A stretch of DNA of 64,000 nt from an uncultured Paracoccaceae bacterium. GTDB lineage: Bacteria; Pseudomonadota; Alphaproteobacteria; Rhodobacterales; Rhodobacteraceae. Location of the stretch: assembly GCA_947495295.1 (NCBI GenBank), contig CANLYJ010000006.1:1-64000 (forward strand), given 5' to 3'. Shown here one piece after another: positions 1-64,000 of the stretch. Numbering within the stretch: the first letter of the stretch is position 1; the number at the start of each line of letters is the position of its first letter. Position numbers and translations under genes: made by a program. The notes beneath the pieces were generated by a model. It ran no database searches. It worked only from the letters and a program-made list of their open reading frames with translations, and was not told the DNA's origin.

Positions 1-58
1 GGAAGTCGACCGGCTTTGACGCCAGATACAGTTTGAAATTGCCCGATGGCGATATCAT
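1..58 (-). pseudogene. tnpB: IS66-family TnpB, 5' end only (cut by window edge)
   Basis: Read on the minus strand from the ATG at 58, this gives the first 19 residues of an IS66 accessory protein TnpB (starts MISPSGNFKLYLASKPVDF). They match the N-terminus of the complete tnpB at 470-820 residue for residue, although the DNA differs at several bases, so this is a second diverged copy and not a recent duplication. The start codon overlaps the tnpA stop as ATGA, the normal IS66 arrangement. The rest of the gene lies outside the window, so whether this copy is intact cannot be judged. Confidence 0.75.
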
Positions 59-219
59 GCGCGCGCCTCAATAGCCAGGATTACCTTCACCAGGTCATCG
101 ACGGGATATGTGTCGGGGAGCGCAACATTGATGGCCTTATAGTGAATAACGATCTGTTCGCGGTCAATTTCGGCACTTGCGAGATGCTCTTGTTCCTCAA
201 CGACGACTTCTGAGAAAAG
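55..219 (-). pseudogene. tnpA: IS66-family TnpA (Orf1), C-terminal fragment, minus copy
   Basis: The minus strand encodes the C-terminal ~54 residues of an IS66 TnpA protein, including the conserved tail YPVDDLVKVILAIEARA before a TGA at 57-55. It aligns with the right-hand copy (tail YPVDDLMKIILSIEGRA at 417-473). Upstream of about position 219 the sequence switches to the right-hand copy on the other strand, so the N-terminal helix-turn-helix part is missing. IS66 TnpA is an accessory DNA-binding protein needed with TnpB and TnpC for transposition; this fragment cannot act. Confidence 0.7.
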
Positions 220-473
220 GCGTTCCTTACGATGCGATGCTCGTGTACAAGTGGCGCTCGGATGTCCGACGCGTGGGTGCGAGACAAACGTCGCGACGCG
301 AAGAGCGTGTTTTTACGGAAGTCATCATAGCGGATCAGACGTGTGGTCGGCCCGCTGAAACGGAGAGTAATCAGATCGTCGTTCACTTCAAGGACGTCAA
401 TATTGCCCTTCCTGCCGCATATCCCGTCGATGATCTGATGAAGATCATTCTGTCTATTGAGGGACGCGCATGA
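219..473 (+). pseudogene. tnpA: IS66-family TnpA (Orf1), C-terminal part, plus copy
   Basis: From about 222 an open frame reads GVPYDAMLVYKWR and then continues to a tail VVHFKDVNIALPAAYPVDDL typical of IS66 TnpA, ending at a TGA that overlaps the tnpB start. The N-terminal half is replaced by the inverted minus-strand copy, so the gene is truncated at a head-to-head junction near 215-222. The open frame continues artificially to a TTG at 177 through the other copy. Not functional by itself. Confidence 0.7.
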
Positions 474-820
474 TCTCGCCTTCCGGCAATTTCAAACTCT
501 ATCTGGCATCAAAGCCGGTCGACTTCCGAAAAGGCATGGATGGACTGGCAGCGATCGTCATGAACGAGTTTGATCTCGATCCGTTTAGTGGGGCTATCTT
601 CATCTTCCGCTCAAAGCGAGCGGATCGGCTGAAGCTGATCGTTTGGGATGGCACCGGGCTTGTCATGACGTACAAGCGGATTGAGGGTGCTGGCTTTGTC
701 TGGCCACAGATGAGTGACGGGGTGATCACGATCAATCGCTCCCAGTTTGAGGCCTTGTTCGAGGGCCTGGACTGGCGACGCGTTGTGCCGCGACACAGCC
801 GACGTCCAGCGGCAGTGTAG
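470..820 (+). CDS. tnpB: IS66-family accessory protein TnpB
   Basis: A 116-residue protein with the hallmark IS66 TnpB sequence: VDFRKGMDGLAAIV near residues 17-30, GAIFIFRSKRADRLKLIVWDGTGLVM in the middle and the tail QFEALFEGLDWRRV. The length is the family norm (about 115). ATG at 470 overlaps the tnpA stop (ATGA). TnpB is required for transposition of IS66 elements together with TnpA and the DDE transposase TnpC. No tnpC follows: the next sequence is an unrelated relic, so this is a stranded accessory gene in a broken element. Confidence 0.88.
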   Translation: MISPSGNFKLYLASKPVDFRKGMDGLAAIVMNEFDLDPFSGAIFIFRSKRADRLKLIVWDGTGLVMTYKRIEGAGFVWPQMSDGVITINRSQFEALFEGLDWRRVVPRHSRRPAAV

Positions 821-824
821 ATGT

Positions 825-1361
825 ATGATGAGGGACTTGGCTTGCCGCGCGGAGGGCGCAGCCGAATTAATCCACGCCAGGATCACGCCTGCCTGGACCC
901 GAGATCAATGGCTGAGCTGGGGCGATATCAAGGATCCCATGCAGGCCGATCACATCCATCGCAGCTTTCCAGATGCTAACCCGGCCTATATCGCTGCCCT
1001 GCAAGGGCTCCTCCGGACGGCCCGCTCGTTCAAGCTCACGACCAACCGCCATCTTCAAGTCTACGGTGATATCGGTGAACTTTAGGGTGCGATCGTTCAC
1101 GGGATCGCTTTGCATCGGTTTGGTGCCGAAGGCTCTGATGGGCGGCTTGGCGATGACTTCGTCGAGATCAAGACAATCTCGCCGTTCAAGAATTGGCAGG
1201 TCGTGAAGATCCGCATGGATCGACACTTCAGCAAGATTCTTGCTGTGCGCGTGATGCAGGACTTCTCTGTTCAAGGGGTGATGGTGTCACGATCTGACCT
1301 GCCAAAACCAGACGGTCCCGAAATGATCCTCGGATGGGAGTTCTTGCAGCGACTGACGTGA
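825..1361 (+). pseudogene. Hypothetical protein (DUF6998-like), interrupted by an in-frame TAG
   Basis: One reading frame runs 178 codons from ATG 825 to TGA 1361 with a single in-frame TAG at 1083-1085. It reads ...HLQVYGDIGEL-stop-GAIVHGIALHRF..., then EGSDGRLGDDFVEIKTISPF and a downstream basic segment. Frame and sequence character continue smoothly across the stop, so a point mutation (perhaps Tyr to stop) is the simplest cause. The D-x(n)-ExK pattern (DDFVEIK) resembles the core of PD-(D/E)xK nuclease-like folds. I recall similar uncharacterised alphaproteobacterial proteins (DUF6998-like), but family membership is from memory. The first ~15 codons may be junction sequence rather than native N-terminus. 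Confidence 0.55.
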
Positions 1362-1612
1362 GCGGCGTTTGGGTCCTTGAACAGGACGGAGGAGATCAAA
1401 CCAGTTGTTCACCAAATTGCCGACATTCACAAACAGGCAAGCCAATATGTGCTATGCGGGACAAACCGAGCTTTCGCCGCAACTGCTCCAATGGCTGCTT
1501 TGGGATTTTCCGGTCAAAAGTCACCAAACATGTTGGTCACACAGTCGGTTGAGTTTCGCTCCCAATGGGCTAGAAAGTTGGTGAGCAGACCCATTGTGGC
1601 AGGCGCAAGTGA
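1362..1612. other. Non-coding relic stretch
   Basis: No convincing gene. Short open frames exist on the plus strand (for example 1377-1637) but show no recognisable family. This is the gap between the interrupted orphan gene and the start-less phosphotransferase and probably contains the breakpoint that removed the latter's 5' end. Confidence 0.4.
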
Positions 1613-1714
1613 GAGAAGAGCATCGATAACCTTCTAAATTTCTTTGGCGTCAGCACGTCTAGCCTTATCGGCTCTGGGGTCGAGGCCGAAGTATTCGCGC
1701 TCACCAAGGAAACT

Positions 1715-2467
1715 GTGCTGCGCGTAAACCGCAAAGGCTCTGTTAAATCCGACGTTGCAGCTCGTATAGAACTCTTGAACCGGATGAACTCAGGATCACA
1801 GCACGGTCGGTTCGAAATCCCCTCTGTTGTTGATTTTGGCTTCAAATTTGGTTTTGATTTTACAATCGAAAAACGCTTAAGCGGTATCCCTCTGAGTGAT
1901 GAGCTTAAGCAGGTATCCGGCTCGAAGCGCGCCGCTTTGATTGATGACTACCTAAAGGTATCTACACAACTTTCTCGTTTGTTTATCGGCGACGGGGCGT
2001 ATGGCGAGTTGGGGCTAGGCGAACCGATACGCAATCCGCGCTTCAAGGAATTCCTGAGACAGCGCGCCCAGCAATCCTTGGACGTATGTCAACTCGACGT
2101 TGATCTTGAGAACATTCTCGATGCTATCGACAATCCAAGTCAGCCGGAGCTGGTACACTTAGACTATTGTCCATCGAATGTTATGAATTCAGAGGGCAAA
2201 ATCACCGGTGTCTTGGATTTTGGAGGCACAACAATTGCGGGAAGCTCAGCCTTCAACCCGATTGTGGCGACTGCATTTCTTGACCCCACTATCACGCCTG
2301 TGGCGACCGGGAATGACCACCATCAAGCTCTCGATTGGCTTGATGGCTTGGGACAGTCTGAAAGCACTCTGGCCATGAAAAAATGGCTGGCCGCCTACTG
2401 GTCATTCTGCGGCAGAGATAAGGACCTGCCACTCTTTAAATGGTGCCGCAGAACCTTAAACGTGTAG
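1715..2467 (+). CDS. APH/choline-kinase-like phosphotransferase, 5' end missing
   Basis: A 250-residue protein of the aminoglycoside phosphotransferase-like kinase superfamily. The catalytic loop VHLDYCPSNVM fits the HxDxxxxN pattern and LDFG supplies the metal-binding Asp. Substrate cannot be told; these kinases act on aminoglycosides, choline, sugars or amino alcohols. The GTG at 1715 is the only possible start, yet the same frame is open back to a TGA at 1610-1612 and encodes a convincing N-lobe (SLIGSGVEAEVFALTKETV, the glycine-rich ATP loop) with no ATG, GTG or TTG. So translation from 1715 would lack the ATP-binding loop, and the gene has probably lost its true start. Base composition looks more AT-rich than the metabolic genes to the right, consistent with transfer. 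Confidence 0.72.
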   Translation: MLRVNRKGSVKSDVAARIELLNRMNSGSQHGRFEIPSVVDFGFKFGFDFTIEKRLSGIPLSDELKQVSGSKRAALIDDYLKVSTQLSRLFIGDGAYGELGLGEPIRNPRFKEFLRQRAQQSLDVCQLDVDLENILDAIDNPSQPELVHLDYCPSNVMNSEGKITGVLDFGGTTIAGSSAFNPIVATAFLDPTITPVATGNDHHQALDWLDGLGQSESTLAMKKWLAAYWSFCGRDKDLPLFKWCRRTLNV

Positions 2468-2570
2468 CGCAAATTCGTCTGCATATGACAGTGTTGCAGC
2501 CCGATCACCGAACGCCTGATCGCCGAAGAAAACCGGCCGCTGCAACCTAACCATACGCAACAAACGTAGA

Positions 2571-3197
2571 CTAAGCCGACCTTGTAGCGCGCGCCGTGAA
2601 CACCCCCGCCACAAACAAGCAGCTTGCTCCGACACGGTTTAGAAGCCGCATAGCCGCTGGCTTTTGAAATTGTGTTCTCATGCCATTTGCAAAAAAGAGC
2701 CAAAACAGGCTGTTCAGCGTAGCGACTGCCAAGAACGTAATGATCAAAATAGAAAACTGCTGGAAGATCGGGCCTATCGGGCTCACGAATTGAGGGACGA
2801 AAGCCACGTAGAAGGCAGGGCCTTTGGGGTTAAGAGCGCTAATCAAAAGAGCCTGCCAAAAAAGCCCCGGTAACGGCTTTGACGCCGCCCCTTCACTAAG
2901 CGACAAATCCTCAACAGGCGCCGTCCAAAGGGAATAGGCCAGCCATATCAGATACATCGCACCCGCCAGCTTAAGCAGCGTAAAGAGAAAAGCAGACGTC
3001 GCCAGAACCGCGCCCGCCCCCAAAAGAGACAGTGACATCGCGATGAACGCGCCAAGCACGACACCTGGAATTGTCGCAAGGCCTGACCGTTTTCCATCGC
3101 GGATCGCGTAGTTGACCGTCAAAACAATGTTTGGGCCAGGAATGAGAACAACAATCGCACTTGCCACGGCGAAGGCGATCCACGTTTCATAGGTCAT
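2571..3197 (-). CDS. LysE-family exporter
   Basis: A 208-residue inner-membrane protein with about six hydrophobic segments and the LysE/RhtB start pattern (residues 5-35, with VLIPGPNIVLTVNYAIRDG) in which the PGPN motif is conserved. The family exports amino acids such as lysine, threonine, homoserine and derivatives. The conserved LNPKGPAFYVAFVPQF segment sits mid-protein. It is followed downstream on the same strand by nothing related and preceded, after about 130 bp, by a second diverged LysE gene. Substrate unknown. Confidence 0.87.
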   Translation of the reverse strand: MTYETWIAFAVASAIVVLIPGPNIVLTVNYAIRDGKRSGLATIPGVVLGAFIAMSLSLLGAGAVLATSAFLFTLLKLAGAMYLIWLAYSLWTAPVEDLSLSEGAASKPLPGLFWQALLISALNPKGPAFYVAFVPQFVSPIGPIFQQFSILIITFLAVATLNSLFWLFFANGMRTQFQKPAAMRLLNRVGASCLFVAGVFTARATRSA

Positions 3198-3329
3198 TAT
3201 TAACTCCGATCATTCAAATTGCTGATGCCGATAAGACTGGAAAGCCAACCGGATTGAAAGCGCAATACTTCGCTGCCAGCGGCATCAACGCCCGCCCTTT
3301 GCTTCATCGCAAGCAATCCGAACCCGAGA

Positions 3330-3959
3330 CTATCGTTGTGGCTGGAAGTCCTTGCTGGCCAGCAAGGCAGCAGCTGCAATCATCAGTACCCCGCAAACCT
3401 TGTTCACCAAGCCAAATGAAAACTGTTTTAGCGCTGTAGCCGCTCGGACCCCTAACCAGCCCCAAAGCATCAAAATTGCCCCATCAACCACCAGATATGT
3501 GACACCCAAAATGAAGAGCTGTGGCAAAACGGGCATCGTCGGGTCTATGAACTGCGGGAACAGCGCGCCGAAAAATACAACAGCAAATGGGTTCGCCATA
3601 GATGTCACAAAGCCTTGTCGGAACAGTTTAAATGATTGACCAGACGAGTTGGCGGTAACGTCATCAGCTTTGTCTCTTGAGAGAATGAGCTGGACCCCAA
3701 TCCAGACCAGATAGGCGACCCCTAGCCATTTGATCCAGATGAAGGCCGTTGCAGAGGTTGCGATAATTGCCGCCAAACCAAACGCAGCGCCCGTCATTTG
3801 CAAGCTGTTGGCGGTCAAGTCTCCAGCGATTGTATAAGCGCTGCGCCGAAGCCCATGTCTTACGCTGTTCGATATGATGAGGAGCTGGCTCGTGTCGGGG
3901 GGCGTCGCAAAAAACACGGCTACTGCCATCAAATAGATCATATACGTTTCTATTGTCAT
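3330..3959 (-). CDS. LysE-family exporter
   Basis: A 209-residue membrane protein (start MTIETYMIYL at 3959; an upstream start at 3977 adds six basic residues). It has the LysE/RhtB architecture with six hydrophobic stretches, but the normally conserved PGPN near the first helix reads TPPDTS, so the family motif is altered. The mid-protein MANPFAVVFFGALFPQF corresponds to the conserved NPK/GAL..PQF region. It lies on the same strand as the neighbouring LysE gene at 2571, from which it differs strongly, so the pair is an old duplication or independent acquisition rather than a fresh tandem copy. Confidence 0.82.
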   Translation of the reverse strand: MTIETYMIYLMAVAVFFATPPDTSQLLIISNSVRHGLRRSAYTIAGDLTANSLQMTGAAFGLAAIIATSATAFIWIKWLGVAYLVWIGVQLILSRDKADDVTANSSGQSFKLFRQGFVTSMANPFAVVFFGALFPQFIDPTMPVLPQLFILGVTYLVVDGAILMLWGWLGVRAATALKQFSFGLVNKVCGVLMIAAAALLASKDFQPQR

Positions 3960-3977
3960 GGTCCGAGCCCTTCGCAA

Positions 3978-4226
3978 CCGTTTCCATAGGCTACGACCGA
4001 TCCCCTTCGCCGGTCAAACTGTCATTGCAGTCTCCACTTTGATGACGTCGCCCAGGTCACAGTGAGGTCTCGATGCCGGTCATTCATGTGTCCTGCAGCA
4101 TCGGTGGCTATGGGCTCAGTTTCGCCGTTCGCGGCAAAATGCATGAAGGTCAGCTTGGCAGGGCAAGACTTGCTCAAGGGAAGTCGTGCCAACAGGGACC
4201 CGACTGACATTGCGTCAGGACCCCCT
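3978..4226. other. Intergenic, nothing recognised
   Basis: About 250 bp with only short open frames that resemble no family I recognise. It may contain decayed coding sequence; nothing specific can be supported. Confidence 0.3.
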
Positions 4227-4742
4227 CTAATCATTGATGGGCTTCTTCTTCCGCGCCCTCGCAAGAATGGCCGCGACAGTCGTTCTTGAAATACCTAGAA
4301 TTCTTGCGGTCTTCGATGCGTCTTTGCCATTGTCTTGGTAGGTGCGAAGAACGGTTTCGTCAGTGAGTCCCTTAAGGAAGTTTCCCGGTAGCCGGACCTC
4401 GCCTATCCGATCGGCAATCCTCTTGATGCTGTCGCCTGACATCATGTGGAGCGCTTTGATTTTGCGATCCGACGCACCGGACCTGATGGCATCCTCGATC
4501 ATCCTGTCAACGTCAAAACCTTCTGCGATACATTCTTTGCGGATCCGTTTATGGCTGAGGCAACCAACCCCCTCGCTTACCACGCGAACGGATTTCTCGA
4601 TTTCGAGAACGATCGAAAGAAGCGTGCCGAGGTTTCCGTCACCAGCCCCAGTTGGTGTAAGCGTCATGTAGTATTTGGGACGATGGCCGAGAATCTCTTC
4701 AAGGGCTGCATACCAGTCGACCTTGTGATTGCTTTTATCCAT
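4227..4742 (-). CDS. Hypothetical protein with C-terminal helix-turn-helix
   Basis: A 171-residue protein with no family I can name. The last 40 residues (DASKTARILGISRTTVAAIL) have the spacing of a Fis/resolvase-type helix-turn-helix, followed by a basic tail RARKKK, so DNA binding is likely. The N-terminal half contains a leucine-rich stretch GNLGTLLSIVLEIEKSVRVV and a polar middle. It could be a transposase-associated or regulatory protein; it lies in the region with IS remnants. The gene is monocistronic with a long leader upstream. Confidence 0.6.
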   Translation of the reverse strand: MDKSNHKVDWYAALEEILGHRPKYYMTLTPTGAGDGNLGTLLSIVLEIEKSVRVVSEGVGCLSHKRIRKECIAEGFDVDRMIEDAIRSGASDRKIKALHMMSGDSIKRIADRIGEVRLPGNFLKGLTDETVLRTYQDNGKDASKTARILGISRTTVAAILARARKKKPIND

Positions 4743-4982
4743 TGTTCAGTTTGATCCCCAATTTAAAAAACCGCACCAGTTCTGGTATTTCTGGCCGATT
4801 TCGAGATCGAACTGCACAAGTTACTGATTAAATAGCATTTTTTTGTTGACCGTGAATCGACCGATTCTTATCACTCAGATTAGAGACCGGCCGCGCCGCA
4901 TGAAATAGAAATCTAAATACTATGACTTATGATTTCGACGATTTTAGCGGACAAGTTCGGTTTCGCAAAAGTTAGAAGAAAA
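4743..4982. other. AT-rich intergenic region
   Basis: About 240 bp of noticeably AT-rich sequence upstream of the HTH gene. It contains a small perfect dyad GAATCG-AC-CGATTC at 4854-4867, next to a TTGACC at 4846-4851. It may hold the promoter or operator of the minus-strand HTH gene. No gene seen. Confidence 0.35.
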
Positions 4983-5015
4983 GCGGCGATGCCAAAACTG
5001 GCACCGCCGTTTTTT
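4983..5015. terminator. Bidirectional intrinsic terminator
   Basis: CGGCGATGCC (4984-4993) pairs with GGCACCGCCG (5000-5009) with one mismatch around a 6-nt loop. A run of six T follows on the plus strand and a CTTTTCTTCT tract on the minus strand. It lies just past the stop of the minus-strand TRAP permease fragment, so it is probably that operon's native terminator, left behind when the rest of the transporter was lost. Confidence 0.75.
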
Positions 5016-5031
5016 GCTCGCATGGCCACGT

Positions 5032-5424
5032 CTATTTCGTAATGATCTCGGGGCCCATAAATGTGTTGGGCAAGACCGTCGAAATCCACGGCACATAGGT
5101 CACCAGGATCAAGAAGACAAAGAGCACCGCGAGGAATGGCAGTGCCGCACGCACTACGCTCATCATTGGCATACCAGCCACACCGGAGGTCACAAAGAGG
5201 TTCAGCCCAACCGGAGGTGTAATCATACCGATCTCCATGTTGACGACCATGATGATGCCGAGATGGATCGGATCAATGCCAAGCTCAATCGCGATTGGGA
5301 ACACCAGTGGCGCTACGATCACCAGCAGTCCCGACGGTTCCATGAGCTGGCCGCCGATTAACAGGATGATGTTGACGACGATCAAGAACATGACCGGCCC
5401 GAAACCAGCAGAAAGCATCGCATT
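5032..5424 (-). pseudogene. TRAP transporter large permease (DctM), C-terminal fragment
   Basis: The minus strand encodes the last ~130 residues of a TRAP large membrane subunit: hydrophobic helices containing LLIGGQLMEPSGLLVIVAP, then the conserved GIDPIHLGIIMVVNMEIGMITPPVGLN, then FVTSGVAGMPM and a final helix. DctM proteins are about 425-445 residues, so two thirds are missing. At about 5418-5425 the sequence passes directly into a beheaded LysR gene on the opposite strand. The open frame continues through the junction to 5505 but those residues are antisense LysR sequence. Inner membrane; non-functional. Confidence 0.85.
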
Positions 5425-6213
5425 TCTGAACGGGTCTCTGCGTTGGAACATGAACTTGGCGCCCGGCTGTTTTTCAGAACGACACGGCAGGTTAGCCTGA
5501 CCCAAGCTGGGTCAGAGTTCGTCCAGGATGCCAAAAGGATACTTGCCGATATCGAAAGAGCGGTCTCAAATGTTCGCCACACCGCCGAGTCTGACCTACG
5601 CCACATCCGTGTGAGCGGGGTCGATGAGGCGATATCAATGCTGCTGCCCAAAGCTCTCCTGGCCTTTCGTCGGACGGACCCGAAGGTCCATGTGCAAGTA
5701 CTGGAAACCTCGTCTTCTGAACAACATTCCCAAGAGTTGATTGGCCATCGTACTGATGTGGCCTTCGTGCGCACCCCTCAACAAGACGATTTTATAACCA
5801 GTGAGCTGCTTCATCGGCAGCCGGTGTTGGTGGTCCTTGCCGATACAAACCCTCTTTCAAGCTCTGCCTCTTTGTCGGCGTCCGATATCGCCAACCAGCC
5901 AATCGTCGGGTATCCCAAACACGCCCGACCAATCCTGCACGAAGCGTTGTGGAGCGGTTTTCGCAAGATTGGCGCTCAACCAAACATTGTCTGTGAGATC
6001 ATTGATAAGTCCACAATGTTGCAGTTTGTAGCTCAGGGACTCGGAATTGCATTGGCACCTGCCTGGGTCAGGAATATCGCCCCGCCGGGTGTTTCCTTCG
6101 TCCCGTTTGAACCATGCGAAAACCTTATTGACCTATACGTTGCATTTCGCAAATCGGGAAATTCAGACACCGTCAAAAGATTCGTCGATGCAGTAAGAAA
6201 AACCACGGTCTAA
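5425..6213 (+). pseudogene. LysR-family regulator lacking its N-terminal DNA-binding helices
   Basis: Family similarity begins at about 5425 with SERVSALEHELGARLFFRTTRQVSLTQAG, which corresponds to the recognition helix end and wing of a LysR winged HTH. The first ~40 residues, with most of the helix-turn-helix, are absent. The remaining ~220 residues form a normal type-2 periplasmic-binding-like effector domain ending VDAVRKTTV. The only in-frame start is a TTG at 5443, which gives 256 residues with no usable DNA-binding domain. The break coincides exactly with the break of the TRAP permease on the other strand, so one rearrangement destroyed both. Confidence 0.85.
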
Positions 6214-6272
6214 GGGTCCGAGACCGTGATTTTCCTCGATGGTATGGTACCGCTGTTCAATGCAGCACTTAA

Positions 6273-6416
6273 CAAACGCGTGGCCGCCAAACTCTGGAAG
6301 CAGCCGTTAACAAAGAAAGCGTCAAAGTCTGGAATGTCCCGCTGACCGACCGGCCCGGCCCAAGATCGGATGTCGGGTTTGGGCTGGAAACTGAAGTTAT
6401 CCGCGGCGTGCGCTGA
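6273..6416 (+). pseudogene. C-terminal scrap of an unidentified protein
   Basis: An open stretch with no start codon ends at a TGA at 6414-6416. Its translation is protein-like (VKVWNVPLTDRPGPRSDVGF, ending ETEVIRGVR) and clearly not random, but I cannot assign a family. It is probably the tail of a gene lost in the same rearrangements that truncated the neighbours. Confidence 0.35.
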
Positions 6417-6464
6417 AAGGAAGTGCGCCAATATAGGCCCAAATGCCTGTGCCGGGAGGTCCCA

Positions 6465-6566
6465 AATAGGGGGTCAGATGCAACGCTTACCGAATAAGCT
6501 ACTCGGGTCGCCGCGATCTGATCCAGATCGCGGATTGGATGTAAGCGTTGCATCTGATCCCCTATT
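6465..6566. repeat. 102-bp inverted-repeat element (MITE-like or collapsed IS)
   Basis: The 26-bp arm at 6465-6490 is the reverse complement of 6541-6566 with a single mismatch. The 50-bp interior carries a second perfect stem, CCGCGATCTG (6511-6520) with CAGATCGCGG (6524-6533). There is no room for a transposase. Such a structure fits a miniature inverted-repeat transposable element, two IS ends brought together by internal deletion, or a structured intergenic repeat. It lies inside a 500-bp gene-free stretch between a broken LysR gene and the intact sugar operon. Confidence 0.7.
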
Positions 6567-6728
6567 CGGTCTTGTCCTGCTGGCCACAAGGGTCTGTGTA
6601 CTGGCGCTACGCTGCAATCGCACTGCTCGCTGCGAATGTCCGGGACGATACATCTTTGAAACCGTCGAGCGGGCACAAGATCAGACGACACAATGGCTCA
6701 TCCCGGTCTAATAACAGTTCACGGGCCT
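6567..6728. other. Intergenic, nothing recognised
   Basis: About 160 bp between the inverted-repeat element and the stop of the EamA transporter gene. Short open frames only. The downstream end of the 16-gene minus-strand operon falls here, but no clear intrinsic terminator was seen. Confidence 0.3.
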
Positions 6729-7592
6729 TCAGTTTTGTTTCGACAGTTGCACGGCCAGAATGCCAGCGGCGATGACTGCAACGCCGACGATGTCAAGCGC
6801 GCCTACCCGTTCGTTGAGCAGAAGGGCTGCGATGAACACCCCGAAGAACGGGTTGAGGAAGTGGAAAGTCGATGCGCGTACTGCGCCGATCCGCCCAACC
6901 AACAGGAACCAGATCAGTGTTGCGCCTAATCCCGGCACCAGGGTCGTGTAGATGAAGGCCACGATCAGTTGCCAGTTCCAGGTCACGATCATGTCTTCCA
7001 GTATCAGCGCAGGTCCCCATAGTGCCGCGCTGCCAACCAGCATTTGTAGCCCAACGATCATCAGCACGTTGCCACCGGATGATGCGCCAAGCACGGCCAT
7101 TGTGGCGACGGTCAACGATATCACCCCTAGCACGCACAAACCCAAGCCGAACAAGTCGACCCCGCCTTGTACCCGTGCCCCCATGATCAGCGTGACCCCG
7201 ACCAGCCCGGCAACCAGCCCGGCCAGTCCCAGCGGCTTAACCTTTGTTCCAAAGACCAGCCATCCCGCCAGCGCCACCAACAGTGGCATTGTTGATGCGA
7301 TAATGGCGGCCAGTGAAGCGGCGATTGTCTGCATCGCCACAAAATTCAGCCCGAGGTATAGTGCGTTCTGGCAAATCCCGAAGATCAGGACACCGGTCCA
7401 TTGGCGGCGGGTCAGGCGCATTGACTGACCCAATGCTGACGCGATGCCGACGCCGATCAGACCGGAAATCAGAAACCGCAAGGCAAGGGCTGCCAGTGGT
7501 GGTGCATATTCCACAATCACCCGGGCTGATGTGAAGGCCGACGACCACATCAACGCAAAGGTCAGGCCCATGATGATTGCTTTGAGATCCAT
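6729..7592 (-). CDS. EamA/DMT-family transporter
   Basis: A 287-residue inner-membrane protein with ten predicted hydrophobic helices in two EamA repeats. The first repeat begins MGLTFALMWSSAFTSARVIV; the second ends PFFGVFIAALLLNERVGALDIVGVAVIAAGI, a typical drug/metabolite transporter signature. Members export or import metabolites such as sugars, amino acids and their derivatives. It is the last gene of the long minus-strand sugar operon, so it may export a pathway intermediate or product. A 7-5-7 hairpin lies directly upstream and no clear Shine-Dalgarno is visible. Confidence 0.88.
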   Translation of the reverse strand: MDLKAIIMGLTFALMWSSAFTSARVIVEYAPPLAALALRFLISGLIGVGIASALGQSMRLTRRQWTGVLIFGICQNALYLGLNFVAMQTIAASLAAIIASTMPLLVALAGWLVFGTKVKPLGLAGLVAGLVGVTLIMGARVQGGVDLFGLGLCVLGVISLTVATMAVLGASSGGNVLMIVGLQMLVGSAALWGPALILEDMIVTWNWQLIVAFIYTTLVPGLGATLIWFLLVGRIGAVRASTFHFLNPFFGVFIAALLLNERVGALDIVGVAVIAAGILAVQLSKQN

Positions 7593-7600
7593 ATGTCGCG

Positions 7601-7619
7601 CCTATCGCGTTTCGATAGG
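7601..7619 (-). promoter_or_regulatory. Intercistronic hairpin before the EamA gene
   Basis: CCTATCG (7601-7607) and CGATAGG (7613-7619) form a perfect 7-bp stem with a 5-nt loop, ending nine bases before the EamA start codon on the minus strand. It occupies the place of a ribosome binding site. It could be an mRNA processing site, a translational control element, or a protein operator. Confidence 0.5.
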
Positions 7620-7646
7620 GAACGAAACCTGTCTGGTGCCGCGCGA

Positions 7647-8501
7647 TCAGATGGCAGGCAGGCCAAAGAGTTTTGTGGCGTTGCGATGGCCGATGGCTGC
7701 GGCCTCATCCGTTGAGAGAGCACCCAGCAACGATTGCGTCACCTCCAGCCAATCGGGCAGCCCATTGGCCAGTTCCACGACCGGCCAGTCGCTACCCCAA
7801 ACCATGCGGGACGGGCCGAAAACCTCTAACACATGATCAACATATGGCTGTATCGCCGCCTGTGTCGCGTTGCCGGGCGCGCAATAGGCCAGCAGGCCGG
7901 ACAGCTTGCAATATACGTTAGGAAGGGCTGCAAGTGCCGCGGTACCTTCCCGCCACGGGTCCAGCCCATCACCCGCAATATCGGGCACGCCGCAATGGTT
8001 TAGGATGATGGTGGTGTTGTCGCAGACCTGCGCCAGTTCCGCCCCCAGCTTGAGCTGTTTCGGCAGCATGCACAGGTCAAAAGGCTTTCCCCGATCCCCT
8101 AGTGTTCGCAGATTTTTGCGAAATGTCGCCGTGGTGGACAAGTCATCAGGCATCACATGCAGGATCCGCCGATAGCCCACCACGCCCAGATCGTCACATT
8201 CATCCAACCAATCGGCAAAGCCTGCATCCTCTTCCGGCCGGCAAGATGCGATCAGGCCAAGGATGCCGCTGCCCTGCTGTTTGGCAAGGGTTGCGACATG
8301 CCGCGCCTCGGCCTGATAATCCGCGTCATCGACACCGGTTTCCATAAACAACGTCCCGGCAACATCGTGGCCAGTCGTCAATTCGGCGTAGCGTTCCAGC
8401 GGAAACGCCTTATCGGCCAGGGGTGGAATACCATCTGTCCATCCGTAGCCTGCGACATCGGGATAGACAAAATGCTGGTGGGTATCGATCAGCGTGACCA
8501 T
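7647..8501 (-). CDS. Amidohydrolase-family lactonase (L-fuconolactonase/rhamnonolactonase-like)
   Basis: A 284-residue amidohydrolase of the amidohydrolase-2 TIM-barrel type. The metal-binding motif DTHQHF is at residues 6-11. Other conserved elements are HCGVPDIAG and the C-terminal VWGSDWPVVE, where the Asp is the usual catalytic residue. Characterised relatives hydrolyse sugar lactones (L-fucono-, L-rhamnono- and galactaro-lactones). In this operon, with a mutarotase, sugar-acid dehydratases, an SDR and an FAH-family hydrolase, a lactonase converting a sugar lactone to its acid is the likely job. Cytosolic. The exact sugar is not determinable from sequence. Confidence 0.85.
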   Translation of the reverse strand: MVTLIDTHQHFVYPDVAGYGWTDGIPPLADKAFPLERYAELTTGHDVAGTLFMETGVDDADYQAEARHVATLAKQQGSGILGLIASCRPEEDAGFADWLDECDDLGVVGYRRILHVMPDDLSTTATFRKNLRTLGDRGKPFDLCMLPKQLKLGAELAQVCDNTTIILNHCGVPDIAGDGLDPWREGTAALAALPNVYCKLSGLLAYCAPGNATQAAIQPYVDHVLEVFGPSRMVWGSDWPVVELANGLPDWLEVTQSLLGALSTDEAAAIGHRNATKLFGLPAI

Positions 8502-8512
8502 GGTATCATCTC

Positions 8513-9361
8513 CTATTCTGGATCTGTGATTGCCTGCTGTTTTTGTTGGCCAAGCCCGTCGATGCCCAGTTCAACCACATCACCGGGTCGCAGATATTGT
8601 TGGGGTTTCTGGCCCATGCCAACACCGGGCGGGGTGCCGGTTGAAATCACGTCACCGGGCATAAGCGACATGAACTGGCTGAGGTAACTGACAAGGTGAG
8701 CGACCCCATAAACCATTGTTTTCGTTGACCCGTCCTGCATTTTCTTCCCATTGACGGTCAGCCACATCGATAGGTTCTGCGGATCGGCGATTTCGTCCTT
8801 GGTCACCAGCCACGGACCCAACTGGCCGTAGTTGTCACAGCTTTTGCCCTTGGTCCATTGGCCCGCACGTTCGATCTGAAACGCCCGCTCGGACACATCA
8901 TTGGTCACGGCATATCCGGCCACATAGTCCATGGCGTCGGCTTCGCTGACATATTTCGCGCGTTTACCGATGATGACGGCCAGTTCGACCTCCCAATCGG
9001 TCTTTTCCGATCCGCGCGGGATAATGATGGGATCATCGGGGCCACAGATTGCGCTGGTGGCTTTCATGAACATTACCGGTTCTGATGGCACTTCCATCCC
9101 GCTTTCGGCGGCGTGATCGGCATAGTTCAGGCCGATGCAGATGAATTTTCCGGTGCCGGACACGCAAGGCCCAAGCCGGGCATCGGCGGGGACGGTTGGC
9201 AATTGTGACAGATCGGTTGCAGCGATCCTGGCCAGCCCATCCGCAGACAGCGCATCACCCGCGATGTCATCCACAACCGAGGACAAATCGCGGATCGTCC
9301 CATCTGTATCAAGAATGCCCGGTTTTTCTGCGCCCTCGGCGCCAAATCTGAGTAACTTCAT
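8513..9361 (-). CDS. Fumarylacetoacetate hydrolase family protein (2,4-diketo-3-deoxy-sugar-acid hydrolase-like)
   Basis: A 282-residue FAH-superfamily enzyme. After a ~70-residue N-terminal domain the catalytic core shows ICIGLNYADHAAESG, the metal ligands in DWEVELAVIIG, the YVAGYAVTNDVSER block and the C-terminal GDVISTGTPPGVGMG. Close relatives include 2,4-diketo-3-deoxy-L-fuconate and -L-rhamnonate hydrolases, which split the diketo acid to pyruvate and L-lactate. Placement immediately downstream of a KDF-dehydrogenase-like SDR and beside a lactonase strongly suggests that role. Cytosolic, divalent-metal dependent. Confidence 0.87.
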   Translation of the reverse strand: MKLLRFGAEGAEKPGILDTDGTIRDLSSVVDDIAGDALSADGLARIAATDLSQLPTVPADARLGPCVSGTGKFICIGLNYADHAAESGMEVPSEPVMFMKATSAICGPDDPIIIPRGSEKTDWEVELAVIIGKRAKYVSEADAMDYVAGYAVTNDVSERAFQIERAGQWTKGKSCDNYGQLGPWLVTKDEIADPQNLSMWLTVNGKKMQDGSTKTMVYGVAHLVSYLSQFMSLMPGDVISTGTPPGVGMGQKPQQYLRPGDVVELGIDGLGQQKQQAITDPE

Positions 9362-9372
9362 TCAATCAATCC

Positions 9373-10110
9373 TTATGTATTGGACCAGCCGCCATCAATG
9401 ATATGGGCGTGGCCTGTCGTATAGGCACTTTCATCCGATGCGAGATGCACCACAAGGGCTGCAATTTCCTCTGCTTTGCCGATCCGCCCGATGGGCTGCC
9501 GCGCGATAAACGCCGCGCGTGCCGCATCATAATCGCCCGTGTCATGAAGCCGTTGTTCAAGCGACGGGCTTTCGACCGTGCCTGGACAGATCGCATTGCA
9601 TCGCACGCCTTGGGTGATGAAATCAGCCGCAATAGCTTTTGTCATCCCGATCACTGCCGCCTTTGTCGTGCCGTAGGCGAACCGATTTGGTGCCGCAATC
9701 ACGGATGAGGCCACCGACGACATGTTGATGATCGACCCGCTACGGCGGTCCAGCATGGTGGGTAGAAACGCCCGGCACATCCGATACATTGCCGTGACAT
9801 TCAGGTCATTTGAAAAGGCCCATTGGTCTTCGTCACAGTCCAGAATGGTCCCATGCGCCACGAACCCTGCGCAGTTGAACAACACGTCCACGCCGCCCGT
9901 GACGTCCAGCGCGTTGGCGATAGATGCCGTATCGGTCACGTCCAGTTTCAGGGTTTGCAGCCCCAGATCGGCCAGTTCTGACAGGGCGGCATCGTTCACA
10001 TCGCTGGCAATAACAGTGGCCCCTTCGGCCTGCATGGCCAGTGCAGAGGCGCGCCCGATCCCTTGCCCGGCGGCGGTCACAAGACAGGTTTTTGCGGTGA
10101 GTCGGTTCAT
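9373..10110 (-). CDS. Short-chain dehydrogenase (2-keto-3-deoxy-L-fuconate dehydrogenase-like)
   Basis: A 245-residue classical SDR. It has a Rossmann motif TAAGQGIG near residue 12, DVND for cofactor choice (favouring NAD), NCAG, and the catalytic Ser (INMSSVASS) and YxxxK (YGTTK). The start at MNRLTAKTCL (10110) is chosen because the upstream extension overlaps the previous gene. The sequence resembles dehydrogenases that oxidise 2-keto-3-deoxy-L-fuconate or -rhamnonate at C4, feeding the FAH-family hydrolase encoded next. Cytosolic. Confidence 0.87.
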   Translation of the reverse strand: MNRLTAKTCLVTAAGQGIGRASALAMQAEGATVIASDVNDAALSELADLGLQTLKLDVTDTASIANALDVTGGVDVLFNCAGFVAHGTILDCDEDQWAFSNDLNVTAMYRMCRAFLPTMLDRRSGSIINMSSVASSVIAAPNRFAYGTTKAAVIGMTKAIAADFITQGVRCNAICPGTVESPSLEQRLHDTGDYDAARAAFIARQPIGRIGKAEEIAALVVHLASDESAYTTGHAHIIDGGWSNT

Positions 10111-10123
10111 TTGTTGTCCTTCT

Positions 10124-11314
10124 TCAGGCGGGCAGACAAGCCGGGCCAATGGGTTCAAAGCTTTTATAGGTCAGGATGAATTCCTGATGCCCAAGCTGTT
10201 CGGATTTGGTCGGTTCCCCGGCGGCAACCTGCCCGACCAAGTCCATGATTTCGGTCCCCACAGTTTCCAGATCGGCGGTGCCGTCGATGATGCGGCCCGC
10301 ATTGATATCCATGTCCTCGTGCAGACGTTCATACATATCGGGATTGGCCGCCACCTTGATCACCGGCGATATCGCTGACCCGACGACAGAGCCGCGCCCT
10401 GTCACAAAGATGGTCATATGCGCGCCGGATGCCATCATCTCAACTATTTCGGCATTGTCCGAGATATTGGGAAAGCCGAATTGCACCGGCCCGTCAGGCA
10501 CCACATCCATCAGGTACAGCCCGCCCTTGGGTGGGATATCCCCCGGTTTGATCAGGCCCGAGATTGGGGACGCGCCGGATTTGGCATAGGCGCCCATCGA
10601 TTTTTCTTCGATCGTGGATAATCCGCCATCTGCATTGCCGGATGCAAAGCTGCCGTAGCCCAATTCTGCATAATACCGCGCTGCTTTCTCCACCGATGCG
10701 CGCAGTTCAATCGCCAGTTCGGGCGTGGCGGCGCGGCTGGCCATGATATCCTCACATCCGATCAACTCGCCCGTTTCTTCAAAAATGCAGGTAGCCCCGG
10801 CGGCCACAAGTTGATCAAAGGCGCGGCCTGTTGCCGGGTTGCCGGAAATCCCGCTGGTCCCGTCAGAGCCGCCGCAAACCGTGCCAATCACCAGATCGGA
10901 CAGGTCCATCGGCGCGCGTGGTGTGTTGTCCAGCGTCTTAACGGCGTCGGCCACAAACGCCCTGCCGCGTTCAATTGCACTTTTGGTGCCGCCGGTTTTC
11001 TGGATAACAAGGGTTTCAACCGGCCTGCCGCTATCGGCCACGACGCGTTCCAACTGCACGCGGTTGAAGCTTTCGCAGCCCAGCGACACGAGCAACACGG
11101 CCCCGACATTCGGGTGCGTGCATAGCCGTTCCATCATTTTCTGGGCGTATGGGTTGGGAAAGCAGCCCGGAAATCCGATGACATGGGCTTTTTCCCGGTC
11201 AAGCAGTGCGATTTCGCGGGCGACGTGATGAGCACATTCGACCAGATAGGCGACGATAACCTGATTGCGGATGCCCTTGCGCCCGTCGGCGCGCAGATAG
11301 CCTCGCATTGTCAT
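10124..11314 (-). CDS. UxaA-family dehydratase, large (catalytic) part
   Basis: A 396-residue UxaA-family protein (altronate/galactarate dehydratase large domain). It opens with YLRADGRKGIRNQVIVAYLVEC, has conserved cysteine- and glycine-rich segments (FPGCFPNPY, TVCGGSDGTSG, EETGELIGCED) and ends with a conserved AGEPTKSEQLGHQEFIL tail. These enzymes dehydrate hexonates using an Fe-dependent site. The N-terminal SAF domain found fused in altronate dehydratase is encoded by the separate upstream gene at 11311, overlapping by 4 bp. Substrate here is presumably a sugar acid of the imported sugar. Confidence 0.88.
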   Translation of the reverse strand: MTMRGYLRADGRKGIRNQVIVAYLVECAHHVAREIALLDREKAHVIGFPGCFPNPYAQKMMERLCTHPNVGAVLLVSLGCESFNRVQLERVVADSGRPVETLVIQKTGGTKSAIERGRAFVADAVKTLDNTPRAPMDLSDLVIGTVCGGSDGTSGISGNPATGRAFDQLVAAGATCIFEETGELIGCEDIMASRAATPELAIELRASVEKAARYYAELGYGSFASGNADGGLSTIEEKSMGAYAKSGASPISGLIKPGDIPPKGGLYLMDVVPDGPVQFGFPNISDNAEIVEMMASGAHMTIFVTGRGSVVGSAISPVIKVAANPDMYERLHEDMDINAGRIIDGTADLETVGTEIMDLVGQVAAGEPTKSEQLGHQEFILTYKSFEPIGPACLPA

Positions 11315-11619
11315 GCAATGTCTCCTGTTTCGGTCAGGGCATAGGTGGGGGTGTAGTCGCTTTTCATGTTATGCAGGTGAACGTGATCCCCGACTGCAAT
11401 GGCCATGGTGGCAGACCCAATCGGCACACCATATTTCAGCACCTTGTCGCCGGGTTGCATCGACGCCCGCGCCAGTTTGTGCCCCATGGTGACAGCCTGC
11501 ATCAGCGTCACCACGGCATCACCGATCTGCACCTTTTCGCCCGCATCAATGGCGCATCGCACAACGGCCACAGTGTCATGGTCATTAAGGATGATCAGCC
11601 GTGGGTCGATGTCTGGCAT
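11311..11619 (-). CDS. UxaA-family SAF-domain small subunit
   Basis: A 102-residue protein corresponding to the SAF domain of altronate dehydratase-type enzymes: IILNDHDTVAVVRCAIDAGE at the start and MGHKLARASMQPGDKVLKYG, the conserved H-K-A and GD-V-KYG pattern, in the middle. Its gene overlaps the large subunit by an ATGA, so the two are translationally coupled and very probably form one enzyme. It helps shape the active site in the family. Cytosolic. Confidence 0.87.
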   Translation of the reverse strand: MPDIDPRLIILNDHDTVAVVRCAIDAGEKVQIGDAVVTLMQAVTMGHKLARASMQPGDKVLKYGVPIGSATMAIAVGDHVHLHNMKSDYTPTYALTETGDIA

Positions 11620-11622
11620 CAG

Positions 11623-12273
11623 TCAAAACTTCCCATAGGCCAGATAGGCCTCTTGCGGGTCAGTGCCATCCAGAATGGCCTTGCGCACCTTGTTTTCGGT
11701 CTGCATGGCGGACAGGGATTGATCGATAACATCCTCCAAAATCTCTGCCGGGATACAGACCATCCCGTCGCGGTCCCCGTGCAACCAATCGCCGGGGCGG
11801 ATCAGCACATCTTCGATCATGATATCCACTTCGGTCGCGGTGGGCAGCCAGAAACCGACAATATCGCGCGGCGTGTGATGGGTGCGCCAGCAGGGCAGGC
11901 CAAGTTTGAGAATGAAATTGGAATCCCGTAGCCCACCATCCAGTACACAACCCAGCACGCCTTTCCCATGCAGGGTTTCAGCGGACAGTTCACCCATTTG
12001 CGCGATCTGGTGCGTATGCGGTTGGGCCGTCCAGATATGCCCCGGCTTGGCCTTGGACAGCAGCCCTGTCCAGGCCAGCAGGGTTTCATGCGGATCGGCG
12101 GTTTCATCGACCCGCCCTTCAACCGTCCAGGCCGGACCGCACAGCACCATGTCAGGCTGCAATGGTGTGATCCGGGGCGGCAGGGTGAAATTGCGTCGCC
12201 CCATGGTGCGCATCACGTCATGAATAACGCTGGTGTAACACCCTTTCAGTTGCCCAAGCCGGTTATCCGTCAT
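11623..12273 (-). CDS. RraA-family protein (aldolase/decarboxylase-like)
   Basis: A 216-residue RraA-like fold protein. The core shows VLGCVLDGGLRDS and, further on, DWLHGDRDGMVCIPAE, where G-D-x-D-G-M forms the metal/substrate site of 4-hydroxy-4-methyl-2-oxoglutarate/4-carboxy-4-hydroxy-2-oxoadipate aldolases. Homologues in sugar operons are usually proposed as pyruvate aldolases or oxaloacetate decarboxylases. It overlaps the mutarotase gene by 11 bp. Role in this pathway is not certain: it might give an aldolytic branch parallel to the SDR/FAH route. Confidence 0.83.
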   Translation of the reverse strand: MTDNRLGQLKGCYTSVIHDVMRTMGRRNFTLPPRITPLQPDMVLCGPAWTVEGRVDETADPHETLLAWTGLLSKAKPGHIWTAQPHTHQIAQMGELSAETLHGKGVLGCVLDGGLRDSNFILKLGLPCWRTHHTPRDIVGFWLPTATEVDIMIEDVLIRPGDWLHGDRDGMVCIPAEILEDVIDQSLSAMQTENKVRKAILDGTDPQEAYLAYGKF

Positions 12274-12595
12274 GGTGAAACACCTCTTCCATCATCGCCC
12301 ACCATTCGCCGTCTTTGCGGGTGTCCAGCGGCTCTTGCATGGGCATGCAGATGTCCCACCATTCCTGCGTTTTGGGGTCCGCTGCCATTTTGGCGGCGTC
12401 GGCTGCAAAATCTGTTCCGTGATACTCCCAATAGCCAAATAGCAGATTTTCCGGTTCGCGCAGATAGATCGAATAATTACGGATGTTGCACGCGCTGATC
12501 TGGGCCAGAATTTCAGACCAGGTATCCGCGTGAAGCCGTTTATAGTCCGGAATTTGATCAGGTTTGATGCCGATCACCATTGCCATACGTTCCAT
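12263..12595 (-). CDS. L-rhamnose mutarotase family protein (RhaM-like)
   Basis: A 110-residue protein of the RhaM/RhaU (DUF718) family. Conserved features are YKRLHADTW (His22, the proposed acid), NIRNYSIYLREPENLLFGYWEY and a Trp-rich WWDICMPMQEP, then EEVFH at the C-terminus. The family interconverts alpha and beta anomers of L-rhamnose and related sugars. Its presence points to a 6-deoxyhexose (rhamnose, fucose or similar) as the imported substrate. Cytosolic. Confidence 0.87.
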   Translation of the reverse strand: MERMAMVIGIKPDQIPDYKRLHADTWSEILAQISACNIRNYSIYLREPENLLFGYWEYHGTDFAADAAKMAADPKTQEWWDICMPMQEPLDTRKDGEWWAMMEEVFHHDG

Positions 12596-12598
12596 GAT

Positions 12599-13711
12599 CT
12601 ACCTTTCTATCGTTGCGTTCAGACCCGCGATGGAGCGCGATGCAATTGCGTCCCAATCCCAGGCGATGCCCAGCCCCGGCGCATCGGGCGCATGGGCCTG
12701 ACCGTTTTGAATATCAAGCCGTGATGTCGTGATATCATCAAGCTGCGGGATGTATTCCAGCATCGGCGCGTTGGGCACGGCACAGGTCAGGCTGACATGC
12801 AGTTCCATCAGGAAATGTGGGCAGATTGCGACGTTGAATGCCTCCGCCATATGCGCGATTTTGAGCCATGGGGTGATCCCACCAACGCGGGCCACATCCG
12901 CCTGCACAATCGTGCATGCGCCCATCGCCAGATAATCCTTGAATTGGCTGAGCGAATACAAGCTTTCGCCGACCGCGATGGGCACGGGTGAAGCGGCAGT
13001 CAATTGCACATGCGCGCCCACATCATCAGCGGGCAGCGGTTCTTCGAACCAACCGATATCATATTCCGCCAGCATAGCTGCCCGCCGCCGCGCCTCTGCC
13101 AATGTGAAAGATTGGTTGGCATCGACAAGGATCTGATAGGTCGGGCCAACGGCATCGCGCACCGCCTTTAGCCGGGTCCGATCTTCGGCAAGGGTTGGTT
13201 TGCCGATCTTGATCTTGGATCCGGCAAAGCCTCTCTCCTGCATGGCGAGCGCATCTGTCACCAAATCCTCTGTCGGAATATGCAGCCAGCCGCCTTCTGT
13301 GGAATACATCGGCACCGCCGGTTTCGCGCCGCCCGCCATCCGCCATAGCGGCTGATCAGCCCGCAAGCAGCGCAAATCCCAAAGCGCTGTGTCGATTGCT
13401 GCCAAGGCCAGTGAGGTGATCGGCCCCACCGATGTCGCATGGGTGGACATGAGCAGGTCGCGCCAGGTGGCCTCGATCTCCTCCGCCTCCCGCCCGATTG
13501 TCAGCGGTAGCAGCGTATCGCGCAGCAGGCTCACAATCGCAGGGCCGCCCGCGCCGATGGTGTAGCAATAGCCGGTGCCAACATGGCCATCTGCATCAGT
13601 AAGGCGCAGAATTGGGGTTTCCTGCGATACGAATGACTGGATCGCATCGGTTCGCGCGACCTTGGGCACAAGATCAACCATCACAAGGTCAGCTTTGACA
13701 ATCTGTGCCAT
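12599..13711 (-). CDS. Enolase-superfamily sugar-acid dehydratase (mandelate racemase/muconate lactonizing type)
   Basis: A 370-residue MR/MLE-type barrel enzyme. Visible catalytic features are KIK (Lys166, Lys168), metal ligands Asp197 (DAN), Glu223/224 (WFEEP) and Glu249 (VGES), and His299 (CPHF). This is the arrangement of acid-sugar dehydratases. The ATG at 13711 overlaps the stop of the ABC ATPase gene (ATGA); a TTG one codon upstream is less likely. With the lactonase, SDR and FAH enzyme it would supply the 2-keto-3-deoxy acid. A second dehydratase of the UxaA type is in the same operon, so each may take a different substrate. Confidence 0.88.
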   Translation of the reverse strand: MAQIVKADLVMVDLVPKVARTDAIQSFVSQETPILRLTDADGHVGTGYCYTIGAGGPAIVSLLRDTLLPLTIGREAEEIEATWRDLLMSTHATSVGPITSLALAAIDTALWDLRCLRADQPLWRMAGGAKPAVPMYSTEGGWLHIPTEDLVTDALAMQERGFAGSKIKIGKPTLAEDRTRLKAVRDAVGPTYQILVDANQSFTLAEARRRAAMLAEYDIGWFEEPLPADDVGAHVQLTAASPVPIAVGESLYSLSQFKDYLAMGACTIVQADVARVGGITPWLKIAHMAEAFNVAICPHFLMELHVSLTCAVPNAPMLEYIPQLDDITTSRLDIQNGQAHAPDAPGLGIAWDWDAIASRSIAGLNATIER

Positions 13712-14805
13712 CAATCGGACCGGACAGAGTTGCCGGTCGCGGCATCAAACAGATGCGCACGATCCATCGCGATATCGAATTCCAATGTCTCACCCGGCGT
13801 AACATCCCGTGGGCCAAACATTTTGCCCTGCGCTTCCAGCCCCGCGATGCTGGTGTAAAGGATGGTTTCTGTTCCCAGCGGTTCGGATAGCACCACATCC
13901 AGCGTCAACCGGGCGCTGTCACCGCTTTCGGCAATGCCATGGCCAACTGGGGTTAGGTCATCAGGGCGCAGGCCAAAGATAACCTCTTGCCCATCGCGCA
14001 CCCTGTCGGCCAATCGCGTTGGAACGGGCAGGGATTTGCCATCCGTGAACACGACTTCGGTGCCCCGGATTGTTGCAGGCAACAGGTTCATCGGGGGCGA
14101 GCCGATAAAGCTGGCCACGAATGTGTTGACCGGATGATTGAATACCTCCATCGGGGTGCCGACCTGTTCGATATGGCCGTCCTTCATGACGACGATCCGA
14201 TCGGCCAATGTCATCGCTTCAACCTGATCATGCGTTACGTAGACCACGGTTGTTTTCACCTTCTGATGCAGTTTCTTGATCTCGGTCCGCATCTGCACGC
14301 GCAGCTTGGCGTCAAGGTTTGACAGGGGTTCGTCAAACAGGAATGCCTCTGGGTGGCGGACGATGGCGCGGCCCATGGCAACCCGTTGGCGTTGCCCGCC
14401 TGAAAGCTCGGCTGGTGTGCGCTCCAACAATTCGTCCAGCCCTAGAATATCAGCGGCCTCGTTGACCCGCGCGGTGATGGTGGCTTCGTCCTGTTTGGCA
14501 ATCTTCAGCCCAAAGCCCAGATTTTCACGCACCGACATATGCGGGTAAAGCGCATAGTTCTGGAACACCATCGAGATATTGCGCTTGCGCGGGGGCAGGT
14601 CATTCACCACGCCGGGGCCGATGGATACCGTCCCGTCAGAGATGTCTTCCAACCCCGCAATCATGCGCAGCGTTGTTGATTTTCCGCAGCCCGACGGCCC
14701 GACCAGCACGACAAATTCGTTATGCGCGATATCAAGATCGATACCATGCACCACCTCGACCTTGCCGTAGCGTTTGATGACGTTGTTGAGCGTAATTTCG
14801 GCCAT
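13711..14805 (-). CDS. Sugar ABC transporter ATP-binding protein (UgpC/MsmK/MalK type)
   Basis: A 364-residue CUT1-type ATPase. Walker A GPSGCGKST is at residues 36-44, followed by a Q-loop, the ABC signature LSGGQRQR, Walker B FLFDEPLSNLDAKLR and H-loop VTHDQVEAM. The C-terminal ~130 residues are the regulatory/OB-type domain of MalK-like ATPases. It powers the two permeases encoded just upstream. The gene lies 3 bp after the MalG-like gene and overlaps the dehydratase. Cytoplasmic face of the inner membrane. Confidence 0.94.
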   Translation of the reverse strand: MAEITLNNVIKRYGKVEVVHGIDLDIAHNEFVVLVGPSGCGKSTTLRMIAGLEDISDGTVSIGPGVVNDLPPRKRNISMVFQNYALYPHMSVRENLGFGLKIAKQDEATITARVNEAADILGLDELLERTPAELSGGQRQRVAMGRAIVRHPEAFLFDEPLSNLDAKLRVQMRTEIKKLHQKVKTTVVYVTHDQVEAMTLADRIVVMKDGHIEQVGTPMEVFNHPVNTFVASFIGSPPMNLLPATIRGTEVVFTDGKSLPVPTRLADRVRDGQEVIFGLRPDDLTPVGHGIAESGDSARLTLDVVLSEPLGTETILYTSIAGLEAQGKMFGPRDVTPGETLEFDIAMDRAHLFDAATGNSVRSD

Positions 14806-14808
14806 ATT

Positions 14809-15669
14809 CTATCCTTTGACGCCGCCGAACGTGAGGCCAGCGATGAGGTGTTTTTGCACAAGAAAGGTCAGGATCAGCGCGGGGATGATGATAATCACCG
14901 CCATAGCTGACATGCCTGCCCAATCGATTGTGAACTGTGCTGTGAAATCCATCAGGCCCACAGGCAGGGTTTTGCTATCGGTCGAACGTGTCAGGTTCGA
15001 AGCCAGCGCGTATTCGTTCCAGGATGTCAGAAAGGCGAAGATGCCCGCGCTTGCGATACCGGATTTGGCCAGCGGAAATTCGATCTTCCAAAACGCCTGC
15101 CAGCGTGTGCAGCCATCGACTTGCGCGGCCTCTGACATTTCCTTGGGGATTTGTCGAAAGAACCCGTCGATCAACCAGATGGTGAAAGGGACGTTCAGCG
15201 CGACATAGACTATGATCAGGCCGAGTTTGGCATCGATCAGGCCAATCCGGCTCCAGATCATGAAGATGGGCAGTGATAGAGCGATCCCGGGTACCGTCCG
15301 CGACAGCATCAGCCCCAGAAACAGCCCGTTTTTGAACCGGAAGCGATAGCGGGCAAAGGCGTAGCCGCCTGACATCCCGATCAGCAAAGCAATCGCTGTG
15401 CTTGTCAATGCGATAATCAGGGAATTGGCGAAATAGGCGGGCACCGGAATGGCGACCTGATCGGCCCCAAAGCCGAATATCTTGGCAAAGTTATTCAGGC
15501 TGGGATTTTCGGGGATCCAGACGGGTGGCTTTGCCAGCACCTCACCGTTCGGGCGGAAAGCGGTCAGCACCACCCAAAGGCCAGGCACACAGATGATCAC
15601 CATCAGGATGAATGTCAGGACCCAAGTGGCGATGGCCCCGATTTGTTTGCGCAGCTTGCCGTTCATCAT
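14809..15669 (-). CDS. Carbohydrate ABC transporter permease (MalG type)
   Basis: A 286-residue inner-membrane permease with six hydrophobic helices. The EAA loop that contacts the ATPase is EMSEAAQVDGCTRWQAFWKI in the C-terminal half. Start ATG at 15669 overlaps the stop of the MalF-like gene. Part of a CUT1 importer with the genes at 13711, 15666 and 16659. Confidence 0.93.
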   Translation of the reverse strand: MMNGKLRKQIGAIATWVLTFILMVIICVPGLWVVLTAFRPNGEVLAKPPVWIPENPSLNNFAKIFGFGADQVAIPVPAYFANSLIIALTSTAIALLIGMSGGYAFARYRFRFKNGLFLGLMLSRTVPGIALSLPIFMIWSRIGLIDAKLGLIIVYVALNVPFTIWLIDGFFRQIPKEMSEAAQVDGCTRWQAFWKIEFPLAKSGIASAGIFAFLTSWNEYALASNLTRSTDSKTLPVGLMDFTAQFTIDWAGMSAMAVIIIIPALILTFLVQKHLIAGLTFGGVKG

Positions 15670-16583
15670 TCGGCCCCTCCCATGTATTTGCGGGCCGCGA
15701 GCAGCTTGGTGAAGAAATAGTACGTGAATGCGATAGACAGCAGGATCGACACATAAGCCATCGCATTGGCCTGCCCCATGCGGGCATTGTCATAGCCGGT
15801 GCGTGCAATCAGGGTCCATAATAGCTCGGTCCGGCCTGCCGGCCCGCCGCCCGTCATGACATCAACGATGTCATAGGCGCGGGCGACATCAAGGCTGCGG
15901 ATCGTCATGGCGATGAACACAAACGGCATCAGAAAAGGCAGGGTGATGTGGCGAAAGACTTGCCATGGATTGCAGCCATCGACCTTCGCGGCCTCCAACG
16001 GGTCGCGGGGCATGGCAAACAGGCCCGCAAGCAGCAGGATGGCAAAGACCGATGTGCTCATCCACACTTCGGCAAAGATGATCGAAAAATTGGCCAAGTA
16101 CTTATCCACCAGCCAGGGGATCGCCCCATCGCTCAGGCCCAGAGACTGCAAAGCGTTGTTCAGGATACCGATATTGTCGTTGAAGACGAATTTGAACTGA
16201 TAGCCCACCAGGATTGGCGAAAACATCATCGGGAACATCATGATGGTGCGCAGCGTGCGCTGCCCCCATGTGATCTTGTTGATCAAAAGGGCGATGCCCA
16301 GCCCAAACAGGAATTCGAGATTCAGCGCGATGGTCAGAAAAATAATGGTCCGGCCAAAGGCAGTCCAAAAATCCCCATCTGCAAAAATACGTTGGTAATT
16401 GCGGAATCCAACCCATTGCCACAGGCTTTCGGGCCGGATCAGCCGATAGCCTGTAAAGCTGGTGTAAAGCGAGAAAAGCAGCGGCAGCAGCACTACAAAC
16501 AGCAGTGTCAGAATTGCAGGAAGCAGCAGCAGAAACGGGGTGTATTTTTCCCGTTGCCAGAACGGTGGGCGCTTGGTGGCCAT
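15666..16583 (-). CDS. Carbohydrate ABC transporter permease (MalF type)
   Basis: A 305-residue inner-membrane permease with six helices after a short basic N-terminus (MATKRPPFWQREKY). The EAA loop is DPLEAAKVDGCNPWQVFRHI. It pairs with the MalG-type permease, overlapping it by 4 bp. It is separated from the preceding binding-protein gene by a 75-bp spacer that carries a hairpin. Confidence 0.93.
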   Translation of the reverse strand: MATKRPPFWQREKYTPFLLLLPAILTLLFVVLLPLLFSLYTSFTGYRLIRPESLWQWVGFRNYQRIFADGDFWTAFGRTIIFLTIALNLEFLFGLGIALLINKITWGQRTLRTIMMFPMMFSPILVGYQFKFVFNDNIGILNNALQSLGLSDGAIPWLVDKYLANFSIIFAEVWMSTSVFAILLLAGLFAMPRDPLEAAKVDGCNPWQVFRHITLPFLMPFVFIAMTIRSLDVARAYDIVDVMTGGGPAGRTELLWTLIARTGYDNARMGQANAMAYVSILLSIAFTYYFFTKLLAARKYMGGAE

Positions 16584-16615
16584 GATGTGGCTGCCTTTGA
16601 AAAAGATTGCGAAAA

Positions 16616-16643
16616 TGGCGCGAACAGTTGCTTGCCCGCGCCA
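16616..16643 (-). promoter_or_regulatory. Hairpin between binding-protein and permease genes
   Basis: TGGCGCG (16616-16622) pairs perfectly with CGCGCCA (16637-16643) in the spacer between the sugar-binding protein gene and the MalF-type permease. There is no T-run of terminator quality, so it is more likely an mRNA-stabilising or partial-attenuation hairpin that favours binding-protein expression. Confidence 0.5.
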
Positions 16644-16658
16644 GTTCAGGGAGGTGCG

Positions 16659-17990
16659 TTAGAGGTATCCGGCGTCTTCCATGACGATCCGCGCGGCATC
16701 TGCGGCTTCGTCCAGCGCCTCTTGCGGTGTCTTTTCACCAAGGATGGCGGCCTGAAGCTGCGGCCAGATCTCGTTGGAAACCTCGATCCATGGTGTGATC
16801 AGGGGTGGGGTAAACGCGTCTTCGGACATGGACACAGCATAGGTTTCAAAAACCTCGACAAGAAAATCATTGCCGTCGGCGGTGAACTGCGCCTTTGCAT
16901 CGTCCCAAACGGCGGCGCGCGTAGGCAGCAGGCCTGCCGTCGCCTCAACCATCTGGCTTTCATGACTTGTCAGGAAGGTTACGAATGATGCCGCCGCATC
17001 CTGATTGTCACAGGTTTCGGTGATCGAAAATGAGTGGCTACCCGACCACCCTGTCCGGATACCTGCCGATCCTTTGGGCGCACGGACAAGGCCGATATCG
17101 CCCGCGATCTTCGAATTCTCTGGATCGTTAAAGAACGACGCCCAGCCCGCCCAGTCGAGGTTCAGCGCTACTGTGCCTGATGCAAAACCCAGCCCGGTAT
17201 CATCCCAAAGATAGTTTAGCGATCCGGCAGGAACGGCTTGCGCCTCGTAAAGGTCCTTGAAGAAATTGACGGCCTCAACGCCTGCTGCGGAGTTGAAGGT
17301 GGGGTTCCAGTCGTCGTCAAATAGGGCACCGCCATTGGCGATGAGAAGTTCATAGAAACGACCGGTGATGGCCTCGTCCTTGCCCACAAACTGTGTGCCA
17401 TAGAAGGTCGGCGCATCGGCAAAGAACATGGCCTGATCCTTGACCTGATCCCATGTTTCAGGCGGGGTCAGGGCATAGCCGTATTCAGCTTCGAATTTGG
17501 CCTGATTGTCGGCGTCCTCGAACAGTGACTTGATGTAGTACAGGTTCGATATGTCAGAATGGCGGGGCAGCTGCACCAAACGCCCATCAACGGTAGAGTT
17601 TTCCAAGGCAAGGCTCTGGAATTCGGCCAATGTCGCATCAGCAATCACGCCGTTCAGGTCGATATAGATCGACCCGTATTGCGGGGCGAAGCTGGTATGG
17701 TTGGACCCCACGCACCAATCCAACGTGCCTGCGGCAATGTCCTGCTTGATCTCGCGATCCAATTCGAAATGGTTCTTGCGCGACAGCACATCGACTGTTG
17801 CGCCGGTCATCGCCTCCCATTCTGCGATCCGGGCATAAAGCGGTTCATATTGCGCGCCGCCGATTAGCTTGACGCGCAAGGTGTAGCCATCAAACTTGCC
17901 GTAATCGACCTCTTCTGCGATGGCGGCTGTCGCCGCGATGCTGGTCAGCGCAGTTGCTGTCAGCAGTCTTTTGAATGTCATCTTGGTCAT
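16659..17990 (-). CDS. Sugar ABC transporter substrate-binding protein
   Basis: A 443-residue family-1 extracellular solute-binding protein. A signal peptide (MTKMTFKRLLTATALTSIAA, cleavage probably after about residue 25) exports it to the periplasm. The start at 17990 is chosen because a strong GGGAGGAAATC ribosome site lies just upstream; a longer frame from 18020 overlaps the CoA-transferase end. It captures the sugar for the permeases at 15666 and 14809. Specificity is not readable; the operon suggests a deoxysugar or sugar acid. Confidence 0.92.
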   Translation of the reverse strand: MTKMTFKRLLTATALTSIAATAAIAEEVDYGKFDGYTLRVKLIGGAQYEPLYARIAEWEAMTGATVDVLSRKNHFELDREIKQDIAAGTLDWCVGSNHTSFAPQYGSIYIDLNGVIADATLAEFQSLALENSTVDGRLVQLPRHSDISNLYYIKSLFEDADNQAKFEAEYGYALTPPETWDQVKDQAMFFADAPTFYGTQFVGKDEAITGRFYELLIANGGALFDDDWNPTFNSAAGVEAVNFFKDLYEAQAVPAGSLNYLWDDTGLGFASGTVALNLDWAGWASFFNDPENSKIAGDIGLVRAPKGSAGIRTGWSGSHSFSITETCDNQDAAASFVTFLTSHESQMVEATAGLLPTRAAVWDDAKAQFTADGNDFLVEVFETYAVSMSEDAFTPPLITPWIEVSNEIWPQLQAAILGEKTPQEALDEAADAARIVMEDAGYL

Positions 17991-18016
17991 GATTTCCTCC
18001 CTCGGATGTTTGACCG

Positions 18017-19201
18017 TCACTGTGCCGCGTCTTGCGGCCGTTTGGGGGCCAGAACACGATCCGTGTCCTGTCCAAGCGCGGGGGCAGCGCGGGGTGATTT
18101 CAGCGTGGCCCCGTCAAAGCGGATGGGTGAGCGTACAGTTTCAAGATGTACGCTGTGGTTCCGCGTAATCGATTGTTCCAGATCGAGGCGTTTGTAGGCC
18201 TCGGTTTCGCGCATCTGTGTCCAGTTCAGGACCTCTGAACACCAGATGTCCGCCGGTTGCAGGATGGCCAGCCATTCGGCTGTGGTCCGGGTGGCGATCT
18301 GTTTGGAAAGCACGGCCTTGATGTCATCCCGCTGACGCATCATGGCCGCCGGGTCATCGAAATAGCCGTCCAGCCCATCGACCTGCAACAGGTCGGCAAG
18401 CACCTCCAACGATGGAGTCATCGCCAGTGCCAGATAGCTGTCCTTGGTCGCGTAAACACCGTAGGGCGCCCCAAGATATGCATGCGCCCCGTTAACGCCG
18501 CTGCGTTCGGGCAACCGCTGACCATCGTTCAGATGGGTGGACAGCACCTCGAACTGAAAATCGATCATCGCTTCCAAAAGGCTGGTCTGCACCAGCGCGC
18601 CGCGACCGTGAATGCCCCGCCCGACAAGTGCGGCCAAAATACCCTGCGCCAGCGCATTGCCCGCCAACATATCGGCCACGGCCAGCCCCATGGGCATTGG
18701 TGCATCATCGGCGCTGCCTGTCAGCCACAAAAGCCCAGACCGGGCTTGCGCCAACAGGTCCTGACCGGGCAGGTCCTTCCACGGCCCATCTTCGCCGTAA
18801 CCGGATATGCTACCATAGATGATCCGCGGGTTGATCGCTTTAACGGCGTCATAGCCCAACCCCTGACGTTCAATCACCCCGGGGCGAAAGTTTTGAATAA
18901 CAACATCCGCGGTTTTGATCAGTTCCGCCAAGGCCGCATGATCACCCGGGTTGCGCAGGTCTGCGGTGATGCTTTCCTTGTTCCGATTGATCGCGTGGAA
19001 CAGCGAATTGTCACCGTCGATATCGGTGTCTGACAGGTAAAGATTGCGGCACAAATCCCCGATGCCGGGGCGTTCCACCTTGATCACCCTTGCGCCCAGA
19101 TCGGCCAATTTCAGGCCGCAAAGTGGCCCCGACAGGAATTGGCTGAAATCCATAACCACCAGCCCATCAAGCGGACGATCGGATTGGGGCAGCACCTTCA
19201 T
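18017..19201 (-). CDS. CaiB/BaiF-family CoA-transferase
   Basis: A 394-residue class III CoA-transferase. It begins PLDGLVVMDFSQFLSGPLCG, has the conserved KVERPGIGD and QNFRPGV blocks, and Asp148 in GQDLLAQARSG matches the catalytic aspartate of formyl-CoA transferase. It moves CoA between carboxylic acids. It sits between a signal-less binding-protein homologue and the sugar-binding protein of the ABC importer, overlapping the former by 4 bp. With two MaoC hydratases nearby it suggests that some acid is processed as a CoA thioester in this cluster. Donor and acceptor are unknown. Confidence 0.9.
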   Translation of the reverse strand: MKVLPQSDRPLDGLVVMDFSQFLSGPLCGLKLADLGARVIKVERPGIGDLCRNLYLSDTDIDGDNSLFHAINRNKESITADLRNPGDHAALAELIKTADVVIQNFRPGVIERQGLGYDAVKAINPRIIYGSISGYGEDGPWKDLPGQDLLAQARSGLLWLTGSADDAPMPMGLAVADMLAGNALAQGILAALVGRGIHGRGALVQTSLLEAMIDFQFEVLSTHLNDGQRLPERSGVNGAHAYLGAPYGVYATKDSYLALAMTPSLEVLADLLQVDGLDGYFDDPAAMMRQRDDIKAVLSKQIATRTTAEWLAILQPADIWCSEVLNWTQMRETEAYKRLDLEQSITRNHSVHLETVRSPIRFDGATLKSPRAAPALGQDTDRVLAPKRPQDAAQ

Positions 19202-20337
19202 AACCGGCTCTCGCGATAGGCATCATCCAGCGTATTTAGCGTGTCCGTTATCGTCGCATCGCCGCGCAGGCAGGCGTGCAGGATGTCGCCACCCCGATCC
19301 TGAAATCCCATATATCCGTCATAACGGGGGCGCAGCCATGCGGTTTCCAGCGTTTCGCGTGTGTTACGAAAGAAGTCGCGCGTGGCCGCATTGGTGCTGT
19401 CGGCCTCCCACGCGGCGGCGTTGCCGGGCTGTCCCCCGCTTTCAAAGAAAAGACCGGTTTGACAGGCAGCGCCAGCAATCCAGAACGCATAATCGGCAGC
19501 GATATCGATATGGTTGCAATTGCTGGAAATGGCGATGCCCGTGCCGCCAATGACGGTGCCGCGCGGGCCGTTGTCGTCCACGCCGGGCGCATCGACGAAT
19601 TTGATCGGGAAACGACAATACCCGTCGCGGCTGTAGTTGGTGTAGCCATAACCAAAAGGGCAATAGGCGGGCGCATCTGCGGTGCGCCCCATCCAGTCCA
19701 AAACGCCGATCGGGTCCAGTGTCAGGCAGCGCGGATCAACTTTTGCGGCCAGTTCCTTCAGCATCCCAAGGACCTGTTCGGCTTGGGCGCGCGCCATCAG
19801 CACCTCAGGATCTTCGGCCACCGCCATGCCCTGATTACGGGCCAGTCCAAAGAAGGTCATCAACGTGTTGATCGGGATCAGCGCCAGCGCGACTTTGCCG
19901 TCTGCGGCCAGCTGCATCACCGCGTCCCAATGTGTTGGTGCGGCCTCGATCAGATCAGGGCGGAATGAAGCGACAGGTGTGGCAGCGTCAATGGCGAGCC
20001 CCCATTGATACCCTTTGAAATTGTAGGACGGATGCGATGCACCGACTGATTGCGCGGCCAATGCGGCCAGCTCATCTGCGCGACCTAGCTGGTCGAATGC
20101 CACCAGATGGCCTGATCCTGCCACCTCACCCACATGAGGATGGTCGATCACCATCAGGTCGTAATCTGTGGCCATGTCGCCGATAGGGCGGTCCGCGAAA
20201 GCTTGTAACGAACGCTTTTCCCAGATGATTTCAATGCCGGGGTGATCCTTCGCAAATTGGGCAGAGGTTGCCAGCATCGGGTCAACGCCCCGACTGTGGT
20301 TCCACGTCATCCCGCGCAAGGTGATCTTATCCGCCAT
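19198..20337 (-). CDS. Substrate-binding-protein-like protein without signal peptide
   Basis: A 379-residue protein of the ABC solute-binding fold ([24 protein letters not shown]...; [40 protein letters not shown]). The N-terminus MADKITLRG shows no hydrophobic leader, so it should stay in the cytoplasm. Starting at 20358 instead only adds an Arg-rich TRRRRA, which is also not a signal. It overlaps the MaoC gene upstream by 11 bp and the CoA-transferase gene downstream by 4 bp, so it is translated as part of an enzyme module rather than with the transporter. I recall unstudied homologues beside CoA-transferases in other alphaproteobacteria. Function unknown. Confidence 0.75.
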
Positions 20338-20872
20338 CGCGCGCCTCCGCCGGGTCACGGTAGAGCGCGGTCATCAGATGTTCGCAATAAAGCGCCAGTT
20401 CGCCTTCGCCTTTGTAGACGGAATAGCTGACCCGGACCTTGCCCATCTTTTCGTCTTTGGGCTCTTTGGCGATGTTTTCGCGGATCGTGTAGATCGTGTC
20501 GCCGATGAACACGGGCCTGATAAAGCGCAGCCGGTCATAGCCGTAGGAAAACGAGTTCAGGCAATTGGTCGCGGCCAGTCCCAGCCCATACGAAAAGACC
20601 ATTGCGCCTGCCACCAGACGTTTACCAAAAACGCCTTCTTCCGCCGCAAATTCCTGATCGCTGACATAGGGGTGGTGATCCATCACCAGGCTGTTGAACA
20701 GCATAGATTCCCCTTCGGAAATCGTGCGCCTGATGGACCGGATTTTATCGCCGATCTCGAAATCCTCGAAATACCAGTTTTCGGAATTCCAGACCGGCAC
20801 CTCGGCGTGGTCTGCAGGCAAACCGGGAAGCCCACGCTTATGCGTTCCTATCTGTGCCAAGTGAATCCCCAT
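20327..20872 (-). CDS. MaoC-family hydratase/dehydratase
   Basis: A 181-residue hot-dog-fold protein of the MaoC family. [21 protein letters not shown] is the typical opening, followed by the active-site helix region with MDHHPYVSD and [13 protein letters not shown], then [20 protein letters not shown]. MaoC enzymes hydrate or dehydrate enoyl-CoA or beta-hydroxyacyl-CoA. The start at 20872 (MGIHLAQIG) is preferred because an ATG at 20908 lies inside the palindromic operator and has no ribosome site. First gene of the long minus-strand operon, divergent from a second MaoC gene. Confidence 0.85.
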
Positions 20873-20901
20873 CCAAGTTGAGCGAGTCCTAGCATTCAGG
20901 C

Positions 20902-20936
20902 TTTTCATATGTCAAATTATTTTGTACATATGAAAA
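20902..20936. promoter_or_regulatory. Palindromic operator between divergent MaoC genes
   Basis: TTTTCATATGT (20902-20912) and ACATATGAAAA (20926-20936) are perfect 11-bp inverted repeats separated by 13 bp. They lie in the only gap between the two divergent transcription units. The IclR-family gene at 22461 is the closest regulator and is the natural candidate to bind here and control both the 16-gene operon and the MaoC/Gfo pair. Confidence 0.7.
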
Positions 20937-20957
20937 TAATCAAAACGGGGTGGAGCT

Positions 20958-21410
20958 GTGGAATACGAACAATTCTTCGACGATTACGTTACCGGCGCGG
21001 TACGTAAGACAATCGGCCGCACGATCACCGAGACGGATTTTGTCGTGCATGCCGGTCACACAGGCGATTTCTTTCCGCATCATATGGACGCGGAGTTCTG
21101 TGCCAGGCAGCCTTTTGGCCAGCGCATCGCGCATGGCACCATGACCTTTGCTATCGGTGTTGGTCTGACAGCCACCCAGATCAATCCGCGTGCATTTACA
21201 TACGGGTATGAACGGCTACGCTTTCCGACCCCGGTGCATATCGGTGATACGATCCACACGATTGTCACCATCGGCGATATGGCCCCGGATCCGAAACGCG
21301 AAGGCTATGGTAAAGTGGTCGAAATCACCGAGACGAAGAAGCAGGATGGCAGCACCGTGATGTATTGCGAACATATATTGCTCGTCGAAATGAAGGGGGC
21401 AGCAGCATGA
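20958..21410 (+). CDS. MaoC-family hydratase/dehydratase
   Basis: A 150-residue hot-dog protein with GTG start at 20958, preceded by GGGGTGGAG. Features are YEQFFDDYVTGAVRKTIGRTITETD, the catalytic-type block HAGHTGDFFPHHMDAEF, FGQRIAHGTMTFAIGVGL and YGYERLRFPTPVHIGDTI. The order Asp-x(n)-His-HMD fits active MaoC hydratases. It diverges from the related gene at 20327 and overlaps the downstream oxidoreductase gene (ATGA). The two MaoC proteins are distinct and may form a heteromer or act at different steps. Confidence 0.87.
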   Translation: MEYEQFFDDYVTGAVRKTIGRTITETDFVVHAGHTGDFFPHHMDAEFCARQPFGQRIAHGTMTFAIGVGLTATQINPRAFTYGYERLRFPTPVHIGDTIHTIVTIGDMAPDPKREGYGKVVEITETKKQDGSTVMYCEHILLVEMKGAAA

Positions 21411-22468
21411 AAGATCTAAGACAAAGCTGGCCTGCGCCAAGCAAGCCGAAACCGATTGTCATCATCGGGGCGGGTGGGATCGTCCGCGATGCCCATATGC
21501 CCGCCTATGCCAAGGCCGGGCTGACCGTTTCCGGGGTTACCGATCTGGATGCCGGGCGCGCGCAAGGTCTTGCTGATGATTACAAGATCACCAATGTCCA
21601 TGACACCGTCGCGGCTGCTGCGGCTGCAAATGGCACAGATGTGATCTACGATATTGCGGTGCCGCCCCATGCGATTGCGGGGATACTGCGCGATCTGCCG
21701 GATGGTGCAGCGATGCTGATCCAAAAGCCGATGGGCGCAGATCTGGATCAGGCGCGCGAGATTCGTCAGATATGCCGGGACAAAGGGCTAAAGGCCGCTG
21801 TCAATTTCCAACTACGGTTTTCGCCCATGATGATGGCTGCCCGCGCCGCCATTGAACAGGGGTTGATTGGTGAACTGCTAGAGATTGAGGTTCACCTGAA
21901 CATCTTTACCCCCTGGACGCTGTTTCCTTTCCTGATCCCGATGGAGCGGGTCGAGATTGCGGTGCATTCGATCCATTACCTTGATACGATCCGTGCGCTG
22001 GCCGGGAACCCTGACGGTGTGTTCGCCCGGTCCATGCGCGACCCGCGTGCTGCTGATTTTGCGCAGACTCGGACCTCGGTCATTCTGGATTACGGCGATA
22101 CGTTGCGCGGGGTCATGTCGATTAATCACAACCATCAGGCGGGCCGCAAATTCCAATCGGCCTGGTTCCGCATCGAAGGGACGGAGGGCGTCATGATGGT
22201 CAAGCTTGGGGTCTGTTTCGACTATCCCAATGGTGAAGCTGACGAGCTTTGGTACTGCAAGAACGGTGAAGAGTGGGAGCAGATCCCGCTTGAAGGCAGT
22301 TGGTTCATTGAAAGCTTTATGGGCACCATGCGTAATGTGCAGCGTTTCGATGCGGGTGAGGATGATCATCTGTTCGCCGGGGTCGAAGATGCGTATCAGA
22401 CAATGGCATTGGTCGAGGCTTGTTTCGAAAGCATGAAAACACCGGCCACGCCGCTGAACCTTAGCTAA
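21407..22468 (+). CDS. Gfo/Idh/MocA-family oxidoreductase
   Basis: A 353-residue NAD(P)-dependent sugar-type dehydrogenase. The Rossmann motif IVIIGAGGIVRDAH is near residues 14-27 and the conserved Lys of the EKP-type motif appears as IQKPMG. The C-terminal alpha/beta domain carries VEIAVHSIHYLDTIRAL, where the His is the likely acid/base. Start ATG at 21407 overlaps the MaoC stop. It may be the sugar or sugar-acid dehydrogenase of the pathway. The gene's end overlaps by 8 bp the convergent IclR regulator. Confidence 0.88.
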   Translation: MKDLRQSWPAPSKPKPIVIIGAGGIVRDAHMPAYAKAGLTVSGVTDLDAGRAQGLADDYKITNVHDTVAAAAAANGTDVIYDIAVPPHAIAGILRDLPDGAAMLIQKPMGADLDQAREIRQICRDKGLKAAVNFQLRFSPMMMAARAAIEQGLIGELLEIEVHLNIFTPWTLFPFLIPMERVEIAVHSIHYLDTIRALAGNPDGVFARSMRDPRAADFAQTRTSVILDYGDTLRGVMSINHNHQAGRKFQSAWFRIEGTEGVMMVKLGVCFDYPNGEADELWYCKNGEEWEQIPLEGSWFIESFMGTMRNVQRFDAGEDDHLFAGVEDAYQTMALVEACFESMKTPATPLNLS

Positions 22469-23237
22469 TCTCTGGCGGTTGACCGCCCAAATGACGGGTT
22501 AGGCTGGCTGCGGTTGCGACAAGTTCCTGCTTGCACTGATCAAAGGTGATCGTCTCGCCGTAGCGTTCGATATGCGGCATGGTCAGCGCACCGACAGCAA
22601 GGCCGGAATGATCGATGATAGGGGCCGAGATGTTGACGACCCCCTTCACGATAAAGCTATCGCGCACCTCAAGACCGGTCTTTTTGATCTGGGCCAGTTC
22701 CTCAAGGATCTGACTAGCGGGGCTTTCATCCGGCAGGGGCACGTTCTGCATCAGGCGGGCCACTTCCTGTTCTGACGTAAAGGCCAGAATCACGCGCCCC
22801 GAAGAGGCACGCCATAGATCAATCTTGGCACCCAGCCGGACCGACAGAACATTGTTACCGGGTGAATTGGCCTGCCCGACCACCAGCACGGTGCCTTCGC
22901 TGAGAATGGCCAGATGGACAGATTGATTTGTTTTGGCAGACAGATCGCGCATCAGCGGACCGGCAACGGCCGTCATGCGCCCGACAACAGGAATGCGAAG
23001 CGCGATTTCAAAAATATAGGTTGTCAGGCTGTAGCGATCCGACAACGGGTCCTGCGATACGTATCCACGATCCTGAAGAACCATCAGCATCCGAAAAATC
23101 TCACCCACGGTCCGGCCCAGCGCGCGTGCGATTTCCGACTGTGTCAGGCCAACGTCCTGCTTGGATAACAGCTCGACAATGTCGAGCCCTTTTTCTAGCG
23201 CAGGCGCGGAATAGGTTGGGATCGGCTTTTCATTCAT
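22461..23237 (-). CDS. IclR-family transcriptional regulator
   Basis: A 258-residue IclR protein. The N-terminal winged helix covers about residues 12-75 (LEKGLDIVELLSKQDVGLTQSEIARALGRT...) and is followed by the effector-binding domain (AGPLMRDLSAKTNQSVHLAIL; SSGRVILAFTSEQEVARL; VNISAPIIDHSGLAVGALTMP). It lies convergent to the Gfo/Idh/MocA gene and is likely the local regulator of the sugar/CoA cluster through the 20902-20936 palindrome. Effector probably a pathway acid; not determinable here. Confidence 0.9.
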   Translation of the reverse strand: MNEKPIPTYSAPALEKGLDIVELLSKQDVGLTQSEIARALGRTVGEIFRMLMVLQDRGYVSQDPLSDRYSLTTYIFEIALRIPVVGRMTAVAGPLMRDLSAKTNQSVHLAILSEGTVLVVGQANSPGNNVLSVRLGAKIDLWRASSGRVILAFTSEQEVARLMQNVPLPDESPASQILEELAQIKKTGLEVRDSFIVKGVVNISAPIIDHSGLAVGALTMPHIERYGETITFDQCKQELVATAASLTRHLGGQPPEIS

Positions 23238-23246
23238 CCTTTCGCG

Positions 23247-24644
23247 TTAGACTTCACTGTTTGGATGTTGTCTAGCCAGTTTACGCAGCCCGCCAATTTC
23301 ACTGTCTGCGACCCGCCCTGCAATCACCAAAGCCAAACCCAGGCCGGTGATCACCGCACAAGCCACACCGAACCAGACACCGATTTCGTTGAAATCCCAG
23401 ACCCCGATGAATAACCAGACAAAGAAAGCCACCCCAAACCCCTGCCTGTACAGGCTGATCCAAACCGTCCAAATCGGACGCTTGAGCGCTTGCAGGAATG
23501 AATTGATGGCAAACAGCATCATATAGGCTGGCAGGATCAGGCTATCGACCCGCAGATAGGTCAGCCCGACGCGGATCACTTCTGGATCATCGGTAAAGAA
23601 GCTTAGAAAAAATCGACCGAAAATCCATAAGGTTGGGCAAGCGATTGCCGTCATGATGAACCCGATTTTCCAGCAATAAAAGACAGCCTCGCGCACCCGG
23701 TCATGGTTGCCCGCGCCAAAGTTTTGCGCGGCAATGGGCAACAATGCCCCCGTCATGCCAAGCACGGGTAATAACAGGATTTGTTCGATCCGAATGGCGA
23801 CACCAAATCCCGCAACAGCATGTTCGCCAAATCCTTTCAGGGCGAATTGCATCACAAACCCGGACAGGAACAGGACCAACATGGAAACGGCTGTTGGCAA
23901 GGCCTGCAAGCCGATTTCGCCGAACTTATCGAGCCTTGGGATGAAATTTGCGCGCTGCACCCGTGCCATATTGCGCCGCCGCAAAACCTGCAGGGTCAGA
24001 TAGGCCATGACGCCGGTTTGGCTGATCACTGTGGAAACGGCCAAGCCATCAAAACCGATACCGCCGATGACGCCGGGGATGCCGTAGATCAGTAGCGGGT
24101 TCAGCGCGATATTGGCAAAGAATGCGACCATCAAAGCCCGCTGGAATGACTTGGCGTCGCCATGTGCCTGCAAGATGCCGTTACAGGCAAAGGCCAGCAT
24201 AAAACCGGGTAGTGCGAATGACAAAAGCAGAAAATACCGGATACCGGCATCGCGATAGGCCCCGGGTTCGCTGACCAATGTGATCACGGCAGGGCCATAC
24301 CACAACCCGGCCATCGCCAATGCCAATGCCGCGATCAGCCCAAAGCTCATCCCTTGGGCGGCAAGCCTGCGCGCGCGCGGCCGGTTGCCTGCGCCCAACG
24401 CATTGCCGACAAGCGCGCCCATCGCGGCCCCCAGCCCGATACTGACTGACATCGCGATATAGAATGCCTGAAACCCAAGGGCGAGGCCCGCCTGCGCGCT
24501 GGTCGACAGCATCCCGGCAAAGAACATATCCACTACGTTATAAAGCGTATTGAACAGCATCCCCAAGGCACCGGGCACGGCCAGCGCGCGAAAATGCCCC
24601 GCAATAGGCCCCTTCGTCAGATCCAGTTCGGTGGGGGCTGCCAT
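23247..24644 (-). CDS. MATE-family efflux transporter
   Basis: A 465-residue inner-membrane protein with about twelve helices in two homologous halves. The opening GPIAGHFRALAVPGALGMLFNTLYNVVDMFFAG is the NorM/DinF-type MATE signature. MATE proteins export cationic drugs or metabolites using Na+ or H+. It is followed by the IclR gene on the same strand after 9 bp and lies 6 bp downstream of an XRE-cupin regulator gene, which may control it. Confidence 0.92.
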   Translation of the reverse strand: MAAPTELDLTKGPIAGHFRALAVPGALGMLFNTLYNVVDMFFAGMLSTSAQAGLALGFQAFYIAMSVSIGLGAAMGALVGNALGAGNRPRARRLAAQGMSFGLIAALALAMAGLWYGPAVITLVSEPGAYRDAGIRYFLLLSFALPGFMLAFACNGILQAHGDAKSFQRALMVAFFANIALNPLLIYGIPGVIGGIGFDGLAVSTVISQTGVMAYLTLQVLRRRNMARVQRANFIPRLDKFGEIGLQALPTAVSMLVLFLSGFVMQFALKGFGEHAVAGFGVAIRIEQILLLPVLGMTGALLPIAAQNFGAGNHDRVREAVFYCWKIGFIMTAIACPTLWIFGRFFLSFFTDDPEVIRVGLTYLRVDSLILPAYMMLFAINSFLQALKRPIWTVWISLYRQGFGVAFFVWLFIGVWDFNEIGVWFGVACAVITGLGLALVIAGRVADSEIGGLRKLARQHPNSEV

Positions 24645-24650
24645 GCTGTA

Positions 24651-25238
24651 TTACGGTCTTTCTGCCTGAACGGATAGAAACACGAATTCCGGGCTCAGCA
24701 CGTCAATGAAGCCATGATTAAGTTCGGCATCAACGCTGATGGAATCACCGGGCCGCAGGGTCAACCGGGTTTGGCCGTAGCAATAGATCGCCTCGCCCTC
24801 CAGCACCTGCACGAAAACGACGCCATGGCCGACATAGGTCGGTGGGCGACCTCCATCGCGGGTCAATGTCACCCGGCGGGCCAGAAACCGCAGATCCTTG
24901 CGGGCATGCGTTGCAAGATTGATGTAATCATGGCTGTGCCCTTCGGAGATCCGGGTGGATCTCAGCCCCTCACCGTGCCGGACGAGCGTGAAATCCGTGT
25001 GGTCATTGGGCGCTTCCCGAAACAATGAGACGATTGGCACCTCAAGCGCCGCGGAAAGTGCGGCCAGGGTTCCGATAGAAGGTGAGACCAGCCCGTTTTC
25101 GATCCGGCTGACCATCGCAGCCGATATCCCTGACTGCTCTGCCAGCCAACGCGCGGATTGCCCCCTTTGCTGGCGTAGCTCTTTCAGCGAGGCGCCGATC
25201 GCCCGGTCAATCATCCTGCCCGGTGGGTCACTGTGCAT
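24651..25238 (-). CDS. XRE-family regulator with cupin domain
   Basis: A 195-residue protein with an N-terminal XRE helix-turn-helix (IGASLKELRQQRGQSARWLAEQSGISAAMVSRIENGLVSPSIGTLAALSAALEVP) and a C-terminal single cupin (VVFVQVLEGEAIYCYGQTRLTLRPGDSISVDAELNHGF). This class (PuuR/SutR-like) regulates transport and catabolism of small metabolites sensed by the cupin. The start at 25238 keeps clear of the upstream gene; a longer frame overlaps it. Same strand and spacing suggest co-transcription with the AhpD-like gene and the MATE pump. Confidence 0.9.
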   Translation of the reverse strand: MHSDPPGRMIDRAIGASLKELRQQRGQSARWLAEQSGISAAMVSRIENGLVSPSIGTLAALSAALEVPIVSLFREAPNDHTDFTLVRHGEGLRSTRISEGHSHDYINLATHARKDLRFLARRVTLTRDGGRPPTYVGHGVVFVQVLEGEAIYCYGQTRLTLRPGDSISVDAELNHGFIDVLSPEFVFLSVQAERP

Positions 25239-25245
25239 CGCTGTT

Positions 25246-25824
25246 TCAGTCTTTCTTGTAATACCCGACCACATCGCCAGCCGTTGTCACACCCAGCCCG
25301 TTCAACAGCCGATTTGCGTAGTTGAAATAGCAGATGATCTGATTGATCTCTAAAATCGCACCGTCATCCCAACCAGCGTCTCGTAAAGCTGCGACATCAT
25401 CCTCTACCATGTTGCCCGGCGCGCATGTCAGCTTTTCGGCATAGTGGAGCGCAGCAAGTTGCGCGCCATCAAACGCGGCTTCCGGCTTGCGGGTCTGCAA
25501 TGCCGCCTCGACCGCATCAGCACGTTCATCATCGCCGATCAGGTGACGCGCATTTGCCCAGTGGTTGGCATATGAATAGGGGCAGTCGTTCAGTGTGGAC
25601 ACGTATGAACTGATGACCTCCTGAAACCACATTGGCACGGTATTGGATGCATCATGCAGGCAGGCGCGATATAGCACGACATGCCCGTTCATCGTGCTTG
25701 GGCGCAGCGAATGCACCCGCATCACATTATCGACCGTTCCGTGTGGGGTGCGCGCAAGATCAAGCGCTGCTTTCAACGTGTCGTTCGCATCCTCATCAGA
25801 AATCATGCGGATCCAGGCAGACAT
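25246..25824 (-). CDS. Carboxymuconolactone decarboxylase/AhpD-like protein
   Basis: A 192-residue all-helical protein of the peroxidase-related AhpD-like group. The characteristic block DCPYSYANHWANARHL contains the position of the redox CxxC motif, but the second cysteine is replaced by serine (CPYS). So a classical thiol peroxidase cycle is doubtful. The C-terminal half has AALHYAEKLTCAPGNM and INQIICYFNYANRLLNGLGV, typical of the subfamily. It precedes the XRE-cupin gene and diverges from the amino-acid ABC operon. Confidence 0.85.
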   Translation of the reverse strand: MSAWIRMISDEDANDTLKAALDLARTPHGTVDNVMRVHSLRPSTMNGHVVLYRACLHDASNTVPMWFQEVISSYVSTLNDCPYSYANHWANARHLIGDDERADAVEAALQTRKPEAAFDGAQLAALHYAEKLTCAPGNMVEDDVAALRDAGWDDGAILEINQIICYFNYANRLLNGLGVTTAGDVVGYYKKD

Positions 25825-26066
25825 GGTGCGCTTCCTTTTTGATCAGTGCTGCGATGTATTGGCGCAATCTACGCCCTGATTGTCAGATTTTCATTGACGG
25901 ATATTGCGTATTACGCAACGATATTAAACAAAGTGCAACAATTCTTTTTGGGGGCTTCGACCCTTGTCTGCTTGTCACGCTCCATATCCCTGCCGCTCCC
26001 GCGCCTGGTCCGCCATCAATGGTACGCGGCTGTTCGCTTTTTTCTGCGCAGCATGACAGGTCAGCC
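25825..26066. promoter_or_regulatory. Divergent regulatory region with a 15-bp palindrome
   Basis: The 242-bp gap between the AhpD-like gene and the amino-acid ABC operon holds TTGCGTA-T-TACGCAA at 25904-25918, a perfect 7-1-7 dyad typical of a dimeric regulator site. The two XRE-cupin regulators at 24651 and 29472 are candidates. No coding potential of its own; an open frame extends upstream from the ATPase gene but lacks family similarity. Confidence 0.6.
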
Positions 26067-26813
26067 ATGACCCAGACCGCGCCCATCATAGAGGCTACAA
26101 ACCTTGATAAATTCTATGGCGACTTTCATGCGCTGAAGGATGTGAACCTGACCGTGCATCAAGGTCAGAAGATGGTGATTTGTGGTCCATCCGGGTCTGG
26201 AAAATCGACACTGATCCGGTGTTTCAACGGGTTGGAGTGGCATAATTCCGGCAAGCTGGTCATCGATGGGATCGAAGTACACGAACATGCCAAGGAAATC
26301 CGTGAGCTGCGTCAGGAAGTCGGCATGGTGTTCCAGCAATTCAATCTGTTTCCGCATCTGACGGTGCTTGAGAACCTGACAATCGGGCCGATGAAGGTCC
26401 GCAGGATCGGGCAGCAAGAGGCCGAAGAAACCGCGCGCAAATATCTTGATCGGGTTCATATCCCGGAACAGGCCAATAAGTATCCGTCGCAACTGTCGGG
26501 CGGCCAACAGCAACGTGTCGCCATTGCCCGGTCTTTGTGCATGGAAACGCGGATCATGCTGTTTGATGAACCGACATCCGCCTTGGATCCCGAGATGATC
26601 AACGAGGTCTTGGATGTCATGGTCGAACTGGCCAACACTGGCATGACGATGGTGGTTGTGACCCACGAAATGGGCTTTGCACGCAAGGTGGCCGATACGA
26701 TGGTGTTCATGGAGGACGGAAGGATCGTCGAAACCTCGCCCCCTGATCAGTTCTTCACCAACCCGTCCAGCGAACGCTGCCGGATCTTTCTTGATCAGAT
26801 TCTGGAACACTGA
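26067..26813 (+). CDS. Polar amino acid ABC transporter ATP-binding protein
   Basis: A 248-residue ATPase of the GlnQ/GltL (PAAT) class. Walker A is GPSGSGKST at residues 40-48, followed by Q-loop VFQQFNLFPHLTVLEN, signature LSGGQQQRVAIAR, Walker B MLFDEPTSALDPEM and the H-loop VTHEMGFARKVAD. The start at 26067 (MTQTAPIIEA) matches family length; the frame is open further upstream without similarity. First gene of a four-gene importer operon. Confidence 0.94.
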   Translation: MTQTAPIIEATNLDKFYGDFHALKDVNLTVHQGQKMVICGPSGSGKSTLIRCFNGLEWHNSGKLVIDGIEVHEHAKEIRELRQEVGMVFQQFNLFPHLTVLENLTIGPMKVRRIGQQEAEETARKYLDRVHIPEQANKYPSQLSGGQQQRVAIARSLCMETRIMLFDEPTSALDPEMINEVLDVMVELANTGMTMVVVTHEMGFARKVADTMVFMEDGRIVETSPPDQFFTNPSSERCRIFLDQILEH

Positions 26814-26815
26814 CC

Positions 26816-27658
26816 ATGAGTTTGACTGAAACACCCATGCTCAAAGGTCAGGCACTGCCCGAACGACCCGCAATCCAACGGTTCTTTGGGTCAGTACCGG
26901 TATCGGTGACGATTTATCTGGCCGTGATCGGGCTGATTGCTTGGGGGTCATATACCGGCGCGCAAAACATCGGGTACAATTGGCAATGGTATCGCATTCC
27001 ACAGTATCTTTACAGTTTTACGGATGACGGGTTTCAGCCGGGCGAATTGCTGATCGGGCTTGGTGCCACGCTGCAATTGTCGATAACGGCCTTTGTGCTG
27101 GCCAGCGTTCTGGGGCTTTTGGTGGCTTTGCTGCGTCTGTCTGGTCTGGTCATCGGGTCGGCAGTGGCTGTCGGGTTTCTGGAATTCATCCGCAACATTC
27201 CGCTATTGGTGCTGCTTTACCTTTTTTACTATGTTCTGGGTCCGATTTTCGGCCTTGACCGTTACGCCGCATCTATCCTGACCCTCGCTGTTTTCCACTC
27301 GGCCCTAATTTCGGAAATTCTGCGCGCAGGCATTAACGCTGTGGCCCAGGGGCAGTGGGAAGCCGCGAAATCCATCGGGATGACGACCTCGCAAACCTAT
27401 CGCTACATCATCCTGCCCCAGTCGGTGCGGTTCATGTTGCCGCCGATGACCGGCGAGGTGGTGCACCTGATCAAGTCATCGGCGATTGTCAGTGTGATTG
27501 CGGTTGCGGAACTGACCACCTTTGGCCGTAACATCATTTCCGACACCTATATGAGTTTTGAAATCTGGTTCACCGTTGCCATGGTCTACATGGTTGTCAC
27601 GCTGATCCTTTCCGTCGGCGTCAGTTATCTTGAGCGGAGATATGACGTTGACCAATAA
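26816..27658 (+). CDS. Polar amino acid ABC transporter permease
   Basis: A 280-residue inner-membrane permease of the HisM/GltJ type. A cytoplasmic N-terminus precedes several hydrophobic helices. The EAA loop is GQWEAAKSIGMTTSQTYRYIILPQ. It lies 2 bp after the ATPase gene. It pairs with the second permease at 28580 to make a heterodimeric channel. Confidence 0.93.
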   Translation: MSLTETPMLKGQALPERPAIQRFFGSVPVSVTIYLAVIGLIAWGSYTGAQNIGYNWQWYRIPQYLYSFTDDGFQPGELLIGLGATLQLSITAFVLASVLGLLVALLRLSGLVIGSAVAVGFLEFIRNIPLLVLLYLFYYVLGPIFGLDRYAASILTLAVFHSALISEILRAGINAVAQGQWEAAKSIGMTTSQTYRYIILPQSVRFMLPPMTGEVVHLIKSSAIVSVIAVAELTTFGRNIISDTYMSFEIWFTVAMVYMVVTLILSVGVSYLERRYDVDQ

Positions 27659-27697
27659 ACCCCAAGAACAACCGCTTTTCCCAACAAGGAGAATACC

Positions 27698-28531
27698 ATG
27701 AGACTGCCAAGAAGATTATTCGGGCTGGCCCTTGCCGCAACTGCTGCCGCCAGCCTTGCCTTACCTGCATCGGCGCAAAGCGCCACGCAGGAGTTATCCA
27801 GCGAATCCGTGATCGAGACAATCAAGCAAGATGGCGTGATCCGCATCGGTCTGTCGCTGTTTGTGCCGTGGTCGATGCGCGACAAAAATGGCGAACTGAT
27901 CGGGTTCGAACTCGACGTGGGTCGCAAGCTGGCAGAGGATATGGGGGTCGAGGTTGAGTTTGTCCCCACCGCGTGGGACGGGATTATCCCGGCGCTGGTA
28001 TCGGGCAATTTCGACGTCATCATTTCCGGTATGTCAGTGACCGCGCAACGGAACCTGACTGTCAATTTCTCGGACCCGTATGCCTATTCGGGCCTTGCGA
28101 TCCTTGCCAACAAATCGATGACGGAAGGTATGTCGCTAGAGGATTTCGACAGCCCCGATGTGACATTTGCAGCCCGGCGCGGTGCCACCCCGGCATCGGT
28201 TATCGCCAAGAACTTCCCAAACGCGACGCTGCTCTTGTTTGACGAAGACGGCGCATCCACCCAAGAGGTGCTGAACGGAAACGCGCATGCCTCTATGGCG
28301 GCGCAACCGACGCCAAACCGCGAGGCCGGGCGCAACCCTGAAACGCTGATCGTACCGTTTGATAACCTGTATGACCCACGTGGTGAGGCGTTCGCCGTCC
28401 GCAAGGGCGACCCGGACGCGATGAACTTTTTCAACAACTGGATTGCACAGAACTGGCGGTCCGGCTGGTTGCAGGAACGTCACGATTACTGGTTCGTTGG
28501 CGAAGAATGGGCCGATCAAGTCGCCCAGTAA
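27698..28531 (+). CDS. Amino acid ABC transporter substrate-binding protein
   Basis: A 277-residue family-3 binding protein. A signal peptide (MRLPRRLFGLALAATAAASL..., cleavage after about ASA|QS) sends it to the periplasm. The mature part has the usual IRIGLSLFVPWSMRDKNGELIGFELDVGRKLAEDM pattern and VISGMSVTAQRNLTVNFSDPY. AAGGAG precedes the start. With soxBDAG downstream, the ligand may be a methylated or small amino acid, but this is inference from position. Confidence 0.92.
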   Translation: MRLPRRLFGLALAATAAASLALPASAQSATQELSSESVIETIKQDGVIRIGLSLFVPWSMRDKNGELIGFELDVGRKLAEDMGVEVEFVPTAWDGIIPALVSGNFDVIISGMSVTAQRNLTVNFSDPYAYSGLAILANKSMTEGMSLEDFDSPDVTFAARRGATPASVIAKNFPNATLLLFDEDGASTQEVLNGNAHASMAAQPTPNREAGRNPETLIVPFDNLYDPRGEAFAVRKGDPDAMNFFNNWIAQNWRSGWLQERHDYWFVGEEWADQVAQ

Positions 28532-28543
28532 CCGTTTGATGAT

Positions 28544-28567
28544 CCGGGGGCGGCCTGCCGTCCCCGG
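28544..28567 (+). promoter_or_regulatory. Stable hairpin after the binding-protein gene
   Basis: CCGGGGGCGG (28544-28553) pairs with CCGTCCCCGG (28558-28567) with one G-U and a 4-nt loop, 13 bases after the binding-protein stop. No T-run follows. It probably protects the upstream message and lowers expression of the second permease. Confidence 0.6.
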
Positions 28568-28579
28568 AACGCAACAGGG

Positions 28580-29470
28580 ATGCCACCGGTGCACAGTTTC
28601 GTTCAACGACTGAAATGGCCAGATTACCTGATCGCGGCAGTGCTGATCGGGTTCTTTGGCTATATCTGGTACGCGATTGAGGGCACGCTGAACTACAAAT
28701 GGCGCTGGGAACTGATCCCCGGCTATATCGTCGGTTGGCATACGGGCCGCGAGGAATACTTCGCCAATCTGCTGTTGCAGGGCCTGACGGCCACCATTCG
28801 GATCAGCATCTATGCCAGTATTCTGGCCTTGATCCTTGGCACGATTTTGGGCGTTGCGCGCTGTTCGGCAAACCTGACTGTGCGCATGTTGGCCCGGACC
28901 TATCTGGAATTCCTGCGCAATATCCCACCGGTCGTTGTGGTCTTCATCTTCTTCTTCTTTCTCTCGCAGCAACTGATCGACGCGCTGGACCTTGCGCGCT
29001 GGTCGCGCGGGATCGCCCGGCAGGATGATATCTGGCTGTGGGAGCTGTTTTTTGGCGACATGCGCCGCTTTCCTTCCTTGATTTCCGGGGTCATCGTTCT
29101 GGCCCTGTTTGAAAGTGCCTTTGTCGGTGAAATCGTCAGGGCCGGCATTCAGTCCGTGCCCAAAGGTCAGCGAGAGGCCGCGCGATCCATCGGGATGAGC
29201 CGGACGCAGGAGCTACGCTACATCGTGCTGCCGCAGGCGATGAAAAAGGTTGTACCGCCCATGGCCAACCAATTCATCACATTGATCAAGGACAGCTCCA
29301 TCATTTCGCTGATTTCAGTGCAGGAGCTGACCTATAAGACGGTCGAACTGGTCGCCTCGTCCCGGATGATATTCGAGGCGTGGATTACAACAGCGGCGTT
29401 TTATTTCATCGTCTGTTTCGGGTTAAGCAGGCTCTTTGCCCGGTTCGAAAAACGGTCCGATCAGCGATAG
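28580..29470 (+). CDS. Polar amino acid ABC transporter permease
   Basis: A 296-residue permease of the HisQ/GltK type with about five helices. The EAA loop is GQREAARSIGMSRTQELRYIVLPQ and the following ANQFITLIKDSSIISLISVQELT is typical. Its stop lies 2 bp from the convergent stop of the XRE-cupin gene at 29472. Completes the importer begun at 26067. Confidence 0.93.
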   Translation: MPPVHSFVQRLKWPDYLIAAVLIGFFGYIWYAIEGTLNYKWRWELIPGYIVGWHTGREEYFANLLLQGLTATIRISIYASILALILGTILGVARCSANLTVRMLARTYLEFLRNIPPVVVVFIFFFFLSQQLIDALDLARWSRGIARQDDIWLWELFFGDMRRFPSLISGVIVLALFESAFVGEIVRAGIQSVPKGQREAARSIGMSRTQELRYIVLPQAMKKVVPPMANQFITLIKDSSIISLISVQELTYKTVELVASSRMIFEAWITTAAFYFIVCFGLSRLFARFEKRSDQR

Positions 29471-29471
29471 T

Positions 29472-30050
29472 TCAGTCCGGGCGGGCAGATACGGTAATGA
29501 ATTCAATATGGGTGCCGGTGATGTCGGCAAAACCATGGTCCAGCTTCGTGTCAAAGCTCAGCGTGTCACCCGGCGACAGGTCAAACCGTTCCGGCCCGCA
29601 AGTATAAACCGCGGCGCCCGAGATGACATAAATAAACGCATACCCTTCATGTTGGTAACGCGGCAAGGCACCGGCCTGATCAGCCGTGATCCTGATCCGG
29701 GCCGATTGAAAGGTGCCGCCCGGCCCGCCATGTTTGCCCAGCAGCAGATATTCATGCACATGATCCTGCGCGACCCGATGCGACGGCAATCCTTGCCCGG
29801 CTTTTACGTGATGCACATCGCTGGTGTCATTTGCCTGCGCCATCAGGGCCATGACCGGAACCTCCAACGCCTCTGCCAATGCGGCCAATGTCGCCAGCGA
29901 CGGTGAGACTTGCCCCCTCTCAATCCGGCTGATCATCGCTTGGCTGATCCCGGCCTGCGCCGACAGAGATGTCACCGTTTTGCCGCGTGCAAGGCGCAGC
30001 CGTTTGACGGTTTGCCCGACCGCAACCTCAATCTGCTTGTTCTTGTTCAT
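29472..30050 (-). CDS. XRE-family regulator with cupin domain
   Basis: A 192-residue XRE-cupin protein. The HTH is VGQTVKRLRLARGKTVTSLSAQAGISQAMISRIERGQVSPSLATLAALAEALEVP and the cupin is GYAFIYVISGAAVYTCGPERFDLSPGDTLSFDTKLDHGF. A good ribosome site (AAGGCAGGT) precedes the ATG at 30050. It is divergent from soxB and convergent with the amino-acid ABC operon, so both are plausible targets. It resembles the protein at 24651 in plan but is clearly different in sequence. Confidence 0.9.
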   Translation of the reverse strand: MNKNKQIEVAVGQTVKRLRLARGKTVTSLSAQAGISQAMISRIERGQVSPSLATLAALAEALEVPVMALMAQANDTSDVHHVKAGQGLPSHRVAQDHVHEYLLLGKHGGPGGTFQSARIRITADQAGALPRYQHEGYAFIYVISGAAVYTCGPERFDLSPGDTLSFDTKLDHGFADITGTHIEFITVSARPD

Positions 30051-30117
30051 TTACCTGCCTTATCGCTGAATTCGCTTTCGAGAAATGCTTGACCTGTCAT
30101 TACTCATAATAAAATAT

Positions 30118-31377
30118 ATGCCCATGATGCAAAAATATTCCGCTGCTGCCCTACTGCGTCATGGGCTGAACCGGCATACAACCTGGCCACGTGCATGGCG
30201 CTGCCCGCCGCTGAAAGATGCCTATGACGTTATCATCATTGGCGCAGGTGGTCACGGGCTGGCGACTGCCTATCATCTGGCCAAGGATCACGGGATCACC
30301 AATGTTGCCGTATTGGAGCGCGGGTGGCTGGGTGGCGGGAATATCGCCCGCAACACGGTCACGATCCGGTCCAACTACATGCGTGATGCGTCGATCCCGT
30401 TCTACGTCAAATCAGTCGCCCTTTATGAAGAGCTGACCAAGGCGCTGAACTTCAACATGATGCATTCCAAGCGCACGATGGTCGACGTCGTGCAAACCTA
30501 TCCCAAGATGCGCGAATTGCGGCGGCGGCAGCTGACCATGGATATCTATGGGTCAACCTATGAACAGATAACGGTCGACGCGTTGCGACGCCGCATTCCC
30601 GCCCTGACCGGTGGCGGCCCTGACGCGCGCCTGCCGATCATCGGGGGTATGGTGCATACAGATGCAGGCGTGAACCGACATGACGCGGTGGCGTGGGGCT
30701 ATGCCCGCGCGATTGATGCGATGGGGGTTGAGATCCATCAGCAAACGGCGGTTGAAAGCCTTGTGCGTGGGGCAGATGGGCGGATCGAAGGCGTGCAGAC
30801 CAATCGCGGTCTGGTGCGCGCGCCCAAAGTTGCCGTCGCCGTGTCCGGCCATACCACAACGCTGACCGAAACGGCGGGGCTGAAACTGCCGCTGCGTACC
30901 ATGAACCTGACCGCTTTTGTGTCCGAGCCGGTGAAACCACTTGTCGATGTGATCGTGAATTGTCCCGATGCGGGGTTCTATTTCAGCCAGTCTGACAAGG
31001 GCGAGATGGTGATCGGCGGTGCCCCCGATATGGGCCAGTCGTTCCGCCGCGACATCAAACAACATGTGTTTGAGGACACGGTCACGGCCATGCTGTCGCT
31101 GTTTCCGTCGTTCAAAAAGCTCAAGCTGTTGCGCCAATGGGGCGGGCATCTGGATATCGCGCATGATGCGTCGCCGATCATGGATCAGACCGATGTGCCG
31201 GGGCTTTTTATCACGGCTGGGTGGTGGGGCGGCTACAAGGCGATCCCGGCCGGTGGCCTGACTCTGGCCCATCTGGTGGCGACGGGTCGGCCCCATGATC
31301 TGATGTCGAAATTCACCCTGAAGCGGTTCCGTCACCTTGATTACGTGATGGAAAGCGGCACGACAACGGCCAGATAG
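30118..31377 (+). CDS. soxB: Sarcosine oxidase, beta subunit
   Basis: A ~420-residue flavoprotein of the DAO family. The dinucleotide motif YDVIIIGAGGHGLATAYHLA lies near residue 35, followed by LERGWLGGGNIARNTVTIRSNY, where the covalent FMN-type region of SoxB is expected. It ends GWWGGYKAIPAGGLTLAHLVATG. Heterotetrameric sarcosine oxidase demethylates sarcosine to glycine, passing the methyl group to tetrahydrofolate. Several starts are possible (30085, 30118, 30127); family alignment favours M-Q-K-Y-S at 30127 or the ATG at 30118. First gene of soxBDAG. The N-terminal third is more diverged than usual, so a related N-methyl amine is possible. Confidence 0.9.
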   Translation: MPMMQKYSAAALLRHGLNRHTTWPRAWRCPPLKDAYDVIIIGAGGHGLATAYHLAKDHGITNVAVLERGWLGGGNIARNTVTIRSNYMRDASIPFYVKSVALYEELTKALNFNMMHSKRTMVDVVQTYPKMRELRRRQLTMDIYGSTYEQITVDALRRRIPALTGGGPDARLPIIGGMVHTDAGVNRHDAVAWGYARAIDAMGVEIHQQTAVESLVRGADGRIEGVQTNRGLVRAPKVAVAVSGHTTTLTETAGLKLPLRTMNLTAFVSEPVKPLVDVIVNCPDAGFYFSQSDKGEMVIGGAPDMGQSFRRDIKQHVFEDTVTAMLSLFPSFKKLKLLRQWGGHLDIAHDASPIMDQTDVPGLFITAGWWGGYKAIPAGGLTLAHLVATGRPHDLMSKFTLKRFRHLDYVMESGTTTAR

Positions 31378-31389
31378 GAGGGCACTAAT

Positions 31390-31647
31390 ATGATGAACAT
31401 TCCCTGCCCATTCTGCGGCTCGCGCAATGAGGCTGAGTTCGCCTTTGGTGGCCCGGTTAAGCCTGACCGCTCTGATCCAAACACCGTTAGCGAAGAGGAA
31501 TGGGTCGCCTATCTGACGCAGGTGCCAAATCCACTGGGCCCGGTGCAGGAACGGTGGTGGCATGTCAAAGGTTGCGGGATGTGGCTGACTATCTGGCGCG
31601 ACACCCGCACGCATGACATCGTGGAAGGCCCCGCCGATGCCGAGTAA
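31390..31647 (+). CDS. soxD: Sarcosine oxidase, delta subunit
   Basis: An 85-residue zinc-binding subunit. CPFCG near the N-terminus and WWHVKGCGMW carry the zinc ligands; RDTRTHDI is the conserved tail. GGAGGGCACTAAT before the start provides a ribosome site. It lies between soxB and soxA, overlapping soxA by 11 bp. Part of the cytoplasmic alpha-beta-gamma-delta complex. Confidence 0.93.
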   Translation: MMNIPCPFCGSRNEAEFAFGGPVKPDRSDPNTVSEEEWVAYLTQVPNPLGPVQERWWHVKGCGMWLTIWRDTRTHDIVEGPADAE

Positions 31648-34549
31648 CCGCATGGATACTGGCGGGCGGATTGACCGTGACAGGCCGCTTAGTTTCACGT
31701 TCAACGGGCGCCGTTTGCAAGGGTTTGCTGGCGATACGCTGGCTTCGGCCCTTTTGGCCAATGGCGTCCGGCTCACCGCCCGCAGTTTCAAATACCACCG
31801 GCCACGTGGGATTGTTGGTGCCGGGGTCGAGGAACCATCGACGCTGGTGGAGTTGCTGGGGGATGACGCCAGCGGCAACCGCCCCGCAACCACCGTCCCG
31901 TTGCGTGACGGCCTGATCGCAAAGTCGGTGAATTGCTGGCCATCACCGGGCTTTGATATGGGGGCGATCAACCAATTGATCGGCCGATTTATCCCGGCAG
32001 GGTTTTACTACAAAACCTTCAAATGGCCGGGCTGGCATCTTTATGAACCCACGATCCGCAAGGCGGCTGGCTTGGCTGCTGCCCCGGCCGCACCGCCCGA
32101 ACAAGGTCATTTTGAAAGCCGTTTTGCGCATTGTGATCTGTTGATCGCGGGCGCTGGTCCTGCGGGGTTGATGGCCGCTTTAACCGCTGGCCGTGCAGGC
32201 TTGCGGGTCATGATCGCGGATGAAGCGACAGAGGCGGGCGGCAGCTTGCTGAACCGGCGGCTGACAATCGGCGGCACACCGGCGCTGGGCTGGGTGAAAG
32301 CCGTCGTGGATGAACTCGCAACCTTGCCCAATGTCACCCATCTGCAAAATACGACGGTCTGGGCCTATCGCGAACACAACTACCTGATGGTCAACGAACG
32401 TGCGCCAGATAATCCAGGCCTGTTGGAACGTAACTGGCGTGTTCGAGCAGGCCAAGTCATCTGCGCGACCGGCGCGATTGAACGGATGCTGGTCTTTGGC
32501 AACAATGACCGGCCCGGTGTGATGCTGGCCTCTGCCGCGCAGACCTATGTGAACCGATATGGGGTGCGTCCGGGGCAGCGGGCCGTGGTGTTCACAAACA
32601 ACAACTCCGCTTATGCGGTGGCCGCCGATCTGGCCGCAGCCGGGATCACCGTTGCGGCGATTATCGACAATCGGACGGATGTTCCGGAAGAGGCCCGCAC
32701 CTTGGTGGAAGATGTCGATGTTCTGGCCGGGCATGTCGTGACCGGTGCAAGGGGGGCGCGTCAGGTGCGGGGCGTGACCATTGCCCCCGTGGATGGTGGT
32801 GCATCACGACAGATCTCTTGTGACCTGTTGGCGCATTCCGGCGGCTGGAACCCCGCAGTGCATCTGTGGTCGCAATCGCGGGGGAATTTGCGCTATGACG
32901 ACACGCTGACCAGCTTTCTGCCGGATCAGGCCGCACAGGATGCAACCAGCGTCGGGGCTGCCAATGGGCAGATGATACTGGCCGATGCCTTGGGTAGTGG
33001 GGCTCGGGCAGGTGCAGATGCCGCTGGCATAACCATGCCAGATATCCCAACATCAGCCGATCTGACCTATGCCATCACCCCGCTTTGGCGGGTAGAGCAG
33101 GGCAGGGGCAAGGCCTTTCTGGACATCCAGAATGATGTGACCGTCGATGATGTGCATCTGGCGCTGCGCGAAGGCTATGACAATGTGGAACATGTCAAAC
33201 GCTACACGACCGGCGGGATGGGGATTGATCAGGGCAAGACCGGCAATATCAATATCATTGGGACGGTGGCGATGCAGCAAGGCGCGCCATTGGAAGAACT
33301 GGGGACAACGACGTTCCGGTCACCCTACACACCAGTTTCTTTTGGGGCCATCGGCGGGTTGCGCGAAGACAGCGTTGTTCTGCCCTATCGGCACACGCCG
33401 TTGACCGCTTGGAACATCAAAAACGAGGCCTTCATGTATGAATCCGGGGCGCGTTGGCGGCGGCCTGGATATTTCCCGCAACCCGGCGAAAGCTTTCAGG
33501 AAACGGTCAACCGCGAATGCCGGATCGTGCGCAACGGAGTGGGCGTCTATGACGGTTCGCCCCTGGGCACGTTTGAATTCAAGGGCCGCGACGTGGGCCG
33601 CTTTCTGGATCACATCTATACCAACATCATGTCCACGCTGAAGCCGGGGCACGGGCGTTATGGGCTGATGCTGTCCGATGATGGGCTGATCATTGACGAT
33701 GGGGTTGCATTGCGGCTGTCGGAACATCGGTGGATCGTTTCAACCTCCACCGGCCATGCTGATGCGATGAACAGCCATTTTGAGGAATTGCTGCAAACGC
33801 AGTTTCCTGACTGGAACGTCTTTGTCACCACAGTCACAAGCCAATGGAATAACGCGACGATCTGCGGGCCGCTTGCGCGCAATGTGATGCAGGCTTTGGG
33901 AACGGATATCGATATCTCCCCTGCTGCGCTGCCCTTCATGGGTTTTGCAGACGGCCATGTTGCAGGTATCCCGGCGCGTTTGGTGCGGGTCAGTTTCACA
34001 GGCGAGCTGTCATTCGAGGTCAATGTCGCCCCTCGGCATCTGCCTGCGCTATGGGACAAGATCATGACAGCGGGCGCACCGTTTAACATCGCACCCATCG
34101 GGTCCGAGGCGAACCATGTCCTGCGCGTTGAAAAAGGGTTCCTTTCACTGGGCCACGAGGTGGACGGAACCGTCGACCCTTATGACCTCGGCTTGGGTTG
34201 GGTGATGTCCAAAAAGAAAACCGATTATCTGGGTAAACATGCGGTGGCAATCCGGCGCTCCGGCACCACCAATCGGCGTGAGCTGGTCGGCATTTTGCCG
34301 CAACCTGACCAGATGATCCCCGAAGGTGCGCCATTGACCCCGGGCGGCGAACGAAGACCTACCGAAGGATTGGTGACCGCATGTGTCTATAGCACAGTGC
34401 ATGATCGTTGGGTTGGTCTGGCCTTGCTTGAAAACGGGCATAGCCGCCACGGCGAAACCGTCCATGCGCGCCTGAAAGACAAGGTGATCGCGGCCCGCGT
34501 CACGCCACCCATTCATTACGATGCAGTAGGCGAAAGGTTGCGGTCCTGA
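31637..34549 (+). CDS. soxA: Sarcosine oxidase, alpha subunit
   Basis: A 970-residue subunit, normal for the family. In order: a 2Fe-2S-ferredoxin-like N-terminal domain (RPLSFTFNGRRLQGFAGDTLASALLANGV, about residues 15-100), an FAD/NAD oxidoreductase domain (DLLIAGAGPAGLMAALTAGRAG from about residue 165), and C-terminal folate-binding GcvT domains (from about 600; EMNLGWVMS-type ending region DLGLGWVMSKKK). The C-terminal half accepts the methyl group as 5,10-methylene-tetrahydrofolate. The start at 31637 (MPSNRMDTGG) overlaps soxD; MDTGG at 31652 is an alternative. Confidence 0.94.
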   Translation: MPSNRMDTGGRIDRDRPLSFTFNGRRLQGFAGDTLASALLANGVRLTARSFKYHRPRGIVGAGVEEPSTLVELLGDDASGNRPATTVPLRDGLIAKSVNCWPSPGFDMGAINQLIGRFIPAGFYYKTFKWPGWHLYEPTIRKAAGLAAAPAAPPEQGHFESRFAHCDLLIAGAGPAGLMAALTAGRAGLRVMIADEATEAGGSLLNRRLTIGGTPALGWVKAVVDELATLPNVTHLQNTTVWAYREHNYLMVNERAPDNPGLLERNWRVRAGQVICATGAIERMLVFGNNDRPGVMLASAAQTYVNRYGVRPGQRAVVFTNNNSAYAVAADLAAAGITVAAIIDNRTDVPEEARTLVEDVDVLAGHVVTGARGARQVRGVTIAPVDGGASRQISCDLLAHSGGWNPAVHLWSQSRGNLRYDDTLTSFLPDQAAQDATSVGAANGQMILADALGSGARAGADAAGITMPDIPTSADLTYAITPLWRVEQGRGKAFLDIQNDVTVDDVHLALREGYDNVEHVKRYTTGGMGIDQGKTGNINIIGTVAMQQGAPLEELGTTTFRSPYTPVSFGAIGGLREDSVVLPYRHTPLTAWNIKNEAFMYESGARWRRPGYFPQPGESFQETVNRECRIVRNGVGVYDGSPLGTFEFKGRDVGRFLDHIYTNIMSTLKPGHGRYGLMLSDDGLIIDDGVALRLSEHRWIVSTSTGHADAMNSHFEELLQTQFPDWNVFVTTVTSQWNNATICGPLARNVMQALGTDIDISPAALPFMGFADGHVAGIPARLVRVSFTGELSFEVNVAPRHLPALWDKIMTAGAPFNIAPIGSEANHVLRVEKGFLSLGHEVDGTVDPYDLGLGWVMSKKKTDYLGKHAVAIRRSGTTNRRELVGILPQPDQMIPEGAPLTPGGERRPTEGLVTACVYSTVHDRWVGLALLENGHSRHGETVHARLKDKVIAARVTPPIHYDAVGERLRS

Positions 34550-34550
34550 T

Positions 34551-35045
34551 ATGCCATATGACGTCCAGATAGACCGCCTGCCCTGCTTTGCGCTATTCGA
34601 TCTAAAAGGTCCGGCTACAGATCTGGCCGCTTGGGCCGACGTCCTGCCTGCCTTTCCCAAAGCGGCGAACACGCTGACCCGCCATAATGGTGTTGATCTG
34701 TGCTTTACCGGACGAAACCGCTGGATATTGCGCGCTGACATCGCACGCGAAGACGCCCTGATTGCTGCTTTGCGGCCAGAGAAAGCGCCGCCCGAAATCA
34801 GCATCACCCGCGTTTCTGACACGCTGACCTTCTTTCGCATCACCGGCCCTGACGCGGCGCAAGTGATGTTGATCGGTTGCCCGCTTGATCTGCACGATAG
34901 CGTCTTTGGACCAGATGCGGTCAGCTACTCAGAGTTTTTCGGACTCAAAGCGCTGGTCATGCGTTGTGAAGGCGGTTTTGACTGCGCGGTCGAACAGAGC
35001 TTTGGCGATATGGTCGCCGATTATCTGTCACGGGCGACAGCATGA
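34551..35045 (+). CDS. soxG: Sarcosine oxidase, gamma subunit
   Basis: A 164-residue subunit with low but recognisable SoxG/GcvT-like character: PCFALFDLKGPATDLAAWADVLPAFPKAANT, FTGRNRWILRAD, then ITRVSDTLTFFRITGPDAAQVMLIGCPLDLH, the best conserved part. It follows soxA by 1 bp. It completes the soxBDAG operon. Ends 3 bp before the convergent Rieske gene. Confidence 0.88.
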   Translation: MPYDVQIDRLPCFALFDLKGPATDLAAWADVLPAFPKAANTLTRHNGVDLCFTGRNRWILRADIAREDALIAALRPEKAPPEISITRVSDTLTFFRITGPDAAQVMLIGCPLDLHDSVFGPDAVSYSEFFGLKALVMRCEGGFDCAVEQSFGDMVADYLSRATA

Positions 35046-35048
35046 AAG

Positions 35049-35366
35049 CTACATCCTGACCTGCACCATACCTTTCGTGACCCGGGTCTCGAACACACGC
35101 ATCGGTTTGGTTGCGGGGGCACCAACCGGCATGCCATCCCGCACATCAAATGCACCCTGATGCAGCGGGCATTCGATGACATGGCCATCAAAATACCCAT
35201 CACATAAATCCGCCCCGCCGTGATTGCACAAAGCCAGTGACGCAAAAATACCGCTGGGCGTGTCATAGATCGCCAGCTTGCGTGGGCCGATGTCGACCCG
35301 CGTTACCCAGCCCTTTTCCAACGCCGACACCGCGATAATATCGCGCCATGGTTTTTCATTGGCCAT
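35049..35366 (-). CDS. Rieske 2Fe-2S ferredoxin
   Basis: A 105-residue soluble Rieske protein. The cluster ligands are CNH (in LALCNHGGADLCDG) and CPLH (in IECPLHQGAFDVRDG) with normal spacing. Such ferredoxins carry electrons to oxygenases. The gene directly follows a membrane desaturase/hydroxylase on the same strand (5-bp gap), so it probably delivers electrons to that enzyme. No dedicated reductase gene is adjacent. Confidence 0.92.
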   Translation of the reverse strand: MANEKPWRDIIAVSALEKGWVTRVDIGPRKLAIYDTPSGIFASLALCNHGGADLCDGYFDGHVIECPLHQGAFDVRDGMPVGAPATKPMRVFETRVTKGMVQVRM

Positions 35367-35371
35367 GGGTC

Positions 35372-36322
35372 TTAATCCTGCGCCGGTCCAGGGCCGCGCA
35401 GGATTTGGCGCAGGATATCACGATGTGCGGCCAGATAACCGCCCGGTTCGACATAGATATGGTCCTTCAGCTTGTCGTGGAGCCGCGGCAAGGCGTGAAA
35501 GGGGACAGAGGCAACATAATGATGTTCGGCGTGGTAATTCATGTTCCAGCACAAGAACCGCCAGGGGGCGGATACCAGATTGGTACGGGTGTTTTCGGAC
35601 ATTTGCGGTACGGTAGGCCGCCCCACATGTTCGGTCATACGGATGAAGCGCATCACGGGTTCCCCCAGAAATAGCGGGATGATCCAATACCAGATCAAAC
35701 CTGACCAGCCGGTGATCACGCTGCCCAGAAACAGCAGCCCGTAAATTGTCAGCATCATCCTTGCATCGCGATAAACGGCGGCATGTTCGACCTGCGGGAT
35801 AAAGCGCAATTCACCGGGGCTTAACCGGCCAAAGGCATGGCGGAACAGTTCGGTGAACTTGCTGCGCCAATAGGGTACCGCCGAAAGATACCAAAGATAC
35901 GCACCGATGGTCTGTGGCAATGGGATCATCTCGGGGTCGTCGCCCGTGGTCTGGGTGTAAGTGTGATGATCACAATGCTCATAACGGAAAAAGCGATGCG
36001 GCAGGATGATGATCAATCCGCAAATCTGCCCGGCCAGATCATTCAGCCAACGGGTACGAAAAACGGTGTAATGCACGCATTCATGCTGCAACGAAAAATG
36101 ATGGACCAGCACGATGCCATGCAGAAACATGGCAGGCCAGATCAGCCAACTGTCCCATGCCAATGTGATCAGGGTCGTTGTTGCCACCAAAACCAGCAGC
36201 CAAATTGCCAGTCTGCGAAATGCCGGTGCATCGGACCGGTGCATGAATGATTTCAGGTCTTCGCGTGTCAGTTTTCCCTCGGCCAGGGCCTGTGTCAGCG
36301 GTGTGACGATTGCGTCTGTCAT
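35372..36322 (-). CDS. Membrane fatty acid desaturase/hydroxylase-family protein
   Basis: A 316-residue inner-membrane diiron protein. The three histidine boxes are visible: HHFSLQHECVHYT, HCDHHTYTQ and HAEHHYVA. Hydrophobic helices flank them. Family members insert oxygen or desaturate acyl chains, carotenoids or alkyl groups. Its partner Rieske ferredoxin and the soxBDAG operon next door raise the possibility of acting on an amine- or amino-acid-linked substrate, but nothing in the sequence fixes the substrate. Confidence 0.88.
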   Translation of the reverse strand: MTDAIVTPLTQALAEGKLTREDLKSFMHRSDAPAFRRLAIWLLVLVATTTLITLAWDSWLIWPAMFLHGIVLVHHFSLQHECVHYTVFRTRWLNDLAGQICGLIIILPHRFFRYEHCDHHTYTQTTGDDPEMIPLPQTIGAYLWYLSAVPYWRSKFTELFRHAFGRLSPGELRFIPQVEHAAVYRDARMMLTIYGLLFLGSVITGWSGLIWYWIIPLFLGEPVMRFIRMTEHVGRPTVPQMSENTRTNLVSAPWRFLCWNMNYHAEHHYVASVPFHALPRLHDKLKDHIYVEPGGYLAAHRDILRQILRGPGPAQD

Positions 36323-36442
36323 GAAGATGTCCGTGTGTTTTGCCGGCTTGGGTCATCTTGATCCTGCAACGCCAGCGCCGGAGACGGGAGTGCTCCGCAC
36401 CATGGGGGTCGGCTCATCTCGCCCCCATTGGCGAAGAATAAA

Positions 36443-37546
36443 TCAAACGCTGACAGCTTTTTCAAGCATCTGGCGCATCCCGATATCTCTGTCGGGATGG
36501 TCAAATAGTGCTGCAGCACAGGGATATTCGCGCAGGATCGCAGGACCAGATGGCAGGCGCGCTGCATGAAAGACGCCATTATCCCAGTAGGTCACACCAT
36601 CCACGATGATCGTTGGATCAAATACATTCCAACTTATTTCGCCGGGCGCATAGGCACCGCAGGTGTGAAAATGCAGGACCCGTGGATTGCCAAATGCGGT
36701 CCCGCCCCAGCGTTCATAATTGTCACGCATATCCCATGGATAGCCACAGCCGGGGTGTATGCCCGCATGCCAAGAATGTACAAAATCACGCTCAATCCCG
36801 AAACGCGTTGCGATGCGATCATATTGCGCCTCTGCGCGGGCAACATCGGCTGGGGCACCTTCGAAACGCCGCAGGCGTCCGCTTTCCATCATTGCAAAGA
36901 CCGGGTGGTCAAATTCTATCGTATAATCGTCGTAGTATTTTGACCCTGTGCCAGTCAGGAATGTCAGCGCCACGCGGCCGGTAAAGCTATGCGCCGGAAC
37001 CGGGGTGAAAACGGACATCGGAAACCGCAAAACAGATGTGTCACCCGCTGGGGTCAGGTTCATCTGCGGGCGACCGCGCACATCCGTTCCCAAGGGACAC
37101 GTGATATGGACGTCACCGGCCGCCGCCAACAGGTTATTGACCCCCGTCTTGATACGCAGAAACGCATCGTGATGCCCATTGGCCAGCCCCGACCCGAATA
37201 GCTCGCGGTTCAGGGCAAAACTGACGATGATCTTCTTGTCCTGTGGCATCTGGGAAAACCGGAGCTGATCGCCCAGCCGGGCCAGAAACAGGATAATATC
37301 CGCAGCCTCGAACCGGGCAAGCAATGCAGGGGGCAGATGCGGATTGTCGGCGTTAAAGCCTACATTGACTGCATCGACCTGCAATCCCATCTCCAGCCCG
37401 GCCTTTGTCACCACGCTGACGGCAGTTTTGTCGTAATACCCGTATTCCGGCGGTTCAAATGCGATCAAAAGCCGGTCGCCGGGCTGCGCATTTGCACAGT
37501 TTTCCAGTAAATTACGCGCACCCCGCGCAGGCGTCATATCCGGCAT
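36443..37546 (-). CDS. M29-like aminopeptidase family protein
   Basis: A 367-residue cytosolic protein resembling the aminopeptidase T/M29-like group (COG2309-type). It begins RGARNLLENCANAQPGDRLLIAFEPPEYGYYD, contains the GTDVRGRP segment, and has a C-terminal part rich in potential metal ligands (WHAGIHPGCGYPWDMRDN; RVLHFHTCGAYAPGEISWNVFDPTI). If correct it is a metal-dependent peptidase, but some members of this group have amide or other small-molecule substrates. It is in the same orientation as the desaturase/Rieske pair, 120 bp upstream. Confidence 0.6.
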   Translation of the reverse strand: MPDMTPARGARNLLENCANAQPGDRLLIAFEPPEYGYYDKTAVSVVTKAGLEMGLQVDAVNVGFNADNPHLPPALLARFEAADIILFLARLGDQLRFSQMPQDKKIIVSFALNRELFGSGLANGHHDAFLRIKTGVNNLLAAAGDVHITCPLGTDVRGRPQMNLTPAGDTSVLRFPMSVFTPVPAHSFTGRVALTFLTGTGSKYYDDYTIEFDHPVFAMMESGRLRRFEGAPADVARAEAQYDRIATRFGIERDFVHSWHAGIHPGCGYPWDMRDNYERWGGTAFGNPRVLHFHTCGAYAPGEISWNVFDPTIIVDGVTYWDNGVFHAARLPSGPAILREYPCAAALFDHPDRDIGMRQMLEKAVSV

Positions 37547-37765
37547 CGTTGCCTCTGGCTGAACCCGTCAGGTGACGGTAGCGCGGGCAGGGTTCATCAC
37601 ATATCTGAAAGTGTTAATAACGCGCATTAGGTGTTCTAATGCCGCGACTGAACCGTGTTGCACAACACCGTCAGGTCCGTTGACGCTGCGGTCTGGTCGC
37701 CGTGGGCATTTTGCCGCATAGTGACCTTGCGCGTTCACGATCGGACGCCATGAACGGAGAGCCGC
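37547..37765. promoter_or_regulatory. Divergent promoter region with two dyads
   Basis: 219 bp between the peptidase gene (minus) and the aminotransferase gene (plus). It contains GCATTAG-5nt-CTAATGC at 37624-37642 and GTGTTG-CA-CAACAC at 37655-37668, both perfect dyads 12 bp apart. They look like operator sites for regulator(s) acting on one or both divergent genes. Confidence 0.55.
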
Positions 37766-39085
37766 ATGAGCCATGTATTCCCACGTCATTGCCGGTCCGA
37801 CTTGCCCGCGGCCAAGCGCGGCGAAGGATGCTACTTGATCGACCAGAATGGCAAACGGTATTTCGATGGCTCCGGTGGGGCGGCAGTGTCTTGCCTTGGC
37901 CATTCCAACGAACGGGTCAAACAGGCGATCAAGGATCAGGTTGACGAACTTGCCTTTGCCCATACCGGTTTTTTCACCTCCGACCCGGCCGAAGCATTGG
38001 CGGAGCTTCTGATCACGCATGCCCCCGGCGATCTGGATCGGGTCTATTTTGTCTCTGGTGGGTCAGAAGCCGTTGAGGCAGCGTTGAAACTGGCCCGGCA
38101 ATATCACGTTGAACGTGGTGAGCCGCAGCGCCGACATCTTATTGCGCGCCGCCAAAGCTATCACGGCAACACCCTTGGTGCCCTGGCCGCAGGCGGCAAC
38201 CAGTGGCGGCGGTCCCAGTTCGAACCGATCCTGATCGACGTCAGCCATATCGCGCCTTGTTACGAATATGCGGAACGGCCCGAGGGTGAGAGCGCCTACG
38301 ACTACGGTCAGCGCGTGGCGAACGAGTTGGAACAAGAGATTCTGCGTCTGGGTTCGGACAGCGTCATGGCCTTTATCGCCGAACCCGTCGTTGGCGCCAC
38401 GCTTGGTGCCGTCCCCCCGGTCGATGGCTACTTCAAACGGGTCCGCGAGATTTGTGACCAATATGGCGTCCTGCTGATCCTTGACGAGGTGATGTGTGGC
38501 ATGGGCCGAACCGGCCATCTTTTCGCTTGCGAGGCGGATGGCATTACCCCCGATATCGTGACCATCGCCAAGGGGCTTGGGGCCGGGTATCAGCCGATTG
38601 GCGCGATGCTCTGTACTGGTCAGATATACGATACGATCGCTGCCGGGTCGGGTTTGTTCCAGCACGGGCATACCTATATCGGCCACCCGACAGCCTGTGC
38701 TGCAGGACTGGCTGTGGTGAACACAATTCTGGATGACAACCTTGTCGGGCGTGTGCGTGACATGGGGGCAAAGCTGGAAATAGCGTTGCATGATGCATTG
38801 GGGCAGCATGCACATGTCGGTGATATCCGGGGCCGTGGGTTGTTCTGGGGCGTCGAATTTGTTGCAGATCGCGGGGCCAAGCAACCGTTTGACCCTGCCA
38901 AAGGCCTTGCTGGCAAGCTGAAGAAAGCAGCCTTTGCAGAAGGTCTGATCTGTTACCCCATGCCCGGCACCCGTGATGGCAAACAGGGCGACCACGTTCT
39001 GCTCGCCCCGCCCTTCATCATGGACGACGAACATGTGACGGAAATCACGGACAAGCTGACCCGGGCCATTGATCAGGTGCTGTAG
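37766..39085 (+). CDS. Class III pyridoxal-phosphate aminotransferase
   Basis: A 439-residue PLP enzyme. GSEAVEAALKLARQYH is the phosphate-binding region, HGNTLGA the next block, LILDEVMCGMGRTG holds the conserved Asp, and TIAKGLGAGYQPIGA gives the Schiff-base lysine near residue 269. The family includes beta-alanine/omega-amino acid, ornithine and taurine transaminases. No stringent specificity signature is visible. It is convergent with the enoyl-CoA hydratase gene, with stop codons touching. Confidence 0.92.
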   Translation: MSHVFPRHCRSDLPAAKRGEGCYLIDQNGKRYFDGSGGAAVSCLGHSNERVKQAIKDQVDELAFAHTGFFTSDPAEALAELLITHAPGDLDRVYFVSGGSEAVEAALKLARQYHVERGEPQRRHLIARRQSYHGNTLGALAAGGNQWRRSQFEPILIDVSHIAPCYEYAERPEGESAYDYGQRVANELEQEILRLGSDSVMAFIAEPVVGATLGAVPPVDGYFKRVREICDQYGVLLILDEVMCGMGRTGHLFACEADGITPDIVTIAKGLGAGYQPIGAMLCTGQIYDTIAAGSGLFQHGHTYIGHPTACAAGLAVVNTILDDNLVGRVRDMGAKLEIALHDALGQHAHVGDIRGRGLFWGVEFVADRGAKQPFDPAKGLAGKLKKAAFAEGLICYPMPGTRDGKQGDHVLLAPPFIMDDEHVTEITDKLTRAIDQVL

Positions 39086-39859
39086 CTACCCCGCATCATG
39101 AAATCGCGGTGGCCGCTTTTCGATAAACGCGGCCATGCCTTCTTTTTGGGCCTCTGATCCATAAAGCGCATGGTACATTTGACGTTCGAACTGGATGCCG
39201 CTGTCCAAGGTGCTTTGCGCGGCCATGTTCACACAAGCCCGCGCCATCATCGCGATGTCGCGGGGATATCCGGCAATATCCTGCGCCACCGCCATGGCGG
39301 TCTCGGCCAGATCGGCATCCGGGATCACCCGGCTGACCAGACCCATTTGCAACGCCTCATCCGCCGTGATCATCCGCCCTGTCAGGATCAGATCCATGGC
39401 GCGCGCGCGTCCGATCAGCCGGGTCAGGCGCTGGGTTCCGCCAATGCCGGGAATGCAACCGATCTTGATCTCGGGCTGGCCGAATTTCGCGGCCTCTCCG
39501 GCAAGGATGACGTCACACATCATCGCAACTTCACAGCCACCGCCCAGTGCAAACCCGTTTACAGCGGCCAGCTTGGGCAAGCGCAATGCGGCAAAGCGAT
39601 CCCACCCGGCAAAGTAATCCGCAGCATACATGCTGGCATAATCGTGCAGGGCCAGTTCCTTGATGTCCGCCCCGGCAGCAAAGGCGCGCCCGGTGCCAGT
39701 GAGGACCAAACAGCCGATATCGCTATCCGCGTCAAAGCCGGTCGCGGCATCCAGCACCTCTTGCATGACCTGACTGTTCAGCGCGTTCAGCTTGTCGGGC
39801 CGGTCAAAGCGGATCGTGGCAACACGGCCTGTGACCGCTGTTTCAATTGTCTGATACAT
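39086..39859 (-). CDS. Enoyl-CoA hydratase/isomerase family protein
   Basis: A 257-residue crotonase-fold protein, close to the FadB/PaaF-type norm. Conserved blocks are TGTGRAFAAGADIKEL (first oxyanion segment), GFALGGGCEVAMMCDVILA and the catalytic Glu region IKIGCIPGIGGTQRLTRLIG, so both catalytic glutamates appear present. Start at 39859 (MYQTIETAV) leaves one base to the preceding gene's stop. Last gene of the operon with the reductase, membrane protein and adenylating enzyme. Confidence 0.9.
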   Translation of the reverse strand: MYQTIETAVTGRVATIRFDRPDKLNALNSQVMQEVLDAATGFDADSDIGCLVLTGTGRAFAAGADIKELALHDYASMYAADYFAGWDRFAALRLPKLAAVNGFALGGGCEVAMMCDVILAGEAAKFGQPEIKIGCIPGIGGTQRLTRLIGRARAMDLILTGRMITADEALQMGLVSRVIPDADLAETAMAVAQDIAGYPRDIAMMARACVNMAAQSTLDSGIQFERQMYHALYGSEAQKEGMAAFIEKRPPRFHDAG

Positions 39860-39860
39860 C

Positions 39861-40478
39861 TCAACTATCCCAGATCGCGCCATAGGCGGGGATGCCAAGG
39901 CTTTCCATGTCATGCACCACACGGCGGGTCAGTTTCTGGTTTGCAATCACGATCACAGCTTCGGCCCCGGTTTCGCGGACGGCTTGCAGGGCAAGTGTCG
40001 TCAGATTGGGTTTGCCGTGTTCGTCGGTGTCCCAGATCACCGGGTTTTCGGTATGGGCCTCGATCTCGTCGACAATCGCATCGCCGTAGGTGGCGCGGGG
40101 GCTGCGGGTCGACCAGACAAGGTGGTTCGGTACTTTCCTTTTCAACAGATGCGGCAGGATCGGCCCGATCCCGGATCCGGTGCCGACATAGACAACTTTG
40201 GTAAACAGATCTTCGATCCGGGCGACGCCGGATGTCGTGATCCCTTTAACCCAAACATGGCTGGGCGGGTTTTCGATGAAATCACCGGTCCAGTCGCCCG
40301 CACGGCTGATGGCCAGCCGATAGCCCGGTTTGCCCGGTGTCGGGATATTGGCGAATGAATGGTATTGGCCAAAAGGGGTGTGGGACAGGGCGTTGGAACT
40401 ACCCGCAAACGGGGTGTCTCCATAATCAAACCCGGCAATGACGACGTGGTTCGACGGCTTGTCGATGGTCACCTTCAC
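39861..40478 (-). CDS. Flavin/NAD(P)-binding reductase-like protein of the fungal TmpA-type family
   Basis: A 205-residue protein with PFGQYHSFANIPTPGKPGYRL, RAGDWTGDFIENPPSHVWVKGI and VVYVGTGSGIGPILPHLL. The last is the NAD(P)-binding glycine motif of ferredoxin-reductase-like enzymes, and the first is the short flavin-side segment. I recall nearly the same succession in the C-terminal domain of fungal membrane oxidoreductases fused or linked to adenylating domains (TmpA/TmpB-type). It is shorter than a full FAD+NAD reductase, so the flavin domain is reduced. Encoded directly after the membrane protein (4-bp gap), which it probably docks to. Confidence 0.7.
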   Translation of the reverse strand: MKVTIDKPSNHVVIAGFDYGDTPFAGSSNALSHTPFGQYHSFANIPTPGKPGYRLAISRAGDWTGDFIENPPSHVWVKGITTSGVARIEDLFTKVVYVGTGSGIGPILPHLLKRKVPNHLVWSTRSPRATYGDAIVDEIEAHTENPVIWDTDEHGKPNLTTLALQAVRETGAEAVIVIANQKLTRRVVHDMESLGIPAYGAIWDS

Positions 40479-40481
40479 CCG

Positions 40482-41183
40482 TTACAGCGTTAACCAAGGG
40501 GACACAATCGACAGGGTGATCAGGCACAGCATCCAGAAGGCGGGTGCCTCGGTCAGGCTACCGCCCACATCGCGTGTCATCGACATGGTCTGCGCCCAGA
40601 ACAGGGCCAGCACGGTCCAGCCGACAAAGCGGTGGATGCGTTCGAACACGTCATGAAACCGGGCGCGGATCGGTCCCAGTGCCGAGACGATCATCAGGAC
40701 CATCAAGCCGACCATCACAGCACTAAGGCCCAGGGTCACGTCAGACGGAATAGCCGCGCCGCTGATCCGGTTGGCCGCCATAGCAAAAAGCAGGAAGCCA
40801 AACCAAACGGTCCCGACGACGGTGCCGCCCGAATGCAGCCCGCCGAAATGGAACACTTTGCCAGCGCCCCAGCGGATCCATAAGGGCCAACTGGTCGGTA
40901 TCCGGGTGGCAAGCCAGAACAGGATATTCACCACACGTTGCTGACGGATCAGGATGCCAAGCGACAGATTGATCAGCGCCATATCGGCAATCGGGGCAAG
41001 GGCAAACGCCCCATCCGATAACCAGCGTCCGTCGCGCAGACCAATGGCAAACACAAAAAGGTTCACGGCGACCACCAGGAAAACAAGCCGCCGGTATTCC
41101 ATCAATGACGGGTGGCGGGTGATGCGGCGGACCCGCTTGGCAAAGCCCGCGCGGGGATCAAGGTCAACGGTTTGGGTCGACAT
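40482..41183 (-). CDS. Polytopic membrane protein, ferric-reductase-like
   Basis: A 233-residue inner-membrane protein with about six or seven hydrophobic helices. Two histidine sites, FHFGGLHSGG and ERIHRFVGW, lie at helix ends and could ligate heme as in ferric-reductase-like transmembrane domains. The ATG overlaps the stop of the adenylating-enzyme gene by 1 bp and the reductase gene follows after 4 bp. The natural reading is a membrane electron-transfer module: reductase in the cytoplasm, heme in the membrane. Heme binding is inference. Confidence 0.72.
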   Translation of the reverse strand: MSTQTVDLDPRAGFAKRVRRITRHPSLMEYRRLVFLVVAVNLFVFAIGLRDGRWLSDGAFALAPIADMALINLSLGILIRQQRVVNILFWLATRIPTSWPLWIRWGAGKVFHFGGLHSGGTVVGTVWFGFLLFAMAANRISGAAIPSDVTLGLSAVMVGLMVLMIVSALGPIRARFHDVFERIHRFVGWTVLALFWAQTMSMTRDVGGSLTEAPAFWMLCLITLSIVSPWLTL

Positions 41184-42808
41184 CAGTTCAACTCCACTTT
41201 GCTGGTGGCAATTGCGTCGGCGGCCATTTGCAATAGCAACCGTTTGTCGATCTTGCCGCGCGCGGTGCGGGGTAGCTCATCCAGGGCCAGGACAAGGGTA
41301 GGTTTGTTGTAATAGGGCAGACGGTTCGTCACTGATTGCGTTGCCGTGACGGGGTCAGCGGTCGCGGGCGAGATGAAAGCGACCAGATTGCGGTTGTCAT
41401 ATTTCAGTGTCACGGCCTGTTCGCAGCCTTCTGACGCCTCCAGCGCTGCGGAAACCCCGTCCAGTTCAACGCGAAAGCCGCAGATTTTTACCAGATCATC
41501 GACCCCGCCGAAATGTTCCAGCGCGCCATCCTCGGTCCAGGCGCCCAGATCACGGGTGCGGAACATCTTGTGACCCGGACGGAACGGATCATCGCGATAT
41601 CGGTCCGCCGTCAGCGCGGGGTTGGCCAGATAGCCCATGGTCACACAATCACCGCCCGCCCACATCTCGCCCTTTTGACCGATGGGCAGGGGGGTCAGAT
41701 CGTCATCCAAAACATAGACCGTGTTGTTGGGGGTGGGTCGTCCAATGGACAGGACCGGTTTGTTGGGGAAATGCGGCTCTGCGGTGTTGATGATCGTCGT
41801 CTCGGTTGGGCCGCAGGAATTGTAGAATGCACAGAACGCGGACCATGTGTCCGCCAAGGGGCGCGGGCACGGTTCGCCCGCCACGGCGGCGACCTTGACC
41901 CCATGACAGCGGTCGGCATCCAGTGCATTCAGGATCGACGGAGTCGCGATAAGAATATCCACCTTCTCTGCCGTCTCGGCGATGGACTTGCCACGAATGA
42001 CCAATGTGGCCCCGTTTGATAATGCGCCCAGCGTTTCCCAAGCGGCCATATCAAATGCGATGGACAGGATCTGCCCGACCCGCAAACCTGGGCGCATACC
42101 CAGATCGCCGGGGGACGTTTGCAGGATGTTGCACAGGTTGCGGTGGGTCACCTGCACGCCGTTCGGCACGCCCGTGGTGCCAGAGGTAAACAAAACCATG
42201 GCGCGGTTATCCGGGCGCAGACGGTGTTGCGGCCCGTTCGGCGCGGTATCTGGCAGGCCGGTGTCCTGCATGGTCGTATCAATCGCAATCACGGTTTGAT
42301 CCGCAGTAACAGGAACCTGATCGACAAGATGGCTCAATGACAGGATCACGCGCGCGCCAGTGGCCTTCGCGATATGGCGCAGCGCTTCGGTCGGGGCGAC
42401 ACCGACATGCTGCGGCGCATAGGCGGCACCAACCTTCATGGCGGCCAGAAGGCCCACCAGCATCTCGATGGAACGATGCAGATATAGGCAGACGACATCG
42501 CCGCGCTTGACGCCTTTGGCGGCCAATTGCCCGGCAAGGCGATTTGCGGACGTGTTCAGATCAGCATAGGTAATCCTGTCATCACCACATTCAGCAGCAA
42601 TCGCGTCGGGTTGCCTATGCGCGAAATGCGCAAACCCCTTCAGTATCGTATCAAAGCGGGGGGTGACCTCTGGCCCAAAGCCAAAGGACACAAAGCGTTG
42701 GCGATCCTGCGGGGTCAGGCCTTGCAGCGCCTTTTCCAACGGCGGCGCCAAATAGGTCTGGACGGGAAATACCTGCTGGGACAGCGTGTTTCGGAGTGAG
42801 TGGGGCAT
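41183..42808 (-). CDS. Adenylate-forming enzyme (NRPS-type A domain, stand-alone)
   Basis: A 541-residue AMP-binding protein. An N-terminal leader (RQRFVSFGFGPEVTPRFDTI, residues 37-56) precedes the adenylation core: TSGTTGVPNGV at 208-218, YNSCGPTETTI, a TRD motif, FRVELDGV and the C-terminal TARGKIDKRLL with the catalytic lysine. The phosphate loop has Asn where Lys is usual (PNG instead of PKG). No carrier-protein domain and no phosphopantetheine Ser follows, so the acyl-adenylate must go to a free acceptor or another protein. The 'FGxGP' leader is one I recall from fungal adenylating proteins with membrane reductase partners. First gene of the operon; a strong palindrome sits just upstream. 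Confidence 0.85.
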   Translation of the reverse strand: MPHSLRNTLSQQVFPVQTYLAPPLEKALQGLTPQDRQRFVSFGFGPEVTPRFDTILKGFAHFAHRQPDAIAAECGDDRITYADLNTSANRLAGQLAAKGVKRGDVVCLYLHRSIEMLVGLLAAMKVGAAYAPQHVGVAPTEALRHIAKATGARVILSLSHLVDQVPVTADQTVIAIDTTMQDTGLPDTAPNGPQHRLRPDNRAMVLFTSGTTGVPNGVQVTHRNLCNILQTSPGDLGMRPGLRVGQILSIAFDMAAWETLGALSNGATLVIRGKSIAETAEKVDILIATPSILNALDADRCHGVKVAAVAGEPCPRPLADTWSAFCAFYNSCGPTETTIINTAEPHFPNKPVLSIGRPTPNNTVYVLDDDLTPLPIGQKGEMWAGGDCVTMGYLANPALTADRYRDDPFRPGHKMFRTRDLGAWTEDGALEHFGGVDDLVKICGFRVELDGVSAALEASEGCEQAVTLKYDNRNLVAFISPATADPVTATQSVTNRLPYYNKPTLVLALDELPRTARGKIDKRLLLQMAADAIATSKVELN

Positions 42809-42839
42809 GTATTTTCTCCTGATGGAAATATGCCCTAGA

Positions 42840-42864
42840 AATAATGGGAAAAAATCCCATTATT
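42840..42864. promoter_or_regulatory. Perfect 10-5-10 palindrome before the adenylating-enzyme operon
   Basis: AATAATGGGA (42840-42849) and TCCCATTATT (42855-42864) are perfect inverted repeats with a five-A spacer, 32 bp upstream of the minus-strand operon's first ATG. In this position an operator or 5'-leader hairpin is more likely than a terminator. No dedicated regulator gene is adjacent. Confidence 0.65.
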
Positions 42865-42961
42865 ACATCACAAGATTTAACGTAGCGTCACGACAACGTG
42901 TATATGTGACAGAAATTGGCAAACGCACTACATAATACATTTAAAAATATGGATATTATTG

Positions 42962-43780
42962 ATGAGCGATAAGTCGCCCGATCCGTTTTCCACTGCGCTG
43001 GGTGATTTGCTTGCCCCGCTCGCCCGGGCCATCGTCGCGCAGGGTTTGACACTTGGGTCGCTGACGGAATCAATGAAACAGGCCTTGCTGAATGCTGCGA
43101 TCGAGACCGAAGGCGCAGACGTATCCGACAGCAGGATCAGTGTGATCACCGGGTTGCACCGCAAGGATGTGCGCAGGTTGCGTGCCGATACAGACGTATC
43201 CTCCGGTCGGAAATCGGCAAATCGCATGGCTTTGCTGATCGGCCATTGGACAGGGGCACCCGGTTTCCAAGATCAGAATGGTGCGCCGCGCGCACTTAGC
43301 CGGGACAATGACAAAGACGGTCCGGGCTTCAATGAACTGGTGCGCCGCGTGCGGCTGGATGCGGCACCGGGCACGATCCTGCAAACACTTATTGATCAGG
43401 GCGCGGTGCAACAAACCCCAGATGACAGATTCGCATTGGTAGCCAACGCCTTGCTCCCGGCGGCAGGGTCCGAGGAGTTGATCGCCGCTTACCACGCCAC
43501 GCTGTCAGCCCATCTGACGGCCGCCACACATAACCTTTTGGCGGGGTCGGGCGAGGCACGGCACTTTGATCGCATCCTGCGGTATTCACATCTAAGCGAT
43601 GTTGCGATTGCGGAACTAGAGGCATTGGCCAAGACAGAAGCCCAGAAGATGCTACAGACATTGAACACCCGCGCGCGCGCATTGCAGGAACGCGATGCGG
43701 ATCATAAGGCCAAAGGAACGTTTGCAGCAGGGGCCTATATCCTGCCGACCCCTGCCGCAGATGAAGGGGATGCAGAATGA
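42962..43780 (+). CDS. DUF6502 family protein
   Basis: A 272-residue protein. The N-terminal ~90 residues (LGDLLAPLARAIVAQGLTLGSLTESMKQALLNAAI..., ISVITGLHRKDVRRLR) look like a DNA-binding-type helical domain, as known for DUF6502. The rest is mainly helical and contains a basic/acidic C-terminus. ATG at 42962; a TTG one codon earlier is possible. It overlaps the next gene by 4 bp. DUF6502 and DUF5666 genes are often neighbours in proteobacteria (from memory). Function unknown. Confidence 0.8.
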   Translation: MSDKSPDPFSTALGDLLAPLARAIVAQGLTLGSLTESMKQALLNAAIETEGADVSDSRISVITGLHRKDVRRLRADTDVSSGRKSANRMALLIGHWTGAPGFQDQNGAPRALSRDNDKDGPGFNELVRRVRLDAAPGTILQTLIDQGAVQQTPDDRFALVANALLPAAGSEELIAAYHATLSAHLTAATHNLLAGSGEARHFDRILRYSHLSDVAIAELEALAKTEAQKMLQTLNTRARALQERDADHKAKGTFAAGAYILPTPAADEGDAE

Positions 43781-44661
43781 GGCGACTGGGCATTCTGGCG
43801 GCAGCCATCCTTGGCCTCTGCCTGACATCTGCGGCATGGGCAGAAGCAGAGGATACCGAACGCGAAGGCGGCATCCTGGGCACCGGCATTGTCGGAACCA
43901 TCACAGCCTTGGGCAGTATCTATGTCAACGGCCAGCACATTCTGTTTGATGATGGCATGGCGGTCGAAAACCTGTTGCCCGGTCATACCGTGGCCGTGCT
44001 GGCACATCTGGAAGGGTCGGAATGGCGGGCAAGGGATATCCGGCAAATCCTACCGCTTGTTGGGCCTGCACAGGTATCGCCGGATGGTCAACTGACCATC
44101 ATGGGCACGCGCGTTTTGACAGCTGATGGCATGGCTTCGGATATCGCTACCGGTGATTGGGTCGCCATCAGCGGGCTGTGGCAAGCAGGGCAGGTGATCG
44201 CAACGCGGGTGGACCGGGTCAGTGATCCCGTCAACGCCCGTATCGAAGGGACGGTCTTTAATACCCAGTCGGATCGACCCCTCAGGCTGGGCGGCACGGA
44301 AATCAGGGGCTTGCGGCCACAGCACCTTCAGGACGGGGATGTCATTCGGGCAACAGGCGAGCCGGCAGAGGACAGTTTGCAGGTAAGCCAGCTGGAAACG
44401 GGTGTCTTCGCCAGCGCGCCGGGCATGGTGCTGATCGAAGGATACTTCTCAGCGCCACAACCATCGGGGCTTTATACCGTGTTGGGGTCAAACATCGTAT
44501 CATATACCGACAGCCCGGAAATGATTGATCCTTTGGCCAAACAACTGATCTGCAGTAGCGCAGGGATAATGGTTACGGTTGATATCACGTCCATGGACCC
44601 TGGGAATCTCGTGGAAATCCCGGCAGAGTGCGTCGATGGGACGATGGCACCACTGGACTAA
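43777..44661 (+). CDS. DUF5666 domain protein, exported
   Basis: A 294-residue protein with a signal peptide (MRRLGILAAAILGLCLTSAAWA, cleaved about residue 22). The mature part contains repeated small beta units of about 60-70 residues (GIVGTITALGSIYVNGQHILFDD; GPAQVSPDGQLTIMGTRVLT; ARIEGTVFNTQSDRPLRLGG), the DUF5666 pattern, probably OB-like barrels in the periplasm. It overlaps the DUF6502 gene (ATGA), so the two are translated together although one is predicted cytoplasmic and the other exported. Confidence 0.82.
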   Translation: MRRLGILAAAILGLCLTSAAWAEAEDTEREGGILGTGIVGTITALGSIYVNGQHILFDDGMAVENLLPGHTVAVLAHLEGSEWRARDIRQILPLVGPAQVSPDGQLTIMGTRVLTADGMASDIATGDWVAISGLWQAGQVIATRVDRVSDPVNARIEGTVFNTQSDRPLRLGGTEIRGLRPQHLQDGDVIRATGEPAEDSLQVSQLETGVFASAPGMVLIEGYFSAPQPSGLYTVLGSNIVSYTDSPEMIDPLAKQLICSSAGIMVTVDITSMDPGNLVEIPAECVDGTMAPLD

Positions 44662-45044
44662 TGCAGACACCCCAACAACGAATCCAAGTTTGCAGAATAT
44701 CATATATATCAACGTGATAAATGATATTCTTGAAAAAAGAGAAGTCCGAAACGGCCCGCCGATTTTATGGCTATGCAAGGATAGGCCAGCCCGCGCTTGC
44801 GACATCCGACCCGGCGGATCGCGCGCCCTTTGCGCTAAACCAAACCGGGACATAGCCCTTTCACAAGACGCCTGAAACTGCGCCAAAAGCGCAATGTGTA
44901 GGCAACTGGTCTAAATCAAATCCAAAACTGGCCCTAATGAACTGAGGGTCATCGCGCGTAGCTTAAATTACTTGACTGGGGCGGCTAAGACTGTGCTCTT
45001 CAAGTAATGCGATGAAATTCGCAAGTATCAACGAGGAGGATTCT
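44662..45044. promoter_or_regulatory. 383-bp intergenic region before the TRAP operon
   Basis: No gene seen. GAATATCAT (44695-44703) and ATGATATTC (44721-44729) are perfect 9-bp inverted repeats enclosing a smaller dyad TATCA-ACG-TGATA (44706-44718). This nested palindrome lies in an AT-rich patch, followed by about 250 bp of ordinary sequence. It may serve the TRAP operon promoter or terminate the DUF6502/DUF5666 unit, although no T-run follows. Confidence 0.5.
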
Positions 45045-46061
45045 ATGACATTTATGACGAAAATTACGTCTACGGTCGCCGTTGCGGCAGCGGCAACGCT
45101 GCTGAGCTTTGGCGCGGCCGAGGCGAAAAACTTCAAAATCGCCGTCGGCGACAGCGGCGGCAGCAGCCAGGAAGCAACCGGCCTGGCCTTTATCGAAGCG
45201 TTGGAAGAGCTTTCGGGCGGCGAGCACACAGCAACACTGTTCCTGAACGGTCAGCTGGGGTCAGAGCAGGACACCGTGAACGAAGCCGCAATCGGCACGC
45301 TGGATATGTCGCTGCTGGCAATCAACAACGTAACACCGTTTTCACCAACAGTTGGCGTGTTCTCACTGCCATATGTGATCCTGAGCCTGGAAGACGCTGA
45401 AAAGCTGACCCAAGGGCCAATCGGTCAGGAACTGACAGAAAACACAATCAACGACGCCGGCGTGCGGATCATCGCATGGACCTACACAGGGTTCCGCCGT
45501 CTGACCAACTCCAAAAAGCCAGTGACATCTGTCGCTGACCTGCAAGGGCTGGTGATCCGCGTTCCCAAGAACGAGATCATGATCGACACATATAAGGCAT
45601 GGGGCATCAGCCCAACGCCGATGGCGTGGTCCGAAACATTTGCTGGTTTGCAGACTCAGGTTGTTGACGGTCAGGACAACCCATACACCACCATCAACGC
45701 GATGAAGTTCTACGAAGTACAAAAATACGTCACGAACATCCGTTACATCTTCTCTATCGAACCTCTGATCATCTCCGAGCAGGTTTTCCAGGAACTGTCC
45801 GAAGAAGACCAGAACATCGTTCTGGAAGCAGGCAAGGCGGCAACAGCTGCATCTGCCCAGTTCCTCCGCGACAAAGAAGCCGAGATTAAGCAGATCCTGC
45901 TTGATGAAGGCATGGAGATCATGGACCCGGAGAACAACGAAGAAGAGTTCATCACGCTGGCAACCGAAGCCGTATGGCCAAAGTTCTATGACAGCATCGG
46001 CGGCATCGACAAGTTGAACGCTGTACTTGCTGAAATCGGTCGCGATCCCGTCTCCGAATAA
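45045..46061 (+). CDS. TRAP transporter substrate-binding protein (DctP family)
   Basis: A 338-residue periplasmic binding protein. The start at 45045 follows a strong GAGGAGG; the signal peptide is MTFMTKITSTVAVAAAATLL..., cleaved after about AEA. The mature region begins NFKIAVGD and has the conserved VIRVPKNEIMIDTYKAWGISPTPMAWSETFAGLQTQVVDGQDNP with the carboxylate-binding Arg. It captures an organic acid for the DctQ/DctM permease. The exact ligand is not readable. Confidence 0.93.
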   Translation: MTFMTKITSTVAVAAAATLLSFGAAEAKNFKIAVGDSGGSSQEATGLAFIEALEELSGGEHTATLFLNGQLGSEQDTVNEAAIGTLDMSLLAINNVTPFSPTVGVFSLPYVILSLEDAEKLTQGPIGQELTENTINDAGVRIIAWTYTGFRRLTNSKKPVTSVADLQGLVIRVPKNEIMIDTYKAWGISPTPMAWSETFAGLQTQVVDGQDNPYTTINAMKFYEVQKYVTNIRYIFSIEPLIISEQVFQELSEEDQNIVLEAGKAATAASAQFLRDKEAEIKQILLDEGMEIMDPENNEEEFITLATEAVWPKFYDSIGGIDKLNAVLAEIGRDPVSE

Positions 46062-46081
46062 TTCGCAATACAAGAAATGGG

Positions 46082-46101
46082 CAAGCGCCTTCCGGCGCTT
46101 G
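46082..46101 (+). promoter_or_regulatory. Hairpin between TRAP binding-protein and permease genes
   Basis: CAAGCGCC (46082-46089) pairs perfectly with GGCGCTTG (46094-46101) around TTCC, 20 bases after the binding-protein stop. There is no T-run, so read-through is expected. It probably stabilises the binding-protein message or partly attenuates permease expression. Confidence 0.6.
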
Positions 46102-46124
46102 TCTGAACGAAGTGGGAGGGGCAA

Positions 46125-46691
46125 ATGACAAAATTTTGGTATGTCGTCGATAATATAGAAAGCTACATCTGCCGCACGTTACTTGCGATATTTGTATGCT
46201 TGCTGTTTTTGCAGGTCGTCGTAAGAACACTGTTCGACTTTTCGTTTTCATGGGTCGAAGAACTGTCGATCTACATGTTCGTCTGGTTTGTGTTCTTTGG
46301 TGCAAGCTATGCCGCCAAGATGGGGGCGCATAACCGCGTGACCTTTCAATTCAAGTTCCTGCCACCACGGGCCATCAAATATATCGAAGCTTTTGCTGAC
46401 CTGTTCTGGATCTTCTTCAATGTCTACTTCGTCTATCTGGCGATTGATTTCATCTTCAACAAGATGAACAGGTTCCAGTCCTCTCAGACCATGGGGTTCC
46501 ACCTCAGCTGGGTCTATATCGTGCTGCCGATTGCATTCACGCTGATGACCATCCGGGTCATTCAGGTGAACTATCGCAAGATCATCCTGGACGAAGACAT
46601 GCGTGACCCTGACTCGATCGACCTTGAAGAAGTCAGGGCCGATATTGGCGAAGCGCCAGCAACATCTGGCAGCGAAGAGGAAACCAAGTAA
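46125..46691 (+). CDS. TRAP transporter small permease (DctQ family)
   Basis: A 188-residue inner-membrane protein with four helices. The N-terminal helix contains LLAIFVCLLFLQVVVRTLF, followed by the conserved SWVEELSIYMFVWFVFFGASYAAKMGAHNRV. The C-terminal ~40 residues are acidic and cytoplasmic. It overlaps the large permease gene by 1 bp. A GGGAGGGGC ribosome site precedes it. Confidence 0.92.
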   Translation: MTKFWYVVDNIESYICRTLLAIFVCLLFLQVVVRTLFDFSFSWVEELSIYMFVWFVFFGASYAAKMGAHNRVTFQFKFLPPRAIKYIEAFADLFWIFFNVYFVYLAIDFIFNKMNRFQSSQTMGFHLSWVYIVLPIAFTLMTIRVIQVNYRKIILDEDMRDPDSIDLEEVRADIGEAPATSGSEEETK

Positions 46692-48031
46692 TGGAAAGCC
46701 AAATCATCCTGATCCTCTTCGGAGGCTTCCTTCTTCTGTTGTTTATCGGCGCCCCGATCACCGTTGCGCTGGGCGTTTCGACGCTGATTTCATTCCTTTA
46801 TCTGGACGAAAACCCAATCAAATTCGTGCAGATCGCCTATACGTCGGTGGGGTCATTCCCGCTGATGGCGTTGCCCGCTTTCATTCTGGCCGGGGCGCTG
46901 ATGGAAGCCTCGGGGCTATCGCGACGGCTGATCAATGTCGCCGAAAGTTTCGCGGGTCCCTTTACCGGCGGCATGTCGGCGGCAACCGTCTTTGCCTGCC
47001 TGTTCTTTGGCGCGATTTCCGGCTCTGGCCCCGCAACGACAGCGGCTGTTGGCATGCTGATGATCCCTGCCATGATCGAACGCGGCTATGGCCGCAGCTT
47101 TTCATCGGCGATCACGGCATCGTCTGGTGGCCTGGGGATCGTGATCCCGCCATCAATCCCACTGATCATCTTTGGGATTGCCGCGCTGGGCATGCCGGCC
47201 CCACCCGAAGCGGTGGAAGAGTTCGGGCAGTTCCAGACCGTGTCGATCCCGAAACTGTTCATTGCGGGTTTCATGCCGGCCTTCCTGATCGCGGGAAGCT
47301 TGCTGATCATGAACTACATCCTGGCGAAAAAGCACGGCTATAAGGGTTCTGCCGAAGGCTGGTCCGCACGCGAAATCTGGTGCGAGATGTATCGCGGTTT
47401 CTGGGCGCTGATGGCCCCGGTTGTGATCCTTGGCGGTATCTATTCGGGCTTCTTCACACCAACCGAAGCTGCGATTGTGGCCATTTTCTACACCTTGGTT
47501 GTGGGGGCATTCATCTACCGCGAACTCAGCTGGCAGAAGCTGTTCACTGCGCTTGAAACAACAACATGGCTGACCGGGCGCGTCCTGTTGATCATGTTTA
47601 CGGCTACCGTGTTCGGCCGCCTACTGGTGGAAAACCAGATCCCTGCGGTCATCGCGAACGGTATGCTGTCAGTGACAGACAACATCTACATCATCTGGAC
47701 GCTGGTGATCTTCTTCCTGCTGTTTGTGGGGATGTTCATGGAAACACTGGCAACCATTCTGATCCTGGTGCCGGTCATGCTGCCTGTGGCCTACAGCGTG
47801 GGGATCGACCCGATCCACTTTGGGGTGGTGATGGTATGCTGCCTTGGTATCGGCTTTCAGACGCCACCGCTGGGCGAAAACCTTTTCATTGCCTCGGGTA
47901 TCTCGAACATCTCGATTGAAAAGATTTCGGTCGCGGCACTGCCTTTCGCTTTCATCAACACTATCGCGATATTTATAATCGCCTTTGTGCCTGAAATCTC
48001 CCTGTGGCTCCCCCGGTTCTTTGGCTATTGA
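46691..48031 (+). CDS. TRAP transporter large permease (DctM family)
   Basis: A 446-residue membrane protein of the usual DctM length with about 12 helices. Signatures: ALPAFILAGALMEASGLSRRLINVAESFAG, FFGAISGSGPATTAAVGMLMIPAMIERGY, SSGGLGIVIPPSIPLIIFG and the C-terminal GIDPIHFGVVMVCCLGIGFQTPPLGENLF. This is a complete counterpart to the broken fragment at 5032. It forms the Na+-driven channel with DctQ. Confidence 0.94.
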   Translation: MESQIILILFGGFLLLLFIGAPITVALGVSTLISFLYLDENPIKFVQIAYTSVGSFPLMALPAFILAGALMEASGLSRRLINVAESFAGPFTGGMSAATVFACLFFGAISGSGPATTAAVGMLMIPAMIERGYGRSFSSAITASSGGLGIVIPPSIPLIIFGIAALGMPAPPEAVEEFGQFQTVSIPKLFIAGFMPAFLIAGSLLIMNYILAKKHGYKGSAEGWSAREIWCEMYRGFWALMAPVVILGGIYSGFFTPTEAAIVAIFYTLVVGAFIYRELSWQKLFTALETTTWLTGRVLLIMFTATVFGRLLVENQIPAVIANGMLSVTDNIYIIWTLVIFFLLFVGMFMETLATILILVPVMLPVAYSVGIDPIHFGVVMVCCLGIGFQTPPLGENLFIASGISNISIEKISVAALPFAFINTIAIFIIAFVPEISLWLPRFFGY

Positions 48032-48055
48032 ACCGCAACCGGAATAGAGGCTCTT

Positions 48056-48556
48056 ATGAAACCTACAGTAACACATATCCTCTGCGCGACTGATCTGTCG
48101 AAGCATTCGGCCTATACCATGCGCCATGCTGCCAGTCTGGCGTCGGCCACCGGGGCCAAGCTGCATATGGTGCATGCGGTCGAACCAATGAGCGACGATG
48201 CAAAGATCACCATGCAGATGTTCATGCAGACAAGCGGATCAAGCGAAAAGGCGGCGAAGGCGCGGCACGACCACGCCAAGGCTGTCATGGCCGAACGGCA
48301 AAAGGCGTTTTGGGATCTTGTCAGCGAAGAAGACAGCAATATCCGCAAGCAAGTTGAGACGATTGAACTTGTGGATGGATACCCGGCAGAGGTCATCCTG
48401 CGCCGGGCCGCAGAACTGAAATGCGACCTGATCGTGATCGGGGCGCATGAGCACGGGTTTTCACAAACCTTCCTTGGCACTGTCGCAAAACGTGTTTTGC
48501 GGCGTGCAACCATGCCCACACTTGTGGTGCCGTATCGGGAAACCGATCCGGGATAA
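48056..48556 (+). CDS. Universal stress protein (UspA family)
   Basis: A 166-residue single-domain UspA protein. THILCATDLSKHSAYTMRHAASLASATGAKLHMVHAVEP is the N-terminal strand/helix region. The C-terminal ATP-binding loop reads VIGAHEHGFSQTFLGTVAKRVLRRATMPTLVV, a variation of the usual G-x2-G-x9-G(S/T). It is 24 bp after the TRAP large permease on the same strand; Usp genes attached to TRAP operons are common. Cytosolic. Confidence 0.92.
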   Translation: MKPTVTHILCATDLSKHSAYTMRHAASLASATGAKLHMVHAVEPMSDDAKITMQMFMQTSGSSEKAAKARHDHAKAVMAERQKAFWDLVSEEDSNIRKQVETIELVDGYPAEVILRRAAELKCDLIVIGAHEHGFSQTFLGTVAKRVLRRATMPTLVVPYRETDPG

Positions 48557-48582
48557 CTGACTAACCGTCACCTACGGAGAAA

Positions 48583-48975
48583 ATGATGAATACGACACTC
48601 ACCGCGCAGGATCTGCGCGATACCTTTGACGCGTTCAATCGCCATGACGTGGATGGGGTCATGACCCATTTCGCGGATGATTGTGTGTTCTACACGGTCG
48701 GCGGCGACGCCGCTTACGGTGCCAAGGTCGAAGGCGCGGATGCGATTGCCAATGCGTTTTCCGCTGTTTGGACCGGCATGAAAGATGCCCATTGGGATCA
48801 CCACAGCCACTTTGTGCAAGGCGACCGCGCCGTATCGGAATGGACGTTTTCGGGCACCGATGCCCAGGGCATGCGGGTCGAGGCGCAAGGCGCTGACCTG
48901 TTCACCCTGCGCGACGGCATGATCATCGTCAAACAGGCCCTGCGCAAATCCCGGCCACCGTTCAAAGCAGCGTAA
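48583..48975 (+). CDS. NTF2-like/SnoaL-fold protein
   Basis: A 130-residue protein with the NTF2-like fold pattern: LRDTFDAFNRHDVDGVMTHFADDCVFYTVGGDAAYGAKVEGADAIANAFSAVW, then beta strands ending RDGMIIVKQALRKS. Such proteins are small enzymes or ligand carriers (isomerases, dehydratases). Located between the Usp gene and the FAD oxidoreductase gene, with short gaps, so probably in the same transcript. Start at 48583 or 48586 (two consecutive ATG). Function unknown. Confidence 0.82.
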   Translation: MMNTTLTAQDLRDTFDAFNRHDVDGVMTHFADDCVFYTVGGDAAYGAKVEGADAIANAFSAVWTGMKDAHWDHHSHFVQGDRAVSEWTFSGTDAQGMRVEAQGADLFTLRDGMIIVKQALRKSRPPFKAA

Positions 48976-48999
48976 CCCCTTTGTTGATGGAGCATTTCG

Positions 49000-50400
49000 A
49001 TGCCTGATTCAAAACGCCCCCGCCACTGGCCCAAGGCCAGCTATGACCCGCGCTATGATCCAATCATAGATGCGGGCCCCGGCCATAATCGGGATCATGC
49101 CCCGACCTACTGGATCGGCACCGCTGGCACGCCGCCCCCGGATGACGGGCCGGTGTCTGGCGATATGGATGTGGACGTCATTGTTGTCGGATCAGGCTAC
49201 ACAGGGCTGTCCACGGCGATCCACCTGGCTAAGGAACACGGGATCAAGGCCACAGTGCTAGAAGCAAATACCGTTGCCTGGGGTTGCTCTACGCGAAATG
49301 GCGGGCAGGCGCAGATTTCATCGGGACGGTTGAAACGGTCTGAATGGATTCAGCGCTGGGGCGTTGATGTCGCCAAAAAAATGCATGGCGAGGTGACGGA
49401 AGCGTTCGCGTTGTTCAACGATCTGATCGGTTCGGACGATATCGACTGTGATCCGCAGCCGGGCGGCCATTATTATCTGGCGCATAGGGCAAAAGTGCTG
49501 CCCAGGCTGGAAAAGGAAAGCGCGCTGCTGAACGATGTGTTCGGCTATGGCTCTCGTATTATCGGCCGCGAAGAGTTGCACGAAAATCATGTCCGAGACC
49601 AGGAAGCCCATGGCGCAATGTGGGAACCTGACGGGACCTGTATTCACGCCGCAAAGCTCGCATTCAGCTATGTGCGGCTGGCGCGCAAACTGGGGGCCAA
49701 AATCCACACGGCCAGCCCGGTCATGGGGTGGAAGATCAAGGATGGCGTGCATCACCTGACAACTCCGGGGGGGACAGTGCGGGCGCGTGCGGTGGCATTG
49801 GCAACGGCGGGATACACCCCGCCCGGACTGAATGAGCGAACCAAACACCGGTTGATGCCGATCCTGTCGAACTCCATCGTGACCCGCCCGTTGACAGATG
49901 ACGAAAAGGCGGAATGCGGGTTTCAGGTGACATCACCGCTGACCGATACACGCACGTTGCGGCACTACTATCGGTTTCTGTCCGATGACCGTGTACAGAT
50001 CGGCAGCCGCAGCGCTATCACCGGGCCGGATGCGGAAAACCCCAAACATCTGGAATTGCTGAAAAAGGGACTGTTCCGCAAATTCCCGGCGCTGACGGAT
50101 ATCAATCTGGATTATTCCTGGTGGGGATGGGTCGATGTCAGCCACGACATGATGCCCCGCATCTTCCAACCTGACCCCAAGCAAACGATCTATTATGCCA
50201 TGGGTTATGGGGGCAACGGGGTGATGTATTCCGCACAGGCTGGCAAACGCCTGGCGCAACTGGTCGCAGGGCAGGGCAAGGAACTGGACCTGCCAATCTT
50301 TACCTCACCGCTGCCAAGCCACGGAATTCTGACGCCGTTTCGCCGGTTGGGGCAGCGCATGATGTATCCTTATTATTACCTGCGCGACGAAATCCTCTGA
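49000..50400 (+). CDS. FAD-dependent amine oxidoreductase (DadA/PuuB-like)
   Basis: A 466-residue DAO-family flavoprotein. The dinucleotide motif VDVIVVGSGYTGLSTAIHLAKEHG (glycines at residues 64-69) is followed by LEANTVAWGCSTRNGGQAQISSGRL, typical of gamma-glutamylputrescine oxidase-like and related amine dehydrogenases. The C-terminus has GWVDVSHDMMPRIFQ and YAMGYGGNGVMYSAQAGKRLAQLVAG for the second FAD contact. The N-terminal ~50 residues are an extension. With the downstream cupin gene and the glycine-cleavage operon it may oxidise an N-methyl or other amine to glycine or a related amino acid; inference only. Confidence 0.87.
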   Translation: MPDSKRPRHWPKASYDPRYDPIIDAGPGHNRDHAPTYWIGTAGTPPPDDGPVSGDMDVDVIVVGSGYTGLSTAIHLAKEHGIKATVLEANTVAWGCSTRNGGQAQISSGRLKRSEWIQRWGVDVAKKMHGEVTEAFALFNDLIGSDDIDCDPQPGGHYYLAHRAKVLPRLEKESALLNDVFGYGSRIIGREELHENHVRDQEAHGAMWEPDGTCIHAAKLAFSYVRLARKLGAKIHTASPVMGWKIKDGVHHLTTPGGTVRARAVALATAGYTPPGLNERTKHRLMPILSNSIVTRPLTDDEKAECGFQVTSPLTDTRTLRHYYRFLSDDRVQIGSRSAITGPDAENPKHLELLKKGLFRKFPALTDINLDYSWWGWVDVSHDMMPRIFQPDPKQTIYYAMGYGGNGVMYSAQAGKRLAQLVAGQGKELDLPIFTSPLPSHGILTPFRRLGQRMMYPYYYLRDEIL

Positions 50401-50429
50401 CCGCCGGACCATCTGAAAGGGCAAAACAA

Positions 50430-50789
50430 ATGCGTGTTGTAGATTTCCAGGAAAGCACGGCAGTCACAAAACGGCGCCTCGCCGATCTGCCCGACCGGGT
50501 TGTTGCGGGCGACCCGCATCACGAAACGCAGATGCGGTTTACCAGCGGTGATGGCTCATTGCTTGCAGGCACATGGACCAGCACGCCGGGCAAATGGATC
50601 GCCTTTGCGGATCGCGACGAATTCTGCTTTCTGCTCTCCGGCCATGTCGAATTGATCTCGGATGACGGCACAGTGCAGACGTTTCGGACGGGCGACAGTT
50701 TTCTGATCCCAAACGGGTTCCGCGGCTTCTGGCATGTGATCGAGACGACGACCAAGCACTTTGTGATCCGGGATTACAACGCCGGTTGA
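50430..50789 (+). CDS. Small cupin-domain protein
   Basis: A 119-residue cupin resembling the DUF861/EutQ-like group: DREEFCFLL-type core EFCFLLSGHVELISDDGTVQTFRTGDSFLIPNGFRGFWHVIETTTKHFVI. Located 29 bp after the FAD oxidoreductase gene, likely co-transcribed. Small cupins next to amine oxidases may bind a product or metal. Its function is unknown. Confidence 0.85.
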   Translation: MRVVDFQESTAVTKRRLADLPDRVVAGDPHHETQMRFTSGDGSLLAGTWTSTPGKWIAFADRDEFCFLLSGHVELISDDGTVQTFRTGDSFLIPNGFRGFWHVIETTTKHFVIRDYNAG

Positions 50790-50887
50790 TCACGTCCAAA
50801 CGGCCAAAGTGTCAAAAAGTCGCATCTGCGCCTTGATCACGGATAGCAAAATGTGAAACCATTACCGTGCTGCCAAAACAGCCGCAT

Positions 50888-51040
50888 GATCGGGAGAACC
50901 AGATAAGCTGGTGCCGAAGGAGCAACCGCCCCGGAAACTCTCAGGCCAAGGGACCGATTGTGTGTTCAAGACTCTGGAGAGAGGCGCAAATAGCGTCCGC
51001 CGAAGGGATAGCGATCTCAGGCAAAAGGACAGAAGGGGCA
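50888..51040 (+). promoter_or_regulatory. Tandem glycine riboswitch (gcvT motif)
   Basis: Two consecutive glycine aptamers. The first (50888-50958) has GGGAGAACC, GCCGAAGGAGCAACC and CTCTCAGGCCAAGGGACC closed by ATCGG/CCGAT. The second (about 50971-51037) has CTGGAGAGAGG, GCCGAAGGGATAGCGATCTC and AGGCAAAAGGACAGAAGGGG. Both carry the hallmark GCCGAAGGR and YCUCAGGCAAAAGGAC strings. Glycine binding is expected to switch on gcvT expression. Upstream of gcvT, as in many bacteria. Confidence 0.95.
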
Positions 51041-51045
51041 TCACG

Positions 51046-51121
51046 CGCATGGTTCACCATGCGTCACTGTGGTGCCGTTTGATTTTCCTTATTGGATCAG
51101 CGGCGATGAAAGGGCCGCCTG
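51046..51121 (+). promoter_or_regulatory. Likely expression platform of the glycine riboswitch
   Basis: CGCATGG-TTCA-CCATGCG (51046-51063) forms a perfect stem just after the second aptamer, and GCGGC/GCCGC (51100-51104/51114-51118) can enclose the GAAAGG-type ribosome site just before the gcvT ATG. No clear terminator U-tract is seen, so translational control is as plausible as transcriptional control. Confidence 0.55.
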
Positions 51122-52237
51122 ATGTCAGATCTCCTCCATACTCCGCTGCATGATTTGCATGTCGAACGGGGCGCAAAAATGGTGCCTTTTGCTGGCTACG
51201 CCATGCCGGTGCAGTACAAACTGGGGGTGATGAAGGAACATCAGCACACCCGCGCCAAGGCTGGGCTGTTTGACGTCAGCCATATGGGGCAGGTCAAAGT
51301 GACAGGTGATGGTGCTGCCGCCGCGCTGGAACGGCTGATCCCGGTCGACATTATTGGCTTGGCCGAGAACCGCCAGCGCTACGGATTTTTCACAAATGAC
51401 CATGGCGGCATCATGGATGACCTGATGCTGGCCAATCGGGGCGATCATATCTTTGTGGTGGTAAATGCGGCCTGCAAGGACGCTGATATCGCACATATGA
51501 AGGCGCATCTGGAACCTGACGTCACCGTCACGCCGGTGCCGGACCGCGCCTTGCTGGCGCTGCAAGGTCCAGCCGCCGAAACCGTTCTGTCCGCCCTTAA
51601 TCCTGCGGCGGCAGATATGGCATTCATGGATGTCGCCACGCTTGATCTGAACGGTGCGGAATGCTGGGTGTCGCGGTCGGGCTATACCGGTGAGGACGGG
51701 TATGAAATCTCGGTGCCCAATGATCAGGCCGTCGACCTGGCGCAGGCACTGCTGGCGCATGATGATGTTGAACCCATCGGGCTGGGCGCACGGGATTCGC
51801 TGCGGCTCGAAGGTGGGCTATGCCTTTACGGTCACGACATCGACACCGGCACAACACCGATTCAGGCCGCATTGACATGGGCCATCCAAAAGGTCCGCCG
51901 CGCGGGTGGCGACCGGGCGGGCGGGTTCCCCGGGGCCGATGCGATCTTTTCGGAAATGGCCGAAGGCGTTTCGCGCAAACGTGTGGGGTTTTTGCCTGAT
52001 GGGCGCGCACCGATGCGCGAAGGTGTGGCAATTTTTGCAGACGCGGAAAGTGACGTGCAGATCGGCAACATCACATCCGGCGGTTTTGGGCCCACGGTCG
52101 GTGGCCCCGTCGCGATGGGGTATCTGGCCACTGCACATGCCAGCCCCGGCACCACAGTTTACGGCGAATTACGGGGCAAACGGCTGCCGCTGACAGTCAC
52201 CAAAATGCCGTTCACCCCGGCCAATTTCAAACGCTAA
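51122..52237 (+). CDS. gcvT: Glycine cleavage system T protein (aminomethyltransferase)
   Basis: A 371-residue T protein. Visible features: VPFAGYAMPVQYKLGVMKEH, the folate-binding DVSHMGQVKVTG, MDDLMLANRGDHIFVVVNAACKDADIAHM, GYTGEDGYEISVPND and C-terminal EGVSRKRVGFLPDGRAPMREG. It moves the aminomethyl group from H protein to tetrahydrofolate. First gene of the gcv operon under the glycine riboswitch. Cytosolic. Confidence 0.96.
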   Translation: MSDLLHTPLHDLHVERGAKMVPFAGYAMPVQYKLGVMKEHQHTRAKAGLFDVSHMGQVKVTGDGAAAALERLIPVDIIGLAENRQRYGFFTNDHGGIMDDLMLANRGDHIFVVVNAACKDADIAHMKAHLEPDVTVTPVPDRALLALQGPAAETVLSALNPAAADMAFMDVATLDLNGAECWVSRSGYTGEDGYEISVPNDQAVDLAQALLAHDDVEPIGLGARDSLRLEGGLCLYGHDIDTGTTPIQAALTWAIQKVRRAGGDRAGGFPGADAIFSEMAEGVSRKRVGFLPDGRAPMREGVAIFADAESDVQIGNITSGGFGPTVGGPVAMGYLATAHASPGTTVYGELRGKRLPLTVTKMPFTPANFKR

Positions 52238-52257
52238 CCACAACGGAGAGACGAAAG

Positions 52258-52617
52258 ATGAAATTCACAGAAGAGCATGAATGGCTCCGCCCCGAGGACG
52301 ATGTCATCGTCGTCGGCATCACCGAACATGCCACAACCCAATTGGGCGATATCGTCTTTGTCGAACTCCCCGAGGTTGGCACCACGGTTGCCAAGGATGA
52401 CGAAGCCGTTGTGATCGAAAGCGTCAAGGCCGCATCAGATATCATGGCCCCGATAGACGGCGAGATTGTCGCGGTGAACGAAGCACTGGCAGACAATCCC
52501 GGCCTCGCCAATGAAGACGCGACAGGCGATGGCTGGTTCTTCAAGATCAAGCCATCCGATCCATCCCAGATGGACGACTACATGGATGAAGCCGCCTATA
52601 ACGACATGATCGCCTGA
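52258..52617 (+). CDS. gcvH: Glycine cleavage system H protein
   Basis: A 119-residue lipoyl carrier. The lipoylation lysine is Lys57 in VVIESVKAASD, with the typical EEHEWL start and GDGWFFKIKPSD end. Ribosome site GGAGAG before the ATG. It shuttles the intermediate between P, T and L proteins. Its stop overlaps by 1 bp the start of the VOC gene that follows. Confidence 0.96.
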   Translation: MKFTEEHEWLRPEDDVIVVGITEHATTQLGDIVFVELPEVGTTVAKDDEAVVIESVKAASDIMAPIDGEIVAVNEALADNPGLANEDATGDGWFFKIKPSDPSQMDDYMDEAAYNDMIA

Positions 52618-52979
52618 TGAGCATCGTTCGGATTGTCGCAGACCTGAATACCGGCGATCCGGACAAGACGGCAACTTTCTATGCGCGGCTTTTTGATCTT
52701 GATCGCGTGATGGATCACGGCTGGATCGTCACGCTGGCTGGCGGTGCCAAACAAGACGTGCAGCTTAGTCTGGCCAGCGAAGGCGGCTCCGGTGCGCCGG
52801 TGCCCGCACTTTCCATCGAAGTTGACGATCTGGACGCAACCTATGCCCGCGCCACCGAAATGCGCGCGGAAATCACCTATCCCATGACGCACGAACCCTG
52901 GGGCGTGCGCCGCTTTTTCATTCGTGATCCTGACGGCCGCCCTATCAACATCCTGTCCCATGCCCCTGCGGAGACCTGA
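52617..52979 (+). CDS. Glyoxalase/VOC-superfamily protein
   Basis: A 120-residue VOC protein with the paired beta-alpha-beta-beta-beta modules: [37 protein letters not shown] and later [48 protein letters not shown]. The conserved C-terminal RDPDGxxxN suggests a metal-dependent fold. Inserted between gcvH and gcvP with no intergenic gap (1-bp overlap, then 1 bp), so it must be made with the glycine cleavage system. No L-protein is here. Substrate unknown. Confidence 0.87.
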
Positions 52980-52980
52980 C

Positions 52981-55824
52981 ATGACCTTCACCCCCACCGA
53001 TTATCTGCCCTATGACTTTGCCAACCGTCGCCATATCGGCCCGTCACCTGCTGAAATGGACGAGATGTTGCAGGTCGTGGGGGCCGATAGCCTTGATGCG
53101 CTGATCGACGACACCCTGCCCAAACAAATCCGCCAGAAAGAACCGCTTGATTTCGGCAAGCCCAAGTCAGAGCGCGAATTGCTCCACCACATGCGGGTCA
53201 CTGCGTCCAAGAATAAGGTCCTGACTTCGCTGATCGGGCAGGGCTACCATGGCACCGTCACGCCCCCCGCGATCCAGCGCAACATCCTTGAAAACCCGGC
53301 ATGGTACACCGCCTACACCCCTTATCAGCCCGAGATTTCGCAGGGTCGGCTAGAGGCGCTGTTGAACTTCCAGACCATGGTCAGCGACCTGACCGGGTTG
53401 GAGATTGCCAACGCCTCATTGCTGGACGAGGCGACCGCCTGCGCAGAGGCGATGACCATGGCGCAGCGCGTGTCGAAATCGAAAGTCACCGGTTTCTTCA
53501 TCGATGAAAACTGCCATCCGCAGAACATCGCCGTGATGAAAACCCGTGCAGCCCCGCTGGGGATCGAGATTACGGTCGGCAACCCTGATGACATGGATGC
53601 AAGCGCCGTGTTTGGCGCGATCTTCCAATATCCCGGCACTTATGGGCATCTGCGTGATTTCACGGACCCCATCGCCAAACTGCATGAAAACAAGGCGATT
53701 GGCATCATCTCTGCCGACCCGCTGTCGCTGACCCTGCTCAAGGAACCCGGTGCCATGGGGGCCGATATCGCGGTCGGCAGCACCCAGCGTTTTGGGGTGC
53801 CAGTGGGATATGGCGGCCCGCACGCGGCCTATATGGCGACCAAGCAATCCTACGCGCGGTCGATGCCCGGCCGGATCGTTGGTGTGTCCATCGACAGCCA
53901 CGGCAACCGCGCCTACCGGCTGTCCCTGCAAACCCGCGAACAGCATATCCGCCGCGAAAAGGCGACGTCGAATGTCTGTACCGCCCAGGCCTTGCTGGCT
54001 GTCATGGCCGGGTTTTATGCTGTGTTCCATGGGCCGGAAGGGCTCAAGGCAATCGCCCAACGTATCCACCGCAAAACCGCGCGGCTGGCCGAAGGGCTAA
54101 AGCAAGGCGGCTTTGATGTGCGGCCTGCCACCTTCTTTGACACGATCACTGTTGATGTCGGCCCGCTGCAAGCGGCGGTGATGAAATCGGCTGTGGATGA
54201 GGGGATCAACCTGCGCGCCGTGGGCAAGACCCAGATCGGCATCACGCTGGATGAGCGGACCCGGCCTGCAACCATTGAAAAGGTCTGGCGCGCCTTTGGT
54301 GTTGACCGGCAGGACAAGGATTACACCCCGCATTATCATGTACCTGACAAGCTGATCCGCAGCAGCGATTTCCTGACCCACCCCGTATTCCACATGAACC
54401 GCGCAGAAACGGAAATGATGCGCTACATGCGGCGTCTGGCCGACCGCGATCTGGCATTGGACCGGGCGATGATCCCGCTTGGCTCCTGCACGATGAAGCT
54501 GAACTCAGCCGCCGAAATGATGCCCGTCAGCTGGCGCGAGTTTTCGCAACTGCACCCCTATTGCCCCACAGATCAGGCCGCCGGCTATAGCGAGATGATC
54601 GGCGATTTGTCCGCCAAACTATGTGATATCACCGGCTATGATGCGATCTCCATGCAGCCCAATTCGGGTGCGCAGGGCGAATATGCGGGCCTTCTGAGCA
54701 TTGCAGGTTATCACCGGGCCAATGGGCAGGATCACCGCAATATCTGCCTGATCCCAATGTCGGCGCATGGCACCAACCCTGCCTCTGCCCAGATGGTCGG
54801 CTGGAAGGTCGTGCCGGTCAAATCCGCCGCCAATGGCGATATTGATCTGGATGATTTCCGGGCCAAACTCGAACAGCATGGCGATAACCTTGCCGCTTGC
54901 ATGATCACATATCCATCGACCCATGGGGTGTTCGAGGAAACGGTGATAGAGGTCTGCAAGCTGACCCATGACCATGGCGGTCAGGTCTATATCGACGGCG
55001 CGAATATGAATGCGATGGTCGGCCTGTCGCGCCCCGGTGATCTGGGCGGCGATGTCAGCCACCTGAACCTGCACAAGACATTCTGCATTCCGCATGGCGG
55101 TGGTGGCCCCGGTATGGGGCCAATCGGGGTCAAGGATCACCTGATCCCGCACCTGCCCGGCGATCCCAACACCGGCGACGGGGCGGTTTCGGCTGCGGCC
55201 TTCGGCTCACCTTCTTTGCTGCCAATATCCTGGGCCTATTGCCTGATGATGGGGGGCGAGGGGCTGACCCAGGCGACCCGCGTCGCGATCCTGAACGCCA
55301 ACTACATCGCCAAACGGCTCGAAGGGGCGTTTGACGTGCTTTATAAAGGGCCGTCCGGGCGGGTTGCGCATGAATGCATCATCGACACGCGGCCCTTTGC
55401 CGATAGTGCGCATGTGACCGTTGATGATATCGCCAAGCGTCTGATTGATTGCGGTTTTCACGCCCCGACGATGAGCTGGCCGGTGGCTGGAACGCTGATG
55501 ATTGAACCAACCGAGTCGGAAAACAAGGCAGAGCTTGACCGCTTCTGCGACGCAATGCTGGCGATCCGGGCCGAGATTGCTCAGATCGAAGAGGGCAAGA
55601 TCGACGCGGAAAACAACCCGCTGAAAAACGCGCCGCACACGATGGAGGATCTGGTCAAGGATTGGGACCGGCCCTATAGCCGCGAAACCGGTTGTTTTCC
55701 TCCCGGTGCGTTCCGGGTCGACAAATACTGGCCGCCTGTCAATCGGGTGGACAATGTCTGGGGCGATCGGAACCTGACCTGCACCTGTCCACCGATGGAA
55801 GATTACGCACAAGCGGCAGAGTAA
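52981..55824 (+). CDS. gcvP: Glycine dehydrogenase (decarboxylating), P protein
   Basis: A 947-residue single-chain P protein, normal for the fused type. N-terminal half: [14 protein letters not shown]-type opening ([22 protein letters not shown]), [47 protein letters not shown]-terminal half: [15 protein letters not shown] and the PLP lysine in [22 protein letters not shown]. It decarboxylates glycine and passes the aminomethyl group to GcvH. Start at 52981 ([13 protein letters not shown]) follows the VOC gene by 1 bp. Last gene of the gcv operon. Confidence 0.96.
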
Positions 55825-55837
55825 CGCGCGATATCAC

Positions 55838-55871
55838 AACGCCTGCCTGGTGCGACCGCCGGGCAGGCGTT
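55838..55871. terminator. Convergent terminator hairpin after gcvP
   Basis: AACGCCTGCC (55838-55847) pairs perfectly with GGCAGGCGTT (55862-55871). It lies between gcvP and the convergent gene at 55870, overlapping the latter's stop codon. No strong T-run, so it may act with Rho or mainly as an mRNA 3' end. Confidence 0.65.
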
Positions 55872-56586
55872 AATCAATCACACCGACAATCGGTCCCAGT
55901 TTGAAACCAATGTCTGAACGCCCCAGTGCCGGGGCGTGCAGGCGCGATACTTTGCCGTCGAAATACAGCGCGTTGGGCAGTTCCAGATAGTCGCGGAAAA
56001 AGCTGCCAAAGCTGTGAAACGATACCCGATCGTTGGAAATCGCAAAGATCGCGGTCTTGCCATCCGCCGTCGTGCCAACACCGTTGCGGATAAAATGTGA
56101 TGTGCTGTCGGGCAGGAAACGGGGGTGCAATGCGCCGTCAATCACCAACATCGGTCCCGATTGGGTCGCATCGCGACACTCGGGCGATTTCTCAACGTAA
56201 TCAAGTGTTTCATAGACCTGCGCATGCGTGTCATTGACGCAAAATACCCCATTGGGCAGCAGGCCAAAATTGCCGGGGCCTTCATTGGTGATGACGCGCA
56301 TCTTTTCAACGCCGTCCTCGATGTAATGGCCCACCGGCGCGCGGTCATCGTGATACATGCCTGCATTCATCGCAAAGGACAGGGTTTCGACATCCAGCGT
56401 CGCCTCAATCGCGCTGAAACTGCCCAGAACCTTGCCCGTCGTATCGGTATGGAACAGGCGCAAAACCTCGTTTTCTACATCCACCGTGCAGGCGGTATAG
56501 CTGTTGCCCTGATAATCGACATCCTCGCAGGTCACCGCCGCAGCAGGGGACGCAAGAAAGATCACAAACAGCAGCAGCCAGCGCAT
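55870..56586 (-). CDS. Phosphodiester glycosidase-family protein, exported
   Basis: A 238-residue protein with an N-terminal signal ([17 protein letters not shown]). The body (SFAMNAGMYHDDRAPVGHYIEDG; NGVFCVNDTHAQVYE; ATQSGPMLVIDGALHPRFLPDS; FAISNDRVSFHSFGSFFRDYL) is characteristic of the phosphodiester glycosidase (NAGPA) domain. Enzymes of the family cleave GlcNAc-phosphodiesters, but bacterial relatives are mostly uncharacterised. Its stop is inside the gcvP terminator; its start overlaps by 1 bp the rbfA stop, so it is co-transcribed with rbfA. Confidence 0.83.
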   Translation of the reverse strand: MRWLLLFVIFLASPAAAVTCEDVDYQGNSYTACTVDVENEVLRLFHTDTTGKVLGSFSAIEATLDVETLSFAMNAGMYHDDRAPVGHYIEDGVEKMRVITNEGPGNFGLLPNGVFCVNDTHAQVYETLDYVEKSPECRDATQSGPMLVIDGALHPRFLPDSTSHFIRNGVGTTADGKTAIFAISNDRVSFHSFGSFFRDYLELPNALYFDGKVSRLHAPALGRSDIGFKLGPIVGVID

Positions 56587-56981
56587 TATTCGTCTAGATC
56601 CCGCCGCACGTGATCTTCGGCGAGCAACGCGCGGGTGGCGTCCATCTGATCAAAGGTGCCGTCAATTTCAAACCGCAATTCGGGCGCGTATTTCATCGAC
56701 CCGCCCTTGACCACCAAATGCCTGATTTCATGACGATTTCTGCGCAGGGCTTCCAGCGCCTCTTCCTTGCCCTGCCCACCAAGGGGCAGCACAAAGGCAG
56801 TGGCGATCCGCAGGTCGGATGTCATCCGCACCTCGCCCACGGTTATCGACATGCGCGCCAGATCATCATCATGCACGTCGCCGCGTTGCAGGACTTCTGA
56901 CAGGATCCTGCGGAACTGTTCGCCGACCCGCAACATGCGCTGGGTGGGGGCTTTGCCGTCTCTGTTCGTGTTCTTTGCCAT
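56586..56981 (-). CDS. rbfA: 30S ribosome-binding factor RbfA
   Basis: A 131-residue RbfA with the KH-like core: [54 protein letters not shown] and [21 protein letters not shown]. It assists 16S rRNA maturation. The start MAKNTN at 56981 is chosen over the frame at 56990. Divergent from dapB, a pairing I recall from other Rhodobacterales. Confidence 0.93.
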
Positions 56982-57078
56982 AGCCCCCATTTAAGCCTGC
57001 CGGGCGGCATTGCCAAGCAAGGCTTTGCGCTGCGGGCAATGCCCGGCTAAGAAGTTGGCGGAAATGAAAGGACAGAGC

Positions 57079-57888
57079 ATGACAGAGTTACCCGGCATCG
57101 TGATCACTGGCGGATCAGGCAGGATGGGTCAGATGCTGACCAAACTGGTGCTGGCATCGGACAAATGCAGGCTGGTGGCGGTGCTGGAACGTGACGGTCA
57201 TGATTGGGTCGGTCAGGATGTCGGCACGATGTTGGGCGGACAACCGGTGGGTGTGAACGTCACCGATGACGCGGTTGAGGCGTTTGCAAAGGCGCAAGCC
57301 GTCATTGATTTCACGTCCCCTGCTGCAAGCGTTGCTTTTGCCGGGCTGGCGGCGCAGGCGCGTGCGGTGCATGTCATCGGCACAACCGGTATGACGGATG
57401 ATGATCTGAAAGCGGTTAACGCCGCGGCCCGTCATGCGGTGATCGTGCGTGCGGGCAATATGTCCCTTGGGGTCAACCTGTTGGTGCAATTGACGAAAAA
57501 GGTGGCCGCCGCACTGGACGAGGATTTCGATATCGAGGTGATCGAGGCGCATCATCACCACAAGGTCGATGCGCCGTCCGGCACTGCCCTGATGTTGGGC
57601 GAAGCCGCTGCCGAGGGCCGTGGCGTGGCGCTGAACGATGTACGTGACAGCGGACGCGACGGGATCACCGGTGCCCGCAAGCGCGGTGATATCGGTTTCA
57701 CGGCCATTCGCGGCGGCGATATCGTGGGTGAACATGACGTGCTTTTTGCAGCCCCAGGTGAACGGATCGTGCTGCGCCATATGGCGACAGACCGGGGCGT
57801 TTTTGCGCGTGGCGCGTTGAAGGCCGCACTTTGGGGGCAGGACAAAAATCCGGGTGAATACAACATGTTGGATGTGCTCGGCCTGTAA
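57079..57888 (+). CDS. dapB: 4-hydroxy-tetrahydrodipicolinate reductase
   Basis: A 269-residue DapB. The NAD(P) motif is [17 protein letters not shown], and the catalytic/substrate signature is [20 protein letters not shown], with the conserved His-His-x-x-K-DAPSGTA. It reduces the ring intermediate of lysine and diaminopimelate synthesis. The start at 57079 is preceded by AAAGGA; the in-frame start at 57010 lacks one. Cytosolic. Confidence 0.95.
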
Positions 57889-57959
57889 CCGCCGACCAAG
57901 TGAACCAATCGTTGGGATTGGCCGTATAAGGTATAATCTGACGCTACAGGAGGTATCTT

Positions 57960-58319
57960 ATGAAACGGCTCATTCTTGCGATTGTGATGGGTTTGACCGC
58001 AGCACCAGCTGCGGCCGATAGTTATGTCCCAATCTACGACGAAAACACGTTCCGGTCACTTGTCGACGGCAAGCTGCTGCGCAACCGCCTTTATGGGGTC
58101 AGGCTTAACGTGTTGAATAACGGGCAGATTCAGGGTGCTGCCATCGGTTGGGATATCTCGGGCAACTGGTCCTGGCAGGACGGTTATTTCTGCCGTGAAA
58201 TGGTCTGGGGCGGCGATCCGATCCCCTATAATTGCCAGTTGGTCGAAGTGCAGGGCGACAGTATCCGGTTTACGGTCGATAAAGGTGCGGGCGATTCCGC
58301 GTCATTCCGCATTCAGTAA
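57960..58319 (+). CDS. Small exported hypothetical protein
   Basis: A 119-residue protein with a signal peptide (MKRLILAIVMGLTAAPAAA) and a strong AGGAGG before the ATG. The mature part, about 100 residues, is beta-rich and aromatic (WDISGNWSWQDGYFCREMVWGGDPIPYNCQLVEV) with two cysteines that could form a disulfide. I do not recognise the family. It ends 24 bp before a strong terminator, so it is a monocistronic or end-of-operon gene. Confidence 0.75.
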   Translation: MKRLILAIVMGLTAAPAAADSYVPIYDENTFRSLVDGKLLRNRLYGVRLNVLNNGQIQGAAIGWDISGNWSWQDGYFCREMVWGGDPIPYNCQLVEVQGDSIRFTVDKGAGDSASFRIQ

Positions 58320-58342
58320 TTCACTCACACGCAACGTTCGGT

Positions 58343-58374
58343 GGGGTGTCGGGCAACCGGCGCCCCGTTTTTTT
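58343..58374 (+). terminator. Intrinsic terminator
   Basis: GGGGTGTCGG (58343-58352) pairs with CCGGCGCCCC (58357-58366) with two G-U pairs around a GCAA tetraloop, followed by GTTTTTTT. A strong factor-independent terminator for the small exported protein gene and possibly dapB. Confidence 0.88.
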
Positions 58375-58416
58375 GTCGAATCACCGTTAACGCCCGCATT
58401 TGCTGGGTTTTGGCCG

Positions 58417-58453
58417 GTCGGCAAAGCGTCGGCCAGACGTCGGCAAAGCGTCG
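58417..58453. repeat. 15-bp direct repeat
   Basis: GTCGGCAAAGCGTCG occurs at 58417-58431 and again at 58439-58453, 22 bp apart. The repeat lies in the 200-bp gap between the terminator and the M24 peptidase gene. It may be a binding-site pair or a replication-slippage product; only two copies are present. Confidence 0.5.
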
Positions 58454-58520
58454 ACCCTTTCCCGTGACATTCCCTTATTAAGGCACCGCGCGGACCCCAC
58501 CGAACGTTGCGTCGGGGGGG

Positions 58521-59603
58521 CTATACAGTCGCAGAATGCAGATCCCGCGACAGTCCTGACAGGACGCGGCAACCCGTGGCGGTGACGACAGCGACCTCTT
58601 CCAACCGCACCCCAAAACGACCCGGCAGATAGATCCCCGGCTCAACCGTAAAGACCATGCCCTCTCCAAGGATCAGCGGATTGTTAGAGGTGATATAAGG
58701 CGGCTCATGCACCTCCGACCCCAGCCCGTGACCGGTGCGATGCGTGAAATAGTCGCCATAGCCTGCGGCGGTGATGACGTCGCGCGCCGCTTTGTCGATG
58801 ACATGGGCCGCAACGCCAGGCCGGATCGCAGCAAGGGCAGCCTGAACGGCGGCCTCAACCGTATCATGCACCTTTTGATATTCATCCGGGGGCGTGCCAA
58901 GGCAAGCCATGCGGGTGATATCCGAATAATACCCGCCTTTTTCAGCGCCGATATCAACCACAACGACATCGCCGGGGCGGATCGGCGTATCGCCCGTATG
59001 ATGATGTGGGTAGGACGAATGTGCGCCCGCGCCAACGATGCCAAAAGCGATGCTGGCGCCCTGCGCAGTGAAACTGGCCTTCGCAATATCGGCCAATGCA
59101 CGTTCCGTGATCCCGTCCCGCATCGCCTCTCGCACGGCAGTGTGGGCCGCATCTGCGATATGCGCATTTTCCTGCAACAGCGCCAGTTCATCCGCATCCT
59201 TGATCATCCGCAATGCGCCAAGCGTGTCGGTGGCAAAGCCGCGTTTCACATTCGGCACCCCGTCAAGCACCAAAAGGGCATGATCAGCGCGCATCGTCTC
59301 GTCCACGGCGACAGATCGCGGATGCGGGTTGATCTGGTCCAATGCCGCTGCAAGCGCCCCATCAGGGCCGTCATCATCGCGCCATTCCCAGAACGGCAAA
59401 TCAGTATGTTGACGGGCGTCCGGCGCGTTCAGCGCAGGCATCACGAACCCCGCCTTGTCCGGTCCGATCAGCAGCAGGCAGGCGCGTTCATCCGGGTGTG
59501 GCATGAACCCCAATAACCAACGCAGATGCGCCCCGGGGGCCAGTGCCATAAGGTCAATGCCGGATGCCGCCATCCGGTCTTGCAAACGGTCAAGTCGGGT
59601 CAT
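58521..59603 (-). CDS. M24-family peptidase (Xaa-Pro dipeptidase-like)
   Basis: A 360-residue pita-bread fold peptidase. Metal ligands appear as VVVDIGAEKGGYYSDITRM (two Asp), the HRTGHGLGSEVHE His and TVEPGIYL plus RLEEVAVV for the two Glu. The N-terminal ~120 residues are the creatinase/prolidase N-domain. It hydrolyses X-Pro dipeptides or a related C-N bond such as in creatine. It is translationally coupled to the upstream GAF gene (ATGA overlap) and lies in the operon of a peptide-type binding protein, so it probably cleaves an imported peptide. Confidence 0.9.
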   Translation of the reverse strand: MTRLDRLQDRMAASGIDLMALAPGAHLRWLLGFMPHPDERACLLLIGPDKAGFVMPALNAPDARQHTDLPFWEWRDDDGPDGALAAALDQINPHPRSVAVDETMRADHALLVLDGVPNVKRGFATDTLGALRMIKDADELALLQENAHIADAAHTAVREAMRDGITERALADIAKASFTAQGASIAFGIVGAGAHSSYPHHHTGDTPIRPGDVVVVDIGAEKGGYYSDITRMACLGTPPDEYQKVHDTVEAAVQAALAAIRPGVAAHVIDKAARDVITAAGYGDYFTHRTGHGLGSEVHEPPYITSNNPLILGEGMVFTVEPGIYLPGRFGVRLEEVAVVTATGCRVLSGLSRDLHSATV

Positions 59604-60058
59604 GTTCCATCCTCCATGGGGACTTCTGCAAAGGCATGCAGCAACGCGGCGCGGTGGTCCGATACCAGTCTCTCAAGCCTCTGAACCCGTTCGGGGGTAA
59701 AATGCCCGGCTTGGTCCAGGATATTAACGGTCCCGACAACCTGATCTGTCTGCATGACGGCAATGTTGATGGCCGCCTCACAACCCAGATCGTTGATTAA
59801 TGCGTGGTCCGAAAAATAGGGCGCAAACGCCGCTGTCGTGTTCGCGACAAAGGTTTCGCCACGCCCGATGACCTGCGCTGTCCAGGGACTGCTGCCCATG
59901 GGCTTGGTGCCGGTCACGGGGTAAGCATCCGGGTGGGACGAATAGGCGCGCCGCGCCACACCCGCCTGCCGGTCAAGCACCGTCACGGTAAACAGGCGCG
60001 CGCCGCAAGCCGCCTGCGCCGCGCGATGCAATGCGGCAAACGTGTTATCAGATGTCAT
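59600..60058 (-). CDS. Single GAF-domain protein
   Basis: A 152-residue protein consisting of one GAF domain (AALHRAAQAACGARLFTVTVLDRQAGVARRAYSSHPDAYPVTGTKPM, then AINIAVMQTDQVVGTVNILDQAGHFTPERVQRLERL). No output domain is present. Such proteins bind a small ligand or act as an enzyme on peroxide or methionine sulfoxide (free Met-R-sulfoxide reductases are single-GAF proteins), but the catalytic cysteines of those are not evident. It lies between the binding protein and the peptidase gene. Confidence 0.85.
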   Translation of the reverse strand: MTSDNTFAALHRAAQAACGARLFTVTVLDRQAGVARRAYSSHPDAYPVTGTKPMGSSPWTAQVIGRGETFVANTTAAFAPYFSDHALINDLGCEAAINIAVMQTDQVVGTVNILDQAGHFTPERVQRLERLVSDHRAALLHAFAEVPMEDGT

Positions 60059-60077
60059 CGGTCGCTCCGAAAATGAC

Positions 60078-60102
60078 GCCGGGCACCTACGTGGCCCCCG
60101 GC
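60078..60102 (-). promoter_or_regulatory. Hairpin after the family-5 binding-protein gene
   Basis: GCCGGG (60078-60083) pairs with CCCGGC (60097-60102), and CACC/GGTG-type inner pairing (60084-60087 with 60091-60094) extends it with a small bulge. It lies 8 bp beyond the binding-protein stop on the minus strand and before the GAF gene. A TCATTTTC tract follows on the transcript, so partial termination is possible. Confidence 0.5.
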
Positions 60103-60109
60103 TGGGCCA

Positions 60110-61705
60110 TCACTGTTTTTCAACCAAGCGATAGTAGACATAATCCGAACTGGCCCCATTGACGAAACCATCAACCGCGTCGGCCATGGCCACCTGTTTG
60201 ATCGCCTGAAACATGATCACGAATGGGGCTTCTTCCTGCATGGCCTGCTGCAATTCGACATACATCTGATTGCGGGTTTCTGGGTCCTGTTCAGCCAATG
60301 CAGCCTTGGTCTTTTCGTTGATCTCTGCCGGTGGCATCCAGGCGTTGCGCCATGTGGTTGTCGATACATAGCTGTCGTCAGAATTGTCGGCGTTATAGGC
60401 AAAGGCCTTGGCATTGGAATGCGGATCCATGAAGTCAGGACCCCAGTAAAGCAGCATCCCCTGATGGGTGCGTGCGCGATACTTTGTGATCACCTGTGCG
60501 CCGGTGCCGGGCAGGATTTCAAAGTTGATGCCCGCGGGTGCAAAGGTCTGTTGCAGGCTGGCAGCCATATCGGTGAAGGGGGTCGCGTTGATCACGTCCA
60601 GTTCAATACTCAGCGGCAGTTCGACACCCGCATCCTCAAGGATCGATTTTGCTTTTTCGGGGTCGTAGGTGAAAGGTGTATCGGTCAACGCACCGGGGAA
60701 ACCTTCGGGCCAAAACGCCTGATGCACCTCCATCTGGCCTTTCAGGAAACTGTTGGCCATGCCTTCATAATCGACCAGATAACGGGACGCCTCCCACAAG
60801 GCAGGGTTGGTCAGGGGTTCATATTTCTGGTTGAAGCTGAACCAATGCACAGCGGTTTGGGGATAGGTCTCGACCTTGACATCGTCATTGCCGCTAAGGC
60901 CCTCAACCTGATCGGGCGACAGGTTCTTGGCCATGTCCACATCACCGGATTCCAAGAGCAAGCGCTGGGTCGCGGCCTCGGCCACATGACGGATCAACAC
61001 CCGTTCGATCTTGGGCGCGCCGTTCCAATAATCGGGATTGGCCTGTAGCATCATGACCTCGCCGGGGGCATAGCGGGCCAGCGTGAACGGGCCTGTGCCC
61101 GCACTGTTGCGGTTCATCCAGGCATGGCCCATGTCGCCATCAACCTCATTGGCCATGGCGGTTTCAAAATCAACGATTGTCGCCGGACGTGATGCCAGCA
61201 CATTCAACACGAAAGATGGCGCAAAATCACCTTCCCAGCGCACAGTGACGGTGTTGCCCTCGGCGGTCACCATCTGTTCAATATTGTCGGCATTCCAGCC
61301 CAGGTTCTTCAGAATGAAGGACGGGGCCATATCCAACACCAGAACCCGTTTCCAGCTGCCCACCACATCGGCACCGTGCAGCGGGTTGCCGGAATGGAAG
61401 GTCACATCGTCGCGCAGCGTGAATGTGACCGTTTTTGCGCCTGCGTCGATCTCCCAACTGGTGGCAAGACCGGGGGCCAGGGTTGTCGTGTCGGTGGCAT
61501 CATATTGCACCAGCTGGTCATAGGTGTTGGTGACATATTCACCCGATGAGAATTCATAAGCCGAGGCCGGGTCAATCGTGACGATGTCATCAATATTCTG
61601 TGCGACCACCAGCGCATTACCCGGTGTTTCAGCCATCGCAGGGGCCGAAGACAGCGCGATCAGGCTCACCGCGAGCGCTTTGGCGAAAGTCGGTACATAT
61701 GTCAT
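60110..61705 (-). CDS. Family-5 ABC transporter substrate-binding protein (DppA/OppA-like)
   Basis: A 531-residue periplasmic binding protein. The signal peptide is at the N-terminus (residues 1-25 with AKALAVSLIALSSAPAMAET). The mature part has NALVVAQNIDDIVTIDPASAYEFSSGEYVTN and the conserved TFTLRDDVTFHSGNPLHGADVVGSWKRVL, and later YAPGEVMMLQANPDYWNG. Imports dipeptides, oligopeptides or similar compounds. The ATG overlaps the stop of the XRE-cupin gene. The permease genes lie divergently at 62394 and 63428, so the transporter is split between two transcripts. Confidence 0.92.
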   Translation of the reverse strand: MTYVPTFAKALAVSLIALSSAPAMAETPGNALVVAQNIDDIVTIDPASAYEFSSGEYVTNTYDQLVQYDATDTTTLAPGLATSWEIDAGAKTVTFTLRDDVTFHSGNPLHGADVVGSWKRVLVLDMAPSFILKNLGWNADNIEQMVTAEGNTVTVRWEGDFAPSFVLNVLASRPATIVDFETAMANEVDGDMGHAWMNRNSAGTGPFTLARYAPGEVMMLQANPDYWNGAPKIERVLIRHVAEAATQRLLLESGDVDMAKNLSPDQVEGLSGNDDVKVETYPQTAVHWFSFNQKYEPLTNPALWEASRYLVDYEGMANSFLKGQMEVHQAFWPEGFPGALTDTPFTYDPEKAKSILEDAGVELPLSIELDVINATPFTDMAASLQQTFAPAGINFEILPGTGAQVITKYRARTHQGMLLYWGPDFMDPHSNAKAFAYNADNSDDSYVSTTTWRNAWMPPAEINEKTKAALAEQDPETRNQMYVELQQAMQEEAPFVIMFQAIKQVAMADAVDGFVNGASSDYVYYRLVEKQ

Positions 61706-62331
61706 TGGTCTCTCCTGTTGGTATCAATATCAGTCTGGCGGCCGGGCTGGGGCCCGATCAGCCGCGGCGACGTGCCCGTCCACAAAAGCCGGGCCGGGCC
61801 CTTGCCGGCATTGGCAAAGGCATGCGGGGTGTCCCCCATGAAATGCAGGCTATCGCCGGGATGCAGCACGAATGTTGTGTTACCCAATGTCTGACGCAGC
61901 GATCCGTCAAGCACGATGATCAACTCCTCGCCGATATGGGCGGTTGTTTCAGATGCATAGCCTTCGGGGACGTGAACGATCAGCGATGACAAGGTGCCGC
62001 CCGGCAGGCTGGTCGTGACACGTTCATATGACAGGGACGAATCCGCCAATGCAAAGCGCGGGCGCTCGCCCTCCCTTGTGATGCTGTCAGCAGGTTTTGG
62101 GGTGGCGATAAAGACGTCGATGTCAACGCCCAGTGCGGCAGCAAGGCTGGCCAGCGTCCCAAGGCTTGGGGTCGCCTTGTCCCGTTCGACCTGACTGAGA
62201 AACCCGACAGAGATGCCTGCCTCATCCGCCAGCGCCTGAAGTGTCAGATCGGCCTTGCGCCGCAAATCCCTGATCCGACCACCAAAGGCAGGTGGCTGCG
62301 TGGGATCAATTTGACGGGCAGCATCGGGCAT
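61702..62331 (-). CDS. XRE-family regulator with cupin domain
   Basis: A 209-residue XRE-cupin regulator. HTH: GGRIRDLRRKADLTLQALADEAGISVGFLSQVERDKATPSLGTLASLAAALGV; cupin: AHIGEELIIVLDGSLRQTLGNTTFVLHPGDSLHFMGDTPHAF. The start at 62331 (MPDAARQ) excludes a long upstream extension that reads into the divergent promoter. First gene of the minus-strand operon with the binding protein, GAF and M24 genes. It probably controls the divergent region and the permease operon. Confidence 0.9.
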   Translation of the reverse strand: MPDAARQIDPTQPPAFGGRIRDLRRKADLTLQALADEAGISVGFLSQVERDKATPSLGTLASLAAALGVDIDVFIATPKPADSITREGERPRFALADSSLSYERVTTSLPGGTLSSLIVHVPEGYASETTAHIGEELIIVLDGSLRQTLGNTTFVLHPGDSLHFMGDTPHAFANAGKGPARLLWTGTSPRLIGPQPGRQTDIDTNRRDQ

Positions 62332-62393
62332 GGCAGTTCCTGCAGTTTTTTTGATGTTAGTAAAAAAATTTTGATAAGTCAAAAAACTTTGAT
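62332..62393. promoter_or_regulatory. Divergent promoter with A/T-tract dyad
   Basis: 62 bp between the XRE-cupin gene and the permease operon. AGTTTTTTTGA (62344-62354) is the near-inverse of TCAAAAAACT (62379-62388), one T longer. TTTGAT recurs three times (about 62349, 62370 and 62387). The likely autoregulatory site of the XRE-cupin protein overlapping both promoters. Confidence 0.55.
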
Positions 62394-63431
62394 ATGAAAC
62401 GGGAAACGGAGCTGACTTTGAACAGACCCATCGCCGCCCTGAACTTCCTGCTGACATTGGCTGTCACCTTTCTGGGGCTGCTGGCGATTACCTTTTTGAT
62501 TGGGCGCGTCGTGCCAATTGACCCGGTGCTGGCCGTTGTCGGCGACAGGGCCAGCACCGAAACTTACGAGGCCGTGCGGTTGCAGATGGGGCTGGACGAT
62601 CCGCTGATCGTGCAATTCGCACGCTATGTCTGGCAAGTGATGCAGGGTGATCTGGGCATGTCTGTATCCACCGGGCGCGCCGTGTCCGAAGACTTGGGGC
62701 GGGTGTTTCCCGCGACGCTGGAAATGGCGACGCTTGGTATCATCATCGGCGTGACCATCGGGGTTCCGATGGGCGTGTTCGCCGCCGCCAGACAAGGCAA
62801 ATGGGTGGATCAGGTCATTCGTGTCATTGGGCTGGCGGGCTATGCAATCCCTGCTTTCTGGCTGGGCCTTGTCGGTTTGGTCATCTTTTACGCCAATCTG
62901 CGCTGGGTTGGCGGACCGGGGCGGATCGACTTATTTCTTGACGGGATGGTGCCACCACGCAGTGGCTTGCTGCTGATCGACAGCGCGATTGATGGCAATT
63001 GGGAGGCGTTCCGCAGCGCCCTGTCACACATCATCCTGCCCGCCACCATCCTTGGCTTTTTTGCGCTGGCCTATATCGCCCGCATGACCCGCAGCTTCAT
63101 GCTCGAACAGCTTAGTCAGGAATTTATCACGACCGCCCGCGTCAAAGGCGTGCCCGAACGGCTGATCCTCTGGCGGCATGCATTTCGCCCGATCTGGATA
63201 CAACTGATCACCGTAATCGGGCTCAGCTATGCGGGGCTGCTGGAAGGCTCGGTGATGATCGAAACCGTGTTCAGCTGGCCGGGTATTGGGAACTACCTGA
63301 CCACCGCCCTGCTGAATGCCGATATGAATGCGGTTCTGGGGGCGACACTGGTGATCGGCGCGGTGTTCGTCGGGATCAATAAAGGGTCGGACGCGCTCTA
63401 CCGGTTGCTGGACCCGAGGGCGCGGGCATGA
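62394..63431 (+). CDS. ABC transporter permease (DppB/OppB type)
   Basis: A ~345-residue permease with about six helices. An N-terminal VTFLGLLAITFLIGRVVPIDPV is followed by the periplasmic region and the EAA-like loop FITTARVKGVPERLILWRHAFRPI, with the family's TARVKG pattern. The ATG at 62394 lacks an obvious ribosome site and overlaps the promoter region, so the true start may be slightly downstream. Overlaps the next permease gene by 4 bp. Confidence 0.9.
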   Translation: MKRETELTLNRPIAALNFLLTLAVTFLGLLAITFLIGRVVPIDPVLAVVGDRASTETYEAVRLQMGLDDPLIVQFARYVWQVMQGDLGMSVSTGRAVSEDLGRVFPATLEMATLGIIIGVTIGVPMGVFAAARQGKWVDQVIRVIGLAGYAIPAFWLGLVGLVIFYANLRWVGGPGRIDLFLDGMVPPRSGLLLIDSAIDGNWEAFRSALSHIILPATILGFFALAYIARMTRSFMLEQLSQEFITTARVKGVPERLILWRHAFRPIWIQLITVIGLSYAGLLEGSVMIETVFSWPGIGNYLTTALLNADMNAVLGATLVIGAVFVGINKGSDALYRLLDPRARA

Positions 63432-64000
63432 TCACACGCGATTGGCTTCTGTCAGACGATCCTGAAACACGGATGCAGGCGCGGCTTGGGCAGGGCTACC
63501 GGCTGGCGCGGGCGCTGCTGCGTAATCCATTGGCCATGGTCGGTCTGGCGATCATCCTGCTGTTGCTGCTGGTGGCCATGTTCGCCCCGTTGCTGGCTCC
63601 ATATTCCCCGATCCAGGGTGATCTGGCGAACCGGCTACAACCCCCATCAGCAACACATTGGATGGGCACGGATGAGCTGGGGCGCGATATCCTGTCGCGG
63701 ATAATTTTCGGGGCACGGATCACCCTGATGATTGTGTTGCTGGTCGCCATCATCGCCGCACCGTTAGGACTGCTGATCGGCACGGTTGCGGGCTACTTTG
63801 GCGGCTGGGTTGATCGCATCCTGATGGGGCTGACCGATATCTTCCTGTCCCTGCCCCGGCTGATCATGGCGCTGGCCTTTGTCGCGGCCTTGGGGCCTGG
63901 CATTGAAAATGCGGTCATTGCCATCGCAATCACGGCATGGCCGGTCTATGCACGCATCGCCCGGGCGGAGGTGCTGACCTTTCGCAAGGCGGAGTTTCTG
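63428..64000 (+). CDS. ABC transporter permease (DppC/OppC type), 3' end beyond window
   Basis: An open frame from ATG 63428 (overlapping the upstream stop as ATGA) to the window edge, 191 codons so far with no stop. It begins MITRDWLLSDDPETRMQARL, has a first helix NPLAMVGLAIILLLLLVAMFAPLLAPYSPI and then the DppC signature HWMGTDELGRDILSRIIFGARITL, YFGGWVDRILMGLTDIFLSLPRL. Second permease subunit of the peptide-type importer. The DppD/F-type ATPase genes presumably follow outside the window. Confidence 0.92.
   Translation, partial: MITRDWLLSDDPETRMQARLGQGYRLARALLRNPLAMVGLAIILLLLLVAMFAPLLAPYSPIQGDLANRLQPPSATHWMGTDELGRDILSRIIFGARITLMIVLLVAIIAAPLGLLIGTVAGYFGGWVDRILMGLTDIFLSLPRLIMALAFVAALGPGIENAVIAIAITAWPVYARIARAEVLTFRKAEFL

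Follow-up and report, generated by a model that had tools for sequence, protein, structure and literature searches.

The closest described relatives of the system treated here are fungal proteins. TmpB (Aspergillus nidulans AN9129), TmpL (Alternaria brassicicola and Aspergillus fumigatus) and ChNPS12 consist of an adenylation (A) domain, a ferric-reductase-like membrane region and an FAD/NAD(P) domain (PMC4804170, PMC2766074, PMC2823734); the reported lengths are 989 amino acids (aa) for TmpB, 1025 and 994 aa for TmpL, and 1006 aa for an NPS12 homologue (PMC4804170, PMC2766074, PMC4890743). Conidiation, redox balance and traits linked to virulence are under the control of these proteins, and the cited passages of the fungal papers give neither substrate nor product. 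TmpL mutants show altered homeostasis of reactive oxygen species (ROS), and in 2009 the protein was described as restricted to filamentous fungi (PMC2766074). A second arrangement is represented by TmpA, a stand-alone oxidoreductase that belongs to the same pathway as AfeA, an adjacent, separate adenylate-forming enzyme (PMC4804170). A published tree in which A domains alone were treated places monomodular A proteins of bacteria together with NPS12 (PMC2823734); they are possibly the A genes of operons such as the one described below. Searches of the open-access literature for a bacterial form of the system led to the fungal papers and to nothing further.

The window analyzed here is a stretch of 64,000 nucleotides from an uncultured Paracoccaceae bacterium. 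At positions 39086-42808, its minus strand carries four real open reading frames (ORFs) whose neighbours overlap or nearly touch, just as the initial annotation had described; that annotation counted them as four genes and regarded them as a split bacterial form of the fungal TmpA/TmpB-like systems. The locus and its flank comprise the following features:

41183..42808, minus strand: A, stand-alone NRPS-type adenylation enzyme, 541 aa (PF00501, TIGR01733, pocket code)
40482..41183, minus strand: membrane half of T, NOX/ferric-reductase-like transmembrane domain, 233 aa in this genome (weak PF01794, model, Foldseek, His residues)
40482..40484, minus strand: in-frame TAA parting the two halves of T (reading-frame inspection; model of the relative L010)
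39861..40478, minus strand: cytosolic half of T, FAD/NAD(P)-binding reductase domain, 205 aa (HSFA, GDWT and GTGSGIGP blocks; fold match to the SpNOX dehydrogenase domain)
39086..39859, minus strand: E, operon-type enoyl-CoA hydratase (crotonase), 257 aa from the ATG at 39859 (PF00378, Glu pair, clade)
42959..43780, plus strand: DUF6502 protein, divergent from A (PF20112, E 1.5e-24)
43777..44661, plus strand: DUF5666 protein behind the DUF6502 gene (PF18914, E 1.4e-10)

The ORFs and motifs of the earlier reading stand, while its count of four genes does not. The membrane and reductase ORFs lie in one frame with the TAA at 40482-40484 as their sole separator, and T is unbroken in relatives; the unit therefore consists of three genes, namely A, T (a membrane flavo-oxidoreductase of NOX fold, about 440 aa) and E. 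An intact T of about 440 aa is found in three of three relatives from a sample of 398 genomes of the phylum (own genome counted in), and T is likewise unbroken in the 12 other carriers from a sample of 390 genomes of the order. The supposed natural split into a membrane protein and a reductase is thus, among the genomes compared, peculiar to this one.

When 84,980 prokaryote species were scanned with a pattern, 333 stretches encoding T relatives emerged, and we studied the best 80 of them. In all of these 80 loci, A lies upstream of T within 240 nt, and in 69 of them a crotonase gene follows downstream within 430 nt; three of the 11 loci lacking it offer no room for the gene, and it is absent from the eight that do, as well as from the genome G122. 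Three Bacteroidota among the best 80 (L068, L081, L082) encode A and T as one protein of 1005-1019 aa. The loci span five phyla; a conserved A-T-E operon is present in unrelated bacteria. A scattered gene order, which the initial annotation had named as evidence against its proposal, is therefore not what we see. The pairwise distances of A, T and E also agree, with r 0.86-0.94 over 59 loci and 0.37-0.76 when the most distant 20 are taken. Beyond these three genes, the largest cluster of flanking genes (among the top 30 clusters, with ORF picking being lossy at high GC) reaches seven of 26 distant loci. The DUF6502 gene, a single copy in this genome, occurs in 47 of the best 80 loci, all 47 of them alphaproteobacterial, and the DUF5666 gene also in 47 of the 80. 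A regulatory role of the DUF6502 protein is possible; its model (pLDDT 79.6) has no PDB match at E 0.001 (the best being HetR at 0.03), and no publication on it was found in the open-access literature.

Some other candidates were rejected. A nearby aminotransferase, a DUF-like peptidase-type gene, a fatty-acid desaturase and a Rieske ferredoxin are not counted as parts of the system, because their joint recurrence beyond the window and its relative G099 is limited to the locus L011. A role in anti-phage defence was dismissed after a PADLOC search with five proteins gave no match.

A matches PF00501 (E 5.3e-71, 239.9 bits) and contains the Pfam domains AMP-binding and AMP-binding_C and no others; Pfam and NCBIfam profile searches found neither a carrier nor a condensation domain, which confirms the earlier view of a stand-alone adenylation enzyme and speaks against an NRPS A-T-C module organization. 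The best NCBIfam model is that for amino-acid adenylation (TIGR01733), with a score slightly below the cut-off (309.6 versus 317.4 bits); the fused protein of L081 passes it with 325.3 bits. The pocket code, which reads DMWIAASIIK in the window, including D253 and K519, is nearly invariant: of 73 rows read, 67 fit DMWIAA[S/A]I[I/V]K, and 72 have the Asp that binds the alpha-amino group, L086 being the exception. As for the 'FGxGP leader' noticed previously, the stretch does exist, with G45 and P46 invariant in a four-sequence alignment, as no more than an N-terminal segment of A.

Pfam and NCBIfam barely recognize T, which represents a bacterial family of membrane enzymes with a wide distribution. 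The membrane half in the window shows a weak similarity to Ferric_reduct (PF01794) with E 2e-4 and 21.8 bits at a cut-off of 28; L010 also remains below the cut-off, and 26 of 60 T members are matched at E<=1. No NCBIfam model matched either of two separate T proteins tried, and NOX chains in the PDB are matched by sequence at E 0.06-0.25 only. In the structural comparison, with an AlphaFold model of the intact L010 protein (pLDDT 88.7), the best Foldseek match is SpNOX (E 6.1e-13, TM-score 0.58/0.63), besides DUOX1, NOX5 and NOX2, and the SpNOX dehydrogenase domain matches the fold of the cytosolic half. Because the model contains six long helices of membrane length, we speak of six transmembrane (TM) helices, whereas a hydropathy scan gives five peaks. 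The polytopic membrane ORF and the 205-aa ORF with HSFANI, AGDWTG and GTGSGIGP blocks were accordingly described correctly at the outset; each column of GSGIGP (T columns 336-341) is kept by 97.5% of rows or more.

In two-haem NADPH oxidases and ferric reductases, two pairs of His about 13 residues apart are located on TM3 and TM5. H112, H117, H177 and H184 of T occur in all of the best 80 loci, and T likely keeps the inner-haem pair (H117/H184). Concerning the outer pair, no His is found at 126-135 (TM3) in any of the 80 loci, and a His at 198 (TM5) in eight. The initial designation 'heme-type' is plausible for a single haem, and classification as a two-haem NADPH oxidase was rejected.

E matches PF00378 with E 9.4e-71, and its best solved relative is echA8. 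Enoyl-CoA hydratase, as exemplified by the rat enzyme, uses two catalytic Glu; the corresponding pair E110/E130 is present in all 64 full-length operon copies (69 copies in all). Operon crotonases form one clade apart from their paralogs (33 of 34 rows, support 100/99), the crotonase of L068 belonging to another clade, and in each of 10 genomes that were probed, the crotonase of the window finds its best match in the operon copy.

The interruption of T raises the question of whether the operon is functional in this strain. Chances are about even that we are dealing with a recently broken pseudogene in which T is ended by the stop; this concerns the strain alone and is compatible with our interpretation of the family. 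The TAA occurs in this genome alone among 13 carriers of the order sample, and in the genome-wide scan the T matches of the best 80 loci are all free of internal stops. Decay in other loci affects A (fragmented or interrupted in L024, L039, L044 and L053) or E (stops in L014, L016, L042, L053 and L056). Compared with G099 (the same record as L010), the membrane half differs by six changes, four of them at the amino-acid level (dN/dS 0.70, dS 0.011). On the other hand, dN/dS values against G099 are low for A (0.10), the reductase half (0.016) and E (0.09), although these mostly reflect the time before the stop. Moreover, the TAA falls at the domain boundary, as the last membrane helix ends at 231 and the first strand of the FAD domain starts from 234 in the L010 model; together with a nearby GTG in the same frame, this would allow two separate polypeptides. 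The stop is possibly an assembly error, too. T of this genome may be inactive. The possible GTG start for the reductase half lies shortly 3' of the TAA.

For the family, we consider the A-T-E operon to be probably the bacterial counterpart of fungal TmpB/TmpL/NPS12, with the fungal side compared by published description. According to this model, A would form the adenylate of one particular alpha-amino acid, which is hydrophobic and perhaps aromatic, and, because no carrier protein is present, pass the activated acid on as a CoA thioester or directly. T would transfer electrons from NAD(P)H via FAD to a single haem b at the inner leaflet and subject the activated, lipophilic substrate to a redox step at the membrane; fold and motifs point to an oxidation or desaturation as the most likely reaction. 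With both catalytic Glu retained, E may hydrate or otherwise process an alpha,beta-unsaturated CoA thioester. In line with what has been proposed for fungal TmpB, a small signal or secondary metabolite is the probable product.

An unlikely alternative is a catabolic cassette resembling beta-oxidation, in which A is an acyl- or aryl-CoA ligase, T an acyl-CoA-dehydrogenating electron-transfer partner and E the hydratase, so that a compound is degraded and no signal is made. The order of ligase, redox enzyme and hydratase fits this logic, as do the intact Glu pair and the relationship of E to echA8. However, the alpha-amino-binding Asp and the amino-acid adenylation model as best score for A speak against it, and so does the low recurrence of flanking gene clusters (at most seven of the 26 distant loci). 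Even less convincing, and in our opinion very unlikely, is a T that works as a trans-membrane NADPH oxidase or ferric reductase, producing ROS or reducing iron, with A and E as bystanders: the NOX fold, the Ferric_reduct similarity and the phenotype of TmpL mutants (PMC2766074) agree with it, but the outer-haem pair was not found in the 80 loci, and A adjoins T in all of them, with fusion in three.

Returning to the counterpart of the fungal proteins, a more far-reaching version, which we find doubtful, holds that the TmpB/TmpL pathway has its bacterial original in this operon. A conserved, cross-kingdom small molecule would then arise from one hydrophobic amino acid by carrier-free adenylation, one-haem NOX-fold desaturation at the inner leaflet and hydration by the dedicated crotonase; if true, T would be the first member of a class of NOX-fold enzymes that act by modifying an activated substrate, not by the reduction of extracellular oxygen or iron. 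Our results suggest small-molecule chemistry with a single haem as a possible use of the NOX fold. The bacterial operon is compact, its A and redox genes are separate, its pocket is near-invariant and its crotonase is co-inherited; with it, the amino acid, the redox step and the product become testable in harmless, culturable marine bacteria.

Compared with SpNOX, NOX2, NOX5, DUOX1 and ferric reductases, T has the same combination of a transmembrane helix bundle and an FAD/NADPH dehydrogenase domain, and it shares the GDWT block with NOX2. Differences are HSFA in place of the HPFT of NOX2, the GSGIGP motif, and likely the inner haem pair alone instead of two. GSGIGP is also a motif of TmpL (PMC2766074). 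The resemblance to TmpA/TmpB claimed initially holds for the order of segments, which in TmpB, TmpL and ChNPS12 is, judged from published descriptions, that of bacterial A-T, and fails for the strain-specific split between membrane protein and reductase. The fungal proteins share with bacterial A the lack of carrier and condensation domains, and the published D/W/G/I/K residues of the TmpB A domain are all present in it. The 330-517 spacing is 180 in TmpB, 179-181 in bacterial A (74 of 80 loci where measurable) and 187 in PheA; the 235-322 spacing is 69, 78 and 87, respectively, and position 322 is Cys in TmpB but Ser or Ala in bacterial A, with Gly in 2 of 73 rows. A crotonase gene lies near tmpB, while the bacterial one is tightly linked and clade-specific. 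TmpA/AfeA also parallels A/T as a stand-alone oxidoreductase with an adjacent adenylating enzyme; AfeA, however, is 4-coumarate-CoA-ligase-like and bacterial A of the NRPS type. One polypeptide of about 1000 aa with all three parts does not occur in the window, where A is separate and T interrupted, and we therefore regard the locus as working like a TmpB/TmpL protein without filing it as one. A and T are separate in 77 of the best 80 loci, unlike the single polypeptide of TmpB and TmpL, and it is the three Bacteroidota proteins that match the fungal ones in both size and fused order.

The window carries a widespread bacterial operon whose parts are laid out like those of fungal TmpB/TmpL enzymes, with an operon-specific crotonase in addition. 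It encodes A, a stand-alone NRPS-type adenylation enzyme; T, a NOX-fold membrane flavo-oxidoreductase; and E, an enoyl-CoA hydratase (crotonase). These genes and their neighbours are arranged as follows:

42808 down to 39086, minus strand: operon, with A (NRPS-type adenylation ORF, 541 aa) as first gene
Within 42808-39086, minus strand, between A and the reductase-like ORF: polytopic ORF, membrane half of T
40482-40484, minus strand: TAA between the polytopic and reductase-like ORFs, both in the same frame
Within 42808-39086, minus strand: reductase-like ORF, 205 aa
ATG at 39859 to operon end at 39086, minus strand: E, enoyl-CoA hydratase, 257 aa
42959-44661, head to head with the operon: DUF6502/DUF5666 pair
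35049-39085, adjoining the operon: Rieske ferredoxin, fatty-acid-desaturase-like protein, unclassified 367-aa protein, class III aminotransferase
30085-35045: sarcosine-oxidase-like set (DAO protein, SO_alpha_A3/GCV_T protein, small ORF)

In the window, the stop of A and the ATG of the polytopic frame overlap by one base, and a GTG follows shortly after the TAA within T. The initial annotation had taken membrane protein and reductase for two genes; both parts are present, but the split is not a feature of the family, as T is one protein in relatives, with its polytopic and reductase parts joined. In a 398-genome sample of the phylum (own genome counted), the reductase occurs in three other genomes, and its reading frame there is open over 446-489 aa. 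Within the order, 13 of 390 sampled genomes possess T, and the internal stop is confined to the window's own genome. Only 3 of the 22 same-genus genomes listed in the order sample contain T, so the system is patchy. According to the AlphaFold model of an intact relative (L010), the stop maps between residue 231, where the last membrane helix ends, and residue 234, where the FAD domain begins with its first strand. It may leave two still-working chains, mark a newly broken gene, or be an assembly error. The operon itself is a real finding, and of greater interest than the membrane/reductase split that was stressed initially.

A pattern scan with the T alignment against 84,980 species yielded 476 stretches, 333 of them encoding a T relative, and the best 80 of these 333 were kept. 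They stem from Alpha- (56), Gamma- (6) and Betaproteobacteria (2), Actinomycetes (9), Bacteroidota (3), Chloroflexota (3) and one cyanobacterium. In all 80 loci, A is located upstream of T in the same orientation and at most 240 nt away, and a crotonase follows within 430 nt in 69; of the remaining 11, three contigs are too short, and eight have room. Overlaps of 1 or 4 nt join A and T in 36 of 38 measured loci. Pairwise distances agree over 59 loci (r 0.94 for T-A, 0.86 for T-E, 0.88 for A-E), more weakly in the 20 most distant ones (0.76, 0.37 and 0.54, respectively).

The crotonase belongs to the operon. Ten carrier genomes were probed, and in each of them the window crotonase finds its best match in the operon copy (54-65% identity; next best up to 55%). 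Of the 60 crotonase rows placed in a tree, 34 are operon copies and 26 are paralogs; 33 of the operon rows, from five phyla, group in one clade with support 100/99, and the row outside is a 36%-identical neighbour in L068. Both catalytic glutamates are retained in 64 of 64 full-length copies.

Single operon genes have stops or broken frames in several strains. The A gene is fragmented or interrupted in loci L024, L039, L044 and L053, and E contains stops in L014, L016, L042, L053 and L056, which implies decay in single strains; operon decay seems frequent. Compared with the related genome G099, A and E have dN/dS ratios of 0.097 and 0.091, and the reductase half of T has one of 0.016; the membrane half shows 6 changes only (dS 0.011, dN/dS 0.70). 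Between 35000 and 48000, stretches nearly identical to G099 (L007) alternate with ones that differ by about 10%, and the membrane half falls within a near-identical patch. Its few changes fit this patchwork of low and high divergence, and the jumps suggest patchwork recombination.

Flank clusters other than A, T and E reach at most 7 of 26 distant loci; weak links were possibly missed, because ORF picking was crude and recovered E in just 58 loci. Genes for DUF6502 and DUF5666 proteins are arranged divergently from A in 47 of the best 80 loci, exclusively in Alphaproteobacteria, and possibly have a role in regulation. All four genes at 35049-39085 also adjoin the operon in G099/L010 and L011, and are not found together in other loci.

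Of 73 rows, 50 have the A pocket code DMWIAASIIK and 67 fit DMWIAA[S/A]I[I/V]K; the amino-binding Asp is present in 72. The code points to one hydrophobic alpha-amino acid as substrate. The PheA code shares D235, W239, A301, I330 and K517 with it. The T model (L010; pLDDT 88.7, pTM 0.85) matches SpNOX best (E 6.1e-13), followed by DUOX1, NOX5 and NOX2. Membrane histidines 112, 117, 177 and 184 are retained in all of the best 80 loci; by register, H117 and H184 correspond to the histidines that come first in NOX enzymes, those at the inner haem, the HMMER alignment to NOX2 that favours the H184 register being not significant. None of these 80 loci has a histidine at positions 126-135, and only 8 have one at 198. 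With the outer histidines missing, T should bind one haem at most and lack an electron wire to the outside; our proposal is thus that electrons from NAD(P)H would be delivered to a substrate located within or at the inner leaflet, and E would then hydrate an unsaturated CoA thioester. Gene order, residues and fold are observations; substrate, acceptor, redox direction and product are inferred.

T-like proteins annotated as hypothetical occur on plasmids of Pantoea piersonii (L136, 45.6% identity) and Calothrix (L137, 27%). On these two, inspected out of five matching plasmid records, A and E are absent within 4 kb of T; such genes resemble fungal TmpA alone and are possibly, by analogy, bacterial equivalents of this stand-alone protein.

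The architecture is already known from fungi, to which the bacterial operon is likened by its anatomy. A and T form a single ORF in Aquimarina muelleri (L081, 1005 aa), an uncultured Aquimarina (L082, 1019 aa) and a Saprospiraceae MAG (L068, 1018 aa). In one genome of the Bacteroidota sample (L134, G495:C2:322556-323842), A, T and crotonase are each encoded separately; the fusion is thus not universal in this phylum. As published, TmpB (989 aa; PMC4804170), TmpL (1025 and 994 aa; PMC2766074) and an NPS12 homologue (1006 aa; PMC4890743) have their parts in the same order as the fused bacterial proteins. The GSGIGP motif described for TmpL recurs in bacterial T, and all pocket residues published for TmpB recur in bacterial A. 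The 330-517 spacing is 180 in both TmpB and bacterial A, in contrast to 187 in PheA; for 235-322, bacterial A (78) is intermediate between TmpB (69) and PheA (87). TmpL orthologs are described in PMC2766074 as exclusive to filamentous fungi, and in the phylogeny reported in PMC2823734 bacterial stand-alone A domains are nested within the NPS12 clade.
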